64,000 nucleotides of DNA from Streptomyces sclerotialus (GTDB lineage Bacteria > Actinomycetota > Actinomycetes > Streptomycetales > Streptomycetaceae), in the NCBI RefSeq assembly GCF_040907265.1, contig NZ_JBFOHP010000002.1, forward strand, positions 3,558,501 to 3,622,500. The letters run 5' to 3'. Both the position numbers and the translations under genes were made by a program. A model generated the notes under the pieces. That model ran no database searches. It was not told the DNA's origin and was given only the letters and a program-made list of their open reading frames with translations. Positions 1 to 64,000 of the stretch are shown here, one piece after another; within the stretch, counting starts at the first letter, position 1, and every line of letters begins with the position of its first letter.

Positions 1-1612
1 CCGCTGCGGGTGGCGGGAGATGCCGGGCGGGGGCGAGGTCGACATCGTCGTCCAGCAGGTCGATGGCGGCCAGCGCACGCCGCACCCCCGGCCGTTCCTC
101 GATGCCGCCTTCGTGGTCGAAGGCCCGCCAGGCGTCCAGGACCGTGGCGCGCACGGTCTGCCAGTCGAGCTTGTCCCGGCCGCCCGGGGCCAGTTCGGCG
201 GTGTCGACGACGAGGAGGTGGGGGGCGGGCGGCGGGGCGCTGTCCGGCCGGTGCAGCACCCAGAGGTGCAGCGGAATGCCGTACGGCGGGGCCGCACCGG
301 CGGGCAGGGCGATGACGGCCCGCAGCGCGCCGCGGCGCAGCAGGTCGGCGCGGATACGGCGGCCGGAGCGGCGGGAGGCGGCGGCGGGCGGCATGAGCAG
401 GACGGCCGTACCGCCGACCTTGAGACGGGCGAGGGCGTGCTGGACCCAGGCGAGCTCCGATTCCGTGCGGGCGGGGAAGCCGTACTCCCAGCGGGGGTCG
501 TAGGCCAGGGTGTCGTGGCCCCAGTTGCGCTCGTTGAACGGCGGGTGCGTGAGGACGGCGTCGACCGCCAGGTCGGGGAAGGCGTCGGCGCGCAGCGTGT
601 CGGCGGCCTGGACCCGGACCTGCGTCTGCGGCGACCGCAGCGCCAGGCGCAGGGCGGTGAGCGCGGCGAGGTCGGCGTCGGCCTCCTGCCCGTACAGCGC
701 GGCGGGCCCCAACGGCGCCCCGCCGCCGCCCGAACCCCCGGGCCCGCCCCGGGACTCGCCCGCGGAGCCCGCCGCACCCCTGTCCGAGACACCCGGAGCG
801 GCCCTTTCGTACGCGCCGCCCCCGGCCTCTTCGTACGCCCCGTCCCCGGCCCCTTCGCACGTGCCGTCGCCGGCGGCTTCGTACGTGCCGTCGCCGGCGG
901 CCGGGTCGCGCGGGGGCTGCAGCAGGGTGCCCGTGCCGGCGGCCGGGTCGAGGACGGTCGTGGCGGGGCCGGCCAGTTCGGCCATGAGGGCGGCGAGGCC
1001 GGGCGGGGTGAGGGTGTACTGCCGGGGGTTGGCGTCCAGGTGGCGGCCGAGCAGGAATTCATAGGCCTGCGGAGCGCCTTCGGCGTCCTCGGCGAGCTCG
1101 GCGGCCGCCCGCACGAGTGCGCTGGACGGGGCGAGCGCCTCGCGGGTGAGGCCGGTGACGGGGTGGGCGGGGCCGAGCCGGGCGGTGAGGACCGTGTCCA
1201 GGGCGGGCGGCAGCAGGCCGGTCAGCTCGGCGTCGTCGCCGGCCCGGGCGAGTCCGCGCCAGACGGCGGGGCGGTCGCGGACGAGGAGGAGGACGGCGCC
1301 GACGTGCCGCAGGGCGACGGCGGCACCGGCCGGGTGGCCCATGACCTGCTGCCACACGCGCTCGCGCAGCGGGACCTCGGCGAGCTTGCCCTGGTCGCGC
1401 AGCCACCGCTCGACGGCGGTCAGGTCGAAGGCGGGGCTGGCTTCCGTGCCGCCCACGGGCTTGGGGAAGTCGGCGTGCCGACGGCGCCAGTTGCTGACCG
1501 CGGCCCGGCCCACGCCGGCCAGGCGCGCGATGCCCGCAGCGGTCACCTCCGCCGCGACCGCGGCCTCCAGCGGGGTCTCCGCCGGGATCTCCGGTGTTGC
1601 GTTCTCCGGCAC
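1..1612 (-). CDS. N-6 DNA methylase-like protein with N-terminal HTH (3' end cut by window)
   Basis: Reading the minus strand from a GTG at 1612 gives 537 codons that run off the left edge without a stop. A GGGAG ribosome site lies about 8 bases before the GTG, and the frame is closed by a TGA not far upstream. The N-terminus looks like a small HTH (GIARLAGVGRAAVSNWRRR). The middle carries SAM-binding motif I (DPAAGTGTLL) as in type I HsdM and N6-adenine methylases. The expected catalytic NPPF motif reads THPPFNERNWG, so the key Asn is His. A Gly/Ala-rich tandem stretch (repeats of A-G-D/G-G-x-Y-E) follows motif I. No specificity or restriction subunit is visible, so it may be solitary, a regulator, or catalytically altered. 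The family call is good; activity is uncertain. Confidence 0.8.
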   Translation of the reverse strand, partial: MPENATPEIPAETPLEAAVAAEVTAAGIARLAGVGRAAVSNWRRRHADFPKPVGGTEASPAFDLTAVERWLRDQGKLAEVPLRERVWQQVMGHPAGAAVALRHVGAVLLLVRDRPAVWRGLARAGDDAELTGLLPPALDTVLTARLGPAHPVTGLTREALAPSSALVRAAAELAEDAEGAPQAYEFLLGRHLDANPRQYTLTPPGLAALMAELAGPATTVLDPAAGTGTLLQPPRDPAAGDGTYEAAGDGTCEGAGDGAYEEAGGGAYERAAPGVSDRGAAGSAGESRGGPGGSGGGGAPLGPAALYGQEADADLAALTALRLALRSPQTQVRVQAADTLRADAFPDLAVDAVLTHPPFNERNWGHDTLAYDPRWEYGFPARTESELAWVQHALARLKVGGTAVLLMPPAAASRRSGRRIRADLLRRGALRAVIALPAGAAPPYGIPLHLWVLHRPDSAPPPAPHLLVVDTAELAPGGRDKLDWQTVRATVLDAWRAFDHEGGIEERPGVRRALAAIDLLDDDVDLAPARHLPPPAA

Positions 1613-1695
1613 CTGACTGGCTCCCGTCCGATCGCTCCGTCGCGTGCAGTGTCGCCTGTGTCAGCGAGCATACCCACGACTTCGCCACCAACCCC

Positions 1696-1709
1696 TTCAC
1701 GGCCGTGAA
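1696..1709. promoter_or_regulatory. 14-bp perfect palindrome (candidate operator)
   Basis: TTCACGGCCGTGAA is a perfect palindrome about 85 bases upstream of the methylase-like gene's GTG and about 200 bases upstream of the divergent DUF4190 gene. A further half-like copy (CCCGTGAA) lies about 20 bases to the right. The position between divergent genes suits an operator, perhaps for the HTH-bearing methylase-like protein itself. That link is inference. Confidence 0.4.
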
Positions 1710-1732
1710 TACACACTTTCCCGTGAATCGTG

Positions 1733-1761
1733 TTGACTCGGTTCACAGCCTCTGCTGTTAT
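1733..1761 (+). promoter_or_regulatory. Candidate HrdB-type promoter for the DUF4190 gene
   Basis: TTGACT and TGTTAT are separated by 17 bases, close to the vegetative -35/-10 pattern. The site lies about 145 bases upstream of the ATG at 1905. Between them the leader is strongly pyrimidine-rich on the + strand (about 1795-1860, runs of CTC and TTTTTT), unusual for this GC-rich DNA. Confidence 0.4.
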
Positions 1762-1904
1762 TGAGCCATCGCGCCACCTGCTCCATCTTTCACGCACTTC
1801 TCGGCTATCTCGGCTTTCTCCTCATCTCTCCTCTTTTTTCACCTCTCAGTTCTCCAGGTCGCTTCGTCAGAACCGATCGAGACTCCCGGAAGGGACCCAC
1901 AGCC

Positions 1905-2714
1905 ATGTCCCAGCAGATGCAGTTCCCGCCCGGTCCCCCGGTTCCGATGGGCGCCCCGGCTCCGCAGGCCGCGCGCAACGGCCTGGGCGTCACGGCCCTC
2001 GTGCTCGGTGTGATCGGCGTGCTGTCCGGCCTGATCCCGTTCTTCTTCTGGCTCGCCGGTCTGCTCGGCCTGCTGGCCCTGATATTCGGTCTGATCGGCC
2101 GCGGCCGCGCCAAGCGCGGTCAGGCCACCAACAAGGGCGTCGCGCTGGCCGGTGTGCTGCTCGGCATCGCGGCGCTGGTGGCGTCGGTGATCGGCGCGGT
2201 CATCACCTTCACCGCGGTCAAGGGCGCGGTGGACGAGATCAACAAGTCGCTGGAGACGTCCAAGGTGCAGCCCAAGGACGGGGCGAAGGGCGAGGACGCG
2301 GCCGGCTCCGAGGGCGGTGCGGGCGAGGCGCTGCACGCCGGCGACACCGCTGAGTACGACACGGGTCTGAGCGTCACGGTGTCCGAGGCCTCGCCGTACA
2401 CCGTCGACGAGTTCGCCGTCGGCCACAAGAAGAGCAACAAGGCCTACAAGATCACCGTGAAGGTGGAGAACAAGGGCAAGAAGAGCTTCGACAGCACGCT
2501 GACCCTGGTCGAGGCGCGCGCCGGCGAGGACGGCAAGAGCGCCGAGCAGATATTCGACGGCACGGTCGGCGAGGGCTTCACGGGCAAGATCCTGCCGGGC
2601 AAGACGGCGACCGTGGACTTCGCCTTCGACGCCCCCGCCGACGCGAAGAACCTCGACATCGACGTGTCGCCGGGCCTGGAGCACGAGGCGTCCCAGTGGG
2701 AGCTGAAGCTGTAG
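1905..2714 (+). CDS. DUF4190 and DUF4352 domain membrane protein
   Basis: This 269-residue protein starts at an ATG preceded by GGAAGGGA. A short Pro/Gln-rich N-terminus leads into a DUF4190-type pair of membrane helices (about residues 25-65 and 75-110, with the basic GRGRAKRGQATNKG link between them). After an acidic Gly-rich linker comes an extracellular immunoglobulin-like DUF4352 domain (from about residue 145: TAEYDTGLSVTVSEASPY; VKVENKGKKSF). Such proteins are common surface proteins of actinobacteria; no enzymatic function is known. It is monocistronic, with a strong hairpin downstream. Confidence 0.85.
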   Translation: MSQQMQFPPGPPVPMGAPAPQAARNGLGVTALVLGVIGVLSGLIPFFFWLAGLLGLLALIFGLIGRGRAKRGQATNKGVALAGVLLGIAALVASVIGAVITFTAVKGAVDEINKSLETSKVQPKDGAKGEDAAGSEGGAGEALHAGDTAEYDTGLSVTVSEASPYTVDEFAVGHKKSNKAYKITVKVENKGKKSFDSTLTLVEARAGEDGKSAEQIFDGTVGEGFTGKILPGKTATVDFAFDAPADAKNLDIDVSPGLEHEASQWELKL

Positions 2715-2732
2715 GACCGCAGCTGTTCCGCT

Positions 2733-2761
2733 CGGGGCCCGGCCACCACGGCCGGGCCCCG
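2733..2761 (+). terminator. Hairpin terminator after the DUF4190 gene
   Basis: CGGGGCCCGGCC (2733-2744) pairs perfectly with 2750-2761 around a 5-base loop. It sits 18 bases after the stop codon and faces a convergent gene, so it may end transcription in both directions. There is no T-run, as is usual in Streptomyces. Confidence 0.75.
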
Positions 2762-2796
2762 TCGCCTCTTCCCCCTACGTCTTCTCCGCCTGGCAG

Positions 2797-3561
2797 TCAC
2801 TTCGCGTGGAAGCGGGGCGGGGCCGCTGTCGGGTTGCCGCCGGTGGGGAGCTTCTCGGCCGGGCAGGTGTCCAGGACCTTCGCCATCGCGGCCTTCTCCG
2901 CCCGCGTCACCCACAGGCCGTACTTCTTCTTCACCGCGACCTGATGGGCGACGTAGTCGCAGCGGTAGCTCTTCTCGGCCGGCAGCCAGGTGGCCGCGTC
3001 GCCGTCGCTCTTCTGCCGGTTGGCGGAGGCGCCGACGGCGATGAGGTTCAGCGGGTCGTTGGCCAGCGCGATCCGCTTGGCGGCCGGCCACTGGCCGGCG
3101 CCCTTCTGCCAGGCGTCCGACAGCGCCACCACATGGTCGATGTCGACCAGGCTGTCACCGCGCCGGAAGAACACCCGCTGCCCCGTGTACGGATCCTTCG
3201 TCAGCTCTCCCGAAGCCACCTTGCAGTGCCCGTCCTGGAAGCGCACCCGGGTCAGATCGCGCTTCAGGATGTCCTCCCGGGTCGGGCAGCCGTTGCTGTC
3301 CGTGTCGGCCCAGGCGGTCCCGAACCGCTCCCGCTCGTAGCCGGTCTTCGGGGCGCGGCCCTTGACCGTCAGCGAGCCGAGCGCCGCCAGCGCGCTGCCC
3401 GGCTCCCCCGTCGCCGTGGGAACGTCCGGGCTTCCCCGGCCGTCTCCCTGAGTGCCGCCGCCCGACGGGATGCAGCCGGCCAGGGCGAGCGACGCGGCCA
3501 GGGCGGCAGCGGGGAGCGCGGCGCGGCGCAGGGGGGAAGCGGACCGTATCAAGGGGGACAT
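2797..3561 (-). CDS. HNH-type (DUF1524/GmrSD C-terminal-like) nuclease lipoprotein
   Basis: I start at the ATG at 3561 because it gives a classic lipoprotein signal peptide: MSPLIRSASPLRR, a hydrophobic core, then the lipobox LAGC near residue 27. An upstream in-frame start would add 37 arginine-rich residues before the signal. The mature protein (about 225 residues) contains DIDHVVALSDAW followed by NDPLNLIAV and ANRQKSDGD, the DHVVAL...N...N..K pattern of the HNH-fold DUF1524 domain. Secreted proteins of this type are common in Streptomyces and are thought to degrade extracellular nucleic acid, but the substrate is not established. A hairpin separates it from the convergent DUF4190 gene. 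Confidence 0.85.
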   Translation of the reverse strand: MSPLIRSASPLRRAALPAAALAASLALAGCIPSGGGTQGDGRGSPDVPTATGEPGSALAALGSLTVKGRAPKTGYERERFGTAWADTDSNGCPTREDILKRDLTRVRFQDGHCKVASGELTKDPYTGQRVFFRRGDSLVDIDHVVALSDAWQKGAGQWPAAKRIALANDPLNLIAVGASANRQKSDGDAATWLPAEKSYRCDYVAHQVAVKKKYGLWVTRAEKAAMAKVLDTCPAEKLPTGGNPTAAPPRFHAK

Positions 3562-3716
3562 CCAATCGTCGGTTGCGGCAGGGCGGGCGGCCGGGCGCGG
3601 CGGCGCGAGCCGGCCGGCCCGGGTGACCGTACGTCTCGTCGCCCACCTTGAATGACGGGCCGTCCGAGGCACAGGTTTCGAGTACCTTTTCGGAAGTCGA
3701 CAGAGTAAGGATCCAC

Positions 3717-5183
3717 ATGGAATCGGCCGCAGCCACCGCGGCGGGCGACGCCGGCGCCCGGACTCCGGCCGCGGCCGACGGCCGCCCCCGGCGCGGCCCC
3801 GGCGGCCTCCGCGGCGCCGCCGCCGCGCTCCGCGCCCCGCGCCTGGACCCGTACTGGACGGCCGCCGTCTTCTTCGTCCTCTTCACCACGCTGTCCGTGC
3901 AGCGTTACCGCACCATGGGCACGGTCTCCTGGGACCTCGGGATATTCGAGCAGGTCGTCCGCTCCTACGCGCATCTCCAGGCGCCCGTCGCCGACCTCAA
4001 GGGGCCGGGCGCGAACATCCTCGGCGACCACTTCAGCCCGGTCCTCGCCCTGCTCGCGCCGCTCTACCGGCTGATCCCGTCCCCCGTCACGCTGCTCACG
4101 GCACAGGCCGCGCTCTTCGCGCTGTCCGCCGTGCCCGTCACCCGGTGCGCCGGCAGGCTGTTCGGCCGCCGCGCCGGGCTCGCGCTCGGCGCGGCGTACG
4201 GCCTGTCCTGGGGGCTCCAGCGCGCCGTCGACTTCGACTTCCACGAGATCGCGTTCGCGCTGCCGATGATCGCCTTCTCACTGGAGGCGGTGGTGCGCCG
4301 GCGCTGGACCGCCGCGGTGTGCTGGGCCGCCCCGCTGGTCCTGGTCAAGGAGGACCTGGGGGTGACCGCTGCGGCCATCGGCGTGGTCATCGTGATCCGG
4401 GCGCGCCGGGCGGTGCCCGCGGCCGTCGCGCTCACCGTCTTCGGGCTCGCCGCCACCGCCCTCACCCTCGCCGTGATCATTCCGGCCTTCAACGGCGCCG
4501 GCTCGTACGACTACTGGACCAAGCTCAGCGGTGACGGCGGCCCGGCCCCGGTCATCCCCCTGGACACGGCCGTCCGCACACTGCTGTGGATCCTGCTGCC
4601 CACGACCGGTCTGCTCGCGTTGCGCTCACCGCTGCTGCTCGCCGCCGTACCGACCGTCGGCTGGCGTTTCGTCTCGCACGACGACCACTACTGGGGCACC
4701 GACTGGCACTACAGCGCCGTCCTGATGCCGGTGGCCTTCCTCGCCCTGATCGACGCGCTGCCCCGGTTCCGTACGAGCGCCCGCCCCTGGCTGCGCAGCT
4801 ACGCCGCGCACGTGCCGGCCGCCGCGCTGGCCGTTGCCCTCGCGCTGACGACGACGCTCCCGCTGGCGCGGCTCACCGAAGCGGCCACCTACCGCACGCC
4901 GGCCTCCGTCCCGCAGGCCGAGGCGCTGCTCGACCGCGTGCCCGACGGCGCGACGGTCGAGGCCGACGTCCGGCCCATCAGCCGGCTCACCGGCCGGACG
5001 ACGGTGTACTGGATAGGCGACACCCGCGGCATCGACCCGGACTACATCGCCGTCCAGCTGCGCGACGGACGGACCACGCCGCAGGCCGTCACGGAGGCCG
5101 AGGAGCGCCACCCGGGCGAGGTGTACGTACCGGACGGCGAGGCGGGCGGCCTGACGCTCCTCAAGCGCACCACGAAGGACTGA
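3717..5183 (+). CDS. DUF2079 polytopic membrane protein
   Basis: The predicted protein has 488 residues. I prefer the ATG at 3717 (AAGGA 7 bases upstream) over the in-frame ATG at 3648. A basic, Ala/Pro-rich N-terminus precedes many hydrophobic segments. The first luminal loop contains MGTVSWDLGIFEQVVRSYA and the next GDHFSPVLALLAPLYRL, both typical of DUF2079. DUF2079 resembles GT-C-fold glycosyltransferases in topology, so a lipid-linked sugar transfer role is possible but unproven. The C-terminal soluble part (about residues 400-488) resembles the periplasmic domain of that fold. The upstream region is shared with the divergent lipoprotein nuclease gene. Confidence 0.85.
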   Translation: MESAAATAAGDAGARTPAAADGRPRRGPGGLRGAAAALRAPRLDPYWTAAVFFVLFTTLSVQRYRTMGTVSWDLGIFEQVVRSYAHLQAPVADLKGPGANILGDHFSPVLALLAPLYRLIPSPVTLLTAQAALFALSAVPVTRCAGRLFGRRAGLALGAAYGLSWGLQRAVDFDFHEIAFALPMIAFSLEAVVRRRWTAAVCWAAPLVLVKEDLGVTAAAIGVVIVIRARRAVPAAVALTVFGLAATALTLAVIIPAFNGAGSYDYWTKLSGDGGPAPVIPLDTAVRTLLWILLPTTGLLALRSPLLLAAVPTVGWRFVSHDDHYWGTDWHYSAVLMPVAFLALIDALPRFRTSARPWLRSYAAHVPAAALAVALALTTTLPLARLTEAATYRTPASVPQAEALLDRVPDGATVEADVRPISRLTGRTTVYWIGDTRGIDPDYIAVQLRDGRTTPQAVTEAEERHPGEVYVPDGEAGGLTLLKRTTKD

Positions 5184-5186
5184 GGC

Positions 5187-5212
5187 GCGGCGGGGTCCCG
5201 GGGCCCCGCCGC
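5187..5212. terminator. Bidirectional hairpin between the DUF2079 gene and mfd
   Basis: GCGGCGGGG (5187-5195) pairs perfectly with CCCCGCCGC (5204-5212). It starts 4 bases after the DUF2079 stop and lies just beyond the convergent mfd stop, so it can serve both genes. Confidence 0.7.
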
Positions 5213-5221
5213 CGCGTCCCG

Positions 5222-8200
5222 TTACGACCCCAGGATCGACGTCAGGAACTCCCCGACCCACGCCAGCAGTTCGCGGCCGACCAGGGGCTTGCCGCCGATC
5301 TTGCCGGTGGCCGGGCGGGGCACCAGGACCTGGTGGGTGGCCGGCTTGATGACCGTACGCGGGTACAGCCGCTTCAGGCGCAGCTCCTGGGACTCGCGCA
5401 GCTCTACCGGGCCGAAGCGGATGTTGGAGCCCTGCAGGGTGATGTCGGTGACGCCGCAGGAGCGGGCGAGCATGCGCAGGCCCGCGACGAGCAGGAGGTT
5501 CTCCACCGGCTCCGGCAGCTTGCCGTAACGGTCGGTCAGCTCCTCGCGTACGGAGGCGATGTCCTCCTCGGTACTGGCGGAGGCGATCGCGCGGTAGGCC
5601 TGGAGACGGAGGCGCTCGCCGGGCGCGTAGTCGTGCGGGACGTGCGCGTCGACCGGCAGCTCGATCTTGACCTCCGCCGGCGGCTCCTCCTCCGCGCCGC
5701 CCTCCAGGGAGGCGCGGTAGTCCGCCACGGCCTCGCCGACCATGCGGACGTACAGGTCGAAGCCGACGCCCGCGATGTGGCCCGACTGTTCGCCGCCGAG
5801 GAGGTTGCCCGCGCCGCGGATCTCCAGGTCCTTCATCGCGACGTACATGCCGGCGCCCATCTCCGTGTGCTGGGCGATGGTGGCCAGGCGTTCGTGCGCG
5901 GTCTCCGTCAGGGGCTTCTCGGGCGGGTAGAGGAAGTAGGCGTAGCCGCGCTCGCGGCCCCGGCCGACCCGGCCGCGCAGCTGATGGAGCTGGGAGAGGC
6001 CGAAGTTGTCGCCACGCTCGACGATCAGGGTGTTGGCGTTGGAGATGTCGATGCCGGACTCCACGATGGTCGTGGCGACCAGCACGTCGGACTTCTTCTC
6101 CCAGAAGTCGACCACGACCTGTTCGAGGGCCGATTCCGACATCTGGCCGTGCGCGGTGGTGATGCGCGCCTCGGGGACGATCTCGCGGAGCCGGGCGGCC
6201 GCGCGGTCGATGGACTCCACACGGTTGTGGATGTAGAAGACCTGGCCCTCGCGGAGCAGTTCGCGGCGGATGGCGGCGCCGATCTGCTTCTCCTCGTACG
6301 GCCCGACGAAGGTGAGGACCGGGTGCCGCTCCTCGGGCGGGGTGGTGATGGTGGACATCTCGCGGATGCCCGTCACCGCCATCTCCAGCGTCCGGGGAAT
6401 CGGCGTCGCGGACATGGTCAGCACGTCGACGTTGGCGCGCAGCTTCTTCAGCTGCTCCTTGTGCTCGACACCGAAGCGCTGCTCCTCGTCGACGATGACC
6501 AGGCCCAGGTCCTTGAACTTGGTCTCGGAGGAGAACAGGCGGTGGGTGCCGATGACGATGTCGACCGAGCCGTCCTGGAGGCCTTCGAGGGTGGCCCTGG
6601 ACTCGGTCTCCGTCTGGAAGCGGGAGAGGGCGCGGACCTTGACGGGGAACTGGCCGTAGCGCTCGGTGAAGGTACCGAAGTGCTGCTGCACGAGCAGCGT
6701 GGTCGGCACGAGGACGGCGACCTGCTTGCCGTCCTGGACGGCCTTGAAGGCGGCGCGCACCGCGATCTCGGTCTTGCCGTAGCCGACGTCACCGCAGATC
6801 AGGCGGTCCATCGGGACCGTCTTCTCCATGTCCTCCTTGACCTCGGCGATGGTGGTGAGCTGGTCGGGCGTCTCCGCGTACGGGAACGCGTCCTCCAGCT
6901 CGCGCTGCCAGGGGGTGTCCGGGCCGAAGGCGTGGCCGGGCGCCGCCATCCGCGCCGAGTAGAGCTTGATCAGGTCGGCGGCGATCTCCTTGACGGCCTT
7001 CTTCGCGCGCGCCTTGGTCTTGGTCCAGTCGGCGCCGCCGAGGCGGTGCAGCGTCGGGGCCTCGCCGCCGACGTACTTGGTGACCTGCTCCAGCTGGTCG
7101 GTGGGGATGTAGAGACGGTCGCCGGGCTGGCCGCGCTTGGCGGGCGCGTACTCCACGAGGAGGTACTCGCGGGTGGCGCCCTGGACCGTGCGCTGCACCA
7201 TTTCGATGTACCGGCCCACGCCGTGCTGCTCGTGGACGATGTAGTCGCCCGCTTCGAGGGTGAGCGGGTCGATGGTCTTGCGGCGGCGGGCCGGCATCCG
7301 CGTGGCGTCCTTGCCGGCGGCCTTCTGGCCCGAGAGGTCGGTCTCGGTGAGCACCGCCAGCTTGAGCTGCGGGTCGACGAAGCCGTTGTCGATCGAGCCG
7401 CAGGAGACGTGCACGACGGACGGGGAGATCTCCGTCAGCTCCGGGTCCAGGCGGGCTGCGATGCCCTCGCCGCCGAGCACCTCGACCGTACGGGCCGCGG
7501 GGCCGTGGCCCTCGGTGAGGTACACCGTGCGCCAGCCGTCGGCCAGCCACTGCTTGGTGTCGGCGAGCGCGCGCTGGGTGTCGCCTCTGTACGTCTCCGG
7601 CGCGTGCATGCCGAGCTTGAGGGTGTCCCCGTCGTCCTCGCCCGCTTCGTCGGCGGCGAACTGGGAGACCGACCACCACATCATGCCCAGCTCGCGGGCG
7701 TGGTCCCGGACGTCGGCGATGCCCCACAGGGAGGCCGCGCCCACGTCGATGGGGGCTTCGCCGCCGCCGGCGGTGGCGGCCCAGGAGGCCTGGAGGAATT
7801 CCTGGCTGGTGGCGACCAGGTCGGCGGCGCGGGTGCGGACCCGCTCGGGGTCGCAGACCACGGTCATGGAGCCGGCCGGGAGGACGTCGAGCAGCAGCTC
7901 CATGTCGTCCACGAGGACGGGGGCGAGGGACTCCATGCCCTCGACGGCGATGCCCTCGGCGATCTTTCCGAGGAGTTCGCCCAGCTCGGGGTGGTTCTCG
8001 GCGAGCGCCGCCGCCCGCTCCCGGACGGAATCGGTGAGCAGCAGCTCGCGGCAGGGCGGTGCCCACAGGCCGTGCTCGGCGATCTCCAGGGAGCGCTGGT
8101 CGGCGACCTTGAAGTACCGGATCTCCTCGACGTCGTCGCCCCAGAACTCGACCCGCAGCGGGTGCTCCTCGGTGGGCGGGAAGACGTCCAGGATGCCGCC

Positions 8201-8758
8201 GCGCACGGCGAACTCGCCGCGCTTCTCGACCAGTTCGACGCGGGCGTACGCGGCGGCCGCCAGGCCGTCCACGATGTCACCGAGGTCCGCGGTCTGTCCC
8301 GTGCGCAGGGCGACGGGCTCCAGCTCGCCGAGGCCCTTGACCTGCGGCTGGAGCACGGAACGCACCGGCGCGACGACGACGGAGACGGGACCGGCGGCGG
8401 GGTCGTCCTTGCTGGGATGGGTGAGCCGGCGCAGCACGGCGAGGCGGCGGCCGACGGTGTCGGAGCGGGGCGAGAGGCGTTCGTGCGGCAGGGTCTCCCA
8501 GGACGGGTACTCCACGACGCTGTCGGCGGGCAGCAGCGAGCGCAGCGCGGCCGCCAGGTCCTCGGCCTCCCGGCCGGTCGCGGTGACCGCCAGCACCGGG
8601 CGCTGGGCGTCCCGGGCCAGACTCGCGACGGCGAAGGGGCGGGCGGCCGGCGGGCCGACCAGGTCCACGTGGGGGCGGTGCCCGTCGGTCGCGGCCTGCA
8701 CCGCTTCGGCCAGCGCCGGGTCCCGTACGACGGCGTCGAGCAGTCCTGTCAGGCTCAT
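5222..8758 (-). CDS. mfd: Transcription-repair coupling factor Mfd
   Basis: Mfd is a cytoplasmic DNA translocase that removes stalled RNA polymerase at lesions and recruits UvrA. The protein is 1,178 residues, normal for actinobacterial Mfd. The N-terminal third is UvrB-like. The RNA-polymerase-interacting CarD-like domain begins near residue 500 (GDYIVHEQHGVGRYIEM). The motor follows, with Walker A GDVGYGKTE near residue 655, DEEQRFGVEH near 754, TPIPRTLEMAV and QLRGRVGRGRERGYAY. The C-terminal TRCF domain closes the protein. The ATG at 8758 has GGAAG 8 bases upstream; the open frame continues far beyond it but without coding character. Confidence 0.98.
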   Translation of the reverse strand: MSLTGLLDAVVRDPALAEAVQAATDGHRPHVDLVGPPAARPFAVASLARDAQRPVLAVTATGREAEDLAAALRSLLPADSVVEYPSWETLPHERLSPRSDTVGRRLAVLRRLTHPSKDDPAAGPVSVVVAPVRSVLQPQVKGLGELEPVALRTGQTADLGDIVDGLAAAAYARVELVEKRGEFAVRGGILDVFPPTEEHPLRVEFWGDDVEEIRYFKVADQRSLEIAEHGLWAPPCRELLLTDSVRERAAALAENHPELGELLGKIAEGIAVEGMESLAPVLVDDMELLLDVLPAGSMTVVCDPERVRTRAADLVATSQEFLQASWAATAGGGEAPIDVGAASLWGIADVRDHARELGMMWWSVSQFAADEAGEDDGDTLKLGMHAPETYRGDTQRALADTKQWLADGWRTVYLTEGHGPAARTVEVLGGEGIAARLDPELTEISPSVVHVSCGSIDNGFVDPQLKLAVLTETDLSGQKAAGKDATRMPARRRKTIDPLTLEAGDYIVHEQHGVGRYIEMVQRTVQGATREYLLVEYAPAKRGQPGDRLYIPTDQLEQVTKYVGGEAPTLHRLGGADWTKTKARAKKAVKEIAADLIKLYSARMAAPGHAFGPDTPWQRELEDAFPYAETPDQLTTIAEVKEDMEKTVPMDRLICGDVGYGKTEIAVRAAFKAVQDGKQVAVLVPTTLLVQQHFGTFTERYGQFPVKVRALSRFQTETESRATLEGLQDGSVDIVIGTHRLFSSETKFKDLGLVIVDEEQRFGVEHKEQLKKLRANVDVLTMSATPIPRTLEMAVTGIREMSTITTPPEERHPVLTFVGPYEEKQIGAAIRRELLREGQVFYIHNRVESIDRAAARLREIVPEARITTAHGQMSESALEQVVVDFWEKKSDVLVATTIVESGIDISNANTLIVERGDNFGLSQLHQLRGRVGRGRERGYAYFLYPPEKPLTETAHERLATIAQHTEMGAGMYVAMKDLEIRGAGNLLGGEQSGHIAGVGFDLYVRMVGEAVADYRASLEGGAEEEPPAEVKIELPVDAHVPHDYAPGERLRLQAYRAIASASTEEDIASVREELTDRYGKLPEPVENLLLVAGLRMLARSCGVTDITLQGSNIRFGPVELRESQELRLKRLYPRTVIKPATHQVLVPRPATGKIGGKPLVGRELLAWVGEFLTSILGS

Positions 8759-9073
8759 GAAAAGGCTTCCGTCCCAGGGAGTCGGACAACGCGAACCACC
8801 GGCCGCTTCTTCACCGCGGGCTGGGCGCGACGCACGGGGCGTACGTGACGCCGGCAGCCGGTGCGCGGTGAGCGGGCCGGGGTTTCCCAGGGTACGCCCG
8901 ACCGCCGACAGCCACCGGCCGTACCGGCCTCCGGCACCCGTCCGCCCTGGCCCGCGCCGGTCCGCCCTCGCCCGCTCCGGTGCGCGGCTGTCCCGTTCCA
9001 CGAGACGACCCGTTCCGCAACCTGGGCCCGCATGGAATGGTGTCCGGTACACGAATACGGCGGAGGGGGCACG

Positions 9074-10834
9074 GTGGGCGGGACCGGCGGAGGCGGCGCG
9101 GTGAGCGGGACCGGCGGGCGTACGGGCCCGGAGCGGGCGGCGGGAGCAGCGCCGGAGGCACCGGAAGGGCCGGTTCCGGAGGCGCCGGAGGCACTGGCGG
9201 CCCCGGACGCCCCGGGCGGGCCCGCTGCCGCGGCCACCCGCCGCGGCCCCGTGGTCGCCGCCCTCATGCTCTGCATGGCGCTGGCCGCGCTGGACTCCAC
9301 GATCATCGCCACCGCCGTCCCGCAGATCGTCGGCGACCTCGGCGGCTTCTCGGTCTTCTCCTGGCTCTTCTCCGGCTACCTGCTGGCCGTCACCGTCACC
9401 CTGCCCGTGTACGGCAAGCTCTCCGACACCTTCGGCCGCAAGCCCGTCCTCGTCACCGGCATCGTGATCTTCGTCGTCGGCTCGCTGCTGTGCGCGGGCG
9501 CCTGGAACATGGCCTCGCTGATCGCCTTCCGCATCCTCCAGGGCCTCGGCGGCGGCGCGCTCCAGGGCACCGTGCAGACCATCGCCGCCGACCTGTACCC
9601 GATGAAGGAGCGGCCGCGCATCCAGGCCAGGCTCTCCACCGTCTGGGCCACCTCCTCCGTGGCCGGGCCCGCGCTCGGCGGCCTCCTCGCCGCGTACGCG
9701 GACTGGCGCTGGATCTTCCTCGTCAACCTGCCGGTCGGCGCGCTCGCCCTCTGGCTCGTGCTGCGCCACTTCTTCGAAGACAAGAGGGGCTTCGAAGACA
9801 GGAGGGGAGTCGAGGGCAAGAGAGACGTCGAGGGCAAGAGAGACGTCGAGGACGCCGTGCACCGCTCCCGTACGGGCCGGCCGGTCATCGACTGGCCGGG
9901 CGCGCTCGCCGTCTTCGTCTGCGGCGGGCTGCTGCTCACCGCACTCGTCCAGGGCGGCGTGGCCTGGCCCTGGTTCTCCACGCCCTCGCTGCTCCTGCTG
10001 GGCGGCAGCGCCCTGTGCGCGGCCGTCACCGTACTGATCGAACGCCGCGCCGCCGAACCGATCATCCCGGGCTGGGTCTGGCGCCGCCGCACCATCTCCG
10101 CCGTCAACCTGGCGCTCGGCGCCCTCGGCCTGCTGATGGTCGCCCCGACGGTCTTCCTGCCCACGTACGCCCAGGCCGTGCTGGGCCTCGGCCCGATCGC
10201 GGCCGGCTTCGTGCTGTCCACCATGACGCTGAGCTGGCCGATAGCGGCCGCGCTCAGCAGCCACGTCTACAACCGCTTCGGCATCCGCACCTGCGCGCTG
10301 CTCGGCATGAGCGCGGCCACGCTGGTGCTGCTGGCCTTCCCGCAGCTGCCGTACCCCGGTGCGGCCTGGCAGCCGGCCCTGCTGATGCTCGCGCTGGGAG
10401 CGGCGCTCGGACTGTTCCAGCTGCCGCTGATCATCGGTGTGCAGTCCTCCGTCGGATACGCCGAACGCGGGACCGCCACCGCCTCGATCCTCTTCTGCCG
10501 CCAGGTCGGCCAGTCCGTCGGGGCCGCGCTCTTCGGAGCCGTCGCCAACGCCACCTTGGCCGGGCAGCTGGCCGACGCGCCCGCCGGCATCCGCGCCGGG
10601 CTGCCGGACGGCCTGGACGCCGTCTCCAGGGCGCTGGAACACGCCGGCACGCTCACCGAGCGCGTCGCCGACCACCTGCGCCGCGCCGTCGACGTCACCG
10701 TCGAGCACGTCTACTACGGCGCCGCCGTCGCCGGACTGCTCGCCCTGGCCGCGCTGCTCTTCGCTCCCCGCCGCTTCCCCGTCCACGGTGACCTGCGGGA
10801 CGGGGCGGAGGGCGCGCCCGCCGAGAAGGGCTGA
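9074..10834 (+). CDS. MFS drug transporter, DHA2 (14-TMS) family
   Basis: This is a proton-antiport multidrug or antibiotic exporter of the EmrB/QacA type. I start at the GTG at 9074 behind GGAGGGGG; a GTG at 9101 with its own GGAGG is an alternative. A Gly/Pro/Ala-rich tail of about 60 residues precedes TM1. Family motifs are clear: LDSTIIATAVPQIVGDLGG (motif D1), GKLSDTFGRKPVL (motif A) and the motif-C-like VAGPALGG stretch. A cytoplasmic loop near residues 234-260 contains four copies of a charged 6-residue repeat. It is divergent from mfd and has no adjacent regulator, so the substrate is unknown. Confidence 0.9.
   Translation: MGGTGGGGAVSGTGGRTGPERAAGAAPEAPEGPVPEAPEALAAPDAPGGPAAAATRRGPVVAALMLCMALAALDSTIIATAVPQIVGDLGGFSVFSWLFSGYLLAVTVTLPVYGKLSDTFGRKPVLVTGIVIFVVGSLLCAGAWNMASLIAFRILQGLGGGALQGTVQTIAADLYPMKERPRIQARLSTVWATSSVAGPALGGLLAAYADWRWIFLVNLPVGALALWLVLRHFFEDKRGFEDRRGVEGKRDVEGKRDVEDAVHRSRTGRPVIDWPGALAVFVCGGLLLTALVQGGVAWPWFSTPSLLLLGGSALCAAVTVLIERRAAEPIIPGWVWRRRTISAVNLALGALGLLMVAPTVFLPTYAQAVLGLGPIAAGFVLSTMTLSWPIAAALSSHVYNRFGIRTCALLGMSAATLVLLAFPQLPYPGAAWQPALLMLALGAALGLFQLPLIIGVQSSVGYAERGTATASILFCRQVGQSVGAALFGAVANATLAGQLADAPAGIRAGLPDGLDAVSRALEHAGTLTERVADHLRRAVDVTVEHVYYGAAVAGLLALAALLFAPRRFPVHGDLRDGAEGAPAEKG
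9773..9853 (+). repeat. 18-bp in-frame tandem repeat in the MFS loop
   Basis: Four and a half copies of an 18-base unit (starts 9773, 9791, 9809, 9827, 9845) encode FEDKRG, FEDRRG, VEGKRD, VEGKRD, VED. The third and fourth copies are identical. The charged segment lies in a cytoplasmic loop, so copy number could vary without breaking the membrane fold. Confidence 0.9.
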
Positions 10835-10841
10835 GAGCCCG

Positions 10842-10865
10842 GCCGCCGGCTCGGGGAGCGGCGGC
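10842..10865. terminator. Hairpin between convergent MFS and coiled-coil genes
   Basis: GCCGCCG (10842-10848) pairs with CGGCGGC (10859-10865). It fills the short gap between the MFS stop and the proposed restored stop of the coiled-coil gene, which supports the shorter end of that gene. Confidence 0.55.
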
Positions 10866-12117
10866 TCAGTTCTCCGTGGCCGGCAGCCGGGTTTCGAGCG
10901 TGTCCTCCTCGTCCGGGTCGACGCCGTGCCTGGCGGGTGTCCCTTCGGGGGCGGGGGGTCTCGTCCTCGTAGGCAGCCGCCGCTCCGCCCGAAGGCGCCG
11001 TTTCACCCGAAGGCACCTCTTCGTACGTGCGCGGCTCCTCGGACGCGTGCGCTTCCTCGTACGCGTGCGCCTCCTCGGACGGGGCCTCCTGGAGCTCTTC
11101 GGTGTGCTCGCGCACGTCCTCGGCGCCGTCCGCCGCCACGTCGTACACGTGGCCGGAATCCTGCGCGTCCGCCGTGCCGCCGGCGTCGGCCCGCTCCTGC
11201 TCCGCCTGCTCCTGTTCCGCCGGTTCCTGCTCCACCGCGTCCGGGTCCTTGCCCATCAGGGTGGCCAGGCTGCTGCGTACATGGGCCATGTGGGAGCGCA
11301 GTTCCTCGCGGCGCTCCTCGTGCTCGCGCAGCACGCGCTCCGTGGCACGTTCGACGCGGGCGGCCTCTGCCTCGGCCTGCGCGATCAGGTCGGCGCCACG
11401 GGCGGCGGCCTCCTCGTCGATGTCGCGCGCGGTCTCCTCCATCTTGGCGTAGTAGCGCTGCGCCTCCGCGATGCGCGCCTCGCCACGCTCCTCCAGGGCG
11501 GCGATCCGCTGCTGCATGTCCGCTTCCTGTGCGGCCATCTCCTGTTCGGCCGCCGCCCACTTGCCGGCCTGGTCGTTCTCCTGCTCCTCCAGGACCTCGG
11601 CGGTGCGCCGCCGCATCTCGCGCAGCGACTCCTCCGCCTGCCGGCGCAGGTCCTCGGCCTCCTGGGCGGCCTCGGCCACCGTGGTGCGGGCCTCGGCCTC
11701 CGCGGCCTCCAGGGCGCGCGCCACGGCGTCCTCGGTGTCCTGGCGCAGCTCCAGGCTGTAGGTGTCGGCGGCGTCACCCTGCTCCTGCGCGTAGTCCGCC
11801 GCCTCCTGCTGCATGTGTTCGGCGGCCTCCGCCGCTTCGGTACGCAGCCGCTCCGCCTCGGACTCCGCCGTGGTCAGGATCAGCCGGGCCTGCTCACCCA
11901 GCGATTCGTACGTCTGGGGCGGCAGCTGGGCGAGGTACTCGCGCAGCCGCTCCAGCTCCGCGGTCATCTCGTTGGCCAGCACGGTGAGCCGGGCCGCCCG
12001 CTCCCAGCAGGAGTCGCGGTCCACGGAGAGCCCTTCGACCCTGCGGTCCACGTCCTCCGGACGGTAACCACGCCCTCGTACGACCTCGAACCCGTGAGGC
12101 GACACCGATGCACTCAT
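10866..12117 (-). CDS. DivIVA-like coiled-coil protein with probable 3' frameshift
   Basis: The N-terminus (MSASVSPHGFEVVRGRGYRPEDVDRR) has the DivIVA-like start of the Streptomyces coiled-coil proteins often annotated as cellulose-binding protein. Residues about 45-300 form a long Glu/Ala/Arg coiled coil, followed by an acidic tail (EEAHAYEEAHASEEP). Near 10953-10958 a run of six G on the + strand shifts the reading frame. Downstream, the literal frame becomes Arg-rich, loses G/C third-position bias, and runs about 120 bases into the convergent MFS gene to 10714. Removing one base restores acidic sequence (DPDEEDTLETRLPATEN) ending in TGA at 10866-10868. I annotate that end. A cytoskeletal or polar-growth role is inferred from the family. 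Confidence 0.75.
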
Positions 12118-12225
12118 CCCTCAAAGCCCCTCTCCGACAGCGACGTGGTCCGGCGCACATCTTTGTTGATCCGTCCGAAGCACCCATAACGCGACACTCC
12201 GCACCTATTCCTGCCCAAGGATGCG

Positions 12226-13260
12226 TTACTTTTCGCCAGAAGCCGGAATCGGCTCGTCGGCGCGCACGGCTCGGAACAGCTGCCGCGCTCTCTTCTCGTC
12301 CCACACGAGCACGTCACCCGCCCCGGCGACCTGCTCGCCGGAACCGGTCACGGGCACCGTCGTGGCCTTGCCCGAGCCGTCCGCCACCTGCTTCATCGAC
12401 AGTCCCATCTGCGTCAGGTCCACCACGCCCGTACGGCTGTCCACCCGGAGCGCCGCCAGCGCCGCGTCCAGCGCGGGCACCACCCGGAACGGGTTGAGCA
12501 GCACCCCGGGGCCGAGCATCTTCCCGGCCACCGCACTGATCAGTGCCCGCTGCCGCTGCACGCGTCCCAGATCGCCCCGGGGATCGCTGTAACGGGCCCG
12601 TGCGTACGCCAGCGCCCGTACGCCGTCCGTCCGCGAGCAGCCCGCGGGGAAGTCCGCGCCCGACTTCTCGTCCTTCAGCGGCGCGTCCAGGCACAGCCGT
12701 ACCCCGCCGAGCGCGTCCACGACCTGGACCAGGCCGAGGAAGTCGACCTCGGCGTAGTGGTCAACGCGCAGGCCTGTCGCCTGTTCGACGGTGCGCGAGA
12801 GCAGCTTCGCGCCGCCGATCCCGTACGCCGCGTTGATCTTGTTCTTGCCGTGCCCCGGCACCTCGACATAGCTGTCCCGCGGCAGGCTCACCAGATACGG
12901 GCCGCTGTCCCCGTAGTGCAGCAGCATCACCGTATCGGTGTTGCGCCCCGCGTCATGGCCCACGTGCAGCTCCTGCTGCTGCCCAGGGGACAGATCGCGC
13001 CGACTGTCGGAACCGACCAGCAGCCAGTTCGTGCCCTTGCCCGAGGACGGCCGCCCCGAATAGCCGCTCAGCGCGTCCATCTGGCGCAGCTGTCCGCCCG
13101 CCCAGAAGAACAGCGCGACGGCCAGCGCCAGGGCCAGCAGCACCAGCACCGTCACCAGCAGCGCGATCCGCCGTGGCCACGACCATCTGCGGCGCCGCCG
13201 CTCACGCCCCCCGCGGTACGGCGTCGACGAACTCGGCGGCGGCAGCGGTGGTGGGGCCAT
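12226..13260 (-). CDS. LytR-CpsA-Psr (LCP) family cell-wall glycopolymer transferase
   Basis: LCP enzymes attach teichoic-type or other glycopolymers to peptidoglycan from polyprenyl carriers at the outer membrane face. This 344-residue protein has a Pro-rich, very basic N-terminus, one membrane helix (about residues 30-55) and an extracellular LCP domain. The domain shows NWLLVGSDSR, RNTDTVMLLHY, SLPRDSYVEVPGHGKNKINAAY (the Arg and Asp that hold the pyrophosphate) and ALAYARARYSDPRGDLGRVQRQ. It has no visible C-terminal accessory domain. The divergent or upstream neighbours do not suggest a particular polymer. Confidence 0.92.
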   Translation of the reverse strand: MAPPPLPPPSSSTPYRGGRERRRRRWSWPRRIALLVTVLVLLALALAVALFFWAGGQLRQMDALSGYSGRPSSGKGTNWLLVGSDSRRDLSPGQQQELHVGHDAGRNTDTVMLLHYGDSGPYLVSLPRDSYVEVPGHGKNKINAAYGIGGAKLLSRTVEQATGLRVDHYAEVDFLGLVQVVDALGGVRLCLDAPLKDEKSGADFPAGCSRTDGVRALAYARARYSDPRGDLGRVQRQRALISAVAGKMLGPGVLLNPFRVVPALDAALAALRVDSRTGVVDLTQMGLSMKQVADGSGKATTVPVTGSGEQVAGAGDVLVWDEKRARQLFRAVRADEPIPASGEK

Positions 13261-13370
13261 ACCGGCATGATCGTGGCGCCCGCCCTGCCGCGCAGGTCGA
13301 GCGCCACGTATGACACGTCGTCACCGCCGTTCGGGGGACACTCCCCGGCGGCGGGACCGGTGCGTACCGG

Positions 13371-16184
13371 CTACAGCAGGCCGTCCCACATCTGCTCCAG
13401 CAGGACCGACCACCAGGTCTCCGGCGAGCCGAGCGCCGCCGGGTCCAGCGACGCCAGCTGCACCTGGAAGTCCGTGGTCCAGCGGCCCGCCTGCTCCGGG
13501 TTCAGCCCGTACCGCAGCCGCCACATCCGGCCCAGCATCGCCATGCAGCGGACGAACTCGGGCAGGCCGGTGTTCACGAACTGCGGCGCCGCCGCCTGCC
13601 CGTCGGGACCGTCCCCCCTTGCCTTGAGGGCATGGGAGGTACCCCCACCCAAGGGCACCGCCACGATGTGCGCCGTGCCGTACTGCACGCACAGCTGGCG
13701 GCCGAAGTCCGTACCCATCACCAGGTACGAGCCCGCGTCCGGGGCCGGCTGCACGCCCCGCTCCTGGGCCAGCTCGGCCAGCGTCGGCACCGGACGGCCC
13801 GGCTGCGCCTGGCCCCAGAAGAACGGGCCGAAATCGACCGGCACGCCCGCCCACACCAGGGTCTGCGCCACCACGTCGGGCACGCCCTGCCGGGAGACCG
13901 CGCGCTGGTCGAAGCGGAACACGCCCTGCGGACCGAACGCCTGCTCCAGCTCCTGGCCGATCGCCTGCGGCGGGACCGGCGGCGCGAGCTGGACCTGCGA
14001 CGGGTGCGGCAGCGGGACGCGTACCGGGGCCGGGCGCGCCGGGCCGTCCGCCACCTGGTGCAGCTCGCCCTGGTGCTCGACCAGATGACGTACGCCCTGC
14101 TGCCGCGAGGCGTGGTCGTGGCCGTACGCGGCGGTGTGGCTGATCCGCACCTGCGGCCAGGTCTCCCGGATCATCCGGGCGCAGTAACCGCCCGGCAGAT
14201 CGCAGGACTCCAGCTCGGTGTGGAGCTCCAGCACCTGCTGCGGCGGCACGTTCAGGCCGCGCAGCTCGTGCAGGATCTGCCACTCCGGATGCGGCGTACC
14301 GGGCGCCGAGCGCCGGATGATCTGCTGCTCGGAGCCGTCCGGCGCGCGGTAGCGCAGCACGGCCATGTAGCCGGGGCCGACGGTCGGCTGACCGCTCGGC
14401 GCCTGCGGATAGCCGTACCCGGGTGCGCCGGGCTGCTGCCCCATGGGAGGCGCGGGCGGCGGCATACCGGGGCCCGCGGGCGGCGCTCCGGGGCCGGCGG
14501 GCGGCACACCGGGGCCGGGCGGCGGCGTACCGGGGCCCGCCAGCATCGTGGCGGCCGCGTGCACGCCACCACCGGGCGCGCCGGGCCCGGCGGGGACGGC
14601 CGGAGGCGGCGTACCGGGGGCGGCGGGCGGCGGCGGAGGCGTACCGGGGCCGGCCGCGCCGGGCGTACCGGGCGGCGAGGGAGGCGGCGGCGCGTCACCA
14701 CCGGTCTTGGCTGCGCCCGTGTTGCCGGGCAGCGACGAGCCGTCGGCCAGCATCGTGGCGGCCGCGTGCACACCGCCGCCGGGCGCGCCAGGAGCACCGG
14801 GAGCGCTGGGAGCGCCAGGGGCACCGGGAGCCGCGGGGGCACCGGGCGGCGGCGTCCGCGAGCTGTCCGCCGCGTCCGGGGCGCCCGAGGGCCCGCCCGC
14901 ACTCGGGTCCAGCTGGGACACCATCTGCGTCGGTACGTAGCCGCCGGCCGGGCCACCGGGGGCGGCGGGCGGCGGGGTAGCGGGTGCCGCCGGACGGACC
15001 TCGGCCTTGTCGGCCGCCTCGTCCGCGATCTCGGCGGCGGACGGCCGGCCCGCTCCGGGGGCACCCGGTGGCGGGGGCGTGGCCGGTGCCGGAGGCGGCG
15101 GAGGCGTACCGGGAGCGGCGGGCGGCGGCGCACTCGTACCGGGCGCGGCCGCGGCACCCGGGGGCGGCGGCAGGTGCGTCACGGGCGGGCCGGACGGCGG
15201 CGGCAGGTGCGACAACGTGGGCGGGGACGCGGGAGCGGGTCCGGGAGCCGCGGCACCGGGGTCGTCAAGGGCGGGCGCGACCGCGGTGGGCGGCAGGTTG
15301 CTGCCGCCCGGCAGGAGTTCGGTCTTTGCCTCCGGGCGCACCGAAGGCTGCCCCGTACCCGCGTCCTCCTCGATCTCCAGCTGCGGCGCGAACACGGTGG
15401 CGGGCAGCCCCACGGACCGGTCGTCCCCGTCGTCGTCCGCGGTGATGTCCGTGCCCTCCCAGGAGGAGGCGGCGGAGGTACCCGGGGACGGCGCACCGGC
15501 CTCCGCGGGCGCCGGCTCGTCCTCCGCCACCGGCTCCTCCTCCGCCACCGGTTGCGGCGCCGACGCGGCGGCGGGCGGCACGGCAGGCGCGGCAGACGGC
15601 CGGGCAGGGGGCGCGGGGGCAGCCGGCGGCGCAGCGGCAGCCTCAGCGGGCTCAGCGGGCTCAGCGGGCTCAGCGGCAGCCGACGGGGCGGCAGGCTCGG
15701 CAGGTGGCTCAGCGGCAGCCTCAGCGGCGGCAGGCGGCGCAGCGGCAGGCTCCGCGTCGGAGGGCTGTGCCCCTTCCGGCTCCCGCTCCGGGTCCGTCCG
15801 CCGGTCCGGGATGCCGATCGCGTCGGCGGCCTCCTGCAGCCACTCCGGGGGCGTCAGCAGGAAGGACGTCTGCTCCAGATCGATCCGCTGCGGCGGCACC
15901 TCGGGCGCCGGTGCCGCGTCCGGCACGGAGCCGTACTCCTCCTCGTACCGGCGGATCACCTCACCCACCGGCAGGCCGGGCCACAGCGTCGTCTCGCCGC
16001 TGTCCCGGGCGATCACCAGCCGCTGCCGGCCGCCGTCGACGACCGGGCCGCCCTCACGGTCCTCCGCCCAGGCCACGAAGCCCAGGTCGAACTCGCGTAC
16101 CCGCACCTCACGCTGCTGGTACGCCAGCACCTCACCGTTGACCCAGCGCTCCGCGCGCTCCTGCGCCTGCGCGAACGTCACCAT
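13371..16184 (-). CDS. YrhB/Imm35-like, proline-rich, nucleic-acid deaminase and SUKH-4 fusion protein
   Basis: A 937-residue multidomain protein from an ATG with a strong GGAGGGG upstream. Residues about 1-100 resemble the YrhB/Imm35 immunity fold (ERWVNGEVLAYQQREVRV; LPVGEVIRRYEEEYG). Residues about 130-590 are Ala/Pro/Gly-rich with internal repeats such as GGGVHAAATMLA twice. About residues 600-700 look like a cytidine-deaminase-fold toxin domain: HPEWQILHELRG, then HTE (near 655) and CDLPGGYC, the H-x-E plus paired Cys zinc pattern. The C-terminus (from about 760) resembles SUKH-4 immunity domains (YLVMGTDFGRQLCVQYG; QFVNTGLPEFVRCMAML). It lies 6 bases after the WHH/SUKH-1 gene, so it is probably translationally coupled. 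Toxic, immune and regulatory roles are all possible. Confidence 0.75.
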   Translation of the reverse strand: MVTFAQAQERAERWVNGEVLAYQQREVRVREFDLGFVAWAEDREGGPVVDGGRQRLVIARDSGETTLWPGLPVGEVIRRYEEEYGSVPDAAPAPEVPPQRIDLEQTSFLLTPPEWLQEAADAIGIPDRRTDPEREPEGAQPSDAEPAAAPPAAAEAAAEPPAEPAAPSAAAEPAEPAEPAEAAAAPPAAPAPPARPSAAPAVPPAAASAPQPVAEEEPVAEDEPAPAEAGAPSPGTSAASSWEGTDITADDDGDDRSVGLPATVFAPQLEIEEDAGTGQPSVRPEAKTELLPGGSNLPPTAVAPALDDPGAAAPGPAPASPPTLSHLPPPSGPPVTHLPPPPGAAAAPGTSAPPPAAPGTPPPPPAPATPPPPGAPGAGRPSAAEIADEAADKAEVRPAAPATPPPAAPGGPAGGYVPTQMVSQLDPSAGGPSGAPDAADSSRTPPPGAPAAPGAPGAPSAPGAPGAPGGGVHAAATMLADGSSLPGNTGAAKTGGDAPPPPSPPGTPGAAGPGTPPPPPAAPGTPPPAVPAGPGAPGGGVHAAATMLAGPGTPPPGPGVPPAGPGAPPAGPGMPPPAPPMGQQPGAPGYGYPQAPSGQPTVGPGYMAVLRYRAPDGSEQQIIRRSAPGTPHPEWQILHELRGLNVPPQQVLELHTELESCDLPGGYCARMIRETWPQVRISHTAAYGHDHASRQQGVRHLVEHQGELHQVADGPARPAPVRVPLPHPSQVQLAPPVPPQAIGQELEQAFGPQGVFRFDQRAVSRQGVPDVVAQTLVWAGVPVDFGPFFWGQAQPGRPVPTLAELAQERGVQPAPDAGSYLVMGTDFGRQLCVQYGTAHIVAVPLGGGTSHALKARGDGPDGQAAAPQFVNTGLPEFVRCMAMLGRMWRLRYGLNPEQAGRWTTDFQVQLASLDPAALGSPETWWSVLLEQMWDGLL
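13611..13650. repeat. Palindromic repeat inserted in frame in the SUKH-4 domain
   Basis: The segment has GTCCCCCC at one side and GGGAGGTACCCCCACCC at the other, with CCTTGAGGG between. It encodes GGGTSHALKARGDGPD inside the otherwise well-formed SUKH-4 domain. A second copy with a different centre lies at 17144-17180 in the neighbouring gene. The sequence resembles a repeat I recall as scattered through Streptomyces genomes. Confidence 0.7.
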
Positions 16185-16190
16185 CGCGCC

Positions 16191-17201
16191 TCACCCCTCC
16201 ACCGGAACGGCGCGCGCGAAGCCACCGTCCACCATCAGGTTCGCCACCGTCTCCAGCTCCGGCGGATTGCCCGCGAGGCGCTCCAGGAACTCGTCGAAGT
16301 CCCGGCCGCACGGCAACAGCAGCCGTTCCACCCGCTCCTGGACCGTCCAGCCGTCCTGGTCCCGCGCGTCGTCGTACGCGCAGAACCACACCGAGCCGAC
16401 CGCGTCCCCCTTCACCTTCACCGCGATCACACCGCCCTGGACGAACCCGACGCCCAGATAGTCCTTCGTGAAGTGGTCCCGCAGGCACTTGTTCACGTAC
16501 ACGAGGTCGTTCACGGCCGCCTCGTCCCGCACCGTGAAGAACGGCTGGTCCACCAGCAGCCCCAGCTCCGGGTCGAGCGCGGCGCCTACAGGGGCGCAGC
16601 CGCCCGCCGCCTTCAGGAACGAGCGGTACGCACCCGGCAGGCGGTACCCCAGCGCCTCCTCGGCCTGGAGGACCGCGTCCTCGGAGACCGACACGTCACG
16701 GTGCGGCAGCCCGAAGTGCGTGGGGCGCACCTCCTGCAACGGGCGCGTGCCGCGCTTCTCGTGGTCCACCGCGGCCGTCGCCAGTCCACCGTGGTGCCGC
16801 AGCAGCGCCTTCACCTCGACCGGCACCAGCTGCACCCGCCGCGTTCCCGCCACGTGGTGCCAGGTCCAGCCGTGCGGCGTCGCCACCGACGGCACGTCCT
16901 CCCACAGCTCGTGCCCCTCGGCGTGCAGCGCGGCGTTGGCCGACACGAAGTCCGTCAGCCGCAACTCGTCGACACCGAAACCTTCCGGCGGCTCGGCGAT
17001 CTCCGCCGCCGCCCGCGCGTACGGCGAGAAGTCCGGGAACCCGCTCCCGTCCACCCGTACGCCCCTGGGAAAACGCGCTGCCCGGACCGGGTCCGGGAAA
17101 TGCACGACCTGCCCGGCGTAGGCCGTGTTCGGTGGCGCGGCACGTCCCCCAGCCTGGCGGCTGGGAGGTACCCCCAGCCCACTGAATGGACCTGTCGTCA
17201 T
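16191..17201 (-). CDS. WHH (HNH/EndoVII-type) nuclease domain fused to SUKH-1 (SMI1/KNR4) domain
   Basis: I start at the ATG at 17201 (AGGGGGC 8 bases upstream), giving 336 residues; an in-frame ATG at 17258 would add 19. Residues about 55-140 match the WHH branch of HNH/EndoVII toxin nucleases: GFPDFSPYA, ELWEDVPSVATPHGWTWHH (114-116 are the WHH), VQLVPVEV, then LLRHHGG. Residues about 170-320 form a SUKH-1/SMI1-KNR4 domain (ALGYRLPGAYRSFLKAAGG; FCAYDDA; FDEFLERL). SUKH proteins are usually the separate antidotes of such nucleases, so a nuclease and immunity-type fold on one chain is notable. It is first in an operon with the deaminase/SUKH-4 gene. Confidence 0.8.
   Translation of the reverse strand: MTTGPFSGLGVPPSRQAGGRAAPPNTAYAGQVVHFPDPVRAARFPRGVRVDGSGFPDFSPYARAAAEIAEPPEGFGVDELRLTDFVSANAALHAEGHELWEDVPSVATPHGWTWHHVAGTRRVQLVPVEVKALLRHHGGLATAAVDHEKRGTRPLQEVRPTHFGLPHRDVSVSEDAVLQAEEALGYRLPGAYRSFLKAAGGCAPVGAALDPELGLLVDQPFFTVRDEAAVNDLVYVNKCLRDHFTKDYLGVGFVQGGVIAVKVKGDAVGSVWFCAYDDARDQDGWTVQERVERLLLPCGRDFDEFLERLAGNPPELETVANLMVDGGFARAVPVEG
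17144..17180. repeat. Second copy of the palindromic repeat, in the WHH/SUKH-1 N-terminus
   Basis: GTCCCCCAGCC at 17144 and GGCTGGGAGGTACCCCCAGCC at the other end form a hairpin. It shares GTCCCCC and GGGAGGTACCCCCA with the copy at 13611-13650. It falls in codons about 8-20 and encodes GLGVPPSRQAGGR. Confidence 0.7.
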
Positions 17202-17473
17202 GGCGGTTGCCCCCTGGCTGGAACTGGCTACTGCCGCACAGCCTAAGCGCTCCGGCAACCCCCGCCCCCGCCCCTGTCCGCCCCCGGCGAGCGCCCGGAA
17301 GGCCCCCGGCGGCCGTCCACGGCACGCTCGTACACCCGTGCCACCGCACCCCCGGTCGGCCGACTGTCACAGACCGGTGACACCCCCATTGCAAGCCCGA
17401 CTTCCGCAACACCCAGCGCGTTTGGCAGGCTGACCCCCGCAGACGGGGGGATGCAGGGAGGGAAAGCACCGCC
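17202..17473. promoter_or_regulatory. Divergent promoter region of the two SUKH operons
   Basis: These 272 bases separate the WHH/SUKH-1 start from the YwqJ-like deaminase start, so both operons are driven from here. The + strand gene has a strong ribosome site (GGGAGGGAAAG). I see no convincing -35/-10 pair and no long palindrome. Confidence 0.5.
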
Positions 17474-18037
17474 ATGAGCACAACCGCACAGTCCGCCGCG
17501 CGGTCCACCGGACGGACCGCCGCGCAGCGCACCGCACCGAAAGCGGCGCACCCCGCCGGCGACCCCAGGATCGGCTGGAGCGCCACCGCCGACCACGACG
17601 GGCCGCCCGTACTCCGGCACCGCCGCGACGGCATCCTCCCCACCGTCGCCGCCGCCCTCTCCGTCCGCGGCGAGACCCTGACCTGCACCGCCAGCAAATC
17701 CGAGCAGCCGCCCACGCTCCACCCGCTCGTACAGGACTTCCTCGACACCCTCAGCACCGCGCAGCGCGAGCGCTTCACCGGGCGCTGTCCCGAAGCCGTC
17801 CTGCTCTCCCGGCACCTGACGGCCGTCGAGACCAACCGCTCCAAACGGCAGGCCAAGAAACCGCTCACCAACGGTGAGGCCCGCCGCTCCCTGAAGCACT
17901 CCAAGCTCACCGCCCGTCACATCCGCGAGGACGGCGACCCGCAGCACGGCCACTACGCCGCGCCGTGCCGTTCCTGCGACGCGCTCCTCGCCTTCTTCGG
18001 CGTCATGCCCGTCGGCTTCACCTCGGCAGGGAGCTGA
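17474..18037 (+). CDS. YwqJ-like nucleic-acid deaminase
   Basis: This 187-residue protein starts at an ATG with GGGAGGG 9 bases upstream. The C-terminal two thirds resemble the YwqJ family of polymorphic-toxin deaminases: HPLVQDFLDTL, RCPEAVLLSRHL (Cys105-x-Glu107), SKLTARHIREDGDPQHGHY and PCRSC (164-168), which together supply the zinc ligands and catalytic Glu of the deaminase fold. There is no secretion signal or toxin delivery domain, so it acts in the cytoplasm or is a domesticated relative. It is followed 8 bases later by a SUKH-3 gene, the usual order of toxin then immunity. Confidence 0.8.
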   Translation: MSTTAQSAARSTGRTAAQRTAPKAAHPAGDPRIGWSATADHDGPPVLRHRRDGILPTVAAALSVRGETLTCTASKSEQPPTLHPLVQDFLDTLSTAQRERFTGRCPEAVLLSRHLTAVETNRSKRQAKKPLTNGEARRSLKHSKLTARHIREDGDPQHGHYAAPCRSCDALLAFFGVMPVGFTSAGS

Positions 18038-18045
18038 CCCGCGCC

Positions 18046-18582
18046 ATGACCCCCTCGACGCCCGCCACCCGCGCGTACGACCGTGCCGCCGGCGCCACCA
18101 CGCGCTTCCCCGTCGCCGTCGACGCCGCCCTCCAGGAAGCCGGCTGGCAGCCCGGCCGCTGGGACATCAAGCAGGCCGAACACTGGGCCGACGCGCTCCG
18201 CGAGTACACCTCACCCGGCGGCCACCGGCACACCGTCTTTCCCCTCGCCGTCGAAGCCTGGGCCGAGTTCGGCGGCCTGCGCATCAACGCGCCGGGGCCC
18301 GGCCGGCACATCGCCCCCACGCCCTTCGAGATCGACCCCCTGTACGGCATCCACCTCGCCCGCACCCTGGGCGACCTCGGCCGTGCCCTGGACACCCAGG
18401 TCGCCCCCCTCGGCCGCGAGGCCGACAGCCAGGCCACCCTCGCCATCGATGCCCTGGGCCGCGTCTACAGCCTCGACCACACCGGCGACTGGTACCTCGG
18501 CCACGACATCGACCAGGCCCTGTCCACCCTCGTACTCGGCACCCGCCCGGCCCGTCTCACGGTCGGCGGCGGAACGGACTGA
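18046..18582 (+). CDS. SUKH-3 family immunity protein
   Basis: The ATG at 18046 gives 178 residues and begins 8 bases after the deaminase stop. Features of SUKH-3 proteins are FPVAVDAALQEAGWQPGR near the N-terminus, PLAVEAWAEFGGLRI, PTPFEIDPLYGI and LAIDALGRVYSLDHTGDWYLGHDI near the C-terminus. SUKH proteins bind and neutralise cognate nuclease or deaminase toxins. Here the obvious partner is the YwqJ-like deaminase. It ends about 75 bases before the convergent histidine kinase gene. Confidence 0.85.
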   Translation: MTPSTPATRAYDRAAGATTRFPVAVDAALQEAGWQPGRWDIKQAEHWADALREYTSPGGHRHTVFPLAVEAWAEFGGLRINAPGPGRHIAPTPFEIDPLYGIHLARTLGDLGRALDTQVAPLGREADSQATLAIDALGRVYSLDHTGDWYLGHDIDQALSTLVLGTRPARLTVGGGTD

Positions 18583-18658
18583 GCACCCGGGCACCGGCCG
18601 GCACCGTGCGGGGCGGCACAGCACTCCGCCCCGCCACTGCCACGGACACCGCCACCGG

Positions 18659-20101
18659 TCAGCGGTCCTGACCGGCCGGGAGCACCGCCGAGACCCGGAA
18701 GCCGCCCGCCTCCGTCGGCCCCGAGACGAACACCCCGCCCAGGCCGGTCACCCGCTCACGCATCCCCACCAGGCCGTTCCCCCCGCTCGGCAGGCCGGCG
18801 TCCGCCGCGCCGCGCTCCGACGGGCCGTTCTCCACCTGCACCGCGACCTCCCCCTCGCGGTGCGCCAGCCGCACCCGCACCGTCGCCCCCGGCGCATGCT
18901 TGTGCACGTTCGTCAGCGCCTCCTGGACCACACGGAACGCCGTCTGCTCGACCCCCGGCCCGTACGCCCCGGGCTCCCCCTGCACCGACAGCTCCACCAC
19001 CGTGCCCGCCGCCCGCGACTGGTCCACCAGGGCCGCCACCTCGGCCAGCGACGGTCCCTCCCCCTCGCTCTCCGGCACAGTGGACGGCCCGCGCGCCGCC
19101 GCGGCCCGCGCCCGTGCGGCACCCGGAGCGCCGGCCGCCGCGCGGCTCCCGGTCCCCGTGGCGGACTCCGGCGCCGCCGGCTCCGCCGGCCCCCGCGACA
19201 CCTTCGACGCCACCGCGACCAGCCGCTCCGGCTCGTCCGACACCCGCGCCGACGCCGCCGCGCCCTCGCCCGTACGCAACACCCCCAGCATCTCCCGCAG
19301 CTCCGTCAGCGCCTGCCGGCCCATGTCCCCGACCAGCCCGGCGTTGCGCGACGCCTTCTCCGGGTCCTTCAGCGCCACCGCCTGGAGCGCCGCCGCGTGC
19401 ACGACCATCAGGCTGACCCGGTGCGCCACGACGTCGTGCATCTCCCGCGCGATCCGCGTCCGCTCCTCGTTGCGCGCCCACTCCGCGCGCTCCTCCGCGC
19501 GCTCCGCGAGCAGCATGAGCTCCCGCTCCAGACCGTCCGCACGCTCCCGCAGGCTCTCGACCAGCCGCCGCCGCGCGCCCACGTACAGTCCCAGCAGCAC
19601 CGGCGGCGCGGTCAGCACCAGCCCCAGCGCCACGGAGACCAGCGGCACGAACCACCACGGCGGGTCGAAGTCCTCCTGCGACGCCACGTCCTGCTGCATC
19701 TTCAGGAGCGTGATGATCAGCGTGCCGACGACGGACATTCCCGCCAGCAGCACCGTGAACCGCCGCGGCACGTCCGACGCCGCCAGCGTGTAGAGCCCCA
19801 CGACCGTCAGCAGTCCGCCCAGCTCGGCCGGGGTCACCGCGATCGCGACCAGTACGACGACAATCGGCCACCTGCGCCGCACCAGCAGCACCGGGCCGAC
19901 CAGCAGTCCGAGCACGATCCCCGCCGCCACCGGCAGCCGGGACTCCTGTGCGAACTGCACCCCCTCGAGAACGCACTCCACCGTCGAGGCGACGGCCAGG
20001 GAGACGTCCAGCGCGGCGCTGCGGCGGCTCTGCCACCACCACGGCCCTCTGCCCGGTGCACCCCTGGCGCCTCCGGCGCCCATTACCCCCGTCGCGGTCA
20101 T
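18659..20101 (-). CDS. Orphan NarL-type sensor histidine kinase
   Basis: I start at the ATG at 20101, giving 480 residues. The N-terminal half holds several membrane helices in two groups separated by a loop with QEDFDPPWW. The dimerisation motif is REMHDVVAHRVSLMVVHAAALQ (phosphorylated His in MHDVVAH), of the HisKA_3 class. The ATPase shows FRVVQEALTNVHKHAPGA (N box) and GNGLVGMRERV (G box). An Ala/Gly/Pro-rich insertion of about 50 residues separates the two. These kinases normally sit beside a LuxR-type regulator; none is adjacent here. Confidence 0.9.
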   Translation of the reverse strand: MTATGVMGAGGARGAPGRGPWWWQSRRSAALDVSLAVASTVECVLEGVQFAQESRLPVAAGIVLGLLVGPVLLVRRRWPIVVVLVAIAVTPAELGGLLTVVGLYTLAASDVPRRFTVLLAGMSVVGTLIITLLKMQQDVASQEDFDPPWWFVPLVSVALGLVLTAPPVLLGLYVGARRRLVESLRERADGLERELMLLAERAEERAEWARNEERTRIAREMHDVVAHRVSLMVVHAAALQAVALKDPEKASRNAGLVGDMGRQALTELREMLGVLRTGEGAAASARVSDEPERLVAVASKVSRGPAEPAAPESATGTGSRAAAGAPGAARARAAAARGPSTVPESEGEGPSLAEVAALVDQSRAAGTVVELSVQGEPGAYGPGVEQTAFRVVQEALTNVHKHAPGATVRVRLAHREGEVAVQVENGPSERGAADAGLPSGGNGLVGMRERVTGLGGVFVSGPTEAGGFRVSAVLPAGQDR

Positions 20102-20257
20102 ACCGCCCACCCTACGGGCGCCCGCCACCGATTTCCGGCCACGGCCGCCACCCTGCAGCACGCCCGTTACGGACCAGTACCTGCGACTTTCCCTCGAACC
20201 GGCGAATCACCCACATTTTCAGCACATCCTTCTACCGCAGACACGACGCTTTGCTCT

Positions 20258-21121
20258 GTGACAAACACCCACACGGGATTCGAGTCCCTGCGCGACGAGG
20301 CGGTGGCCCTCCGCCGCGCGGGCCTCAGCCGCCGCCAGATCCGCGACCGCCTCCACGTCCACAACAACGACCTCCTCAACCGCCTCCTGGAGGGCGCCCC
20401 GGCCCCGGAGTGGACCACACGCCCGAACGCGAAGGACGACCTCCGCGCCAGAGCCCGCGAGCTCCGCTCCCAGGGGATGACGTACGACCAGATCCAGCTG
20501 GAGCCGGGCTGCTCGAAGAGCTCGACCTCCTTGTGGGTGCGGCACCTGCCGAAGCCGGAGCGGCGACGCACCTCGGAGGAGGCTTCCGCGATCGCCAGAC
20601 GCGGTTGGCAGGCGACACTCGAGCGACGGGAGGAGGAGCGTCAGGCGACGAAGCGAGAGGCGGCCACGGAGATCGGCACGCTCACCGACCGCGAGCTGTT
20701 CCTGGCCGGCGTAGGGCTGTACTGGTCCGAGGGATCCAAGAGCAAGCCGCACGCCCGGCGGGAGCGCGTCGCCTTCATCAACAGCGATCCGCAGATGATT
20801 TGCGTCTACCTCGCCTGGCTCGACCTGCTCGGCGTGGAGCGGGACCGGCTGGAGTTCCGCGTATCGATCCACGAATCCGCCGAGACGGCCGGCGCGGAGC
20901 GCTTCTGGGCCGAGCTGACCGGTATCGACGTCGGCGCCCTCAGCAAGACGACGCTGAAGAAACACAACCCGACGACCGTCCGCAAGAACGTCGGCGACGA
21001 GTACCACGGCTGCCTGACGGTCCGCGTCGCCCAAGGAGCCGATCTGTACCGTCGCATCGAAGGCTGGTGGTACGGCATAGTAGGGGGCGTCCGTGATCCC
21101 CGAGAGGGGAAACGGACATAA
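20258..21121 (+). CDS. HTH protein with LAGLIDADG-like domain, upstream of tRNA-Gln
   Basis: I start at the GTG at 20258, giving 287 residues, although no good ribosome site precedes it. Residues about 8-45 and 60-97 look like two HTH units (LRRAGLSRRQIRDRL; RSQGMTYDQIQLEPG...TSLWVRHL). Residues about 145-280 resemble a LAGLIDADG-type DNA endonuclease fold: ELFLAGVGLYWSEGSKSK, VAFINSDPQMICVYLAWL, HNPTTVRKN and YHGCLTVRV. It ends only 6 bases before tRNA-Gln. It could be a domesticated homing-endonuclease relative acting as a regulator. The domain call is by pattern only. Confidence 0.6.
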   Translation: MTNTHTGFESLRDEAVALRRAGLSRRQIRDRLHVHNNDLLNRLLEGAPAPEWTTRPNAKDDLRARARELRSQGMTYDQIQLEPGCSKSSTSLWVRHLPKPERRRTSEEASAIARRGWQATLERREEERQATKREAATEIGTLTDRELFLAGVGLYWSEGSKSKPHARRERVAFINSDPQMICVYLAWLDLLGVERDRLEFRVSIHESAETAGAERFWAELTGIDVGALSKTTLKKHNPTTVRKNVGDEYHGCLTVRVAQGADLYRRIEGWWYGIVGGVRDPREGKRT

Positions 21122-21127
21122 GGGCAA

Positions 21128-21198
21128 TCCCGGGTCGTCTAAGGGCAAGACGTCAGATTTTGGTTCTGATCATGGGGGTTCGAGTCCTCCCCCGGGAG
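21128..21198 (+). tRNA. tRNA-Gln (anticodon UUG)
   Basis: The acceptor stem TCCCGGG (21128-21134) pairs with CCCGGGA (21191-21197), with G as discriminator. The D arm has GTCTAAGGGCAAGAC. The anticodon arm is TCAGA-TTTTGGT-TCTGA with anticodon TTG. The T arm is GGGGG-TTCGAGT-CCTCC. The 3' CCA is not encoded. Confidence 0.97.
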
Positions 21199-21317
21199 CC
21201 TCAAAGTTCGGGTCCTGACCGAGAGGTCGGGACCCGTCCGAGTTTCGGCTGCAATACGCACCGGTATCCTTCGGGTGTCCACCACCCGAAGTAGCCAAGA
21301 AGCCGAAGGGCATCCCC

Positions 21318-22799
21318 GTGAGCGCCAACCGCCCGGCAGCCGTCGTCGTTCTCGCAGCGGGTGAGGGCACCCGCATGAAGTCGGCGACCCCGAAGGTCCT
21401 GCACGCGATCTGCGGCCGCTCCCTCGTCGGCCATGTCGTCGCCGCCTCCCGTGAGCTGGACCCCGAGCACCTCGTGGTGGTCGTGGGCCATGCCCGGGAA
21501 CAGGTGACCGCGCACCTCTCCGAGATCGACGCGGGCGTCCGTACGGCGGTGCAGCACGAGCAGAACGGCACCGGCCACGCCGTCCGGATGGGCCTGGAGG
21601 AGCTGACCTCCGGCGGCTCCGGCGAGGCCGCGGCGCCGGGCGTGGAGCTGGCCGGCACCGTGGTCGTCGTGTGCGGCGACACGCCGCTGCTGACGGGCGC
21701 GACCCTGAAGGCGCTGGCCGAGAAGCACGCCGCCGACGGCAACGCCGTCACCGTGCTGTCCGCCGAGGTGCCGGACGCGACCGGGTACGGCCGGATCGTG
21801 CGGGACGAGGCCACCGGGGCCGTCACCGCCATCGTGGAGCACAAGGACGCGAGCGACGCGCAGCGGGCCATCCGCGAGATCAACTCCGGGGTGTTCGCGT
21901 TCGACGCGCAGCTGCTGATCGACGCGCTGGGCAAGGTGCGGACGGACAACAGCCAGGGTGAGGAGTACCTCACCGACGTCCTGGGGATCGTGCGGGAGGC
22001 CGGGCACCGGGTGGGCGCGGCGGTCGCCGCCGACCACCGGGAGATCCTCGGGATCAACAACCGCGTGCAGCTGGCGGAGGCGCGCCGGCTGCTGAACGAC
22101 CGGCTGCTGGAAGCGGCCATGCTGAGCGGCGTGACGGTCGTGGACCCGGCGTCCACCTGGGTGGACGTGACGGTGACGTTCGAGGCGGACGCGGTGGTGC
22201 AGCCGAACACCCAGCTGCTGGGCGCGACGCACGTGGCGTCGTTCGCCGAGGTGGGCCCGCATTCGCGGCTGACGGACACGACGGTCGGCGAGGGCGCGGT
22301 CGCGTCGTTCACCGTGGCGGACGGCGTGCGGATCGGCCCGGGGGCGAGCGTGGGCCCGTACGTGTATCTGCGGCCGGGTACGGAGCTGGGGCCGAAGGCG
22401 AAGGCCGGCACGTACGTGGAGATGAAGAACGCGAAGATCGGTGCGGGCACGAAGGTGCCGCATCTGTCGTATGTCGGGGATGCGACCATTGGCGAGTACA
22501 CCAACATCGGTGCGGCGAGCGTGTTCGTGAACTACGACGGCGAGGCGAAGCATCAGACGACGGTGGGTTCGCACTGCAAGACGGGGGCGGACAACATGTT
22601 TGTGGCTCCTGTCACGATCGGGGACGGCGCGTACACCGCGGCGGGCTCCGTGATCACCAAGGATGTGCCCCCGGGTTCGCTGGCTGTCGCGCGTGGTCAG
22701 CAGCGGAACATCGAGGGCTGGGTCGCCCGCAAGCGACCCGGGAGCGCCGCCGCGCAGGCCGCTTCGGCTGCTCGTCAGGAGAGCAAGGACGAGCAGTGA
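21318..22799 (+). CDS. glmU: Bifunctional UDP-GlcNAc pyrophosphorylase / GlcN-1-P acetyltransferase
   Basis: GlmU makes UDP-N-acetylglucosamine for peptidoglycan in two steps, acetylating glucosamine-1-phosphate and then transferring UMP. The 493-residue protein starts at a GTG. The N-terminal uridylyltransferase opens with VLAAGEGTRMKSATPKVLH and later has QNGTGHAV and VCGDTPLL. The C-terminal left-handed beta helix carries hexapeptide repeats (VGPYVYLRPGTELG) and the acetyltransferase residues around GTKVPHLSYVGDA and FVNYDGEAKHQT. It leads a cell-wall and nucleotide cluster with prs just downstream. Confidence 0.98.
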   Translation: MSANRPAAVVVLAAGEGTRMKSATPKVLHAICGRSLVGHVVAASRELDPEHLVVVVGHAREQVTAHLSEIDAGVRTAVQHEQNGTGHAVRMGLEELTSGGSGEAAAPGVELAGTVVVVCGDTPLLTGATLKALAEKHAADGNAVTVLSAEVPDATGYGRIVRDEATGAVTAIVEHKDASDAQRAIREINSGVFAFDAQLLIDALGKVRTDNSQGEEYLTDVLGIVREAGHRVGAAVAADHREILGINNRVQLAEARRLLNDRLLEAAMLSGVTVVDPASTWVDVTVTFEADAVVQPNTQLLGATHVASFAEVGPHSRLTDTTVGEGAVASFTVADGVRIGPGASVGPYVYLRPGTELGPKAKAGTYVEMKNAKIGAGTKVPHLSYVGDATIGEYTNIGAASVFVNYDGEAKHQTTVGSHCKTGADNMFVAPVTIGDGAYTAAGSVITKDVPPGSLAVARGQQRNIEGWVARKRPGSAAAQAASAARQESKDEQ

Positions 22800-22905
22800 C
22801 CGGGCAACGGGTGCGCCGTGCGGGGCGTACCGTGATAAGCGCACGCAACATGGACGGCGCACCCCCGGCGCCCTCATGTTTGACAGCTTGGCAAGGAGAT
22901 TTGCT

Positions 22906-23880
22906 GTGACCGGGATCAAGACGACCGGCGAGAAGAAGCTGATGCTCTTCTCCGGCCGCGCCCACCCCGAGCTGGCGGAGGAGGTTGCTCACCAGCTGGG
23001 AGTCGGCCTGGTCCCGACGAAGGCGTTCGACTTCGCGAACGGTGAGATCTACGTCCGCTATCAGGAGTCGGCGCGTGGCGCGGACTGCTTCTTGATGCAG
23101 AGCCACACGGCTCCCATCAATAAGTGGATCATGGAACAGCTGATCATGATCGATGCTCTGAAGCGCGCCTCGGCGCGGAGCATCACGGTGGTCATCCCGT
23201 CGTACGGTTACGCCCGTCAGGACAAGAAGCACCGCGGCCGTGAGCCCATCTCGGCCCGCCTGGTGGCGGACCTGCTGAAGACGGCGGGCGCGGACCGCAT
23301 CGTCACGGTGGACCTGCACACCGACCAGATCCAGGGCTTCTTCGACGGCCCGGTGGACCACCTGTTCGCGCTGCCGGTGCTGGCGGACTACGTGGGCGCC
23401 AAGGTGGACCGCGACAAGCTGACGGTCGTCTCCCCCGACGCCGGCCGCGTGCGCGTGGCGGACCGCTGGTGCGACCGGCTCGACGCGCCGCTCGCGATCG
23501 TGCACAAGCGGCGCGACAAGGACGTGGCGAACCAGGTCACCGTCCACGAGGTCGTGGGTGACGTGCAGGACCGCGTCTGCGTCCTCGTCGACGACATGGT
23601 GGACACCGGCGGCACGATCTGCGCCGCGGCCGACGCCCTGTTCGCGAACGGCGCCGCGGACGTCATCGTCACCGCCACGCACGGCATCCTGTCCGGCCCG
23701 GCGGCCGACCGTCTGAAGAACTCCAAGGTGAGCGAGTTCGTGTTCACCAACACCCTGCCGACGCCGGGTGAGCTGGAGCTCGACAAGATCACGGTGCTGT
23801 CGATGGCGCCGACGATCGCCCGGGCGATCCAGGAGGTCTTCGAGGACGGCTCGGTGACGAGCCTGTTCGAGGAGCAGTGA
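22906..23880 (+). CDS. prs: Ribose-phosphate pyrophosphokinase (PRPP synthetase)
   Basis: Prs makes PRPP from ribose-5-phosphate and ATP for purine, pyrimidine, His and Trp synthesis. The GTG at 22906 has AAGGAG 7 bases upstream and gives 324 residues, the usual size. Motifs are FANGEIYVRYQESARG, SYGYARQDKKHRGREPISARL (ATP loop), TVDLHTDQIQGFF and the PRPP-binding CVLVDDMVDTGGTI. It follows glmU by about 105 bases with no hairpin between, so co-transcription is likely. Confidence 0.98.
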   Translation: MTGIKTTGEKKLMLFSGRAHPELAEEVAHQLGVGLVPTKAFDFANGEIYVRYQESARGADCFLMQSHTAPINKWIMEQLIMIDALKRASARSITVVIPSYGYARQDKKHRGREPISARLVADLLKTAGADRIVTVDLHTDQIQGFFDGPVDHLFALPVLADYVGAKVDRDKLTVVSPDAGRVRVADRWCDRLDAPLAIVHKRRDKDVANQVTVHEVVGDVQDRVCVLVDDMVDTGGTICAAADALFANGAADVIVTATHGILSGPAADRLKNSKVSEFVFTNTLPTPGELELDKITVLSMAPTIARAIQEVFEDGSVTSLFEEQ

Positions 23881-24073
23881 GCCGGGTCGCCGCACAGGGC
23901 GACCGGTGATCGATTTCGGGAGCGGCCTCCCCGCCGGGTAGACTCGTGGAGTTGCTCGGCGAGGGAGGCCGTACTCGTACGTACGGCGCTCCGTTATCGA
24001 CGCGCTCTTCGTAGCAGGTCTGTCGTGGGCCGGGTGACGGCCAACAGATCGTTTTCCATACGAGGAGTGCACC

Positions 24074-24667
24074 ATGGCCGAGGTGAAGATTTCCGCCGAG
24101 CTGCGTACCGAGTTCGGCAAGGGCAGCGCCCGCCGTCTGCGTCGCGAGGACAAGGTTCCCGCCGTCATTTACGGTCACGGCTCCGAGCCGCGTCACGTGG
24201 CCCTGCCGCACCACGACACCCTGCAGGCGCTGAAGAACTCGAACGTCCTGATCAGCCTGGACATCGAGGGCAAGCGCGAGCTGGTGATCCCGAAGGCCGT
24301 GCAGCGCGCCACGATCCGCCTGGGCATCATCGAGCACGTCGACCTGCTGCTGGTCCGCCAGGGCGAGAAGGTCTCCGTCGAGCTGCCGATCCACACCGAG
24401 GGCGAGCTGGCCCCGGGCGGCAACCTGCTCGAGCACGTGCTGAACACCCTGCCGGTCGAGGCCGAGGCCACCCACATCCCCGAGTCGGTCACCGCCGACA
24501 TCGCGGGCCTGGACGCCGGTCAGTCGGTGCTGGCCAAGGACATCAAGCTGCCGGCCGGTGTCTCCCTGGGCGTCGAGGACGACGCGGTCGTGCTGCAGGT
24601 CGTGGCCGCGCAGGCCGAGGCCCCCGCCGAGGGCGAGGGCGAGGGCGAGGAGGGCGCCGAGGCCTGA
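24074..24667 (+). CDS. rplY: 50S ribosomal protein L25 (general stress protein Ctc type)
   Basis: This 197-residue protein binds 5S rRNA. It is the long, two-domain Ctc form: an L25 domain (RTEFGKGSARRLRREDKVPAVIYGHG) followed by the beta-rich TL5 C-terminal domain (NTLPVEAEATHIPESVTADI) and an acidic Glu/Gly-rich tail. The ATG has GAGGAG upstream. A terminator follows before pth. Confidence 0.97.
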   Translation: MAEVKISAELRTEFGKGSARRLRREDKVPAVIYGHGSEPRHVALPHHDTLQALKNSNVLISLDIEGKRELVIPKAVQRATIRLGIIEHVDLLLVRQGEKVSVELPIHTEGELAPGGNLLEHVLNTLPVEAEATHIPESVTADIAGLDAGQSVLAKDIKLPAGVSLGVEDDAVVLQVVAAQAEAPAEGEGEGEEGAEA

Positions 24668-24722
24668 GCCTCGGACCACCTCTGACGGTCACCCTCTCCG
24701 ACGGTCACCGTCACCGGTTCTT

Positions 24723-24763
24723 CCGCCGCCGTCCCGTTCGTTGCGAGCGGGGCGGCGGTTTTT
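24723..24763 (+). terminator. Rho-independent terminator between rplY and pth
   Basis: CCGCCGC (24723-24729) pairs with GCGGCGG (24752-24758), extended inward by CCCG/CGGG, and is followed by TTTTT. A U-tract is uncommon in Streptomyces terminators. It lies between rplY and pth, so pth probably has partly independent transcription. Confidence 0.75.
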
Positions 24764-24784
24764 CTTACGTACAGGAGTACTGCT

Positions 24785-25378
24785 GTGAGTGAGGGCGCGG
24801 CGAGTCCGTGGCTGGTGGTCGGGCTGGGGAATCCCGGTCCCGAGTACGCCGGCAACCGCCACAACGTGGGGTTCATGGTGGCCGATCTGCTGGCGGAGCG
24901 GATGGGTGGCCGGTTCAAGGCGCACAAGGCGCGGGCGCAGGTGGTCGAGGGCCGGTTCGGTCCGCCGGGGCCGGCGAGCCGCCGGGTCGTGGTGGCGAAG
25001 CCGTCGTCGTACATGAACCTGTCGGGCGGTCCGGTGACGGCGCTGCGGGACTTCTACAAGGTCCCGGTGGAGCAGATCGTGGCCGTCCATGACGAGCTGG
25101 ACATCGACTACGGAGTGCTGCGGCTGAAGCTGGGCGGCGGGGACAACGGGCACAACGGCCTGAAGTCGATGACGAAGTCGATGGGCGCGGACTACCACCG
25201 CGTGCGGTTCGGCATCGGCCGGCCGCCGGGCCGGATGCAGGTCGCGGACTTCGTGCTGAAGGACTTCTCGTCGGCGGAGCGCAAGGAGCTGGACTACTTC
25301 GTTGACCGGGCGGCGGACGCGGTGGAAGCCCTGGTCACAGAGGGGCTGGAACGGGCGCAATCCGCCTACAACTCCTGA
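24785..25378 (+). CDS. pth: Peptidyl-tRNA hydrolase
   Basis: Pth frees tRNA from peptidyl-tRNA that drops off ribosomes. The 197-residue protein starts at a GTG and shows [24 protein letters not shown] (catalytic His in NRHNVG), [22 protein letters not shown] and [12 protein letters not shown]. It is complete and of normal length. Confidence 0.98.
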
Positions 25379-25459
25379 GCGGGACAGCGCGGGACGACGC
25401 CTGACGAAGCGTCCTGATCGAGTTGACCAGGCGTACGCGCATGGCCAAGGATCGCCGCC

Positions 25460-25981
25460 ATGTCCAGGACAGCTACGACAGGGACCAAGAAGCGCAGCCG
25501 CACCCGGCGGGCGGGCGAGAGCGCCTTCGGGGTGCTGCTCGTGCTGAAGAACGCGCTGATGGCGCTGCTCGCGCTGCTGCTGCTGGTGGCCGGCGCGTGG
25601 ACGTCATGGGGCGACGCGCAGTACGCGATGCTCGTGCAGGCGAAGGAGCGCGGCACGATGACGGTCGCGTCGTGCGACGACGACAGCTGCTGGGGTCCCT
25701 ACGTACCGACGGGCGGGGACGGGAAGCGGCGGGCGAAGGTCGTGCTCGCGGAGGCGGCGGCGCCGGAGAAGGGCCAACGGGTCGAGGTCACGGTGGAGCC
25801 GGGTACGGACCGTGCGGTGCGTACGGGTCCCGGCGGCATGCTGTACGCCTGGGCGCCGCTCGGCGGTGCGCTGCTGCTGGCCTCGCTGGTGGTGGCGGGC
25901 GGCCTGCGGATGCGGCGGACGGCGTGGGCCGTCGGTCTGGCGGGGGCCGCACTGCTGGTGGCGGCGTTCTTCACGCTGTGA
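25460..25981 (+). CDS. Small two-helix membrane protein, unknown function
   Basis: This 173-residue protein has a basic start (RTATTGTKKRSRTRRAG), a membrane helix at about 25-47, and an extracellular domain of about 70 residues with a likely disulfide pair (SCDDDSC). Two more hydrophobic segments fill about 128-173. The arrangement resembles DUF3592-type proteins, but the match is weak. It follows pth by about 80 bases and ends at a strong bidirectional terminator. Confidence 0.7.
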   Translation: MSRTATTGTKKRSRTRRAGESAFGVLLVLKNALMALLALLLLVAGAWTSWGDAQYAMLVQAKERGTMTVASCDDDSCWGPYVPTGGDGKRRAKVVLAEAAAPEKGQRVEVTVEPGTDRAVRTGPGGMLYAWAPLGGALLLASLVVAGGLRMRRTAWAVGLAGAALLVAAFFTL

Positions 25982-25999
25982 GCCCCGCTCCGCGAACGC

Positions 26000-26037
26000 A
26001 GCGGCGGCCGGTCACGTTCCCGTGACCGGCCGCCGCT
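26000..26037. terminator. Long bidirectional hairpin between the membrane protein gene and ppc
   Basis: A 17-base perfect inverted repeat (26000-26016 against 26021-26037, containing GCGGCGGCCGGTCACG) has a 4-base TTCC loop. It lies between convergent stop codons. Confidence 0.9.
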
Positions 26038-26046
26038 GTCGTCGGG

Positions 26047-28821
<2,775 letters not shown>

Positions 28822-29027
28822 AGGTGCGGCTCCTTGCAGTGATTGAGCACGTCTGGGCTGGTGGGTGTCGCGTGGACACTCCCTTGTGGCGGGTTGCGGA
28901 CCGCGCTGTCCGACGCCTCAAGAATAGATCTCCGCTTTTCGGGGGGTCACACCGTCCGCTCTGTGAGAGGGGCTGTCGGGCCGGTCACACCCTTGTACGG
29001 TGTGGCGGCACTGCCATACTTACGAGA

Positions 29028-29046
29028 CCGTAGGTTACGGAACCGT
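29028..29046. promoter_or_regulatory. Candidate TetR-family operator at the desaturase promoter
   Basis: Three overlapping half-sites occur in a row: CCGTA-ggt-TACGG is a perfect inverted repeat (29028-29040), and the same TACGG pairs with CCGTA at 29042-29046. The site lies about 33-50 bases upstream of the desaturase ATG. The TetR gene immediately downstream of the desaturase is the natural candidate regulator. Confidence 0.6.
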
Positions 29047-29078
29047 AGCCTTGCCTCCGACCCCAGCGAGGGACACAC

Positions 29079-30071
29079 ATGACCGCTGGCCCCGAAGTCG
29101 TCGAGAAAACCGTCAAGTCCGCCGACACCCCGCTGCCCTCCGCGACGCTGGGTGGCGACAGCAAACGCTCCGTCGAACAGATCACGCTGCTGCTGTTCAT
29201 CACCGTGCCGTTCCTCGCCCTGGTGGCCGCGGTGCCGCTGGCCTGGGGCTGGGGTGTGAGCTGGCTCGATCTGGGGCTGCTGGTGGCGATGTACTTCATC
29301 GGCTGCCACGGCATCACGATCGGTTTCCACCGCTACTTCACGCACGGGTCGTTCAAGGCGAAGCGGCCGCTGCGCATCGCGCTGGCGATCATGGGGTCGC
29401 TGGCCGTGGAAGGCCCGCTCGTGCGGTGGGTGGCCGACCACCGCAGGCACCACAAGTTCTCCGACGCGGAGGGTGACCCGCACTCCCCGTGGCGTTACGG
29501 CGAGACCGTGCCGGCCCTGCTGAAGGGCCTGTGGTGGGCGCACATGGCGTGGATGTTCGACGAGGAGCAGACGCCGCAGCACAAGTACGCGCCCGACCTG
29601 ATCAAGGACTCGGCGATCCGCACGATCTCCCGCCAGTTCGTCCTGTGGACGACCGTCTCGCTGCTGATCCCGCCGCTGGTCGGCGGGCTGGTGACCATGT
29701 CGTGGTGGGGCGCGTTCACCGCGTTCTTCTGGGGCTCCCTGGTGCGCGTCGCGCTGCTCCATCACGTCACGTGGTCGATCAACTCCATCTGCCACGCGGT
29801 GGGCAAGCGTCCCTTCAAGTCCCGGGACCGCTCGGGCAACGTCTGGTGGCTGGCGATCCTGTCCTGCGGTGAGTCCTGGCACAACCTGCACCACGCGGAC
29901 CCGACCTGCGCGCGGCACGGCGTGATGAAGGGGCAGCTGGACTCCAGCGCCCGGCTGATCAGCTGGTTCGAGCGACTGGGCTGGGCGTACGACGTGCGGT
30001 GGCCGAACGCCTCCCGGCTCGACTCGCGCCGCCAGGACAAGGCCGTGGCGGGGGGCGCCGCCCAGCGGTAG
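29079..30071 (+). CDS. Acyl-CoA/fatty acid desaturase
   Basis: This membrane di-iron enzyme introduces a double bond into acyl chains, probably delta-9, adjusting membrane fluidity. The 330-residue protein has the three histidine boxes of the acyl-CoA desaturase class: HRYFTH (in GITIGFHRYFTHG), HRRHH (VADHRRHHKFSD) and HNLHH (SWHNLHHADPTCARHG). Hydrophobic pairs flank the first and third boxes. The ATG has GAGGGA upstream. A TetR regulator gene follows 22 bases after the stop. Confidence 0.93.
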   Translation: MTAGPEVVEKTVKSADTPLPSATLGGDSKRSVEQITLLLFITVPFLALVAAVPLAWGWGVSWLDLGLLVAMYFIGCHGITIGFHRYFTHGSFKAKRPLRIALAIMGSLAVEGPLVRWVADHRRHHKFSDAEGDPHSPWRYGETVPALLKGLWWAHMAWMFDEEQTPQHKYAPDLIKDSAIRTISRQFVLWTTVSLLIPPLVGGLVTMSWWGAFTAFFWGSLVRVALLHHVTWSINSICHAVGKRPFKSRDRSGNVWWLAILSCGESWHNLHHADPTCARHGVMKGQLDSSARLISWFERLGWAYDVRWPNASRLDSRRQDKAVAGGAAQR

Positions 30072-30093
30072 CCGGGGAAGGCATGATTGTCAG

Positions 30094-30780
30094 GTGGCGA
30101 TCGATGGCAGCAGCGTGAGTGGCAGTAAGGACAAAGCGTCTTCCGGTGCGGGCGCGCGGCGTGCGCGGCGGGTCCGCATGACGGGCAAGGAGCGCCGGGA
30201 GCAGCTGCTGGACATCGGGCGCACGGTGTTCGCCGAGCGGGGCTTCGAGGGCACGTCGGTGGAGGAGATCGCGGCGAAGGCCGGGGTGTCCAAGCCGGTG
30301 GTGTACGAGCACTTCGGCGGCAAGGAAGGGCTGTACGCGGTCGTCGTGGACCGGGAGATGCGGCGGCTGCTGGACATGGTGACGGGTGCCCTGACCGCGG
30401 GGCACCCGCGCGAGCTGCTGGAGCAGGCGGCGTTCGCGCTGCTGGACTACATCGAGTCCTACACCGACGGCTTCCGCATCCTGGTGCGGGACTCCCCCGT
30501 GGCCCAGTCGACGGGCACGTTCGCGTCGCTGATCAGCGATATCGCGACGCAGGTCGAGGACATCCTGGGGCTGGAGTTCAAGGCCCGGGGCTTCGACCCG
30601 AAGCTGGCGCCGCTGTACGCGCAGGCGCTGGTCGGGATGGTCGCGCTGACCGGCCAGTGGTGGCTGGACGTGCGCAAGCCGAAGAAAGCGGAAGTCGCGG
30701 CGCACCTGGTGAACCTGGCCTGGCACGGGCTGGACGGGCTGGAGCCGAAACCGCGGCTGATAGGCCACCGCAAGGCCTGA
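30094..30780 (+). CDS. TetR/AcrR family regulator beside the desaturase
   Basis: The 228-residue protein starts at a GTG. A basic N-terminal extension of about 30 residues precedes the TetR DNA-binding domain (REQLLDIGRTVFAERGFEGTSVEEIAAKAGVSKPVVYEHFGGKEGLYAVV). The remaining helical ligand domain is of typical length. Its placement directly after the desaturase suggests it represses that gene in response to acyl-CoA or fatty acid, acting at the inverted repeats around 29028-29046. The ligand is inference. Confidence 0.9.
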   Translation: MAIDGSSVSGSKDKASSGAGARRARRVRMTGKERREQLLDIGRTVFAERGFEGTSVEEIAAKAGVSKPVVYEHFGGKEGLYAVVVDREMRRLLDMVTGALTAGHPRELLEQAAFALLDYIESYTDGFRILVRDSPVAQSTGTFASLISDIATQVEDILGLEFKARGFDPKLAPLYAQALVGMVALTGQWWLDVRKPKKAEVAAHLVNLAWHGLDGLEPKPRLIGHRKA

Positions 30781-30850
30781 CCATTGACCACACCCGCCCC
30801 AAAGTTCACCCGAAAGAGTGAGCGGCGCAGGGGGCTCCCGGTGCGCCGCG

Positions 30851-31210
30851 TCAGTACAGGGGTTCGAGGAATTCGAGTCGATTGCCGACCGGGTCGTGGG
30901 AGTAGAAGCGGCGGTGACCCGGGAGGCCGTCGTCCCAGGTGACATCCGCTCCCTGGGCCGCCAGCCGGGCGGCGAAGGCGTCGATGCCCGTGACGAGGAT
31001 GCCGGGGTGGGCCTTGGCCGCCGGCCGGAAGCCGTCCTCGACGCCGAGGTGGAGACGGACCGGACCGGCCTCGAACCAGCACCCGCCCACGGCGAGCCCG
31101 GGCGGCTTGGGAACCCGGGTCATGCCCAGGACGCCCTCGTAGTACGCGGTCAGCGCACCCTCGGAGCCGGGCGGCGCCGCCAGCTGGACGTGGTCGAGGC
31201 CGGTGATCAT
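30851..31210 (-). CDS. VOC/glyoxalase-like protein
   Basis: This 119-residue single VOC domain begins with the typical LDHVQLAAPPGSEGALTAYYEGVLGM and ends with GHRRFYSHDPVGNRLEFLEP. Metal ligand positions fit His in DHVQL, His in RLHLGV and the final Glu. Members range from dioxygenases to binding proteins; no substrate can be assigned. It starts 3 bases after the tam stop, so it is probably co-transcribed and under TamR control. Confidence 0.9.
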   Translation of the reverse strand: MITGLDHVQLAAPPGSEGALTAYYEGVLGMTRVPKPPGLAVGGCWFEAGPVRLHLGVEDGFRPAAKAHPGILVTGIDAFAARLAAQGADVTWDDGLPGHRRFYSHDPVGNRLEFLEPLY

Positions 31211-31213
31211 CCG

Positions 31214-32038
31214 CTAGACCTCCTTGCGTGCCACGGCGAAGATCCGCCGGAAGGGGAAGACGGTGCCGTGCGGCCCCGCCGGGTAGGCCTTGCGCAGCAG
31301 GTCGCGGTACTGGTCGAGGAACTCCTCGCGGGCCTCGGGGTCGTCCTCGAGCGCTGTGAGGACGGGGCGCAGGGCGGTGCCCTTCACCCAGTCCAGCACC
31401 GGGTCCTCGCCCCGCAGGACCTGCACGTACGTGGTCTCCCAGGCGTCCGCCGCGCAGCCCAGGTCGATCAGCCGCTTCAGGTACTCCGCCGGCTCCAGGA
31501 CATGCACGAAGCGCCGCCCCTGGTCACCCAGGCGGGCCCGCCACCGGGGGGTGTCGCACAGGTCCCCCAGAAGGGCGTGGCTGGGCGAGGTGAAGTTGCC
31601 GGGGACCTGGAAGGCGAGGGTGCCGCCGGGGGCGAGGGAGTCGAGCCAGGGCCCGAAGGAGTCCTCGTGGCCGGGGACCCACTGCAGTGCCGCGTTGGAG
31701 ACGATCAGGTCGAAGGGTTCCTCGGGGATCCAGGTGGCGGCGTCGGCGGGGGCGAAGTCCAGCAGCCCGCCGCCCGGCGTGGGGCCCTCGTAGGACCGGG
31801 CCCTGGCCAGCATGTCGGCGGAGCTGTCGAAGCCGGTGATGTGCGCGTCGGGCCAGCGGTCCGCTATCAGGACCGTGACGTTGCCGGGGCCGCAGCCCAG
31901 GTCGGCGATGCGCGGACGGCGGGCGGCGGGCAGCTCGGGGATCCGGGCGAGCAGGTCCAGGAACGGGCGGGTGCGGTGGGTCGCGTGGCGGAGATACTGC
32001 TGTGGGTCCCAGGTCGGCGCAACGTGCGTGTCGTGCAT
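31214..32038 (-). CDS. tam: Trans-aconitate 2-methyltransferase
   Basis: Tam methylates trans-aconitate, an aconitase inhibitor formed from cis-aconitate, relieving the TCA cycle. The 274-residue protein begins with TWDPQQYLRHATHRTRPFLDLLARI, typical of Tam. It has the SAM motif IADLGCGPGNVTVLIADRWP and FDLIVSNAALQWVPGHE. It is divergent from a MarR-family gene with a perfect palindrome between them. This arrangement matches the described S. coelicolor tam/tamR pair. Confidence 0.94.
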   Translation of the reverse strand: MHDTHVAPTWDPQQYLRHATHRTRPFLDLLARIPELPAARRPRIADLGCGPGNVTVLIADRWPDAHITGFDSSADMLARARSYEGPTPGGGLLDFAPADAATWIPEEPFDLIVSNAALQWVPGHEDSFGPWLDSLAPGGTLAFQVPGNFTSPSHALLGDLCDTPRWRARLGDQGRRFVHVLEPAEYLKRLIDLGCAADAWETTYVQVLRGEDPVLDWVKGTALRPVLTALEDDPEAREEFLDQYRDLLRKAYPAGPHGTVFPFRRIFAVARKEV

Positions 32039-32120
32039 GGTCGAACCCCTCTGCTGATCGGGCCAGTGCCGGTGGAGCAGGAACTGCTGCCGACGCTGCC
32101 CAATCGTCCAGGGAAATATA

Positions 32121-32134
32121 TCTTGATGTCAAGA
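32121..32134. promoter_or_regulatory. TamR-type MarR operator
   Basis: TCTTGATGTCAAGA is an inverted repeat (TCTTGA-tg-TCAAGA) flanked by A/T-rich sequence (ATATA), in the 131-base gap between the divergent tam and tamR genes. MarR proteins of the HucR/TamR type bind 16-18 bp palindromes of this kind. Confidence 0.8.
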
Positions 32135-32169
32135 GACTTCACGTCGACACAACCACTACACTGATCGTC

Positions 32170-32667
32170 ATGGAGGACGAGGTCGACCGACTGGTCGCAG
32201 CATGGCGCCGCGAGCGCCCCGACCTCGATGTGGAACCACTCGAGGTGCTCAGCCGTATCAGCCGGCTCGCCCGGCATCTCGACCGCGCGCGGCGGCTGGC
32301 CTTCTCCGAGGTGGGTCTCGAACCCTGGGAATTCGACGTCCTCACCGCGCTGCGCCGCGCGGGCTCCCCGTACCAGCTCTCCCCCGGCCAGCTGCTCACC
32401 CAGACCCTGGTCACCTCCGGCACCATGACCAACCGTATCGACCGGCTCGCCAAGAAGGGCCTCGTCGAGCGGCTGCCCGACCCCAGCGACCGGCGCGGCG
32501 TCCTCGTCCGGCTCACCGCGGAAGGGCGCGACCGCGCGGATCAATCGCTGGCCGGGCTGCTCACCCAGGAGCGGGCGATCCTGGCCGAACTCTCCCGCGC
32601 GGAGCGCGCGGAACTGGCGGGTCTGCTCCGCCAGCTGACGGCCCCGTTCGACAACATCCCGGGCTGA
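32170..32667 (+). CDS. tamR: MarR family regulator TamR
   Basis: The ATG at 32170 gives 165 residues. The N-terminal extension helix (MEDEVDRLVAAWRRERPDL) is typical of the urate/citrate-responsive UrtR/TamR branch. The winged helix includes FDVLTALRRAG, QLLTQTLVTSGTMTNRIDRLAKKGLVERLPDPSDRRGVLVRLTAEG. In S. coelicolor TamR represses tam and itself and is released by citrate and trans-aconitate. I assign the name from the divergent tam gene and palindrome, not from sequence comparison. Confidence 0.88.
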   Translation: MEDEVDRLVAAWRRERPDLDVEPLEVLSRISRLARHLDRARRLAFSEVGLEPWEFDVLTALRRAGSPYQLSPGQLLTQTLVTSGTMTNRIDRLAKKGLVERLPDPSDRRGVLVRLTAEGRDRADQSLAGLLTQERAILAELSRAERAELAGLLRQLTAPFDNIPG

Positions 32668-32677
32668 TCGCCCCGCC

Positions 32678-32840
32678 AGGGGCGCGGGGAACTGCGCGAA
32701 CGGCCACGACGGCGCCGCGGATGGCCCGGTGGCGCGCCCCCAACGGCGGGCCGGTGGCTCCTTCCCAAGAACTCGGGACGTCCTCCCGGCGGCCCGGTAC
32801 CGTGCCGCGACGGCTGGTAGCGCAGCTCCCCGCGCCCCTT
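32678..32840. repeat. Long-spaced inverted repeat of a common Streptomyces intergenic element
   Basis: The left arm (32678-32698, GGGGCGCGGGGAACTGCG) has its near-perfect reverse complement at 32821-32838 (CGCAGCTCCCCGCGCCCC, one mismatch). About 120 bases lie between the arms, without a gene. Elements with this arm sequence are, as I recall, frequent between Streptomyces genes. It fills the gap between tamR and the SDR gene. Confidence 0.7.
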
Positions 32841-32891
32841 ACCGGGGCGCCCTCTTGCCCGAGGCGGCATGCGTCCACTTGGATCGCGGCC

Positions 32892-33674
32892 ATGAGCCAG
32901 CAGCGCGATGCGCCGCCCGCAACGGCACGATTCCACGGCCGTACCCACCTCGTCACCGGCGCCGCCTCCGGCATCGGCGCGGCGACCGCCGACCGGCTCG
33001 CCGCGGAAGGCGCCCGCGTCCTCCTCCTCGACATCGACGACGAGCGCGGCGAGCACACCGCGCGCCGCATCCGTGCCGCCGGCGGCACGGCCTCCTACGA
33101 GCACTGCGACGTCACCGACGAGGCCGCCTGGCAGCGCGCCGTGGCCGCCGCCCGGGGCCGCTACGGCCCGGTCGACGGCCTGGTCTCCAACGCCTTCACC
33201 CACTACGCCGCGCCCGCCGACCGCACCCCGCGCGCCGACTGGGACCACCAGCTCGCCGTCAACCTCACCGGCGCGTTCCTCGGCGTACGGGCGGCCCTGG
33301 ACGATCTGCGCGCGCGGCAGGGCGCCGTCGTGCTGACCTCCTCCGTGCACGCCCGATTCGGGCTGCCGGGGCGGCCCGCGTACGCCGCCTCCAAGGCGGG
33401 CCTGACCGGCCTCGCCCGCCAGCTGGCCGTCGAGTACGGGCCCGACGTACGGGTGAACTCCGTGCTGCCCGGCCCCGTCCTCACCCCGGCCTGGGAAGGC
33501 ATCGCCGAGGAGGACCGCCGGGCCACCGCCGCCGAGACCGCCGCCGCGCGGCTCGGCCGGCCCGAGGAGGTCGCCGCCACGATCGCCTTCCTGCTCTCCG
33601 CCGACGCCTCCTTCGTCACCGGCGCGAGCCTCGTCGTCGACGGCGGCTGGAGCGTCCTGAAGAACTCCTCCTGA
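32892..33674 (+). CDS. SDR family oxidoreductase
   Basis: The ATG at 32892 gives 260 residues, a typical classical SDR. It has the cofactor motif TGAASGIGAATADRL, NAG-type position VSNAFTH, catalytic Ser in LTSSVHA and YAASK (Tyr and Lys). The C-terminal VTGASLVVDGGWSV is also typical. The acidic residue after the second strand (DIDDE) suggests NAD preference. It precedes the beta-galactosidase gene by 77 bases and may share its transcript, so a sugar or polyol substrate is possible. Confidence 0.92.
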   Translation: MSQQRDAPPATARFHGRTHLVTGAASGIGAATADRLAAEGARVLLLDIDDERGEHTARRIRAAGGTASYEHCDVTDEAAWQRAVAAARGRYGPVDGLVSNAFTHYAAPADRTPRADWDHQLAVNLTGAFLGVRAALDDLRARQGAVVLTSSVHARFGLPGRPAYAASKAGLTGLARQLAVEYGPDVRVNSVLPGPVLTPAWEGIAEEDRRATAAETAAARLGRPEEVAATIAFLLSADASFVTGASLVVDGGWSVLKNSS

Positions 33675-33751
33675 CCAGCCACAGCGACCACTCGTCCACA
33701 GCAGCACCGCAACGACCACGCGACCCGACAAGCCCCCAGGGGGACCGCGCG

Positions 33752-35761
33752 ATGGCAATCCGGTACGGCGGGGACTACAACCCCGAGCAGTGGCCCGAGG
33801 ACGTACGGGCCGAGGACCTCGTCCTCATGAAGCAGGCGCACGTCACGATGGTGACCGCCGGGATCTTCTCCTGGGCCGGGGTCGAACCCCGGCCCGGCGC
33901 TTACGACTTCGGCTGGTTCGACCGCGTCATGGACGGCCTCGGCCAGGCGGGCGTCGCGGTCTGCCTGGCCACCATGACCGCCTCACCACCGCCCTGGCTC
34001 GCCCACCGGTACCCCGAGACGCTTCCCGAGGACGCCGACGGCACCCGTCGCTGGCCGGGCGCCCGCCAGCACTACTGCCCCTCCAGCCCGGTCTACCGCG
34101 AGCACGCCGTCCGCCTCGTCGAACGCCTCGCCCACCGCTACGCCGGTCACCCCGCGCTCGCCCTGTGGCACATCGGCAACGAGTACGGCTGCCACACCCG
34201 GCAGTGCTACTGCGACGTCTCGGCCCGCGACTTCCGCCGCTGGCTGCGCGAGCGCTACGGCACCGTCGAGGCGCTCAACGACGCCTGGTCCACCGCCTTC
34301 TGGTCGCAGGCCTACGGCGACTTCGAGGAGGTGCTGCCGCCGCGCGCCGCGCCCGCCTCCGCCAACCCCGCGCAGCAGCTGGACTACCTCCGCTTCAGCG
34401 ACGACGCACTGCGCGCCTGCTACCTCGCCGAGAAGGAGGTGCTCAACCGCGTCACCCCGGACGTGCCGGTCACCACCAACCTCATGCCGGACCACAAGCC
34501 CGTCGACGCCTTCGCCTGGGCCCGCGACATGGACGTCATGGCGCTCGACTTCTACCAGGACCCCTATGTGGCGGACGACCACATCCGTGCCGGCTACCAC
34601 TTCGACCTGATGCGCTCGGCCCGCGGCGGCCAGCCCTGGCTGCTCCTGGAACAGGCGCCGAGCGCCGTCAACTGGCGCCCCCGCAACGGCCCCAAGCCGC
34701 CCGGCGCGATGCGGCTGTGGAGCTGGCAGGCCGTCGCCCAGGGCGCCGACGCGGTGCTGTTCTTCCAGTGGCGCCAGTCGCTCGGCGGCGCCGAGAAGTA
34801 CCACTCGGCGATGGTCCCGCACGGCGGCACCGACACCCGGATCTTCCGCGAGGTCACCGAGCTGGGGCGGGAGCTGGCCGCCGTACCGGGTATCGAGGGC
34901 ACCCGCTCCGAGGCGCAGGTGGCGCTGCTCGCCGACTGGGACAGCCGGCGGGCGCTGGAGCTGGACTCCCGGCCCTCCACCGCGCTGGAGGCACCCGAAC
35001 GGGCCCTGGCCCACTACCGTCCGCTGTTCGAGGCCGGGGTCGCCTGCGACGTCGTACCGCCCGACCGTGACCTGTCCAACTACCGTCTGGTCGTCGTCCC
35101 CAACCTCTACCTGCTGCGCACGGAGGACGCCGAACGGCTGGCCGCGTACGTGCACGGCGGCGGGCACCTGCTGGTGTCGTTCTTCTCCGGCATCGTCGAC
35201 GCCCACGACCGGGTGCATCCCGGCGGCTACCCGGCGCCGCTGCGCGAGCTGCTGGGCCTGCGGGTGGAGGAGTTCCGGCCGCTGGACGAGGGCGTACGGC
35301 TGCTGCTGCGCGGACGGTACTCGGGCCGCGCCGACCTCTGGGCCGAGGACATCGTCCTCGACGGCGCGGGCTCGGTCGTCGACTTCGTCGGCGAGGAACC
35401 GGCGCTGCAGCCCGCGATCACCCGCCACACCTACGGCCGGGGCACCGCCTGGTACGTCGGCACCCGTCCCGACCCCGGCCTGATGCGGCACCTGATGGAC
35501 GACGTACGGGAGGCCGCGGGCGTCACACCCGTACTGCCGGGACTGCCGGCCGGCGTGCAGGCCACCGTGCGCTCCGGGGCCCGCGGACGCTATCTCTTCC
35601 TGCTCAACCACGGGCAGGAACCGGCCTCCGTACAGCTGCCGGAGCCCATGGCCGACGCACTGGCACAGGCCACGCCGCGGGCGGCAGCCGTGCATCACCT
35701 CACCCTGCCCGCCCGCGGCGTGGCCGTCCTGACGGAGCCCGGCCCGCGGACCGGCTCCTGA
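33752..35761 (+). CDS. GH42 beta-galactosidase
   Basis: This 669-residue enzyme of glycoside hydrolase family 42 hydrolyses terminal beta-galactosides. The N-terminal TIM barrel has MAIRYGGDYNPEQWPEDV, the acid/base HIGNEYGCH (NE) and the nucleophile region LLLEQAPSAVNW. A Cys-rich segment (CHTRQCYCDVSA) fits the zinc site seen in some members. A trimerisation domain with a flavodoxin-like fold and a C-terminal beta domain follow. It has no signal peptide, so it acts inside the cell. The ribosome site is AGGGGGA. Freed galactose could feed the gal genes 1.4 kb away, though they are separated by a regulator gene. Confidence 0.95.
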   Translation: MAIRYGGDYNPEQWPEDVRAEDLVLMKQAHVTMVTAGIFSWAGVEPRPGAYDFGWFDRVMDGLGQAGVAVCLATMTASPPPWLAHRYPETLPEDADGTRRWPGARQHYCPSSPVYREHAVRLVERLAHRYAGHPALALWHIGNEYGCHTRQCYCDVSARDFRRWLRERYGTVEALNDAWSTAFWSQAYGDFEEVLPPRAAPASANPAQQLDYLRFSDDALRACYLAEKEVLNRVTPDVPVTTNLMPDHKPVDAFAWARDMDVMALDFYQDPYVADDHIRAGYHFDLMRSARGGQPWLLLEQAPSAVNWRPRNGPKPPGAMRLWSWQAVAQGADAVLFFQWRQSLGGAEKYHSAMVPHGGTDTRIFREVTELGRELAAVPGIEGTRSEAQVALLADWDSRRALELDSRPSTALEAPERALAHYRPLFEAGVACDVVPPDRDLSNYRLVVVPNLYLLRTEDAERLAAYVHGGGHLLVSFFSGIVDAHDRVHPGGYPAPLRELLGLRVEEFRPLDEGVRLLLRGRYSGRADLWAEDIVLDGAGSVVDFVGEEPALQPAITRHTYGRGTAWYVGTRPDPGLMRHLMDDVREAAGVTPVLPGLPAGVQATVRSGARGRYLFLLNHGQEPASVQLPEPMADALAQATPRAAAVHHLTLPARGVAVLTEPGPRTGS

Positions 35762-35809
35762 GAGTCCTGACCCGGGCCACGGCCCCGGACGGCGGGGCGG
35801 TCAGGGTCT

Positions 35810-35839
35810 GCCGGCGGCCGGGACGCACCGGCCGCCGGC
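35810..35839. terminator. Bidirectional hairpin after the GH42 gene
   Basis: GCCGGCGGCCGG (35810-35821) pairs perfectly with 35828-35839 around a 6-base loop. It lies between the convergent beta-galactosidase and LuxR regulator genes. Confidence 0.85.
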
Positions 35840-35883
35840 CGCCGTACCGGCCGGGGCCCGGCCACCGGCGGCGCCCCGGCCCG

Positions 35884-36690
35884 TCACGGCACCGAGACCG
35901 ACGCCGTCGGCACCGGCTGCGCGGCCGGGGACGACGGGGGCGGCTCCAGCTCGACCGGCCCCACCCCGGCCCGGCGCGCCAGCGCCACCGCGGCGAGCGT
36001 GGAGTGCACCCCGAGCTTGCCCAGGACGTTCTGCATGTGGGTACGGACCGTGTGCGGGGAGAGGAACAGCCGCTCCGCGACCGCCTTGCGGCCGAGCCCC
36101 GCGACCATGCAGCGCAGCACCTCGCGCTCGCGCGGGGTGAGGGACTCCACCAGCCGCTCGCTCTCGGTGCGGTGCTTGCGCGCCGCCGTCAGCTCCCGCA
36201 GCACCCCCGTCAGGAGCGCGGGCGGCAGATGCGTCTCGTCCCGCAGCACGCCGCGGATCACGGCCAGCAGGCGGGAGAGCGAGCAGTCCTTCGCGACCCA
36301 GCCGCCGGCCCCCGCCTGGAGCGCCGCCGCGGCCCTGCGCGGGTCGTCCTTCTCCGCGAGCACCACGGCGCGGACCAGCGGGTGGGTGGTGCGGACCGTG
36401 GTGACCAGCGATATGCCGTCCACGGGCGCGCCGTCGGCCGCGCCGTCCCGCGGGACCTGCGGCCGCATGGGGACGGCCGCGAGCGGTGCGACGGCCGTGC
36501 CGAGGTCGGCGTCGACAAGCATGACGTCGAAGCGCCGGCCCTCGGAGGCCGCCCGCTCCAGACTGCGCAGGGCCGCCGGTCCGCTCCCGGCCGCCGCCAC
36601 GTCCACGTCCTGTTCGGCCGCGAGGGCAGCCGCCAGGGACTCGGCAAAGATGCGGTGGTCGTCGACCACCAAGACCCGGATGCGTTGCAC
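35884..36690 (-). CDS. Orphan NarL/LuxR-type response regulator with receiver insertion
   Basis: This 268-residue protein starts at a GTG with GGGGG upstream. The receiver has LVVDDHRIF and a likely phosphorylated Asp in VMLVDADLG. About 30 extra residues (PLAAVPMRPQVPRDGAADG) are inserted after that strand, and the usual Lys is in WVAKDC. The C-terminal HTH is intact (LTPREREVLRCMVAGLGRKAVAERLFLSPHTVRTHMQNVL). A Pro/Ser-rich tail follows. No kinase gene is adjacent. Confidence 0.9.
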   Translation of the reverse strand: MQRIRVLVVDDHRIFAESLAAALAAEQDVDVAAAGSGPAALRSLERAASEGRRFDVMLVDADLGTAVAPLAAVPMRPQVPRDGAADGAPVDGISLVTTVRTTHPLVRAVVLAEKDDPRRAAAALQAGAGGWVAKDCSLSRLLAVIRGVLRDETHLPPALLTGVLRELTAARKHRTESERLVESLTPREREVLRCMVAGLGRKAVAERLFLSPHTVRTHMQNVLGKLGVHSTLAAVALARRAGVGPVELEPPPSSPAAQPVPTASVSVP

Positions 36691-37113
36691 TGAGGACCCC
36701 CTGTCTCGGGGAACGAGCGGATACGGATACGTGCGCCCGGCGGCGGAGACGCCGCAGCGGCACGGCCGCCGCCGTGCTGCACCGCTGTCCCACCCCGGGC
36801 GCCGTACCTCCCTCCCCGCGCCGCGTTCGGCGGGGAGGGTTCAGCTCGCCCCCTGATCGGCACCGGCCCCCACCGGTGCTCTGTTCAGCGTACGTACGGG
36901 GTCCGGCAACGGAAGCCGATTGGCAAAACTGCCCGACCCATGTGTTCAGGGTGGGGCAGCCGGCTCACCGCGAGGCGCCAGTAGCCGGTGATCGGCTCAT
37001 TCCGGCCGGTTACCGCCGGACGCCCGCGGGTCTCTCGGCCAGTCGCGGATACCGGCTGACAGCGGGTCCCGGGTGTGCGGTGGCGGGCACCCGAGCCCCC
37101 GCCGCCGCCCCCG
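36691..37113. other. 423-bp non-coding region between LuxR regulator and galK
   Basis: I see no gene here. It holds the leader of the LuxR gene and the downstream region of galK. One short inverted repeat is visible (GCACCGG at 36860 with CCGGTGC ending at 36879), a possible weak terminator. No strong promoter stands out. Confidence 0.5.
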
Positions 37114-38283
37114 TCACGCCAGCCGCCGGGCCCCCGCGCTCGGCACGGCGGGGAAGATCCGCGGCGCGGCGTACCCGGCCGCCGCGAACGCCTCGGTGAC
37201 GGCCTTGCCCACGGCGTCCGCTTCCGCCTCCTCCACCAGCACGATCGCCGACCCGCCGAAGCCGCCGCCGGTCATCCGGGCGCCCAGCGCGCCCGCCTCG
37301 TTCGCCGCGTCGACCACGAGGTCCAGCTCGGCACAGGAGACCGCGAAGTCGTCGCGGAGCGAGGCGTGCCCGGCGGTCAGCAGCGGGCCGATGCCGCGTG
37401 GATCGCCCGCGTCGAGGCGTGCCATGACGTCCTCCACCCGCCGGTTCTCGGTCACGATGTGCCGTACCAGGGGCCGCACGGCGGCCTCGTCCGCCAGTGA
37501 CTCCAGCGTCTGCGCCAGATTGTCGTACGCCACATCGCGCAGGGCGCGTACGCCGAGTGTGCGTGCGGCCCGCTCACAGCCGGCGCGGCGTTCGGCGTAC
37601 GCGCCGTCACCCAGTTCGTGCTGGACGCGGGTGTCGACGACCAGGAGGCGCAGCCCGGCAGCGGCGAGGTCGAAGGGGACCTGGCGGCGGGTGAGGTCGC
37701 GGGTGTCCAGCAGGAGGGCGTGACCCTCGGTGCAGCACGCCGAAGCGGTCTGGTCCATGATCCCGCAGGGCACGCCGACGAAGGCGTTCTCGGCCCGCTG
37801 CGCGAGCCGGGCGAGCTCCTGTCCGTCCAGGTCCAGGCCGTACAGGTCGTTCAGCGCGAGGGCGGTGGCGACCTCCAGGGCCGCGGAGGAGGAGAGCCCG
37901 GCGCCGGTCGGGACGACGGAGTCGAAGTGCAGGTCGGCGCCGCCGACGGGCAGCCCGGCCTCCCGCATCGCCCACAGGACGCCGGCCGGGTACGCGGCCC
38001 AGCCGCCGTCGGAGGCCGGGCGCAGCGTCTCGGTGCGCAGCTCGACGATGCCGCCGCGTACGTTGCCGGAGTGCAGGCGCAGCACGCCGTCGGTACGGGG
38101 CGCCGCAGCGGCGGTCGTGGTGTGCGGCAGGGCCAGCGGCATCACGAAGCCGTCGTTGTAATCGGTGTGCTCACCGATGAGGTTGACCCGCCCGGGGGCG
38201 GCCCACACCCCCGCAGGGGCGGTTCCGAACACCTCCCGGAAGGCCGCCTCGCTGCGGGCTGCGCCGTGCTGCGTATCTGTCAC
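37114..38283 (-). CDS. galK: Galactokinase
   Basis: GalK phosphorylates galactose at C1, the first committed Leloir step. I start at the GTG at 38283 (AAGGGAG 5 bases upstream), giving 389 residues; the frame continues upstream into repeat DNA. GHMP-kinase motifs are APGRVNLIGEHTDYNDGFVMP (galactokinase signature), VPTGAGLSSSAALEVA (ATP loop) and MTGGGFGGSAIVLV. It is third in the galT-galE-galK operon. Confidence 0.97.
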   Translation of the reverse strand: MTDTQHGAARSEAAFREVFGTAPAGVWAAPGRVNLIGEHTDYNDGFVMPLALPHTTTAAAAPRTDGVLRLHSGNVRGGIVELRTETLRPASDGGWAAYPAGVLWAMREAGLPVGGADLHFDSVVPTGAGLSSSAALEVATALALNDLYGLDLDGQELARLAQRAENAFVGVPCGIMDQTASACCTEGHALLLDTRDLTRRQVPFDLAAAGLRLLVVDTRVQHELGDGAYAERRAGCERAARTLGVRALRDVAYDNLAQTLESLADEAAVRPLVRHIVTENRRVEDVMARLDAGDPRGIGPLLTAGHASLRDDFAVSCAELDLVVDAANEAGALGARMTGGGFGGSAIVLVEEAEADAVGKAVTEAFAAAGYAAPRIFPAVPSAGARRLA

Positions 38284-38301
38284 TCGGACTCCCTTGTCCT
38301 G

Positions 38302-38355
38302 TGGGAACGGGGCTCCGCCCCGGACCCCGGTCCTCAATCGCCGGACGGGCTGGAA
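38302..38355. repeat. Streptomyces intergenic repeat spanning the galK-galE gap and galE 3' end
   Basis: GGGGCTCCGCCCCGGACCCC followed by CCTCAATCGCCGGACGGGCTGG matches a repeat form I recall as scattered through Streptomyces genomes. It fills the 50-base gap before galK and extends about 20 bases into galE, whose last residues (SSPSGD) and stop are formed by the repeat. Confidence 0.65.
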
Positions 38356-39302
38356 TTCGCGAACGCCCACGCGTCGGCCACGATGCCCGCCAGGTCCGCG
38401 CGCTTGGGCTGCCAGCCCAGGCGGTCGATGGCGGTCTGCGCCGAGGCGACCAGGACCGCCGGGTCGCCGCCCCGGCGCGGGGCCACGACCTCGGGGATCG
38501 GGTGGCCGGTGACCTCGCGGACGGTCTCGATGACCTCGCGCACGGAGAAGCCGTTGCCGTTGCCGAGGTTGCAGATCAGGTGCTCGCCCGCGACCGCGGC
38601 GTCCAGCGCCAGCAGATGGGCGTCGGCGAGGTCGGCGACGTGGATGTAGTCGCGGACGCAGGTGCCGTCCGGCGTCGGGTAGTCGTCGCCGAAGACGGAG
38701 ATGTGCTCACGGCGGCCCTGGGCGACCTGGAGGACGAGCGGGATGAGGTGCGACTCGGGGTCGTGCCGCTCACCGCAGTCGCCGTACGCGCCGGCCACGT
38801 TGAAGTACCGCAGGGACACCGCGGCCAGGCCGTGCGCCGCGCACTCACCGCCGATCATGTGGTCGACGGCCAGCTTCGAGGCACCGTACGGGGAGGTGGG
38901 CGCGGTGGGGTCGGTCTCCGTGATGGGGGTGTTCACGGGCTCGCCGTAGGTCGCGGCCGTGGAGGAGAACACCAGCGTGCGCACGCCCGCGACGCGCATC
39001 GCGGCGAGCAGGTCCATGGTGCCGCCGACGTTGTTCCGCCAGTACTTCTCCGGGTCCACGACGGACTCGCCGACCTGCGAGAACGCGGCGAAGTGCAGGA
39101 CACCGTCGAAGGACCGGTCCAGCCACTTGCCCGCGTCCTGGACCCGGCCCTCGATGAACTCCGCGCCCGCGGGGACGCCCTCACGGTGGCCGGTGGACAG
39201 GTCGTCCAGGACCACGACCTCGTGACCGGCCTCCAGCAGGTGTGCCGCCACGACGCTGCCGACGTATCCCGCACCGCCGGTGACCAGGTACTTCTTGCTC
39301 AC
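38334..39302 (-). CDS. galE: UDP-glucose 4-epimerase
   Basis: GalE interconverts UDP-galactose and UDP-glucose. The 322-residue protein starts at a GTG whose bases overlap the galT stop (GTGA). Motifs are [22 protein letters not shown] (NAD), FSSTAATYG (catalytic Ser/Thr), [11 protein letters not shown] (Tyr, Lys) and [11 protein letters not shown]. It is middle gene of the operon. The extreme C-terminus lies in a dispersed repeat. Confidence 0.97.
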
Positions 39303-40345
39303 GCGCTCGCTACCTCTCGCAGTCGCTGCGCCGCGGCTTCCGGCGGCACATCGTTGATGAACACATTCATGCCGGATTCGGAACCCGCGAGAAACTTCAG
39401 CTTGCCGGGAGTGCGTCGGATGGTGAAGAGCTCCAGATGGAGCGCGAAGTCGCCGCGGTGCGGGGCGCGCACCGGCGCCTGGTGCCATGCGGCGATGTAC
39501 GGCGTCGGCGGCTCCCCTTCTCCGAAGATCCGGTCGAACCGTCGCAAGACTTCCAGATAGATCTGTGGGAACTCTGTGCGCGCGTCGTCGTCGAGCGCGA
39601 GCAGGTCGGGTACGCGGCGGCGGGGGTAGAGGTGCACCTCGTACGGCCAGTGCGCCGCGTACGGGACGAAGGCGACCCAGTGCTCGCCCGCCAGGACGAC
39701 GCGGCTGCCGTCGGCGAGCTCGTCGGCGACGACGTCGTCGAAGAGGTTGCGGCCGTCCGTGCGCTCCCGGTGCGCGGTGACCGAGGCGAGCATCCGCTCG
39801 GTACGGGGGGTCACGAAGGGGTACGCGTAGATCTGCCCGTGCGGATGGCCGAGGGTCACGCCGATCTCGGCACCGCGGTTCTCGAAGCAGAAGACCTGCT
39901 CGACGTCCGGGAGCGCGGAGAGCTCGGCGGTGCGGTCGGTCCAGGCCTCCAGGACCAGGGCTGCCTGGTCCTCGGTGAGGTCGGCGAAGGAGGCGTGGTG
40001 GTCGGAGGTGAAGCAGACGACCTCGCACCGCCCTGTGCCGCCGGCGAGCGAGGGGAAGCGGTTCTCGAAGACGGCGACGTCGTAGTCGGCGGCGGGGATC
40101 TCCGAGAGCCGGCCGTCGCGCGAGGGGCACAGCGGGCACTCGTCGGCCGGCGGGTGGTAGGTGCGCCCCTGGCGGTGCGAGGCGACGGCCACCGAGTCGC
40201 CGAGGAGGCGGTCGTGGCGGATCTCGGAGGCGGTGGTGACCTGCGGAAGGGGGCGCTGGTCGACGGCGTCGCGTACGGCGTCGTCCCGGGAGTCGTAGTA
40301 GATGAGTTCCCGGCCGTCCGCGAGCCGCGTGGACGTCTTCTTCAC
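39299..40345 (-). CDS. galT: Galactose-1-phosphate uridylyltransferase
   Basis: GalT exchanges UMP between UDP-glucose and galactose-1-phosphate. I start at the GTG at 40345 (GAGGAG 5 bases upstream), giving 348 residues. Zinc ligands are in CPLCPSRDG, and the nucleophilic histidine motif is [24 protein letters not shown] and [22 protein letters not shown] are also typical. It is first in the galTEK operon and overlaps galE by 4 bases. Confidence 0.97.
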
Positions 40346-40369
40346 TGATGCTCCTCGCCAGCCGACGAC

Positions 40370-40505
40370 CAAACACAAACAAACATAAGGAACCACGAGC
40401 CAACAGTTCCGTCAATGCGTTCCACGGACCGCCGCTCACCGCGCACGCAGCGTCACTCGGCCGGATGACTCGATCACGATCCAACAAACAAAACAAACAA
40501 AACTG
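40370..40505. promoter_or_regulatory. gal divergent control region with two AACAAAC repeat clusters
   Basis: Between galT and the symporter gene two A-rich clusters occur in otherwise GC-rich DNA: CAAACACAAACAAACATA at 40370-40387 and AACAAACAAAACAAACAAAA at 40483-40502. Spaced CAAA(C/A) repeats of this kind suit a DeoR-family repressor, which senses sugar phosphates in many galactose or ribose operons. No DeoR gene is in the window. Each cluster lies near one of the two divergent genes. Confidence 0.6.
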
Positions 40506-40610
40506 TTCAGTTTCCGAGGAGCCGAGCGTAGCTTTCTGACCGTTCACGGCAAGGGCGCCCCGCACCACGGCAGTTTCTGGGGGCGCTGCCCCCAGACCCC
40601 CGGAGCACCC

Positions 40611-42281
40611 ATGATCACGTTGGCCGAAGGGCTACGCCTCCCGACGAACGGGCTCGACTACACCATCCTGGCGATCTACTTCGCCGTCGTCCTGGGCATC
40701 GGCTTCGCCGCCAAACGCAGCGTGAAGACCAGCCTGGACTTCTTCCTGTCCGGCCGGTCACTGCCCGCCTGGGTCACCGGCCTCGCGTTCGTCGCCGCCA
40801 ACCTCGGCGCCACCGAGATCCTCGGCATGGCCGCCAACGGCGCGCAGTACGGCGCGTACACCGTGCACTGGTACTGGATCGGCGCCATCCCCGCCATGGT
40901 CTTCCTCGGCCTGGTGATGATGCCCTTCTACTACGGCTCCAAGGTCCGCTCCGTACCGGAGTTCCTGCTGCACCGCTTCGGGCCGTCCTCGCACCTGCTG
41001 TCCTCGATCATCTTCGCGGTCTCGTCCGTGCTGATCGCGGGCGTGAACCTCTACGCGATGGCGATCGTGCTGGAGGCGCTGCTGGGCTGGCCGGAGTGGG
41101 TCGCGATCGTCGTCGCCGGCTTCTTCGTCCTCGCGTACATCACCATCGGCGGCCTGTCCTCCGCGATCTACAACGAGGTCCTGCAGTTCTTCGTCATCCT
41201 CGCCGCGCTGATCCCGCTGACCGTCGTCGGCCTCAAGCGCGTCGGCGGCTGGGACGGACTGACCAGCAGCCTCACCGACAGCCACGGCGGTGACTTCCTC
41301 ACCGCCTGGGGCGGCACCGGCATCGGCGAGTCCAACCCGCTCGGCGCCAACTGGCTGACGATCGTGCTCGGCCTCGGCTTCGTGATGAGCTTCGGCTACT
41401 GGACCACCAACTTCGCCGAGGTCCAGCGCGCGCTGTCCGCGAAGAACCTCTCCGCCGCCAAGCGCACCCCGCTGATCGCCGCCTTCCCCAAGATCTTCAT
41501 TCCGATGGTCGTGGTGGTGCCGGGCCTGATCGCGCTGGTCATGGAGCCCTCGCTGGGCAAGACCAAGGACGGTCTGCAGTACAACGACGCCATCCCGGTC
41601 CTGATGCGGGACCTGCTGCCGAACGGCGTGCTGGGCATCGCGGTGACCGGTCTGCTCGCGGCGTTCATGGCCGGTATGGCCGCCAACGTCTCGTCGTTCA
41701 ACACGGTCTTCACCAACGACATCTGGGCGGCGTACCTGAAGAAGGGCCGCGAGGACGCGTACTACCTGAAGACCGGCCGGGTGGTCACCGCGGTCGGCGT
41801 GCTGATCGGCATGGGCACGGCGTTCATCGCCTCCAGCTTCAGCAACATCATGAACTACCTGCAGACGCTGTTCTCGTTCTTCAACGTGCCGCTGTTCGTG
41901 GTGTTCATCATCGGCATGTTCTGGAAGCGCACCAGCGCGGCGGCCGGCTTCTGGGGCCTGCTCTCCGGCACCGTCGCCGCGATGGTCAACTACTTCTGGT
42001 TCTACAAGCAGGGCATCATCGCGATCCCCTCCGACCAGGGCGCCAACTTCGTCTCCTCGATCGTCGCGTTCGTCGTCGGCGCGGTCGTGATGTTCGTGAT
42101 CACCCTGGTGACCAAGCCCAAGCCCGCCGAGTCGCTGGCCGGCCTGGTCTACGGCACGCGCTCGCCCGGCATGGAGGAGCTGCCCGCCGAGGGCGACGAC
42201 GCCTGGTACCGCAAGCCCGCCCTGCTGGGCTGGGGCGCGGTCGTCCTCGCCGCCGTCTGCTACATCCCCTTCTCCTTCTAA
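40611..42281 (+). CDS. Sodium:solute symporter, likely galactose uptake
   Basis: A 556-residue SSS-family transporter with about 14 membrane helices. It opens with [23 protein letters not shown], followed by [32 protein letters not shown], typical of the SGLT branch. Further motifs are [20 protein letters not shown] and [24 protein letters not shown]. Divergent placement from galTEK and the shared repeat-rich control region argue for galactose as substrate. A short inverted repeat (TGGGGGC...CCCCCA, about 40576-40593) lies just before the ATG. Confidence 0.93.
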
Positions 42282-42300
42282 GGGCCGTAAGGAGCACACC

Positions 42301-42612
42301 ATGAGTGACTACCAGCACGAGGTCGAGGAGCTGGAGCGCAAGTCCGCGACGGCGGCCCGGCTCTTCGACGTACGCCGCATCATCGGCGGACTCTTCGTCG
42401 TCTACGGCGTCATCGTCACGATCGCCGGCCTCACCGCGTCCGACGCGGACCTGAAGAAGGCCCAGGACATCAACATCAACCTCTGGACCGGCCTCGGCAT
42501 GCTGGTCCTCGGCCTGCTCTTCCTGCTGTGGATGAAGCTGCGGCCCGCCGAGGCACCGGCCCCCGAGGAGGCCGGAGCCACGGCCGACGGCACGGCCGGC
42601 CCGACGGACTGA
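42301..42612 (+). CDS. Small two-helix protein accompanying the symporter
   Basis: This 103-residue protein begins 19 bases after the symporter stop behind AAGGAG. It has a cytoplasmic start (EELERKSATAARLFDVRRIIGG), two membrane helices (about 28-47 and 61-79) and an acidic Pro/Ala tail. The tight spacing suggests an accessory subunit or stabiliser of the transporter, but no function is established. Confidence 0.85.
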   Translation: MSDYQHEVEELERKSATAARLFDVRRIIGGLFVVYGVIVTIAGLTASDADLKKAQDININLWTGLGMLVLGLLFLLWMKLRPAEAPAPEEAGATADGTAGPTD

Positions 42613-42624
42613 CGCGCCGCGCGC

Positions 42625-43332
42625 TCACTGCGGCGGGGCCTGCTGCGGCCCCGCCGCGTTCGCGTTGCTGACCGCGGCCCGGTCCAGCAGCCCCGTACGG
42701 GCCGCCAGCGCCGCCGCCTCCAGCCGCGACCCCACCCCCAGCTTCATCAGCACCCGCTGCACGTGCGTACGGGCGGTGCTCGGCGCAATGCCCATACCGG
42801 CCGCGATGAGCCGGGTGTCCTCGCCCTCGGCGACCCGGACCAGCACCTCCACCTCGCGCGGGGTCAGCATCTGCAGCAGCCGGGCGCCCTCGTCGTCGGG
42901 CTGGGCCGCCGGGTGCAGCAGCTCCTCGAAGGCCTGCTGGAGCAGGGCCGGGGCGATCGCCGCCTCCCCCGCCCTGGCCTTCATCATCGCCCGTTCCACA
43001 CCCTCGATCCGCTCGTCGTGGCGGACGTAACCGGACGCGCCGGCCGCGAACGCCGCCGCGATACCGCGTGGGTTCGGCACCGGGCCGAGCACCACGACGG
43101 CCACCTGGGGCCGCTCCTTCTTGATCCGTACCACCGGGTCGAACACCCCCGGCTCGGCGGGCGCTGCCGTCCCCAGGAGGCACACCTCCGGCGCTCTGCT
43201 CACCACCAGATCCGCCGCACCCGCACTCGGCGCGGCCGCCGCGAGCACCCTGTGCCCGCGCAACTTCAATGCCGAGGCGAGTGCCTCGGCGAGCAGGCGG
43301 TGGTCGTCGACCACCATGAGCCGCACGCCCAT
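42625..43332 (-). CDS. LuxR-type regulator with degenerate receiver
   Basis: The 235-residue protein has a receiver start (LMVVDDHRLLAEALASAL), but the strand that should end in the phosphorylated Asp reads EVCLLGTAAPAEPG. The conserved Lys position is Arg (YVRHDE). Phosphorylation is therefore unlikely. The C-terminal HTH is intact (LTPREVEVLVRVAEGEDTRLIAAGMGIAPSTARTHVQRVLMKLGV). It is convergent with the symporter gene and has no partner kinase. Control by ligand or protein binding is inference. Confidence 0.9.
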   Translation of the reverse strand: MGVRLMVVDDHRLLAEALASALKLRGHRVLAAAAPSAGAADLVVSRAPEVCLLGTAAPAEPGVFDPVVRIKKERPQVAVVVLGPVPNPRGIAAAFAAGASGYVRHDERIEGVERAMMKARAGEAAIAPALLQQAFEELLHPAAQPDDEGARLLQMLTPREVEVLVRVAEGEDTRLIAAGMGIAPSTARTHVQRVLMKLGVGSRLEAAALAARTGLLDRAAVSNANAAGPQQAPPQ

Positions 43333-43574
43333 TCAGCAACCCCCCATTCCCCGGCGATCCCAGCCCCCCGGCCCTTCGCCGGGCCCCTTTGCATCCGGAA
43401 GCTACACGCTTGTTCGACATCGCGCGCCCCCTACCGGGCAGAAGCCCGTCGGAATGCTGAAATCCCGGCCATTCTGGGCCACTTGCCGTCGACTGCCGAT
43501 CATTTCTTTCCAGAGGCGGACGGACCCGGTACGGCGACGGCCCCGCCCTACCGTGCGTAGGACGGGGCCGCCGG

Positions 43575-43591
43575 GCAGGCCCTCGGCCTGC
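43575..43591 (-). terminator. Hairpin after the PQQ-propeller gene
   Basis: GCAGGCC (43575-43581) pairs with GGCCTGC (43585-43591) around a 3-base loop, just beyond the stop of the minus-strand gene. The rest of the 265-base gap (43333-43597) holds the leader of the LuxR-type gene and no other recognisable feature. Confidence 0.55.
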
Positions 43592-43597
43592 GGGTCC

Positions 43598-45466
43598 TCA
43601 GCTGCCGAAGGCCAGGCCCAGGTACTTGCCGTCGCCCAGGCCGTACTTCGTGCCGGACATGATGTCCTGGTTCAGGAACAGCCGGCCGTGCGCGTACACC
43701 GCACGGGTCATACCGGGGCGCAGCGAACGGGCCGCGTCGGCGGTCTCCTTCGGGAGGTTGAGGAAGACCGTCTTCTCGCCCTGCTTCGCCGGGTCGATGC
43801 TGACGACCTGGCCGCCCTTGTCGCTGTAACCGTCCTGGTAGGCGATGAGCTTGTCACCGGCCATCCGGAGGGGCACGAGCTCCTGGTTGACCTCCGACGA
43901 CGCCTTCCAGGTCGCGGAGCCGGTCTTCAGGTCGAAGGCGACGATCTCGTTCTGCTTGTCGAAGGACTCGCCGCCCACCGCGTCGTGCGACTTGGACGGC
44001 ATGTAGAGGTACTTGTCGTCCGCCGTGGCGGTGATGCAGCGCTCCACGCCGCCGCTGACCCCGCAGTTGGGCTTGTACTTGTCGCCCTGCAGCGAGATCT
44101 GTGCCTGCCGCTTGCCGGAGTCGTCGATGACGACCATGTCCGTGATACCGGCGTCGCCCGCGGAGATGCCGATCACGACCGGCCCGTTGGTGGAGACCAC
44201 CTCGGCGCTCTGTACGCCCTTGGGCGCGTCGTACGTCCACTTGGGCTTGCCGGTCGCCGGGTCGATCTCCTGGACCTGGGTGGTCTGGGAGCCGTACTCA
44301 CCGCAGCGCAGGATCGCGACCAGCTTCTTGCCGCCGCCGATGCCCCGGTCCAGGCACTGCATCGAGGCGTCGTTGCCGTTGTCGCGCTGGTGCCACAGCT
44401 CCTTGCCGGCGATGTCGTACGCGGCCTCGCCGTTGCCCGGCCAGGAGGCGACGACCGCGCCCTGGCTGAAGGTGACGCCCATGCCGAGGCTGGAGGCCTG
44501 CCGGCCGCCGGGCATCGTCTTCTGCCAGTCGAACTTGCCGGAGTCGATGTCCAGCAGCGCGATCTGGCTGCAGGGTTCGCGCTCGTTCTCGCCCTTGCGC
44601 GGGCCGGCCTCGAAGACGACGGCGGCCTTGCCCTCCTCGGTGGCGTACGGCGAGGCGCCGCAGACGATGCCGTCCATGGGGAGCTTGTACTTGGGCTTCT
44701 TCGCTTCCAGGTCGTAGCCGACGATCTCGCCCTTGCTGACCTTGGCGTACGTCTTCGCCGTCGCCCAGGCGCCGTTCAGCGTCACCACCGACTTGTCCGG
44801 CGAGGGCAGCGGCACGTTGAAGAGCAGCTTGCCCGTGGAGCTGCCGGGCTTGGTCTCCGGGTTCAGCGCGACCTTGCCGCCCTTGAGGGCCACCGTGCCG
44901 TCCGAGCCCTCCGCACCGCCGTCGGTGCCCTGGCTGGAGCCCTTGGCGTCCGGCGCCGGCTCGTCACCGCCGCCGCTGTTGGCGAACCACACGCCGCCGC
45001 CGACGATCAGCGCGACCGCGACCACGGCCGCCACGATGATCATCATGCGGGTGCGCTGCTGATTGCCGCCGCCTTGCGGGGGCATGCCGCCCTGGTACTG
45101 CGCGGTGGGCGCATACGCGTTGCCGTACGGGCCGGGGGCGCCGGGCTGACCGGGCTGCTGCGGGTAGCCGTAGCCCGGCCCCTGGGCCGGGTAGCCGTAC
45201 CCGGGCTGCGCGCCGTACGGACCGGGCGGGGGTCCCTGCGGCGGCTGGCCGGGGGCCTGCGGCGGCTGCGGCGGGGCCTGGGGCGGCTGCGGCGGGGCCT
45301 GGGGCGGCTGCGGCGGAGCCTGCGGCGGCTGGTTCGGCGGCTTCTCGGGCTGCGGCGGCTGCTGGCCGGGCTGCTGGGGATAGCCGTACGAAGGGTCCTG
45401 GGGCGCGCCGAAGCCGCCGGACGGCGGCTGACCGGGCGGTGGAGGCGGCTGCGGCGGCTGGGTCAT
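43598..45466 (-). CDS. PQQ-like beta-propeller repeat membrane-anchored protein
   Basis: This 622-residue protein has a Pro/Gln/Gly-rich cytoplasmic N-terminus of about 140 residues containing an 8-residue tandem repeat (PPQAPPQP; DNA about 45255-45331). One membrane helix follows (MMIIVAAVVAVALIVGGGVWF). The extracellular part is a PQQ-type beta-propeller (GKPKWTYDAPKGV; WQKTMPGGRQ; GSATWKASSEV) with several Cys that may form disulfides. Such proteins in Streptomyces resemble sensor domains of Ser/Thr kinases without the kinase. Its role is unknown. Confidence 0.85.
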   Translation of the reverse strand: MTQPPQPPPPPGQPPSGGFGAPQDPSYGYPQQPGQQPPQPEKPPNQPPQAPPQPPQAPPQPPQAPPQPPQAPGQPPQGPPPGPYGAQPGYGYPAQGPGYGYPQQPGQPGAPGPYGNAYAPTAQYQGGMPPQGGGNQQRTRMMIIVAAVVAVALIVGGGVWFANSGGGDEPAPDAKGSSQGTDGGAEGSDGTVALKGGKVALNPETKPGSSTGKLLFNVPLPSPDKSVVTLNGAWATAKTYAKVSKGEIVGYDLEAKKPKYKLPMDGIVCGASPYATEEGKAAVVFEAGPRKGENEREPCSQIALLDIDSGKFDWQKTMPGGRQASSLGMGVTFSQGAVVASWPGNGEAAYDIAGKELWHQRDNGNDASMQCLDRGIGGGKKLVAILRCGEYGSQTTQVQEIDPATGKPKWTYDAPKGVQSAEVVSTNGPVVIGISAGDAGITDMVVIDDSGKRQAQISLQGDKYKPNCGVSGGVERCITATADDKYLYMPSKSHDAVGGESFDKQNEIVAFDLKTGSATWKASSEVNQELVPLRMAGDKLIAYQDGYSDKGGQVVSIDPAKQGEKTVFLNLPKETADAARSLRPGMTRAVYAHGRLFLNQDIMSGTKYGLGDGKYLGLAFGS

Positions 45467-45722
45467 CGGGTCGTTACCTCTTCACACCGGCCCATGGCTC
45501 CGAATCGGCCTCCCCCGCGACCCCGAGCGGCAAAGCCCCCAGGATGGAGTGAATCAGACATAAGGCTCGGCAATTAACGGCAGTTGAGCGGGAGTTCTTT
45601 CTACCACTCGGCACCGACACCGCACCGGTGCGGTACGCCGCCGCCAAAAGGGCGAGACCGGCCCGGGACACTCCCGCGACGCACCCGTTACGCACGCCGC
45701 CGTCCCGGGCCCGCGGCGTCCG

Positions 45723-47519
45723 CTACGCGTCCTCCGCCAGCTCCAGCCAGCGCATCTCCAGCTCGTCCTTCTCGTCCCTCAGCTCCCGCAGCTGCGCGTC
45801 CAGTTCGGCGACCTTGGCGAAGTCGGTGGCGTTGTCGGCGATCTGCGTGTGCAGCTTCGCCTCCTTCGTACCGATCTTGTCCAGCTGTCGCTCGATCTTC
45901 TGGAGCTCCTTCTGCGTCGCGCGGTCCACGGCGGCGGACTTCTGCTTGGGGGCCGCGGCCGCCGGCGCGGGCGCCGCGGCCTCCGCCATCTTCTGCCGGC
46001 GCTCGATGTACTCGTCCAGGCCGCGCGGCAGCATCCGCAGCGTCGCGTCGCCCAGCAGCGCGAACACCCGGTCGGTGGTCCGCTCGACGAAGTACCGGTC
46101 GTGGCTGATGACGACCATCGAGCCGGGCCAGCCGTCGAGCAGGTCCTCCAGCTGCGTCAGCGTCTCGATGTCCAGGTCGTTGGTCGGCTCGTCGAGGAAG
46201 AGCACGTTCGGCTCGTCCATCAGCAGCCGCAGGATCTGCAGGCGGCGGCGCTCACCGCCGGAGAGGTCGCCGACCGGCGTCCACTGCTTCTCCTTCGTGA
46301 AGCCGAACTTCTCGCACAGCTGGCTCGCGGTCATCTCCCGGCCCTTGCCGAGGTCCACCCGCTCGCGCACCCGCTGTACGGCCTCCAGCACCCGCCAGGA
46401 CGGGTCCAGCTCCGCGACCTCCTGCGAGAGGTACGCCAGCTTCACCGTCCTCCCGACGACGATCTTCCCGCCGGCCGGCTGCGCCTCGCCCTGCGTACGC
46501 GCCGCGTCGGCCAGCGCCCGCAGCAGCGAGGTCTTGCCCGCGCCGTTGACGCCCACCAGGCCGACCCGGTCGCCGGGGCCGAGCTGCCAGGTGAGGTGCT
46601 TCAGCAGCACCTTGGGCCCGGCCTGTACGGTCACGTCCTCCAGGTCGAAGACCGTCTTGCCCAGCCGGGAGCTGGCGAACTTCATCAGCTCGGCGCTGTC
46701 CCGGGGCGGCGGCACGTCGGCGATCAGTTCGTTGGCGGCCTCGATGCGGAAGCGCGGCTTGCTCGTACGGGCCGGGGCGCCGCGCCGCAGCCACGCCAGC
46801 TCCTTGCGCATGAGGTTCTGCCGCTTGGCTTCCTCGCTGGCGGCGATCCGCTCCCGCTCGGCACGCGCGAACACGTAGTCGCTGTAGCCGCCCTCGTACT
46901 CGTGCACGTCGCCGCGCTGCACATCCCACATGCGCGTACAGACCTGGTCCAGGAACCACCGGTCGTGGGTGACGACGACGAGCGCGGAGCGCCGCGCCTG
47001 GAGGTGCCGCGCCAGCCAGGAGATGCCTTCGACGTCCAGGTGGTTGGTCGGCTCGTCGAGGACGATCATGTCCTGCTCGGCGATCAGCAGCTTCGCGAGC
47101 GCGATGCGGCGCCGCTCGCCACCGGAGAGCGGACCGATGACGGTGTCCAGGCCCTGCGGGAAGCCCGGCAGGTCCAGGCCGCCGAAGAGCCCGGTCAGCA
47201 CGTCGCGGATCTTGGCGTTGCCGGCCCACTCGTGGTCGGCGAGGTCGCCGATCACCTCGTGCCGGACGGTGGCCTCCGGGTCGAGCGAGTCGTGCTGCGT
47301 CAGCACACCGAGGCGCAGCCCGTTCACGTGTGTGACGCGTCCGTCGTCCGGGGCCTCCAGCTGGGCGAGGATGCGGATCAGGGTCGTCTTGCCGTCACCG
47401 TTGCGGCCGACGACGCCGATCCGGTCGCCCTCGTTGACGCCGAGGGAGACGCCGTCCAGCAGCGTGCGCAGCGCGTACGCCTTGCTGACGGCTTCCAGAT
47501 TGACGAGGTTCGCGGCCAT
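45723..47519 (-). CDS. ABC-F family ATPase (Uup-like)
   Basis: A 598-residue protein with two ABC ATPase domains and no membrane segment. Domain 1 has GRNGDGKTTL, LSGGERRRIALAKLL and MIVLDEPTNHLD. Domain 2 has GVNGAGKTSLL, LSGGERRRLQILRLL and VLFLDEPTNDLD. The linker between them is short and basic, and the C-terminus (about 515-598) is a charged coiled coil as in Uup. ABC-F proteins act on ribosomes or DNA rather than transport. The start is an ATG 147 bases from the divergent hydrolase gene. Confidence 0.93.
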   Translation of the reverse strand: MAANLVNLEAVSKAYALRTLLDGVSLGVNEGDRIGVVGRNGDGKTTLIRILAQLEAPDDGRVTHVNGLRLGVLTQHDSLDPEATVRHEVIGDLADHEWAGNAKIRDVLTGLFGGLDLPGFPQGLDTVIGPLSGGERRRIALAKLLIAEQDMIVLDEPTNHLDVEGISWLARHLQARRSALVVVTHDRWFLDQVCTRMWDVQRGDVHEYEGGYSDYVFARAERERIAASEEAKRQNLMRKELAWLRRGAPARTSKPRFRIEAANELIADVPPPRDSAELMKFASSRLGKTVFDLEDVTVQAGPKVLLKHLTWQLGPGDRVGLVGVNGAGKTSLLRALADAARTQGEAQPAGGKIVVGRTVKLAYLSQEVAELDPSWRVLEAVQRVRERVDLGKGREMTASQLCEKFGFTKEKQWTPVGDLSGGERRRLQILRLLMDEPNVLFLDEPTNDLDIETLTQLEDLLDGWPGSMVVISHDRYFVERTTDRVFALLGDATLRMLPRGLDEYIERRQKMAEAAAPAPAAAAPKQKSAAVDRATQKELQKIERQLDKIGTKEAKLHTQIADNATDFAKVAELDAQLRELRDEKDELEMRWLELAEDA

Positions 47520-47665
47520 CTCACTCCTGCGCTTCGCATCGGTCGGCCTTCCAGCCTAGTCCGGCACGCCGGTCACTCCCGCATCACGTCCGCGGCGGAC
47601 CTCCGTGGCAGCACCCGGCAACCGCCCCCGTCGGTCGCGGCCTGCGGCCTTGCTAGCGTCGCGCC

Positions 47666-48397
47666 ATGACAGTGGATCTCGAAGTGGATGTCGAGCACGG
47701 CCTGCCCTACGGGCCGAGCGGCAAGCTCCTGGACGTGTACCGGCCCGCCGCGGCGGCGGTCCCGCCCCCGGCCGTCCTGCTGTGGCACGGCATCGGGCCG
47801 GACGAGCGGGACGTACTGGCGCCGCTGGCCCGTACGGCCGCGGCGCTGGGCGCGGTGGTCCTCGTGCCCGACTGGCGCCCGGACGCCGAGGACCGGGGCC
47901 GTACGCACCTGCTGGAGTCGCTCGCGTACCTGCGCGAGCGGGCGGCCCTGCACGGCGCCGACCCGGAGCGGACCGTGCTGGCCGGCTGGTCGACCGGGGC
48001 CACCTCCGCGGTCGGCGCCGCGCTGGACCCGGACGCCGTCGGCGGGTGGCGGCCGTCGGCGGTGGTCGGCGTCGCGGGCCGGTTCGACATACCGGACCGC
48101 TTCGGCGGAGCGGCCGCGCTGGAGCGGATCGCGGCGGGCGCGGCCCCGGCCGTTCCCGTGCACCTCGTGCACGGCAGCGAGGACCCGGTGGTGCCGGCCC
48201 AGCACTCCCGTGATCTGGCCGCGGCGCTGCGCGCGCGTGAGCTGCTGGTGACGCTCGACGAGTGCCCCGCCGACCACGCCGGGGTGATCATGACCGCGTA
48301 CGACCCGGCGCGGAACCGCTGTGTCCCGGCGGCCGACGAGGGCGTGCTCGCGGCCGGCCGCCGGGCCGCCGAACTCCTCGCCGGCGCCGCGGGCTGA
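47666..48397 (+). CDS. Alpha/beta hydrolase
   Basis: This 243-residue protein has an esterase/lipase-type fold: LLWHGIG (oxyanion loop), the nucleophile elbow GWSTGATS, the acid in HGSEDPVVPA and the histidine in CPADHAGVI. No signal peptide is present. The substrate cannot be told from sequence. It is convergent with ispE, with about 60 bases between the stops. Confidence 0.88.
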   Translation: MTVDLEVDVEHGLPYGPSGKLLDVYRPAAAAVPPPAVLLWHGIGPDERDVLAPLARTAAALGAVVLVPDWRPDAEDRGRTHLLESLAYLRERAALHGADPERTVLAGWSTGATSAVGAALDPDAVGGWRPSAVVGVAGRFDIPDRFGGAAALERIAAGAAPAVPVHLVHGSEDPVVPAQHSRDLAAALRARELLVTLDECPADHAGVIMTAYDPARNRCVPAADEGVLAAGRRAAELLAGAAG

Positions 48398-48459
48398 GAG
48401 CGCGGCGCCAGCTGAGACCAGCGCGGGCTGAGAGCGCTCCGGCCCCCGGGCGGCGTCGC

Positions 48460-49380
48460 TCAGCCGATGACCGTCGCGCCCGGGGCCGGGCTCGCCGCGA
48501 CGCGGGCCGACCGGCAGGTGCCGGACGCCAGGAGCGCCGCGGCGACCCGCTCCGCGGCCTCGCGGTCCGCCGCGAGGAAGGCCGTGGTCGGGCCGGACCC
48601 GGAGACGAGCGCCGCCAGGGCGCCCGCCTCCGTGCCCGCCTCCAGGGTCGCGGCGAGCGACGGGAAGAGCGAGAGGGCCGCGGGCTGGAGGTCGTTGGAG
48701 AGCGACTTGGCCAGCGCGGCCGTGTCCCCCGTACGGAGCGCCGCCAGCAGGGCCGGGGACGCTTCGGGCGCCGGTACGTCGGTGCCCTCGGTGAGCCGGT
48801 CGAACTCGCGGTAGACCGCGGGCGTGGACAGCCCGCCGTCCGCCGCGGCGAACACCCAGTGGAAGGCGCCGCCGACCTCCAGCGGCGTCAGCCGCTCGCC
48901 CCGCCCCGTGCCGAGCGCGGCCTCGCCGACCAGGCTGAACGGTACGTCGCTGCCCAGCTCGGCACAGATGTCGAGCAGTTCCTCGCGGCTCGCGCCGGTG
49001 CCCCACAGGGCGTCGCAGGCGAGCAGCGCGCCCGCGCCGTCCGCGCTGCCACCCGCCATGCCGCCCGCGACCGGGATGTCCTTGGCGATGTGCAGGTGGA
49101 CGCGCGGCTCGATGCCGTGCCGCGCTGCCAGCAGTTCGGCGGCGCGCGCGGCGAGGTTCGTACGGTCCAGCGGGACCTGCCCGGCGTCCGGGCCCTCGCA
49201 GGTGAGCGTCAGGGTGTCGGCGGGCGCCGCGGTGACCTCGTCGTACAGGCCGACGGCCAGGAAGACGTTGGCCAGGTCGTGGAAGCCGTCGGCGCGTGCG
49301 GCGCCGACCGCCAGCTGGACGTTGACCTTCGCGGGGACGCGGACGGTGACGGACTCGGGAGCGGTACGGGACGCGGTCAC
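48460..49380 (-). CDS. ispE: 4-diphosphocytidyl-2-C-methyl-D-erythritol kinase
   Basis: IspE is the ATP-dependent fourth step of the non-mevalonate isoprenoid pathway. The 306-residue protein starts at a GTG overlapping the rsmA stop. GHMP motifs are [31 protein letters not shown] (ATP loop) and [14 protein letters not shown]. It is last in the rpf-rsmA-ispE operon. Confidence 0.97.
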
Positions 49381-50258
49381 TGGGCTGCGGCTTCCTTGTG
49401 CTCGGCGATGCGGGCGAACTCTTCGACGGTCAGCGACTCCCCGCGGGCCTGCGGCGAGACGCCCGCCGCGACCAGCGCGGCCTCGGCGGCGGCGGCCGAG
49501 CCCGCCCAGCCGGCGAGCGCGGAGCGGAGCGTCTTGCGGCGCTGCGCGAAGGCGGCGTCCACCGCGGCGAACACCTCGTCCCGGCTGGCGGTGGTGTCCA
49601 GCGGCTTGTCGCGGCGGACGAGGGAGACCAGCCCGGAGTCGACGTTGGGCGCGGGCCAGAAGACGTTGCGGCCGATCGCGCCGGCCCGCTTGACCTCGGC
49701 GTACCAGTTCGCCTTGACCGACGGGACGCCGTAGACCTTGTTGCCGGGGCGGGCCGCGAGCCGGTCGGCGACCTCGGACTGGACCATGACGAGCGTGCGC
49801 TCGATGGTCGGGAAGGTCGCCATCATGTGCAGGAGGACGGGGACCGCGACGTTGTACGGGAGGTTGGCGACCAGGGCGGTGGGCGGCGGGCCGGGCAGCT
49901 CGGTGACCTTCATCGCGTCGGAGTGGACCAGCGCGAAGCGGTCGGCCCGCTCCGGCAGCCGCGCCTCGACCGTCGCGGGCAGCGCGGCCGCCAGCACGTC
50001 GTCGATCTCCACGGCGGTGACCCGGTCGGCGGCCTCCAGGAGCGCCAGGGTCAGCGAGCCGAGGCCCGGGCCGACCTCGACGACCACGTCGTCGGGACGC
50101 ACCTCCGCCGTCCGCACGATCCGGCGGACGGTGTTGGCGTCGATGACGAAGTTCTGGCCGCGCTGCTTGGTGGGACGGACGCCCAGCGTCGCGGCCAGTT
50201 CGCGGATGTCGGCGGGGCCCAGGAGCGGGCCGGGCTCATCGGTGCTGCTGTTGGTCAC
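49377..50258 (-). CDS. rsmA: 16S rRNA (adenine1518/1519-N6)-dimethyltransferase
   Basis: RsmA (KsgA) dimethylates two adjacent adenines near the 3' end of 16S rRNA. The 293-residue protein shows [24 protein letters not shown] motif [17 protein letters not shown] and the catalytic NLPY motif ([17 protein letters not shown]). It starts at a GTG overlapping the rpf stop (GTGA) and overlaps ispE by 4 bases, so the three genes are translationally coupled. Confidence 0.97.
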
Positions 50259-51889
50259 TGGTGAAGCTTACGGCCGCACACCGGCCACGGGCTCGCCCCC
50301 CGGCTGACGTACAGCTTCTTCGCCCGGTACGTCTGCTCCTCGGGGGGCGCGTCCTGCGGGGCGCCGCTCCCGCCGAGCGAGTGCCAGGTGGGGCGGTCGA
50401 ACTGGTACAGCCCGCCGTACGTGCCCGACGGGTCGACCGCGTCGGCCCGGCCGCCGGTCTCGCACTGCGCGAGGCCCTGCCAGTTGAGGTGGTCGGCACC
50501 GGCCACGCTGTCGGGCACCGGTGCGGTACCCACGTGCACGACCTCGGGGCGCGACGCACGCAGCACCTCCTGGCGCAGCAGCCGCGGCCGCTGCCGTACC
50601 CCGTTGACGGTACGCAGCTGGTACGTGACCCGCCGCACCCCGGGCCGCCCCGGCTGGACCACCGACTCGGTGCCCTTGAGGAGCGTGGGGTCGTCGACGC
50701 GCCGCGTCTCGAAGGCGATCGCCTCGTCGCGGACCTCCCGGGAGCCGGTCACCCGCAGCACGGAGATGGTCTGGCCCTCCCGGGGGAAGCTGTCGAGCGG
50801 TACGGAGGCGGTGTCCTGGCCGCGCAGCCGGATGCCGGCCTGGTGGAGTGCGGTGCGCACGGTGGCGGCGTTGGTGCGGACGGTCCGCGCCTGGCCGTCG
50901 GCCATGAAGGTCATGGAGCGCTCGGTGCGTACGGCCAGCTCGATGCCGTGCCGGGCGATCGGCCGCGCACGCGAGGCGGAGATGTAGGCGCCCTCGGCCC
51001 GCACGCCGAGCTGGCGCAGCGCGCCCTCGACGGTGCGCGCCGTGGTCCACACCCGGCGGCGGTGGCCGTCCAGGGTGAGCTCGATGGGCCGGCCGTAGCG
51101 CACGGCCACCTCGTCGCCGCTGTCCAGCGGGGCGTCGGCGGCGGGCGCCACGATGTCGTGCGGACCGACCGGCACGCCTTCGGAGGCCAGCAGCTCGCCG
51201 ACGTCCCCGGCGAAGGTGTGCAGCCGCCGCGGGTCACCGTCGACGCTGAGCCGGACCGCCTTGTCGTGCGCGACGAAGGCGGTGGTGCCGCCCGCGAGGA
51301 ACGCCACGACCAGCGCCTGCGGGACCAGCCGGCGCAGCCCTTCGGGGCGCTCGACGAACCGCTTCCGGCGGGCCGCGCGCCGGGCGGCGGCCCGGCCGCC
51401 CGACCGGCTCCCGGCCCGGCCCCCGGCGGCCGGCAGAGGGTCGTACGGCTCCGTGTCCGGCTGCGGCCCGTCCGGCTGCCGGTCGTACGGCTGCTGGTCG
51501 GGCAGGTGGGACGGGGGGACCCGCGGCGCGGGTACCTGCGGCTCGGTCGCCACCAGGTCCGGCGGCTCCGGCGCGTACGACGGCGCCGGGTACGCCTCGG
51601 CGTACGACTCCGGTACGTACGACTCCGGTGCGTACGGCTCCGGTGCGTACGCCTGCGGGGCGTGGCCCCGGGGGACGTACGTCCGCACGTCGTACGCGGC
51701 GCCGGCGTCGTACGCGGCGTGGCCGTCGTGCGGCCGGGCCGCGCGGGCCGCCTGGTACGTGTCGTACACCTGCGCCTCGTCGGGCGGCCCGTACGGCCCG
51801 TACCCCTGCGTCTCGTGGTCCCCCGGCCAGCCGTACGCCTGCGGCGGTTCGTACGCCGGGGCGAATCCGTATCGCTGCGAATGACTCAC
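50255..51889 (-). CDS. RpfB-like resuscitation-promoting factor with DUF348 and G5 domains
   Basis: Rpf proteins are secreted muralytic enzymes that stimulate germination or growth. The 544-residue protein starts at a GTG. Residues about 1-180 are Tyr/Pro-rich with short repeats ([16 protein letters not shown]). A membrane anchor ([18 protein letters not shown]) precedes three DUF348 units ([55 protein letters not shown]) and a G5 domain. The C-terminal Rpf fold has [18 protein letters not shown] (catalytic Glu) and [19 protein letters not shown]. The long cytoplasmic tail is unusual for RpfB. Confidence 0.93.
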
Positions 51890-51991
51890 GACGCTCCACG
51901 TGCCCGGGACCGGTTGACGGGCGGAATGTAGCGGAGAGGAGGATCACTCCCCAAAGTCGCGCGACTACGGAGGGTGGCGGCCGGGGGTAGG

Positions 51992-52861
51992 TCAGTACCC
52001 GAATGCGCGGGCCGTGTTGGCCGCGACGGCTGTGGCCAGCGCGTCCTCGTCCATTCTCTTGACCTCGGCCATGGCACGGAGCGTGACCGGAATGAGGTAC
52101 GGCGCGTTAGGCCGACCGCGGTACGGCGCGGGCGTCAGGAACGGGGCGTCGGTCTCGACGAGCACCAGCTCCGGCGGAGCCACGGCCAGCGCGTCCCGCA
52201 GCGGCTGCGCGTTCTTGAAGGTCACGTTGCCGGCGAAGGACATGAAGTAGCCGGCCTCGGCGCAGACCTTCGCCATCTCGGCATCCCCGGAGTAGCAGTG
52301 GAAGACGGTCCGCTCCGGCGCGCCCTCCTCGCGCAGCACGCGCAGCACGTCGTCGTGCGCCTCACGGTCGTGGATGACCAGGGCCTTGCCGTGCCGCTTC
52401 GCGATCTCGATGTGCGCACGGAAGGAACGCTCCTGCGCGGCCATGCCCTCCGGGCCGGTGCGGAAGTGGTCGAGCCCGGTCTCGCCGACACCGAGGACGT
52501 GCGGCAGCGCGGCGAGCCGGTCGATCTCCGCGAGCGCCTCGTCCAGCGCCGCGTCGCCACCGGGCTCCCGCGCCCCCTGCCGCGACCAGCCGTCAGGATC
52601 GCCGTGCACGATGCGCGGCGCCTCGTTCGGATGCAGGGCCACCGCCGCGTGCACCGCCTCGTACGCCGCTGCCGTCTCCGCGGCCCAGCGCGAGCCGTTC
52701 ACGTCACAGCCCACCTGGACCACCGTCGTCACGCCGACGGCCGCGGCCTTGGTGAGCGCTTCCTCGACCGTCCCCGACTGCATGTCCAGGTGGGTGTGCG
52801 AGTCCGCCACGGAGACCCCGAGCGGTTCGGGCAGCGGCGGCGGTGCGTCCTTGGAGCTCAT
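51992..52861 (-). CDS. TatD family metal-dependent DNase
   Basis: TatD enzymes are cytoplasmic 3'-5' exonucleases implicated in DNA repair. The 289-residue protein has the metal motifs ADSHTHLDM, GVGETGLDHFR, ALVIHDREAHDD, FHCYSGDAEMA and LVETDAPFLTP. It lies just upstream of rpf with about 100 bases between. That gap contains the 12-base palindrome AGTCGCGCGACT (51955-51966). Confidence 0.95.
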   Translation of the reverse strand: MSSKDAPPPLPEPLGVSVADSHTHLDMQSGTVEEALTKAAAVGVTTVVQVGCDVNGSRWAAETAAAYEAVHAAVALHPNEAPRIVHGDPDGWSRQGAREPGGDAALDEALAEIDRLAALPHVLGVGETGLDHFRTGPEGMAAQERSFRAHIEIAKRHGKALVIHDREAHDDVLRVLREEGAPERTVFHCYSGDAEMAKVCAEAGYFMSFAGNVTFKNAQPLRDALAVAPPELVLVETDAPFLTPAPYRGRPNAPYLIPVTLRAMAEVKRMDEDALATAVAANTARAFGY

Positions 52862-52907
52862 GCCGCGATCCTACGAGGACCGCGGCGCTCCGCCGCGGCG
52901 GCGGTCC

Positions 52908-53339
52908 TCACCTGCGGTGGTGCTGGAAGGGGTGCAGCAGGTCGGACAGATGCCAGTGGTGGCCGCGCCGCTCCGGGGCACCGTCACCGGAGCCGCCGGC
53001 GTCACCGGCCGGGCCGGTCGTGGGCTGCGGCCTGCGCGGCGCGTACAGCCGCTCGGCGGCCGCCGAGACCATGGAAACCTGACCGGCCCGCATGATGCGG
53101 ACGACGTGCCCGCCGCACTGGAGGCAGGTGGGCCGGGTCAGCGGTGAGGGGACGCGCTCGCCGTCCGCGTAGTAGACGACGCGCGGTTCGCCGGACACGT
53201 CCACGTGGTGCTCGATGTCGTAGGCCTGCTCCCAGCCGTGCCCGCACTTCATGCAGGCGAAGGAGTAGGCCTCGTGCGCGGAGGGCTCGGTCCGGGCCGG
53301 GTGCGGTATCCCGCTCGTGGTTCCCACAGATTCAGTCAT
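52908..53339 (-). CDS. Zinc-ribbon protein of unknown function
   Basis: The ATG at 53339 has GAGGAG upstream and gives 143 residues. Two CxxC pairs (FACMKCGHGWEQ and TCLQCGGHV) would bind one zinc. The C-terminal third is Gly/Pro-rich and ends with many His (RRGHHWHLSDLLHPFQHHRR). It is a small conserved-looking Streptomyces protein between tatD and rsmI; function unknown. Confidence 0.85.
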   Translation of the reverse strand: MTESVGTTSGIPHPARTEPSAHEAYSFACMKCGHGWEQAYDIEHHVDVSGEPRVVYYADGERVPSPLTRPTCLQCGGHVVRIMRAGQVSMVSAAAERLYAPRRPQPTTGPAGDAGGSGDGAPERRGHHWHLSDLLHPFQHHRR

Positions 53340-53518
53340 CGCAGCTCCTCTTGTCCGCCGGACAAGTTCTCGGGGCGCCCTCGGAGACGGACGTCCCACC
53401 TCCAGTGGACGCCTTTCCGAGCTGCGATGCAGCAAAGGTTCTCCCTGTTGGCCCAGATTTGAGCGGGCCGAGGGAAAAGACCGTGCCCGGCCGACCTCCG
53501 CTTTACCTTCCAGACCCG

Positions 53519-54388
53519 TCATTTACCCGCGCGGGAGTCACCACGCTCCGCGTTCTTCGCCGCCACGACCGCGTCGAAGACCTCCCGCTTGGGTACGCCC
53601 GCCTCGGCCGCGACCCCCGCGATGGCCTCCTTGCGCCGCTCGCCGGCCTCCTCCCGGACCCGCACCCGGCGCACCAGTTCCTCGGGCCCGAGGTCGCCGG
53701 GGCCCGGCTCGGGCGCGCCCTCCACCACGATCGTGATCTCGCCGCGCACCCCTTCGGCCGCCCACTCGGCCAGCTCACCGAGCGGCCCGCGGCGGACCTC
53801 CTCGTACGTCTTCGTCAGCTCGCGGCAGACGGCGCCGCGCCGCTCCGCGCCGAAGACCTCCGCCATCGCGGCGAGCGCGTCGGCCAGCCGGTGCGGCGCC
53901 TCGAAGTACACCAGCGTGCGGCGCTCGGCGGCGACCTCCTTCAGCCGCCCGGTGCGCTCCCCCGCCTTCCGCGGCAGGAACCCCTCGAAGCAGAAACGGT
54001 CCACCGGCAGCCCGGAGACCGCCAGCGCGGTGAGCACGGCCGAGGGCCCCGGCACGGCCGTCACCTTCACACCACGCTCCACGGCCGCCGCCACCAGCCG
54101 GTACCCCGGGTCGGAGACCGAGGGCATGCCCGCGTCGGTGACCAGCAGCACCCGCGCCCCGCCTTCGAGCGCCTCGGCCAGCTCCGGGGTGCGCGCCGAC
54201 TCGTTCCCCTCGAAGTACGACACCACCCGGCCCGTGGTGTGCACGCCCAGCGCGGTCGTCAGCCGGCGCAGCCTGCGGGTGTCCTCGGCCGCGATCACGT
54301 CGGCGGCGAGCAGCTCGGCGGCCAGCCGCGGCGGTGCGTCCTCGGTGTCGCCGATGGGGGTCCCTGCGAGTACGAGCGTTCCAGTCAC
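53519..54388 (-). CDS. rsmI: 16S rRNA (cytidine1402-2'-O)-methyltransferase
   Basis: RsmI methylates the ribose of C1402 in the 16S rRNA decoding centre. The 289-residue protein starts at a GTG and has the tetrapyrrole-methylase fold: LVLAGTPIGDTEDAPPRL, IAAEDTRRLRRL, LLVTDAGMPSVSDPGYRLV, PGPSAVLTALAVSGLP and FLPRKAGER. It is divergent from pmt, with about 98 bases between. Confidence 0.96.
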   Translation of the reverse strand: MTGTLVLAGTPIGDTEDAPPRLAAELLAADVIAAEDTRRLRRLTTALGVHTTGRVVSYFEGNESARTPELAEALEGGARVLLVTDAGMPSVSDPGYRLVAAAVERGVKVTAVPGPSAVLTALAVSGLPVDRFCFEGFLPRKAGERTGRLKEVAAERRTLVYFEAPHRLADALAAMAEVFGAERRGAVCRELTKTYEEVRRGPLGELAEWAAEGVRGEITIVVEGAPEPGPGDLGPEELVRRVRVREEAGERRKEAIAGVAAEAGVPKREVFDAVVAAKNAERGDSRAGK

Positions 54389-54486
54389 GGCCCCATCCTT
54401 TCAGGCGCACCGGCATCCTTCCCGCCGCGCGGAGAGACGGGCCGGAGAGACGCGCCTCTCACAGACCGCTTCCCTACGATGGCCCG

Positions 54487-56244
54487 GTGACGAGTGACAC
54501 CGCGACCAACGACCGGCGTGCCGACGACCACCGCCGGCCCCCGGCGGCCGCCGCGCGGGCGCCCCACGGCGGCGTCCTGGCGCCGACCGCCTGGCTGCGG
54601 CGGCTGCGCCGCTTCGGCTACACCGCACGCGCGGACCGGGACGTACGCACCCGGCTGCTCGCACCCTTCCCCGCCCCACAGGTCTCCCCCGGCCTCGCCC
54701 GGCTCGCCGCCTGGGGCCTCCCCCTGCTCGTCGCGCTCCTCGCCGGCATCCTGCGCTTCTGGCGCCTGGGCAGCCCGGACAAGGTGATATTCGACGAGAC
54801 GTACTACCCCAAGGACGCCTGGTCCCTGCTGCAGTACGGCTACGAGGGCACCTGGGCGAAGAACGCCAACGACGCGCTGGTCGGCGACCCGTCACGCATC
54901 CTGCTCAGCCCCGAGCACTCCTACGTCGTCCACCCGCCCGTCGGGAAGTGGATGATCGCGCTGGGCGAGTGGGCCTTCGGCATGAACCCCTTCGGCTGGC
55001 GCTTCATGACGGCCCTCCTCGGCACCCTCTCGGTGCTGATGATCTGCCGCATCGGCCGCCGTCTGCTGCGCTCCACCACCCTCGGCTGTCTGGCGGGCCT
55101 GCTGCTCGCCGTGGACGGCCTGCACTTCGTCATGAGCCGCACGGCGCTCCTCGACCTCATCGTCATGTTCTGGGTCGTCGCCGCGTTCGGCTGCCTCCTC
55201 GTCGACCGGGACCGCACCCGCGCCCGGCTCGCCGCCGCGCTGCCCGTCGGGGAGGACGGCCTCGCCCGCCCCGACGAGGGGACCGGCGACCGGCTGCGCC
55301 TGGGGTGGCGCCCCTGGCGCCTGGCCGCCGGCCTCTGCCTCGGCCTCTCCGCCGCCACCAAGTGGAACGGCCTGTACTTCCTCGCCGCGTTCGCGCTGAT
55401 GTCGGTCCTCTGGGACGCCGCAGCCCGCCGCACGGCGGGCGCCCGCCACCCGTACCGCTCGGCCCTCCGCCGCGACGTCGTACCGGCCTTCCTCTCCACC
55501 GTCGTCCTCGCGGCGGCCGCCTACCTCGCCTCCTGGAGCGGCTGGATCGCCACCAAGGGCGGCTACTACCGCGACTGGGCCACCACCCCCGAAGGCCGCG
55601 CGTCCGGCTGGACCTGGCTGCCCGACTGGCTGCGCAGCCTGTGGCACTACCAGCACGAGGTCTACGAGTTCCACACCCACCTGACGTCCACCCACACCTA
55701 CCAGTCCAACCCCTGGAGCTGGCTGGTCCTCGGCCGCCCGGTCTCCTACTTCTACGAGGACCCCAAGGCCGGCCAGGACGGCTGCACGGCCGCCGAGGGC
55801 TGCGCCCGCGAGGTCCTCGCGCTCGGCACCCCGCTCCTGTGGTGGGCCGGCTGCTTCGCCCTGCTGTACGTCCTCTACCGCTGGCTGTTCCAGCGCGACT
55901 GGCGGGCCGGCGCGATCGCCTGCGGCATCGCCGCCGGCTACCTCCCCTGGTTCCTCTACCAGGAGCGCACGATCTTCCTCTTCTACGCGGTCGTCTTCGT
56001 CCCGTTCCTCTGCCTCGCCCTGGCCATGACGCTCGGCGCCGTCATCGGCCGCCCCACGGAATCCCCGTCGTCCCCTGCCCCCCTCCTCACCCAGGAACGC
56101 CGCCGAACAGCCGGCATCGTCACCGTCGGCATCCTGGTCCTCTTGATCATCTGGAACTTCATCTACTTCTACCCGGTCTACACGGGCCTTCCGATCCCCA
56201 AGTCGGCATGGCAGGGGCGGATGTGGCTGGACACGTGGGTGTAG
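54487..56244 (+). CDS. pmt: Dolichyl/polyprenyl-phosphate-mannose protein mannosyltransferase
   Basis: Pmt O-mannosylates secreted proteins on Thr/Ser using polyprenyl-phospho-mannose. The 585-residue membrane enzyme starts at a GTG and has the GT39 catalytic Asp-Glu in VIFDETYYPKDAW, HPPVGKWMIALGEW, and many membrane helices including LSAATKWNGLYFL. The C-terminus (SAWQGRMWLDTWV) falls in an 83-base direct repeat, so the gene end appears to have been rebuilt by an inserted island without changing the protein. In S. coelicolor, the pmt product is needed for infection by phage phiC31. Confidence 0.95.
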   Translation: MTSDTATNDRRADDHRRPPAAAARAPHGGVLAPTAWLRRLRRFGYTARADRDVRTRLLAPFPAPQVSPGLARLAAWGLPLLVALLAGILRFWRLGSPDKVIFDETYYPKDAWSLLQYGYEGTWAKNANDALVGDPSRILLSPEHSYVVHPPVGKWMIALGEWAFGMNPFGWRFMTALLGTLSVLMICRIGRRLLRSTTLGCLAGLLLAVDGLHFVMSRTALLDLIVMFWVVAAFGCLLVDRDRTRARLAAALPVGEDGLARPDEGTGDRLRLGWRPWRLAAGLCLGLSAATKWNGLYFLAAFALMSVLWDAAARRTAGARHPYRSALRRDVVPAFLSTVVLAAAAYLASWSGWIATKGGYYRDWATTPEGRASGWTWLPDWLRSLWHYQHEVYEFHTHLTSTHTYQSNPWSWLVLGRPVSYFYEDPKAGQDGCTAAEGCAREVLALGTPLLWWAGCFALLYVLYRWLFQRDWRAGAIACGIAAGYLPWFLYQERTIFLFYAVVFVPFLCLALAMTLGAVIGRPTESPSSPAPLLTQERRRTAGIVTVGILVLLIIWNFIYFYPVYTGLPIPKSAWQGRMWLDTWV

Positions 56245-56245
56245 C
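56163..56245 (+). repeat. Left attachment-type repeat (attL) inside pmt
   Basis: These 83 bases begin CTACTTCTACCCGG and end GTGGGTGTAGC. They cover the last 27 codons or so and the stop codon of pmt. The copy at 59957-60039 is identical at every position. Confidence 0.9.
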
Positions 56246-56721
56246 TGGGCCGATGCCCTGACCGCCGGCTTCCGGTGGCGGTCGTCGTTGGTCGACTCGG
56301 GCCGTCCGGGGCCGCCTCCGGACGGCCCAGGGACGGCCCACACTGGCTGGCGATCACTGAATTGATGCCAGACGCTGATGGCAACGCCTCCGCCGAGGAG
56401 GCTGGCTGGCCTCGCTTTCTTACGTAAGGCATCGGCCTACTGCTATGTGGTGCCCCCTTCAGCCGCCTGTCCGGCACTGCTCTCTCAGCCATACCGGAAG
56501 TGGCACTGTCGCGTCTGCCCTGACGACGGCTGGGAACAACCACAGATCAAAAACAAGCCCAGCTGCTAGCCCAGTCTCACGCCTAGACCTAACCTCGCTC
56601 ACCAGTCACTTCCTTCACCCGTCACAGCTGTTCAATTTGCACTATGCACGTCGCTTGCTTCCTGTAGGATTCCAGCTCCACATGTGTCACAGGTCACATA
56701 CCGACATCAGAGGGTAGATAC
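56246..56721. other. Island left non-coding region with hairpins and promoter of the ParB-like gene
   Basis: No gene is recognised. Two hairpins lie close to pmt: GACCGCC/GGCGGTC (56260-56283) and an 11-base perfect one, GGGCCGTCCGG/CCGGACGGCCC (56299-56328). Either can end pmt transcription. Composition becomes A/T-richer to the right. A direct repeat GTCACA-g-GTCACA (56686-56698) lies 24 bases before the ParB-like ATG and could be an operator. TAGGAT at about 56675 is a possible -10 box, without a convincing -35. Confidence 0.55.
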
Positions 56722-57798
56722 ATGGCAAACGGCGTTGAGCGCATCGTGAATCTCGATAGCCTACTATTGGATCCGAATAACTATCGATTCCAAGATGATC
56801 CGAGTTTCCAATTCGCGCAGCCCGCACGGTTCCACGAACCCATGGTGCAGCGCAAAGCCTTCGAACGCATCCGCGGGGAAGGCATAAACGACCTAAAGGC
56901 TTCGATCAAGCACAACGGGTTCCTCACTTTCGAGCGCATCATAGTTCGTCCCTATGAACGCCCGGGGCTTTTTGTTGTAATTGAGGGCAATAGGCGAGTA
57001 GCCGCACTTCGGTCACTAAAGCAGGACCATGAAGCGGGAATCGAGGTCCCAGAAAGCGTAGTAGCTGTCTTCAACGAGCTCCCCGTCGCATGCGTCGAGA
57101 GCGATGATGGTGCTCTTCATCTCTCCCTGATGGGAATTCGGCATGTTAGCGGAGTGCGCCAATGGGGCTCATACCAGAGTTCTAAATTGGTATCTGAGCT
57201 ACACGATGAGCATGATTTGGAGTTTTCAGAGATTGGTGCACGCCTGGGGATGTCCACCCGGGAAGTGACTCGCCGCTATCGCGCGTTCAAGGCGTTGCGC
57301 CAAATGGAGGAAGATGAGGAGTTCGCGGAATACTGCGAACGACGAATGTATCCCATGTTTCACGAGGCAGTTTCTCAGCCCCTGATTCGCCAATGGCTCC
57401 AGTGGGATGAAGGATCCTCGGAATTCAAAGACGAGACGAATCTTCGCCACTTCTACGAACTGATCGCCTCCACTCAAAATGATGAAGGCATAGAAACTCG
57501 GGCAAAGATCACAACAGCCAACGAGGTGCGCGAACTCAAGACAATCATCGTCTCCCCAGAAGCCCGTATGGTTCTGTCCGACCCTTCACGCAGCTTCACT
57601 GAGGCCCTCGCTGTAGCCAGGGCAGAAGAACTGCAGCACGCCTGGACTACGCAAGTTGCCGAGGCGAATAAGGCGCTACTCGGCATCCCAGCCTTGGAGC
57701 TCAGGAAACTGGAACCTGAGCATGTGAGCATTCTAGAGACACTGAGTCAGACGCTACAGGACGTTATCGACACGTACCGTCGACTCAAAGACTCGTAA
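56722..57798 (+). CDS. ParB/Srx-fold nuclease-like protein with HTH
   Basis: This 358-residue protein starts at an ATG with GAGGG 8 bases upstream. Residues about 11-95 form a ParB N-terminal domain: LDSLLLDPNNYRF, INDLKASIKHNGF and the nucleotide-site motif VIEGNRRVAALRSL (GNRR at 89-92). MGIRHVSGVRQWGSYQSSKLV (137-157) matches the third ParB box. An HTH follows (EFSEIGARLGMSTREVTRRYRAFKAL, 168-192), then a helical C-terminus of unknown type. There is no ParA, and the gene is not near the chromosome origin. GC content is far below the neighbours. The stop overlaps the next start (TAATG), so it works with the Mrr-like protein. DNA sensing or nicking are possible roles. Confidence 0.8.
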   Translation: MANGVERIVNLDSLLLDPNNYRFQDDPSFQFAQPARFHEPMVQRKAFERIRGEGINDLKASIKHNGFLTFERIIVRPYERPGLFVVIEGNRRVAALRSLKQDHEAGIEVPESVVAVFNELPVACVESDDGALHLSLMGIRHVSGVRQWGSYQSSKLVSELHDEHDLEFSEIGARLGMSTREVTRRYRAFKALRQMEEDEEFAEYCERRMYPMFHEAVSQPLIRQWLQWDEGSSEFKDETNLRHFYELIASTQNDEGIETRAKITTANEVRELKTIIVSPEARMVLSDPSRSFTEALAVARAEELQHAWTTQVAEANKALLGIPALELRKLEPEHVSILETLSQTLQDVIDTYRRLKDS

Positions 57799-58691
57799 TG
57801 GCTAGACCGAGACTGAACATCGTCACCGATCGGATAATAGAATCTGTTGGCGTAGATGATCCGCCTCGCTCTATTATCGAGTTATTGAAGGAGGCATACC
57901 AGCATCTTTCCGTGCCTGCACTCGAGTCTCAGATGTGGGCTGAGGAAGTAGCAGACAGAGCCCTTCAACAACTCGTCCGCCTGGCAAATCAGCTATTAGA
58001 AGACGGACGCAGTACCCTCTTCGCTTTCAACTCCTCCGACGCACGCTATGTACAAGGCGCCTGCTTCGTCGAGATCGGCGTGGATGATGAGGATGCAGCA
58101 GAGCAAAAGCGTAGACGCAGCGCTGCTCATCGAATGAGCTCCGCCATTGGACGACTCGAACCAGCAGAATTTGAGAAGCTGTGCGTCATCGCCCTGGAAA
58201 GCATGGGTGCCTATGACATCAAGCTCACGCCATACCGCGCCGACCAAGGCATAGATTTCTACGGCCGCTTGAGGCTGGGTAGCGCACTTGCCGATATTGC
58301 TGGCTACCCGCCTGTACTCAGTAAATTCTGCGTCTGGGTGGTAGGCCAAGCAAAGCATTTCGAGGCAACTCAGGTAGCAACTTTCGACCTACGTGAACTC
58401 GTAGGATCCATCCAATTGGCACGCAGCGGCGAGTATGGCTTCTCCGGAGACAGGTATCCCGACATGAAGATAAGGTCATGCGATCCAGTATTCACCATCT
58501 TCATGACTAGCGGGACGATAAGCAGGGACGCTTGGTCGCTATGCAGAAACAGTGGCGTAATAGCGATTGACGGAGATTCCTTTTCGCACATTTTGGCGCA
58601 ATCGGATATGAAATTGAGTACAGCGAACGGACAGACAGTTGATGAGCTGAAAAAGTTTATCGAATCTTCGCAACTTTCCAGGAAGCAGTAG
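57798..58691 (+). CDS. Mrr-like (PD-D/ExK, QxK) restriction endonuclease
   Basis: A 297-residue protein overlapping the ParB-like gene by one base. Residues about 118-215 form an Mrr-type catalytic domain: LEPAEFEKLCVIALESMG (helix with Glu), DQGIDFYG (catalytic Asp153 region), then VVGQAKHF (Gln184-x-Lys186) and LRELVGSIQLARSG. The C-terminal FIMTSGT-like strand (FTIFMTSGTISRDA) and VIAIDGDSF also fit. Residues 1-115 are helical and unfamiliar, perhaps a recognition or regulatory domain. Leu29 and Leu67 are TTA, rare in Streptomyces and dependent on bldA tRNA. Mrr enzymes cut modified DNA; here specificity is unknown. Confidence 0.8.
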   Translation: MARPRLNIVTDRIIESVGVDDPPRSIIELLKEAYQHLSVPALESQMWAEEVADRALQQLVRLANQLLEDGRSTLFAFNSSDARYVQGACFVEIGVDDEDAAEQKRRRSAAHRMSSAIGRLEPAEFEKLCVIALESMGAYDIKLTPYRADQGIDFYGRLRLGSALADIAGYPPVLSKFCVWVVGQAKHFEATQVATFDLRELVGSIQLARSGEYGFSGDRYPDMKIRSCDPVFTIFMTSGTISRDAWSLCRNSGVIAIDGDSFSHILAQSDMKLSTANGQTVDELKKFIESSQLSRKQ

Positions 58692-59218
58692 TGCCTTCTT
58701 TTGGACTACGAACGCTAGGTCGGTGGGACGGGCTTGGCCGGTAGCCTGCCTGGTTCGGGCGCGAGCATATCCAAGCGGCCGTACGCTGGTTGGCAGTTCG
58801 GGCCGATTTCGTATCTGCCTGCAAATAGCACGCGCGGCCCCGGGCTTGCTCGGCTCGGGACCCGAAGCGTCGGAAAGGTGGCTAGAGCCGTAGAGCCTAC
58901 CGCCCCAGCCACAGCCGATATCGTCCGGACCTCAGTGGTCGGCGTTTCCGCTGCCTCGTGTGTGCGGGCGGACCATCGAGCTGGAGCGGAGGCAGAAGGG
59001 GCAACGCGGCTAGGTGCCGAACCGCGCGCAGCAAGCGGCAGCGAGCCACCTACAGGACACGCACACAGGTGTTACTCAGCCATTGCTTAATCCGCACCTA
59101 CAAGGTGAGGAAGCGAGAACTTGGCCCTGCACCGGGCCGAATCTCCGCGAATACGCTGGTAAGCGCCAGTCCGCCAACCGGGAGAGTGCTCTGCGGATGG
59201 GACCAAAGTCGACAGGGT
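58692..59218. other. Degenerate, apparently non-coding stretch of the island
   Basis: Open frames of 65 to 118 codons exist on both strands but have mixed third-position composition, no ribosome site and no motif I recognise. GC rises again relative to the Mrr-like gene. The region may hold decayed genes, possibly including the missing integrase, but I cannot identify any remnant. Confidence 0.45.
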
Positions 59219-59405
59219 TTACTCGACGATTCGGAGTGGATCACGTCGGGGAAGCTGCAGCCAGGAGACAAGCTGCCCTCCGAGCGCTCGTTGAGCGGGG
59301 ACCTGGAGATCGGGCGTACGGCCCTGCGGCAGGTGCTGGCGCGGCTCGCTTCGGAGAGGTTGATCCGGGCCTACGGGCGGAGCGCGTACCGGGTGGCCGG
59401 CGGAG
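59219..59405 (+). pseudogene. GntR-family winged-helix fragment
   Basis: The reading (D)WITSGKLQPGDKLPSERSLSGDLEIGRTALRQVLARLASERLIRAYGRSAYRV is shared by GntR HTH domains: I report it here as ITSGKLQPGDKLPSERSL, then GRTALRQVLARLASE. The first helix and the start codon are missing, and the frame continues only into the disrupted NUDIX sequence. It is a truncated remnant of a GntR-type gene. Confidence 0.65.
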
Positions 59406-59561
59406 TCACCACAGAGTCCCCGAAGGGCTGGAGCCGTGGAAGATCCATGGGAAGCAAATTCTCTACGACAACCGTTGGGTGAAGCTCGACCTGGTCGACG
59501 TTGAACCGCCCGGCGTGGAGCGAGTTCGAGCACCACGTCGTGAAAGCTTCACCATGTCGCT
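59406..59561 (+). pseudogene. Frame-disrupted N-terminal part of the NUDIX gene
   Basis: The expected NUDIX N-terminus is readable only across three frames: VTTESPKG, then EPWKIHGKQILYDNRWVKL...VEPPGVER, then FEHHVVK, then LHHVAVSAVLHG. The breaks lie near 59427 (one base missing in GGGCTGG), 59521-59524 (extra base in CGAG) and 59546 (extra G). The three lesions argue for decay rather than one sequencing error. Confidence 0.7.
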
Positions 59562-59951
59562 GTGTCGGCCGTGCTGCACGGCGAGGACCGCGTGCTGATG
59601 CTCTGGCGGTACCGCTTCGTCCCACAGCGATGGGGCTGGGAACTCCCCGGCGGGATCGTTGATGCCGGTGAAGACCCGCACGCGACGGCGCTTCGCGAGG
59701 TCGAGGAAGAGACCGGCTGGCGGCCGGAGCGGCTGGAGCACGTGGTCACGTACCAGCCGATGGTGGGTATGGTCGACTCTCCCCACGAGATCTACGTGGG
59801 GCGGGGCGCTCGCCGTGTCGGTAAGCCGACGGACCTCGAAGAAGCCGACCACGGCGTCTGGGTGCCGCTGGCTGACGCACCGGGGCTCATGGCCAAGGGG
59901 CAGTTGATGGGATCGGGCACGCTCGTAGCCCTGTTCCACATCCTGGCCTAG
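59562..59951 (+). CDS. NUDIX hydrolase (C-terminal part of a disrupted gene)
   Basis: From a GTG at 59562 an uninterrupted 129-residue frame encodes most of a NUDIX fold, including the Nudix box GGIVDAGEDPHATALREVEEETGW with all catalytic Glu. The part upstream (ADP-ribose-pyrophosphatase-like N-terminal strands) is present but out of frame. No good ribosome site precedes the GTG, so a functional short protein is doubtful. Substrate, if active, might be a nucleotide sugar. The GC content is like the host's, unlike the ParB/Mrr pair. Confidence 0.7.
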   Translation: MSAVLHGEDRVLMLWRYRFVPQRWGWELPGGIVDAGEDPHATALREVEEETGWRPERLEHVVTYQPMVGMVDSPHEIYVGRGARRVGKPTDLEEADHGVWVPLADAPGLMAKGQLMGSGTLVALFHILA

Positions 59952-59956
59952 CGGGC

Positions 59957-60039
59957 CTACTTCTACCCGGTCTACACGGGCCTTCCGATCCCCAAGTCGG
60001 CATGGCAGGGGCGGATGTGGCTGGACACGTGGGTGTAGC
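59957..60039 (+). repeat. Right attachment-type repeat (attR)
   Basis: This is the perfect 83-base copy of the pmt 3' end at 56163-56245, lying 6 bases after the NUDIX stop. It has no start codon and encodes no protein. It is probably the original chromosomal end of pmt displaced by insertion. Confidence 0.9.
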
Positions 60040-60232
60040 GGTCAGCGTCCAGTGGGGGGCGGCGCAGCTGTCGTAGGGCGGGTGGGCGTCTGCCATGAGC
60101 CACGGGTACGTCGGGGAGGGGCGTCCGGAGGGGGGTTCCTGAGAGGCGGTTGCGACGCCTCTGATCACCGTGCCTTGCTGGGAGCAATCGTGAGAGGAAC
60201 ACCTCACCGAGGCGCAGGGGACGGGGGATTCC

Positions 60233-60703
60233 GTGGATTCACCGAAGCGGAAGAGGCCGAGGAGGGCCGTCGCTTCCTTGGCTGCCGCATGGATCGTGAC
60301 GGTGTCGGTGACAGGGTGCGCGCACCGTCCCGAGGGAGACGTCGTCGTGCCGCCCGGTTGGCCGCAGGGCGGTGGGGAGACGGATGTGCCGCCGGTCCAG
60401 CGGCCCGGGCCCGGCACGCACACCGGGTCGGGGGAAGCGGGTGAGCCGGATGTCCGTTCCCGGTCGCCGGTGACTCCGTCGTCGGTGCCTTCCGCTTCCT
60501 CGCCGGTGCGGTCTTCCGCGTCCTTCTCTCCCTCTCCGCCCCTGCTGAAGGGCCCTCCCGCACGGGGACCGGGAGAGCCGCCGGGGAGCGACCCGAGCCT
60601 GGGGATCGTTCCTCCCGTCGCGTCCACTCCCGCCGTGGATCCCTCCTGCGACGGTCCTTCTCCGTCGGCGGCCTCGTGCCCGGCGGGCACGTTCGGTGAA
60701 TAG
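60233..60703 (+). CDS. Pro/Ser-rich lipoprotein
   Basis: This 156-residue protein starts at a GTG. It has a basic start (MDSPKRKRPRR), a hydrophobic stretch and a lipobox (SVTGC). The mature part is low complexity, rich in Pro, Ser and Gly, with two Cys near the end (DPSCDGPSPSAASCPAG) that could pair. No domain is recognised. Its stop overlaps the next gene by 8 bases, so the two are coupled. The gap from the island repeat (60040-60232) holds no other feature. Confidence 0.65.
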   Translation: MDSPKRKRPRRAVASLAAAWIVTVSVTGCAHRPEGDVVVPPGWPQGGGETDVPPVQRPGPGTHTGSGEAGEPDVRSRSPVTPSSVPSASSPVRSSASFSPSPPLLKGPPARGPGEPPGSDPSLGIVPPVASTPAVDPSCDGPSPSAASCPAGTFGE

Positions 60704-61589
60704 CCGGATCGCGTCGGGAGGGACGGGAAGAAGGACGCGCAGGGACATCCCGCCGCCCGCCCCCGGCCCGTCCGGCCGCGGTGTCGAGATCGCGAACACC
60801 GCACTGGGCGCCAGTTCGTGCGTGCTCGCGCTGATGCTCTACGCGGGGCTCATGCACAACGCCTCGTATTACGGCTATTTCCACATCGACACGTTCGCCG
60901 TCGGATTCGACGCGCTGGAATTGGCCGTGACGAGCCTGCGGCTGATCACCCTGCCTGTACTCACCACGCTCGCTCTCGTCGCCTTTCTTCCCCGGCTGCC
61001 GGAGTTCCTGGCGGCACTGGGCATCCCCGCGACCGTGGTGGGGAGTTTGCGGCGCGTCGGTCATGCCGTCGTCGCAGGACACCTCTTCTTCGTCGCTCTC
61101 GGAATTCTTCTGCTGTTCCTCTGGCGCCCTCTCCAGCCGTATTCGTGGATCGCCCCGTTGACGGTGACGTGCGGATTGCTCATGGGGCAGGCCCGGGCGG
61201 CGCATTCCGTACGGCACCGCGCCGTCTCCTTCGCCGTCGCGGGGATCTTCACGATGTGGCTGATCGCGCTGGCGGCCGGGCGGATGGGACAGGCGGACGC
61301 GGAGCGGGACGCTGCCGGTGTGGCCCGGCGGGTGCCCGTGGTGGTGTTCAGTACCGAGCTGCTGAGCATGACCGGGCCGCCCGGTCTGGACGCGCCGGCG
61401 GATCTCGGGAAGGGCAAGCACTTCCGGTACCGCTACACCGGGTTGCGGCTGCTCGTGGAACGACGTGACCGGTACTACCTGATCCCCATGGGCTTCGACC
61501 GCGACACCGATCCGACCTACGTGCTCAAGGACGATGACTCGGTGCGCATCGAACTGCACCCCGGAGTCTCGGGAGGCGGGGCAACGTAA
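60696..61589 (+). CDS. Polytopic membrane protein, unknown function
   Basis: The GTG at 60696 gives 297 residues. Four to five membrane helices (about residues 30-55, 72-100, 120-142, 147-165 and 175-195) are followed by a C-terminal soluble domain of about 90 residues (VVVFSTELLSMTG; FRYRYTGLRLLVERRDRYYLIP). It overlaps the lipoprotein gene. The arrangement resembles uncharacterised actinobacterial envelope proteins; I do not recognise the family. Confidence 0.75.
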   Translation: MNSRIASGGTGRRTRRDIPPPAPGPSGRGVEIANTALGASSCVLALMLYAGLMHNASYYGYFHIDTFAVGFDALELAVTSLRLITLPVLTTLALVAFLPRLPEFLAALGIPATVVGSLRRVGHAVVAGHLFFVALGILLLFLWRPLQPYSWIAPLTVTCGLLMGQARAAHSVRHRAVSFAVAGIFTMWLIALAAGRMGQADAERDAAGVARRVPVVVFSTELLSMTGPPGLDAPADLGKGKHFRYRYTGLRLLVERRDRYYLIPMGFDRDTDPTYVLKDDDSVRIELHPGVSGGGAT

Positions 61590-61905
61590 CAGGTCAGGGT
61601 GGCGCCGGGCCATGTGAGGGAGTTCATCCGCCGCCGGTGCGTGTACGGAGGGCTACCGGGCCCCGCGAGCACGGGGCGGGGGCGAGTCCTGCTGGACCGC
61701 CGGGTGGGGCCGGTGCGGGGGCGGAAGCGCCGGGGCCGGATGTGACTTTTTCGTGACCGGCGCATCGACCGAGCGTCACCGTACCGATGCGGTAACGAGA
61801 TGCGCGAAGGTCACTCCAATACCGCGTGTCCCATAGAGTGCGCTGCACGTTCTTGTGTCGTGTCCCAAGGACGGTCAACGCTTCTTCGGGAGGGGAACGT
61901 AAGTC
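61590..61905. other. 316-bp leader of the penicillin-binding protein gene
   Basis: No gene is seen. An inverted repeat CGCATCG (61761-61767)/CGATGCG (61785-61791) lies about 115 bases before the ATG and may be an operator or leader hairpin. The last 20 bases carry a strong ribosome site, GGGAGGGG. Confidence 0.45.
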
Positions 61906-63564
61906 ATGCGCCGCGAGGTGAGGTACGGGCTGATCGGCGGGGCGATCGCCCTGGTCGCGGGAGGCGTCGGCGGATACACCCTGATGGGAAGTTCCGGTGA
62001 CGAGGCCCCGCAGCAGGAAGTCATGGCGGCGGACGGCAAGCCGGGCGACGGCAAGGCGCCGGTGAAGACCGGGCCGCTGTCCGCGCAGGAGGTGAAGACC
62101 GCCGCCACCGGCTTCCTGGACGCCTGGCAGTCGGGCGACGTGGCCGAGGCCGCGAAGCTCACCGACGACGCCGAGGCGGCCGGCACCGCGCTGACCGGGG
62201 TGGCCGAGCAGGCCCACTTCGAGAAGTTGACGCTCACCCCGGGCACCCGTAAGGGCGACAAGGTGTCGTACCAGGTGTCCGGCCAGGTCAGCTACAAGGG
62301 ACAGCGTGCCGCCGTCTCCTACAGCACCTCCCTCACCGTCGAGCGGGACAAGCGCAGCGGCGAGCCGGTGGTCGACTGGCAGCCCACGATCGTGCACCCG
62401 GGGATGAGCGAGGGTGACACGCTGCGGACGGGCGAGGGCGAGGCGCCGCCCATCAAGGCCGTGGACCGCAACGGCAAGGAGATCACCAAGGAGACCAACC
62501 CGGAGCTGGCGGGCATCCTGGCCAGCCTGCGCGACAAGTACGGCGACAAGGCCGGCGGCACCCCGGGCGTGGAGTTCTTCATCCAGCGCGCCAAGAGCGA
62601 CGACAAGGCCACCCAGAAGCCGGACCAGACCCTGAAGGTCCTCTCCAAGGGCACCCCCGGCACGCTGAAGACCACCCTGGACGCCAAGGTGCAGGCCGCC
62701 GCGCAGAAGGCGGTCGCCTCGAAGAGCAAGGCCTCGGCCGTCGCGGTCAAGCCCAGCACCGGCGAGATCCTGGCCATCGCCAACTCGCCGACGAAGGGCT
62801 TCAACGTCGCCACGCAGGGCTCGCTGGCCCCCGGCTCCACGATGAAGGTCGTCACCGCCTCGATGCTCATCGACAAGGGCATGACCTCGCCGAACAAGAA
62901 GCACCCGTGCGACAAGTACGTGACGTACGGCGGCTGGAAGTTCCAGAACCTCAACAAGACCGAGATCAAGAACGGCACCTTCGCGCAGAGCTTCGCGGCC
63001 TCCTGCAACAACGCCTTCATCTCGCAGGCCGAGAAGCTGAACGACGACGACCTGACCAAGCAGGCCCGGGACGTCTTCGGCCTCGGCCTGACCTGGAACA
63101 CCGGCATCCCCAGCTTCGACGGCAACGTCCCGGTGCAGAGCGACGCGCAGATGGCCGCCTCGCTCATCGGCCAGGGCGGGGTGCGCATGAACCCGCTGAA
63201 CGTCGCCTCCATCGCGGCGACCGTCCAGGCCGGCAGCTTCCACCAGCCGTACATCGTCTCGCCGGACATCGACGACCGGTCGCTGGCCAAGGCCGCCCGG
63301 AACATGAAGCCGGCCACCGCGTCCGCCATGAAGTCCCTGATGAAGCTGACCGCCACGTCCGGTACGGGCGCCAAGGCGATGTCCGGCCTCAGCGGTGACA
63401 TCGGTGCCAAGACCGGTTCGGCCGAGGTCGACAACCAGAAGAAGCCGAACGCCTGGTTCACCGCCTACAACGGCGACCTCGCGGCCGCCGCCGTCGTCCC
63501 CGCCAGCGGCCACGGCGGCGACAACGCGGGCCCCGTCGTCCGCGCCATCCTCAACCAGGGCTGA
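61906..63564 (+). CDS. Class B penicillin-binding protein (transpeptidase)
   Basis: This 552-residue protein has an N-terminal membrane anchor (YGLIGGAIALVAGGVGGYTLMG), an NTF2-like MecA_N-type domain (VKTAATGFLDAWQSGD, about 60-170), a dimerisation region and a transpeptidase domain. Active-site motifs are SxxK in PGSTMK (Ser about 311), SxN in SCNNAF and KTG in AKTGSAE. It crosslinks peptidoglycan and is the target of beta-lactams. It resembles a Streptomyces pair of such genes that follows pmt. It ends with a strong terminator. Confidence 0.95.
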   Translation: MRREVRYGLIGGAIALVAGGVGGYTLMGSSGDEAPQQEVMAADGKPGDGKAPVKTGPLSAQEVKTAATGFLDAWQSGDVAEAAKLTDDAEAAGTALTGVAEQAHFEKLTLTPGTRKGDKVSYQVSGQVSYKGQRAAVSYSTSLTVERDKRSGEPVVDWQPTIVHPGMSEGDTLRTGEGEAPPIKAVDRNGKEITKETNPELAGILASLRDKYGDKAGGTPGVEFFIQRAKSDDKATQKPDQTLKVLSKGTPGTLKTTLDAKVQAAAQKAVASKSKASAVAVKPSTGEILAIANSPTKGFNVATQGSLAPGSTMKVVTASMLIDKGMTSPNKKHPCDKYVTYGGWKFQNLNKTEIKNGTFAQSFAASCNNAFISQAEKLNDDDLTKQARDVFGLGLTWNTGIPSFDGNVPVQSDAQMAASLIGQGGVRMNPLNVASIAATVQAGSFHQPYIVSPDIDDRSLAKAARNMKPATASAMKSLMKLTATSGTGAKAMSGLSGDIGAKTGSAEVDNQKKPNAWFTAYNGDLAAAAVVPASGHGGDNAGPVVRAILNQG

Positions 63565-63604
63565 CGCCGGGCGGCCCGCACGGCCCGTACAACAGCCCTT
63601 CCGG

Positions 63605-63639
63605 AAGGGGGCGGTCCGCATGCCGGACCGCCCCCTTTT
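63605..63639 (+). terminator. Rho-independent terminator after the PBP gene
   Basis: GGGGGCGGTCCG (63607-63618) pairs perfectly with 63624-63635 and is followed by TTTT, a classic intrinsic terminator. Confidence 0.9.
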
Positions 63640-63681
63640 CCCGGTCGCATGGCCCGTACAGCTTTCGCTAGCGTGCGGGCC

Positions 63682-64000
63682 ATGAGTACTTCAGCCGACG
63701 CTCATCCCCTGTTCGCCGCGGCGCTGCGCGAACGGGGCCTCGAAGTCGCGGTACGCCGCTTCCCCGACGCCACCCGCACCGCGGCACAGGCCGCGGCCGC
63801 CGTCGGCTGCGAGCCCGCCGAGATCGTCAAGTCGCTCGTCTTCGCCGCGGACGGGGTGCCGGTCCTCGTCCTCATGGACGGCGCCTCCCGGGTCGACGTC
63901 GAGAAGGTCCGCGCCGAGCTGGGCGCGCGGCACGTCGGCCGCGCGGACGCCGCGGTCGTCCGCGAGACCACCGGGTACGCCATCGGCGGCGTACCGCCCT
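63682..64000 (+). CDS. YbaK/EbsC family Cys-tRNA(Pro)/aminoacyl-tRNA deacylase (3' end cut by window)
   Basis: From the ATG at 63682 the frame is open to the window end: MSTSADAHPLFAAALRERG, then VRRFPDATRTAAQAAAAVGCEPAEIVKSLVF, VLVLMDGASRVDVEKV and ETTGYAIGGVPP. These are the hallmarks of the YbaK/INS editing fold, which hydrolyses mischarged tRNA (the Lys in VKSLVF and the GGVPP loop are conserved). About the first 106 residues of an expected 160 or so are present. Confidence 0.92.
   Translation, partial: MSTSADAHPLFAAALRERGLEVAVRRFPDATRTAAQAAAAVGCEPAEIVKSLVFAADGVPVLVLMDGASRVDVEKVRAELGARHVGRADAAVVRETTGYAIGGVPP

Follow-up and report, generated by a model that had tools for sequence, protein, structure and literature searches.

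The window, by which we mean the whole 64,000-nucleotide stretch analysed here, carries two adjacent genes, ORF A and ORF B, on an island between two direct repeats (Table 1). The initial annotation had described a one-base overlap of these genes within a low-GC island bounded by perfect repeats, and we recovered all of these features. The TAA stop codon of A (57796-57798) shares its last base with the ATG start codon of B (57798). The GC fractions of the two genes are 0.537 and 0.521, respectively (about 53%), versus 0.725 outside the island, and the repeats are 100% identical, with no extension of the identity on either side.

Table 1. Features of the island and its left border (positions are those of the window).
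Feature	Position	Strand	Basis
pmt-like gene, with the probable attachment site at its 3' end	54334..56244	+	ORF; 3' end duplicated at 59957-60039
Left att-like repeat (83 bp, direct, perfect), at the 3' end of pmt	56163..56245	+	Repeat search
ORF A, ParB/Noc/KorB-fold protein (by model), 358 aa	56722..57798	+	ORF call, Pfam, PADLOC, alignment, model, Foldseek
GNRR codons (residues 89-92), putative P-motif of A	56986..56997	+	Alignment with PadC GFRR and Noc GERR
HTH region of A, about residues 168-196	57223..57309	+	Sub-threshold HTH matches; model helices 168-175 and 179-196
ORF B, predicted MspJI/Mrr-type PD-(D/E)XK nuclease, 297 aa	57798..58691	+	Pfam, model, Foldseek, profile
Codons of the predicted catalytic core of B, D149...D153...Q184-A-K186	58242..58355	+	Alignment; MspJI profile match
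Conserved structured noncoding element, 197 model positions, downstream of B	58729..58926	+	Covariance model, covariation
GntR-family HTH	58958..59482	+	Pfam GntR 1.1e-13, residues 93-146
NUDIX hydrolase	59562..59951	+	Pfam NUDIX 6e-18
Right att-like repeat (83 bp, direct, perfect)	59957..60039	+	Repeat search

Both repeats are copies of the 3' end of the gene at the left border, which we take to be pmt (protein O-mannosyltransferase), a name given from general knowledge and not from a family scan. In another genome of the genus (G019), two copies of the pmt 3' end (90 bp, 97.8% identical) lie 12.8 kb apart and enclose a tyrosine integrase, a Prim-Pol protein and a GntR-UTRA regulator; the FtsK-like protein of this element is barely above the FtsK cut-off. 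We take elements of this type to be actinomycete integrative conjugative elements, and presume that att repeats together with GntR and NUDIX genes are their marks. The window's island has kept the repeats, the GntR HTH gene and the NUDIX gene, and the GntR gene is probably a leftover of the element's regulatory module. In a scan of the window's own genome, neither Phage_integrase nor Resolvase matched between the repeats, and the nearest Phage_integrase match is ∼79 kb from the island. As no integrase lies inside the repeats, the island is at most the relic of an element, and, since an integrase-bearing element occupies the same pmt site in G019, it looks like what remains of an integrative conjugative element inserted at the pmt 3' end. 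Beside the other Streptomyces pair, we found no dapD 3'-end duplicate as long as that of pmt, only short and weak matches.

ORF A consists of a ParB-type N domain, an HTH and a helical C-terminal part. A ParB/Srx fold with intact GNRR and HTH motifs had been claimed for it, and the model bears this out, whereas the Pfam matches stay below threshold (15.8 bits for ParB_N against a cut-off of 26.3, and likewise for the HTH). Because the sequence match is this weak, the fold assignment rests on the AlphaFold model (pLDDT 92.7). Its best Foldseek matches are KorB, Noc and ParB, with E values of 2.8e-7 to 3.0e-6 over the first ten (2.8e-7 for a KorB co-complex entry and 7.5e-7 for Noc). The TM-scores are low (query-normalised 0.19 to 0.41) and the rmsd is large, so the match is one of domains and not a superposition of whole chains. 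At this domain level, the modelled A has a ParB/Noc/KorB-like fold.

When the A profile was compared with solved structures, the top match was a designed repeat protein (8vd6, 8.5e-9), a match made up of five HTH-like repeats that are each non-significant on their own. Below it come PadC (2e-4) and Noc (0.003); the GNRR of A lines up with GFRR in the former and with GERR in the latter. From this alignment, GNRR appears to be an intact nucleotide-binding P-motif, through which A would bind a nucleotide. In the A alignment (A4; 29 rows, omitting L013, L018, L024 and L026 and also lacking L016, L033 and L037), the invariant residues include L16, D17, N20, R22, R140, W148, F213, E215 and R270. The stretch E88-R92 is invariant in the same 29 rows, the window's A among them, an invariance biased by the EGN[RT]R pattern used in the scan behind most rows. 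Among the A rows found without this pattern, EGNRR is present in five of six (L003-L006 and L107) and EGNTR in L007. The invariance of R140, W148, F213, E215 and R270 is free of the search-pattern bias.

ORF B had been described as having an Mrr-type D...QxK core, and this was confirmed. Mrr_cat is the sole Pfam family above its cut-off (37.8 bits against 21; 2.4e-9), and the model (pLDDT 88.2), whose N-terminal half is chiefly helical, matches MspJI (1.4e-5), AspBHI (6.1e-4) and then FokI (1.1e-3) in Foldseek, with low query TM-scores of 0.31-0.42. Against MspJI, the profile of the B family gives a match at 5.2e-6, lining up with the core DGGVDFIGR...GQAK. In the 31 aligned B sequences (alignment A5, without the broken L024 and L026 and lacking L016, L033 and L037; earlier 33-row alignments included both broken copies), E126, G151, D153, F154, G183, Q184 and K186 are invariant, and D149 is kept in at least 90%. 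Judging from its sequence, B is a predicted PD-(D/E)XK nuclease with an MspJI-type catalytic core and would cut DNA. MspJI reads methylcytosine by an SRA-like domain; Pfam matched no base-reading domain in B.

We scanned genome contigs with a seven-row A alignment, which yielded 363 relatives, kept the best 80, and assigned partner types by iterative HMM on the gene downstream of A. By HMM, this partner is Mrr-type, as in the window, at 32 loci (frameshifted at L026), a QC-type nuclease at 25 and Toprim-like at eight. Three more loci (L016, L033 and L037) are Mrr-type by tblastn and had been missed by the ORF caller, which brings the total to 35 of 80; the A of L033 is split and L037 is cut by a contig end. 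Of the other 12 loci, some have no assigned partner, and the rest are fused, truncated at a contig end or next to a different gene. At the Toprim-type loci, A is an ATPase-like fusion of 709-741 aa beside a Toprim-like partner, as read by eye.

Since the types are named after the partner, the fair test of pairing is the order of listing, which tracks similarity roughly and is not a strict ranking. Co-conserved adjacent pairs had been proposed as a check, and among the first 31 A relatives so listed (L010-L040) B adjoins A in all 31, two being frameshifted and one cut. The gap from A to B is -47 to +29 bp in 29 of the 30 loci measured and 277 bp in the remaining one. Pairwise distances of A and B over 29 loci correlate with r = 0.90, and none of 5000 permutations gave a value as high, which shows joint inheritance; joint inheritance by itself would be enough to give such a correlation. 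Mean pairwise identity over 29 loci is 0.35 for A versus 0.24 for B. The two Streptomyces pairs (the window's own and that of genome G152) have nucleotide identities of 76.6% for A and 69.8% for B, with pS of 0.81 and 0.82 and pN of 0.07 (A) and 0.19 (B). A quick tree of 82 A rows, in which long branches were flagged, falls into two halves: all 29 QC rows are grouped with five others in one of 34 rows (SH-aLRT 100), and the Mrr and Toprim types with eight others in one of 48 rows (support 100).

Window-type pairs occur in several phyla, and the distribution of A is sporadic. In the genus sample, A was found in two of 392 genomes, the window's own included. The phylum sample gave A relatives in two of 396, again with the own genome; the other one (L107) has a QC-type partner, and the window-type pair was found in this sample only in the window's genome. 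A scan for viral relatives of A with a single sequence found none, and a profile scan found 33 viral loci: five window-type, 12 Toprim-type, nine QC-type and seven with no assigned B.

Co-occurrence with defence genes had also been suggested as a check, and both defence and mobile-element genes lie near window-type loci. We scanned 138 of 181 neighbour proteins from 33 of these loci, the short and several long ones having been dropped; ten neighbour proteins, some of them within the 138, were also scanned separately. In one scan, components of type I, II and III restriction systems, AbiEi, AbiEii, AbiP2 and PADLOC candidates are among the best 25 of 254 families matched. In a second, resolvases, integrases, transposases and conjugation genes appear in the best 25 of 158 families; both figures count families and not distinct proteins. 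Several window-type pairs adjoin housekeeping genes, with matches to the glnS, gatB, thiC, purL and dapD families.

Both Streptomyces pairs adjoin the structured noncoding element. A 91-bp query of this element found it in 62 of 150 genus genomes at E 1e-3 and a 191-bp query in 61 of 295 at 1e-20, the own genome being included both times.

In the 21 copies, a 50-pair structure has 93.8% of its cells paired, 22 pairs change on both sides, and none of 500 shuffles was as high on any measure. This covariation is strong evidence for structure, short of proof: the structure was derived from the same 21-copy alignment, and related rows can beat shuffles. Taken by itself, the window's copy is no more stable than shuffled versions of it (z -0.04), so the case for structure rests on the covariation. 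This copy scores 148.8 bits against the covariance model and, like that of the other Streptomyces pair, is one of the model's 21 building rows. Under strict filters, the model found the element in five of 296 phylum-sample genomes, all in the window's genus. No Rfam family matched the element in four loci; in the island, the only two Rfam matches are far below the gathering score, on the opposite strand and inside ORF A.

The element marks a variable slot. Of 46 loci, 29 have GntR, NUDIX or HD genes 3' of the element and one has such genes 5' of it; the 5' side is where the variable cargo lies. We scanned 20 cargo proteins from 19 of the 30 loci L116-L145, omitting L117 (a near-copy of L116), L126, L132, L133, L138, L139 and L141-L145. 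Thirteen of the 20 match PADLOC at 1e-5 or better and seven do not, a figure that has no random-gene baseline and may be inflated, since loci were left out by choice and some of them have long ORFs. Near full-length matches are RT_UG22 (1.2e-153), ThsA (9.6e-78), PD-Lambda-5_A (3.3e-195, L136) and PDC-M68A (7.6e-108); others are to generic domains (methyltransferase, ATPase) or weak (LmuB 1.4e-6, PLD_Helicase 1.3e-6).

Methyltransferases often accompany the QC type. Seven of the 25 genome loci of this type have a C5-methyltransferase homologue immediately 3' of B, and in five more a gene of ∼290 aa with the motif [DNS]PP[YFW], identified by this motif only, lies directly 5' of A. On viral contigs, the figure is eight of nine QC loci. 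Three Peduoviridae phage records have a DNA methyltransferase annotated beside B, and in phage 12474III the trio of A, B and methyltransferase comes after the portal gene; a published study describes a search for the P2 defence hotspot around this gene (PMC9519451). At window-type loci, a C5 homologue was found in the fetched flanks of one of 32, at 3 kb, and in none of the five viral ones; near some, there are other methyltransferases (Eco57I at L032, N6_N4_Mtase at L036). A PF00145 search of the own genome placed C5-methyltransferase genes near 1.07, 7.06 and 7.07 Mb on contig C2. The pair itself is at 3.615 Mb, so that ∼2.5 Mb or more separates it from each of them, and this search found no cognate methyltransferase adjoining it. 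With these flank counts and distances, restriction-modification with an own adjacent methyltransferase is disfavoured for the window type. Distant relatives of A often adjoin DNA methyltransferases, an observation that we counted for the cassette reading given below.

The folds, the motifs, the consistent pairing, the sporadic spread and the slot context together make a defence role of the pair likely, and judged by genomic context we hold it with good confidence. The pair probably attacks invading DNA. The earlier anti-invader reading is thereby supported in part, namely by the pairing and by the near-absence of partition linkage. We favour, with some reserve, a defence cassette of two genes, part of an element's cargo, in which A would recognise foreign DNA and bring B to it. 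The cassette would have been carried into the pmt 3' end by an integrative conjugative element. A would then bind some feature of the incoming DNA and close on it as a nucleotide-gated clamp, and, by contacting B, would bring or activate the nuclease, which would cut that DNA. ParB-type proteins act as nucleotide-gated clamps, according to PMC12704722, whose main text makes no mention of Mrr. This behaviour, together with the lack of a recognised reading domain in B, suggests A as the nucleotide-gated recognition part. Counted against the cassette were the low Foldseek TM-scores of A and B, the housekeeping genes beside several pairs, the seven cargo proteins without a PADLOC match in a scan covering 19 of the 30 slot loci, and the fact that plain joint inheritance would account for the distance correlation.

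More tentatively, A may be a ParB-type sliding clamp that loads, spreads and recruits a nuclease having no recognition domain of its own, and thus a swappable module for several effectors; we would give this version something over one chance in three. The effectors may be the MspJI-type nuclease, the QC-type nuclease with a methyltransferase, and the ATPase with Toprim. If true, a ParB-type clamp, known from chromosome partition, would serve to aim a restriction nuclease as well, and with a single sensor and interchangeable effectors the clamp's discrimination of foreign from own DNA would become directly testable.

It is rather unlikely that the pair is a type IV-like modification-dependent restriction system, in which B would sense a modified base like MspJI and A would be a regulator or accessory. 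The closest solved relatives of B include AspBHI and MspJI, called modification-dependent in titles (for MspJI, that of a paper), and the rarity of C5 homologues in window-type flanks fits. Against it, B matched no base-reading domain, the model shows mostly helices in its N-terminal half, and a methylcytosine-triggered nuclease would have to tolerate the genome's own C5-methyltransferase genes. These same genes, and the methyltransferases often adjoining QC-type relatives, are what would be expected if the pair supplied the restriction activity of a restriction-modification system and the protecting methyltransferase were encoded elsewhere in the genome. We consider this improbable, given the distance of those genes and the occurrence of window-type pairs in several phyla, mostly with no C5 homologue nearby.

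An addiction pair stabilising the mobile element, with B as a DNase toxin checked by A, would explain the overlapping genes with the nuclease second and their place on an element relic; it is very unlikely, as A is large, keeps its P-motif and HTH and is better conserved than B, and methyltransferases are often found at the sister pairs. That the pair serves the partition, replication or copy number of the element, with B processing the element's own DNA, is scarcely credible despite the ParB/KorB-type fold of A and its location on the relic: linkage to partition genes, named beforehand as a possible refutation, is near absent, a ParA-like motif (regex) being found in the flanks of two of the best 80 A loci, one of them judged non-ParA by eye, and in none of the window's ORFs of at least 100 aa.

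The initial annotation knew of no described defence system consisting of this pair. In a literature search that covered few subscription papers or preprints, we found no description of exactly this pair; this part of the claim stood, and related systems narrow it. GmrSD likewise joins a ParB/Srx-fold protein with a nuclease in restriction, as set out in PMC4619093, but consists of DUF262 and HNH, neither of which matched A or B in Pfam at E up to 1. A related theme is the HEPN family found in operons with ParB nuclease and DNA methylase genes (PMC3710099). MspJI and AspBHI have the nuclease core DxGIDFxG...GQAK in common with B, whereas B has no recognised base-reading domain, and its gene is paired with a distinct one of ParB type. 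A shares its domain fold, GxRR motif and HTH with KorB, Noc and ParB, but differs in its C-terminal part, its nuclease partner and its near-absent ParA linkage; the ParA partner of ParABS is thus not a feature of A loci.

In PDC-M38A, a PADLOC candidate defence protein, the ParB half matches residues 7-352 of A at 4.5e-64, but A covers only positions 10-362 of the 715 in the profile. Judging from their length, the Toprim-type loci would be what PDC-M38A describes. The structured element offers a way to search for unknown defence genes in Streptomyces, whose fermentations suffer losses from phage contamination (PMC13350457). PD-Lambda-5_A of PD-lambda-5 matches A with its N-terminus (1.5e-11), though the best match joins residues 7-102 of A (∼96) to 5-90 of 466 and falls short of full length; in L136, from another genome of the genus, PD-Lambda-5_A itself occupies the same slot.

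The structured noncoding element lying 3′ of the nuclease gene was found only within the genus of the window in the searches of this analysis. One of its flanks carries variable cargo, often including defence genes, and the other flank consists of a GntR/NUDIX/HD module in 29 of the 46 loci. When the element was read on the + strand, 125 G-U versus 17 C-A cells were counted among the pairs; this excess favours + as the likelier strand. The searches run against Rfam returned no match to the element; as a guess, it could be an RNA or else a single-strand replication origin.

Structured element, cargo without PADLOC match and Toprim-type loci
Feature	Position or loci	Strand	Remark
Structured noncoding element	window 58729-58926	+	covarying, 197 model positions
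Further copies of the element	L116-L161; L009 8836-9017
Cargo without PADLOC match	L121, L122, L123, L124, L125, L134 744-1478, L140		5′ side of structured element; threshold 1e-5
Toprim-type loci	L041, L047, L049, L050, L053-L055, L067; viral L164-L172, L175-L177

The cargo genes whose proteins had no PADLOC match are candidates for undescribed defence genes. At three other loci (L139, L143 and L145), short genes on the 5′ side of the structured element, resembling, by eye, the tails of polymorphic toxin cassettes, occupy the place taken elsewhere by defence cargo.

Near the other Streptomyces pair, NUDIX, HD-domain and HTH/PLD-like genes (L009 4871-6631) are found together with transposase-like ORFs, and therefore this pair may likewise be carried on an element. 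On a plasmid of Agrobacterium larrymoorei, genes annotated as dndE, dndD, dndC and dndB lie next to a ParB-like gene that is more distantly related (L007 4962-6233).

In the Toprim-type loci, the ParB-type proteins are 709-762 aa long with an ATPase-like C-terminal half, and their partner is Toprim-like (both from motifs identified by eye), an arrangement that recalls the OLD or PARIS systems.

At the QC-type loci (for example, L063, L065, L003, L004 and L005), a second nuclease-like family adjoins the ParB-fold gene, and a methyltransferase gene is often found next to the nuclease-like gene. The lysine of the QxK motif is mostly substituted in this family (QCA in 19, QCG in 2, HCA in 1 and QCK in 7 of 29 sequences, by a rough regular expression); it is possible that the catalytic lysine has migrated.
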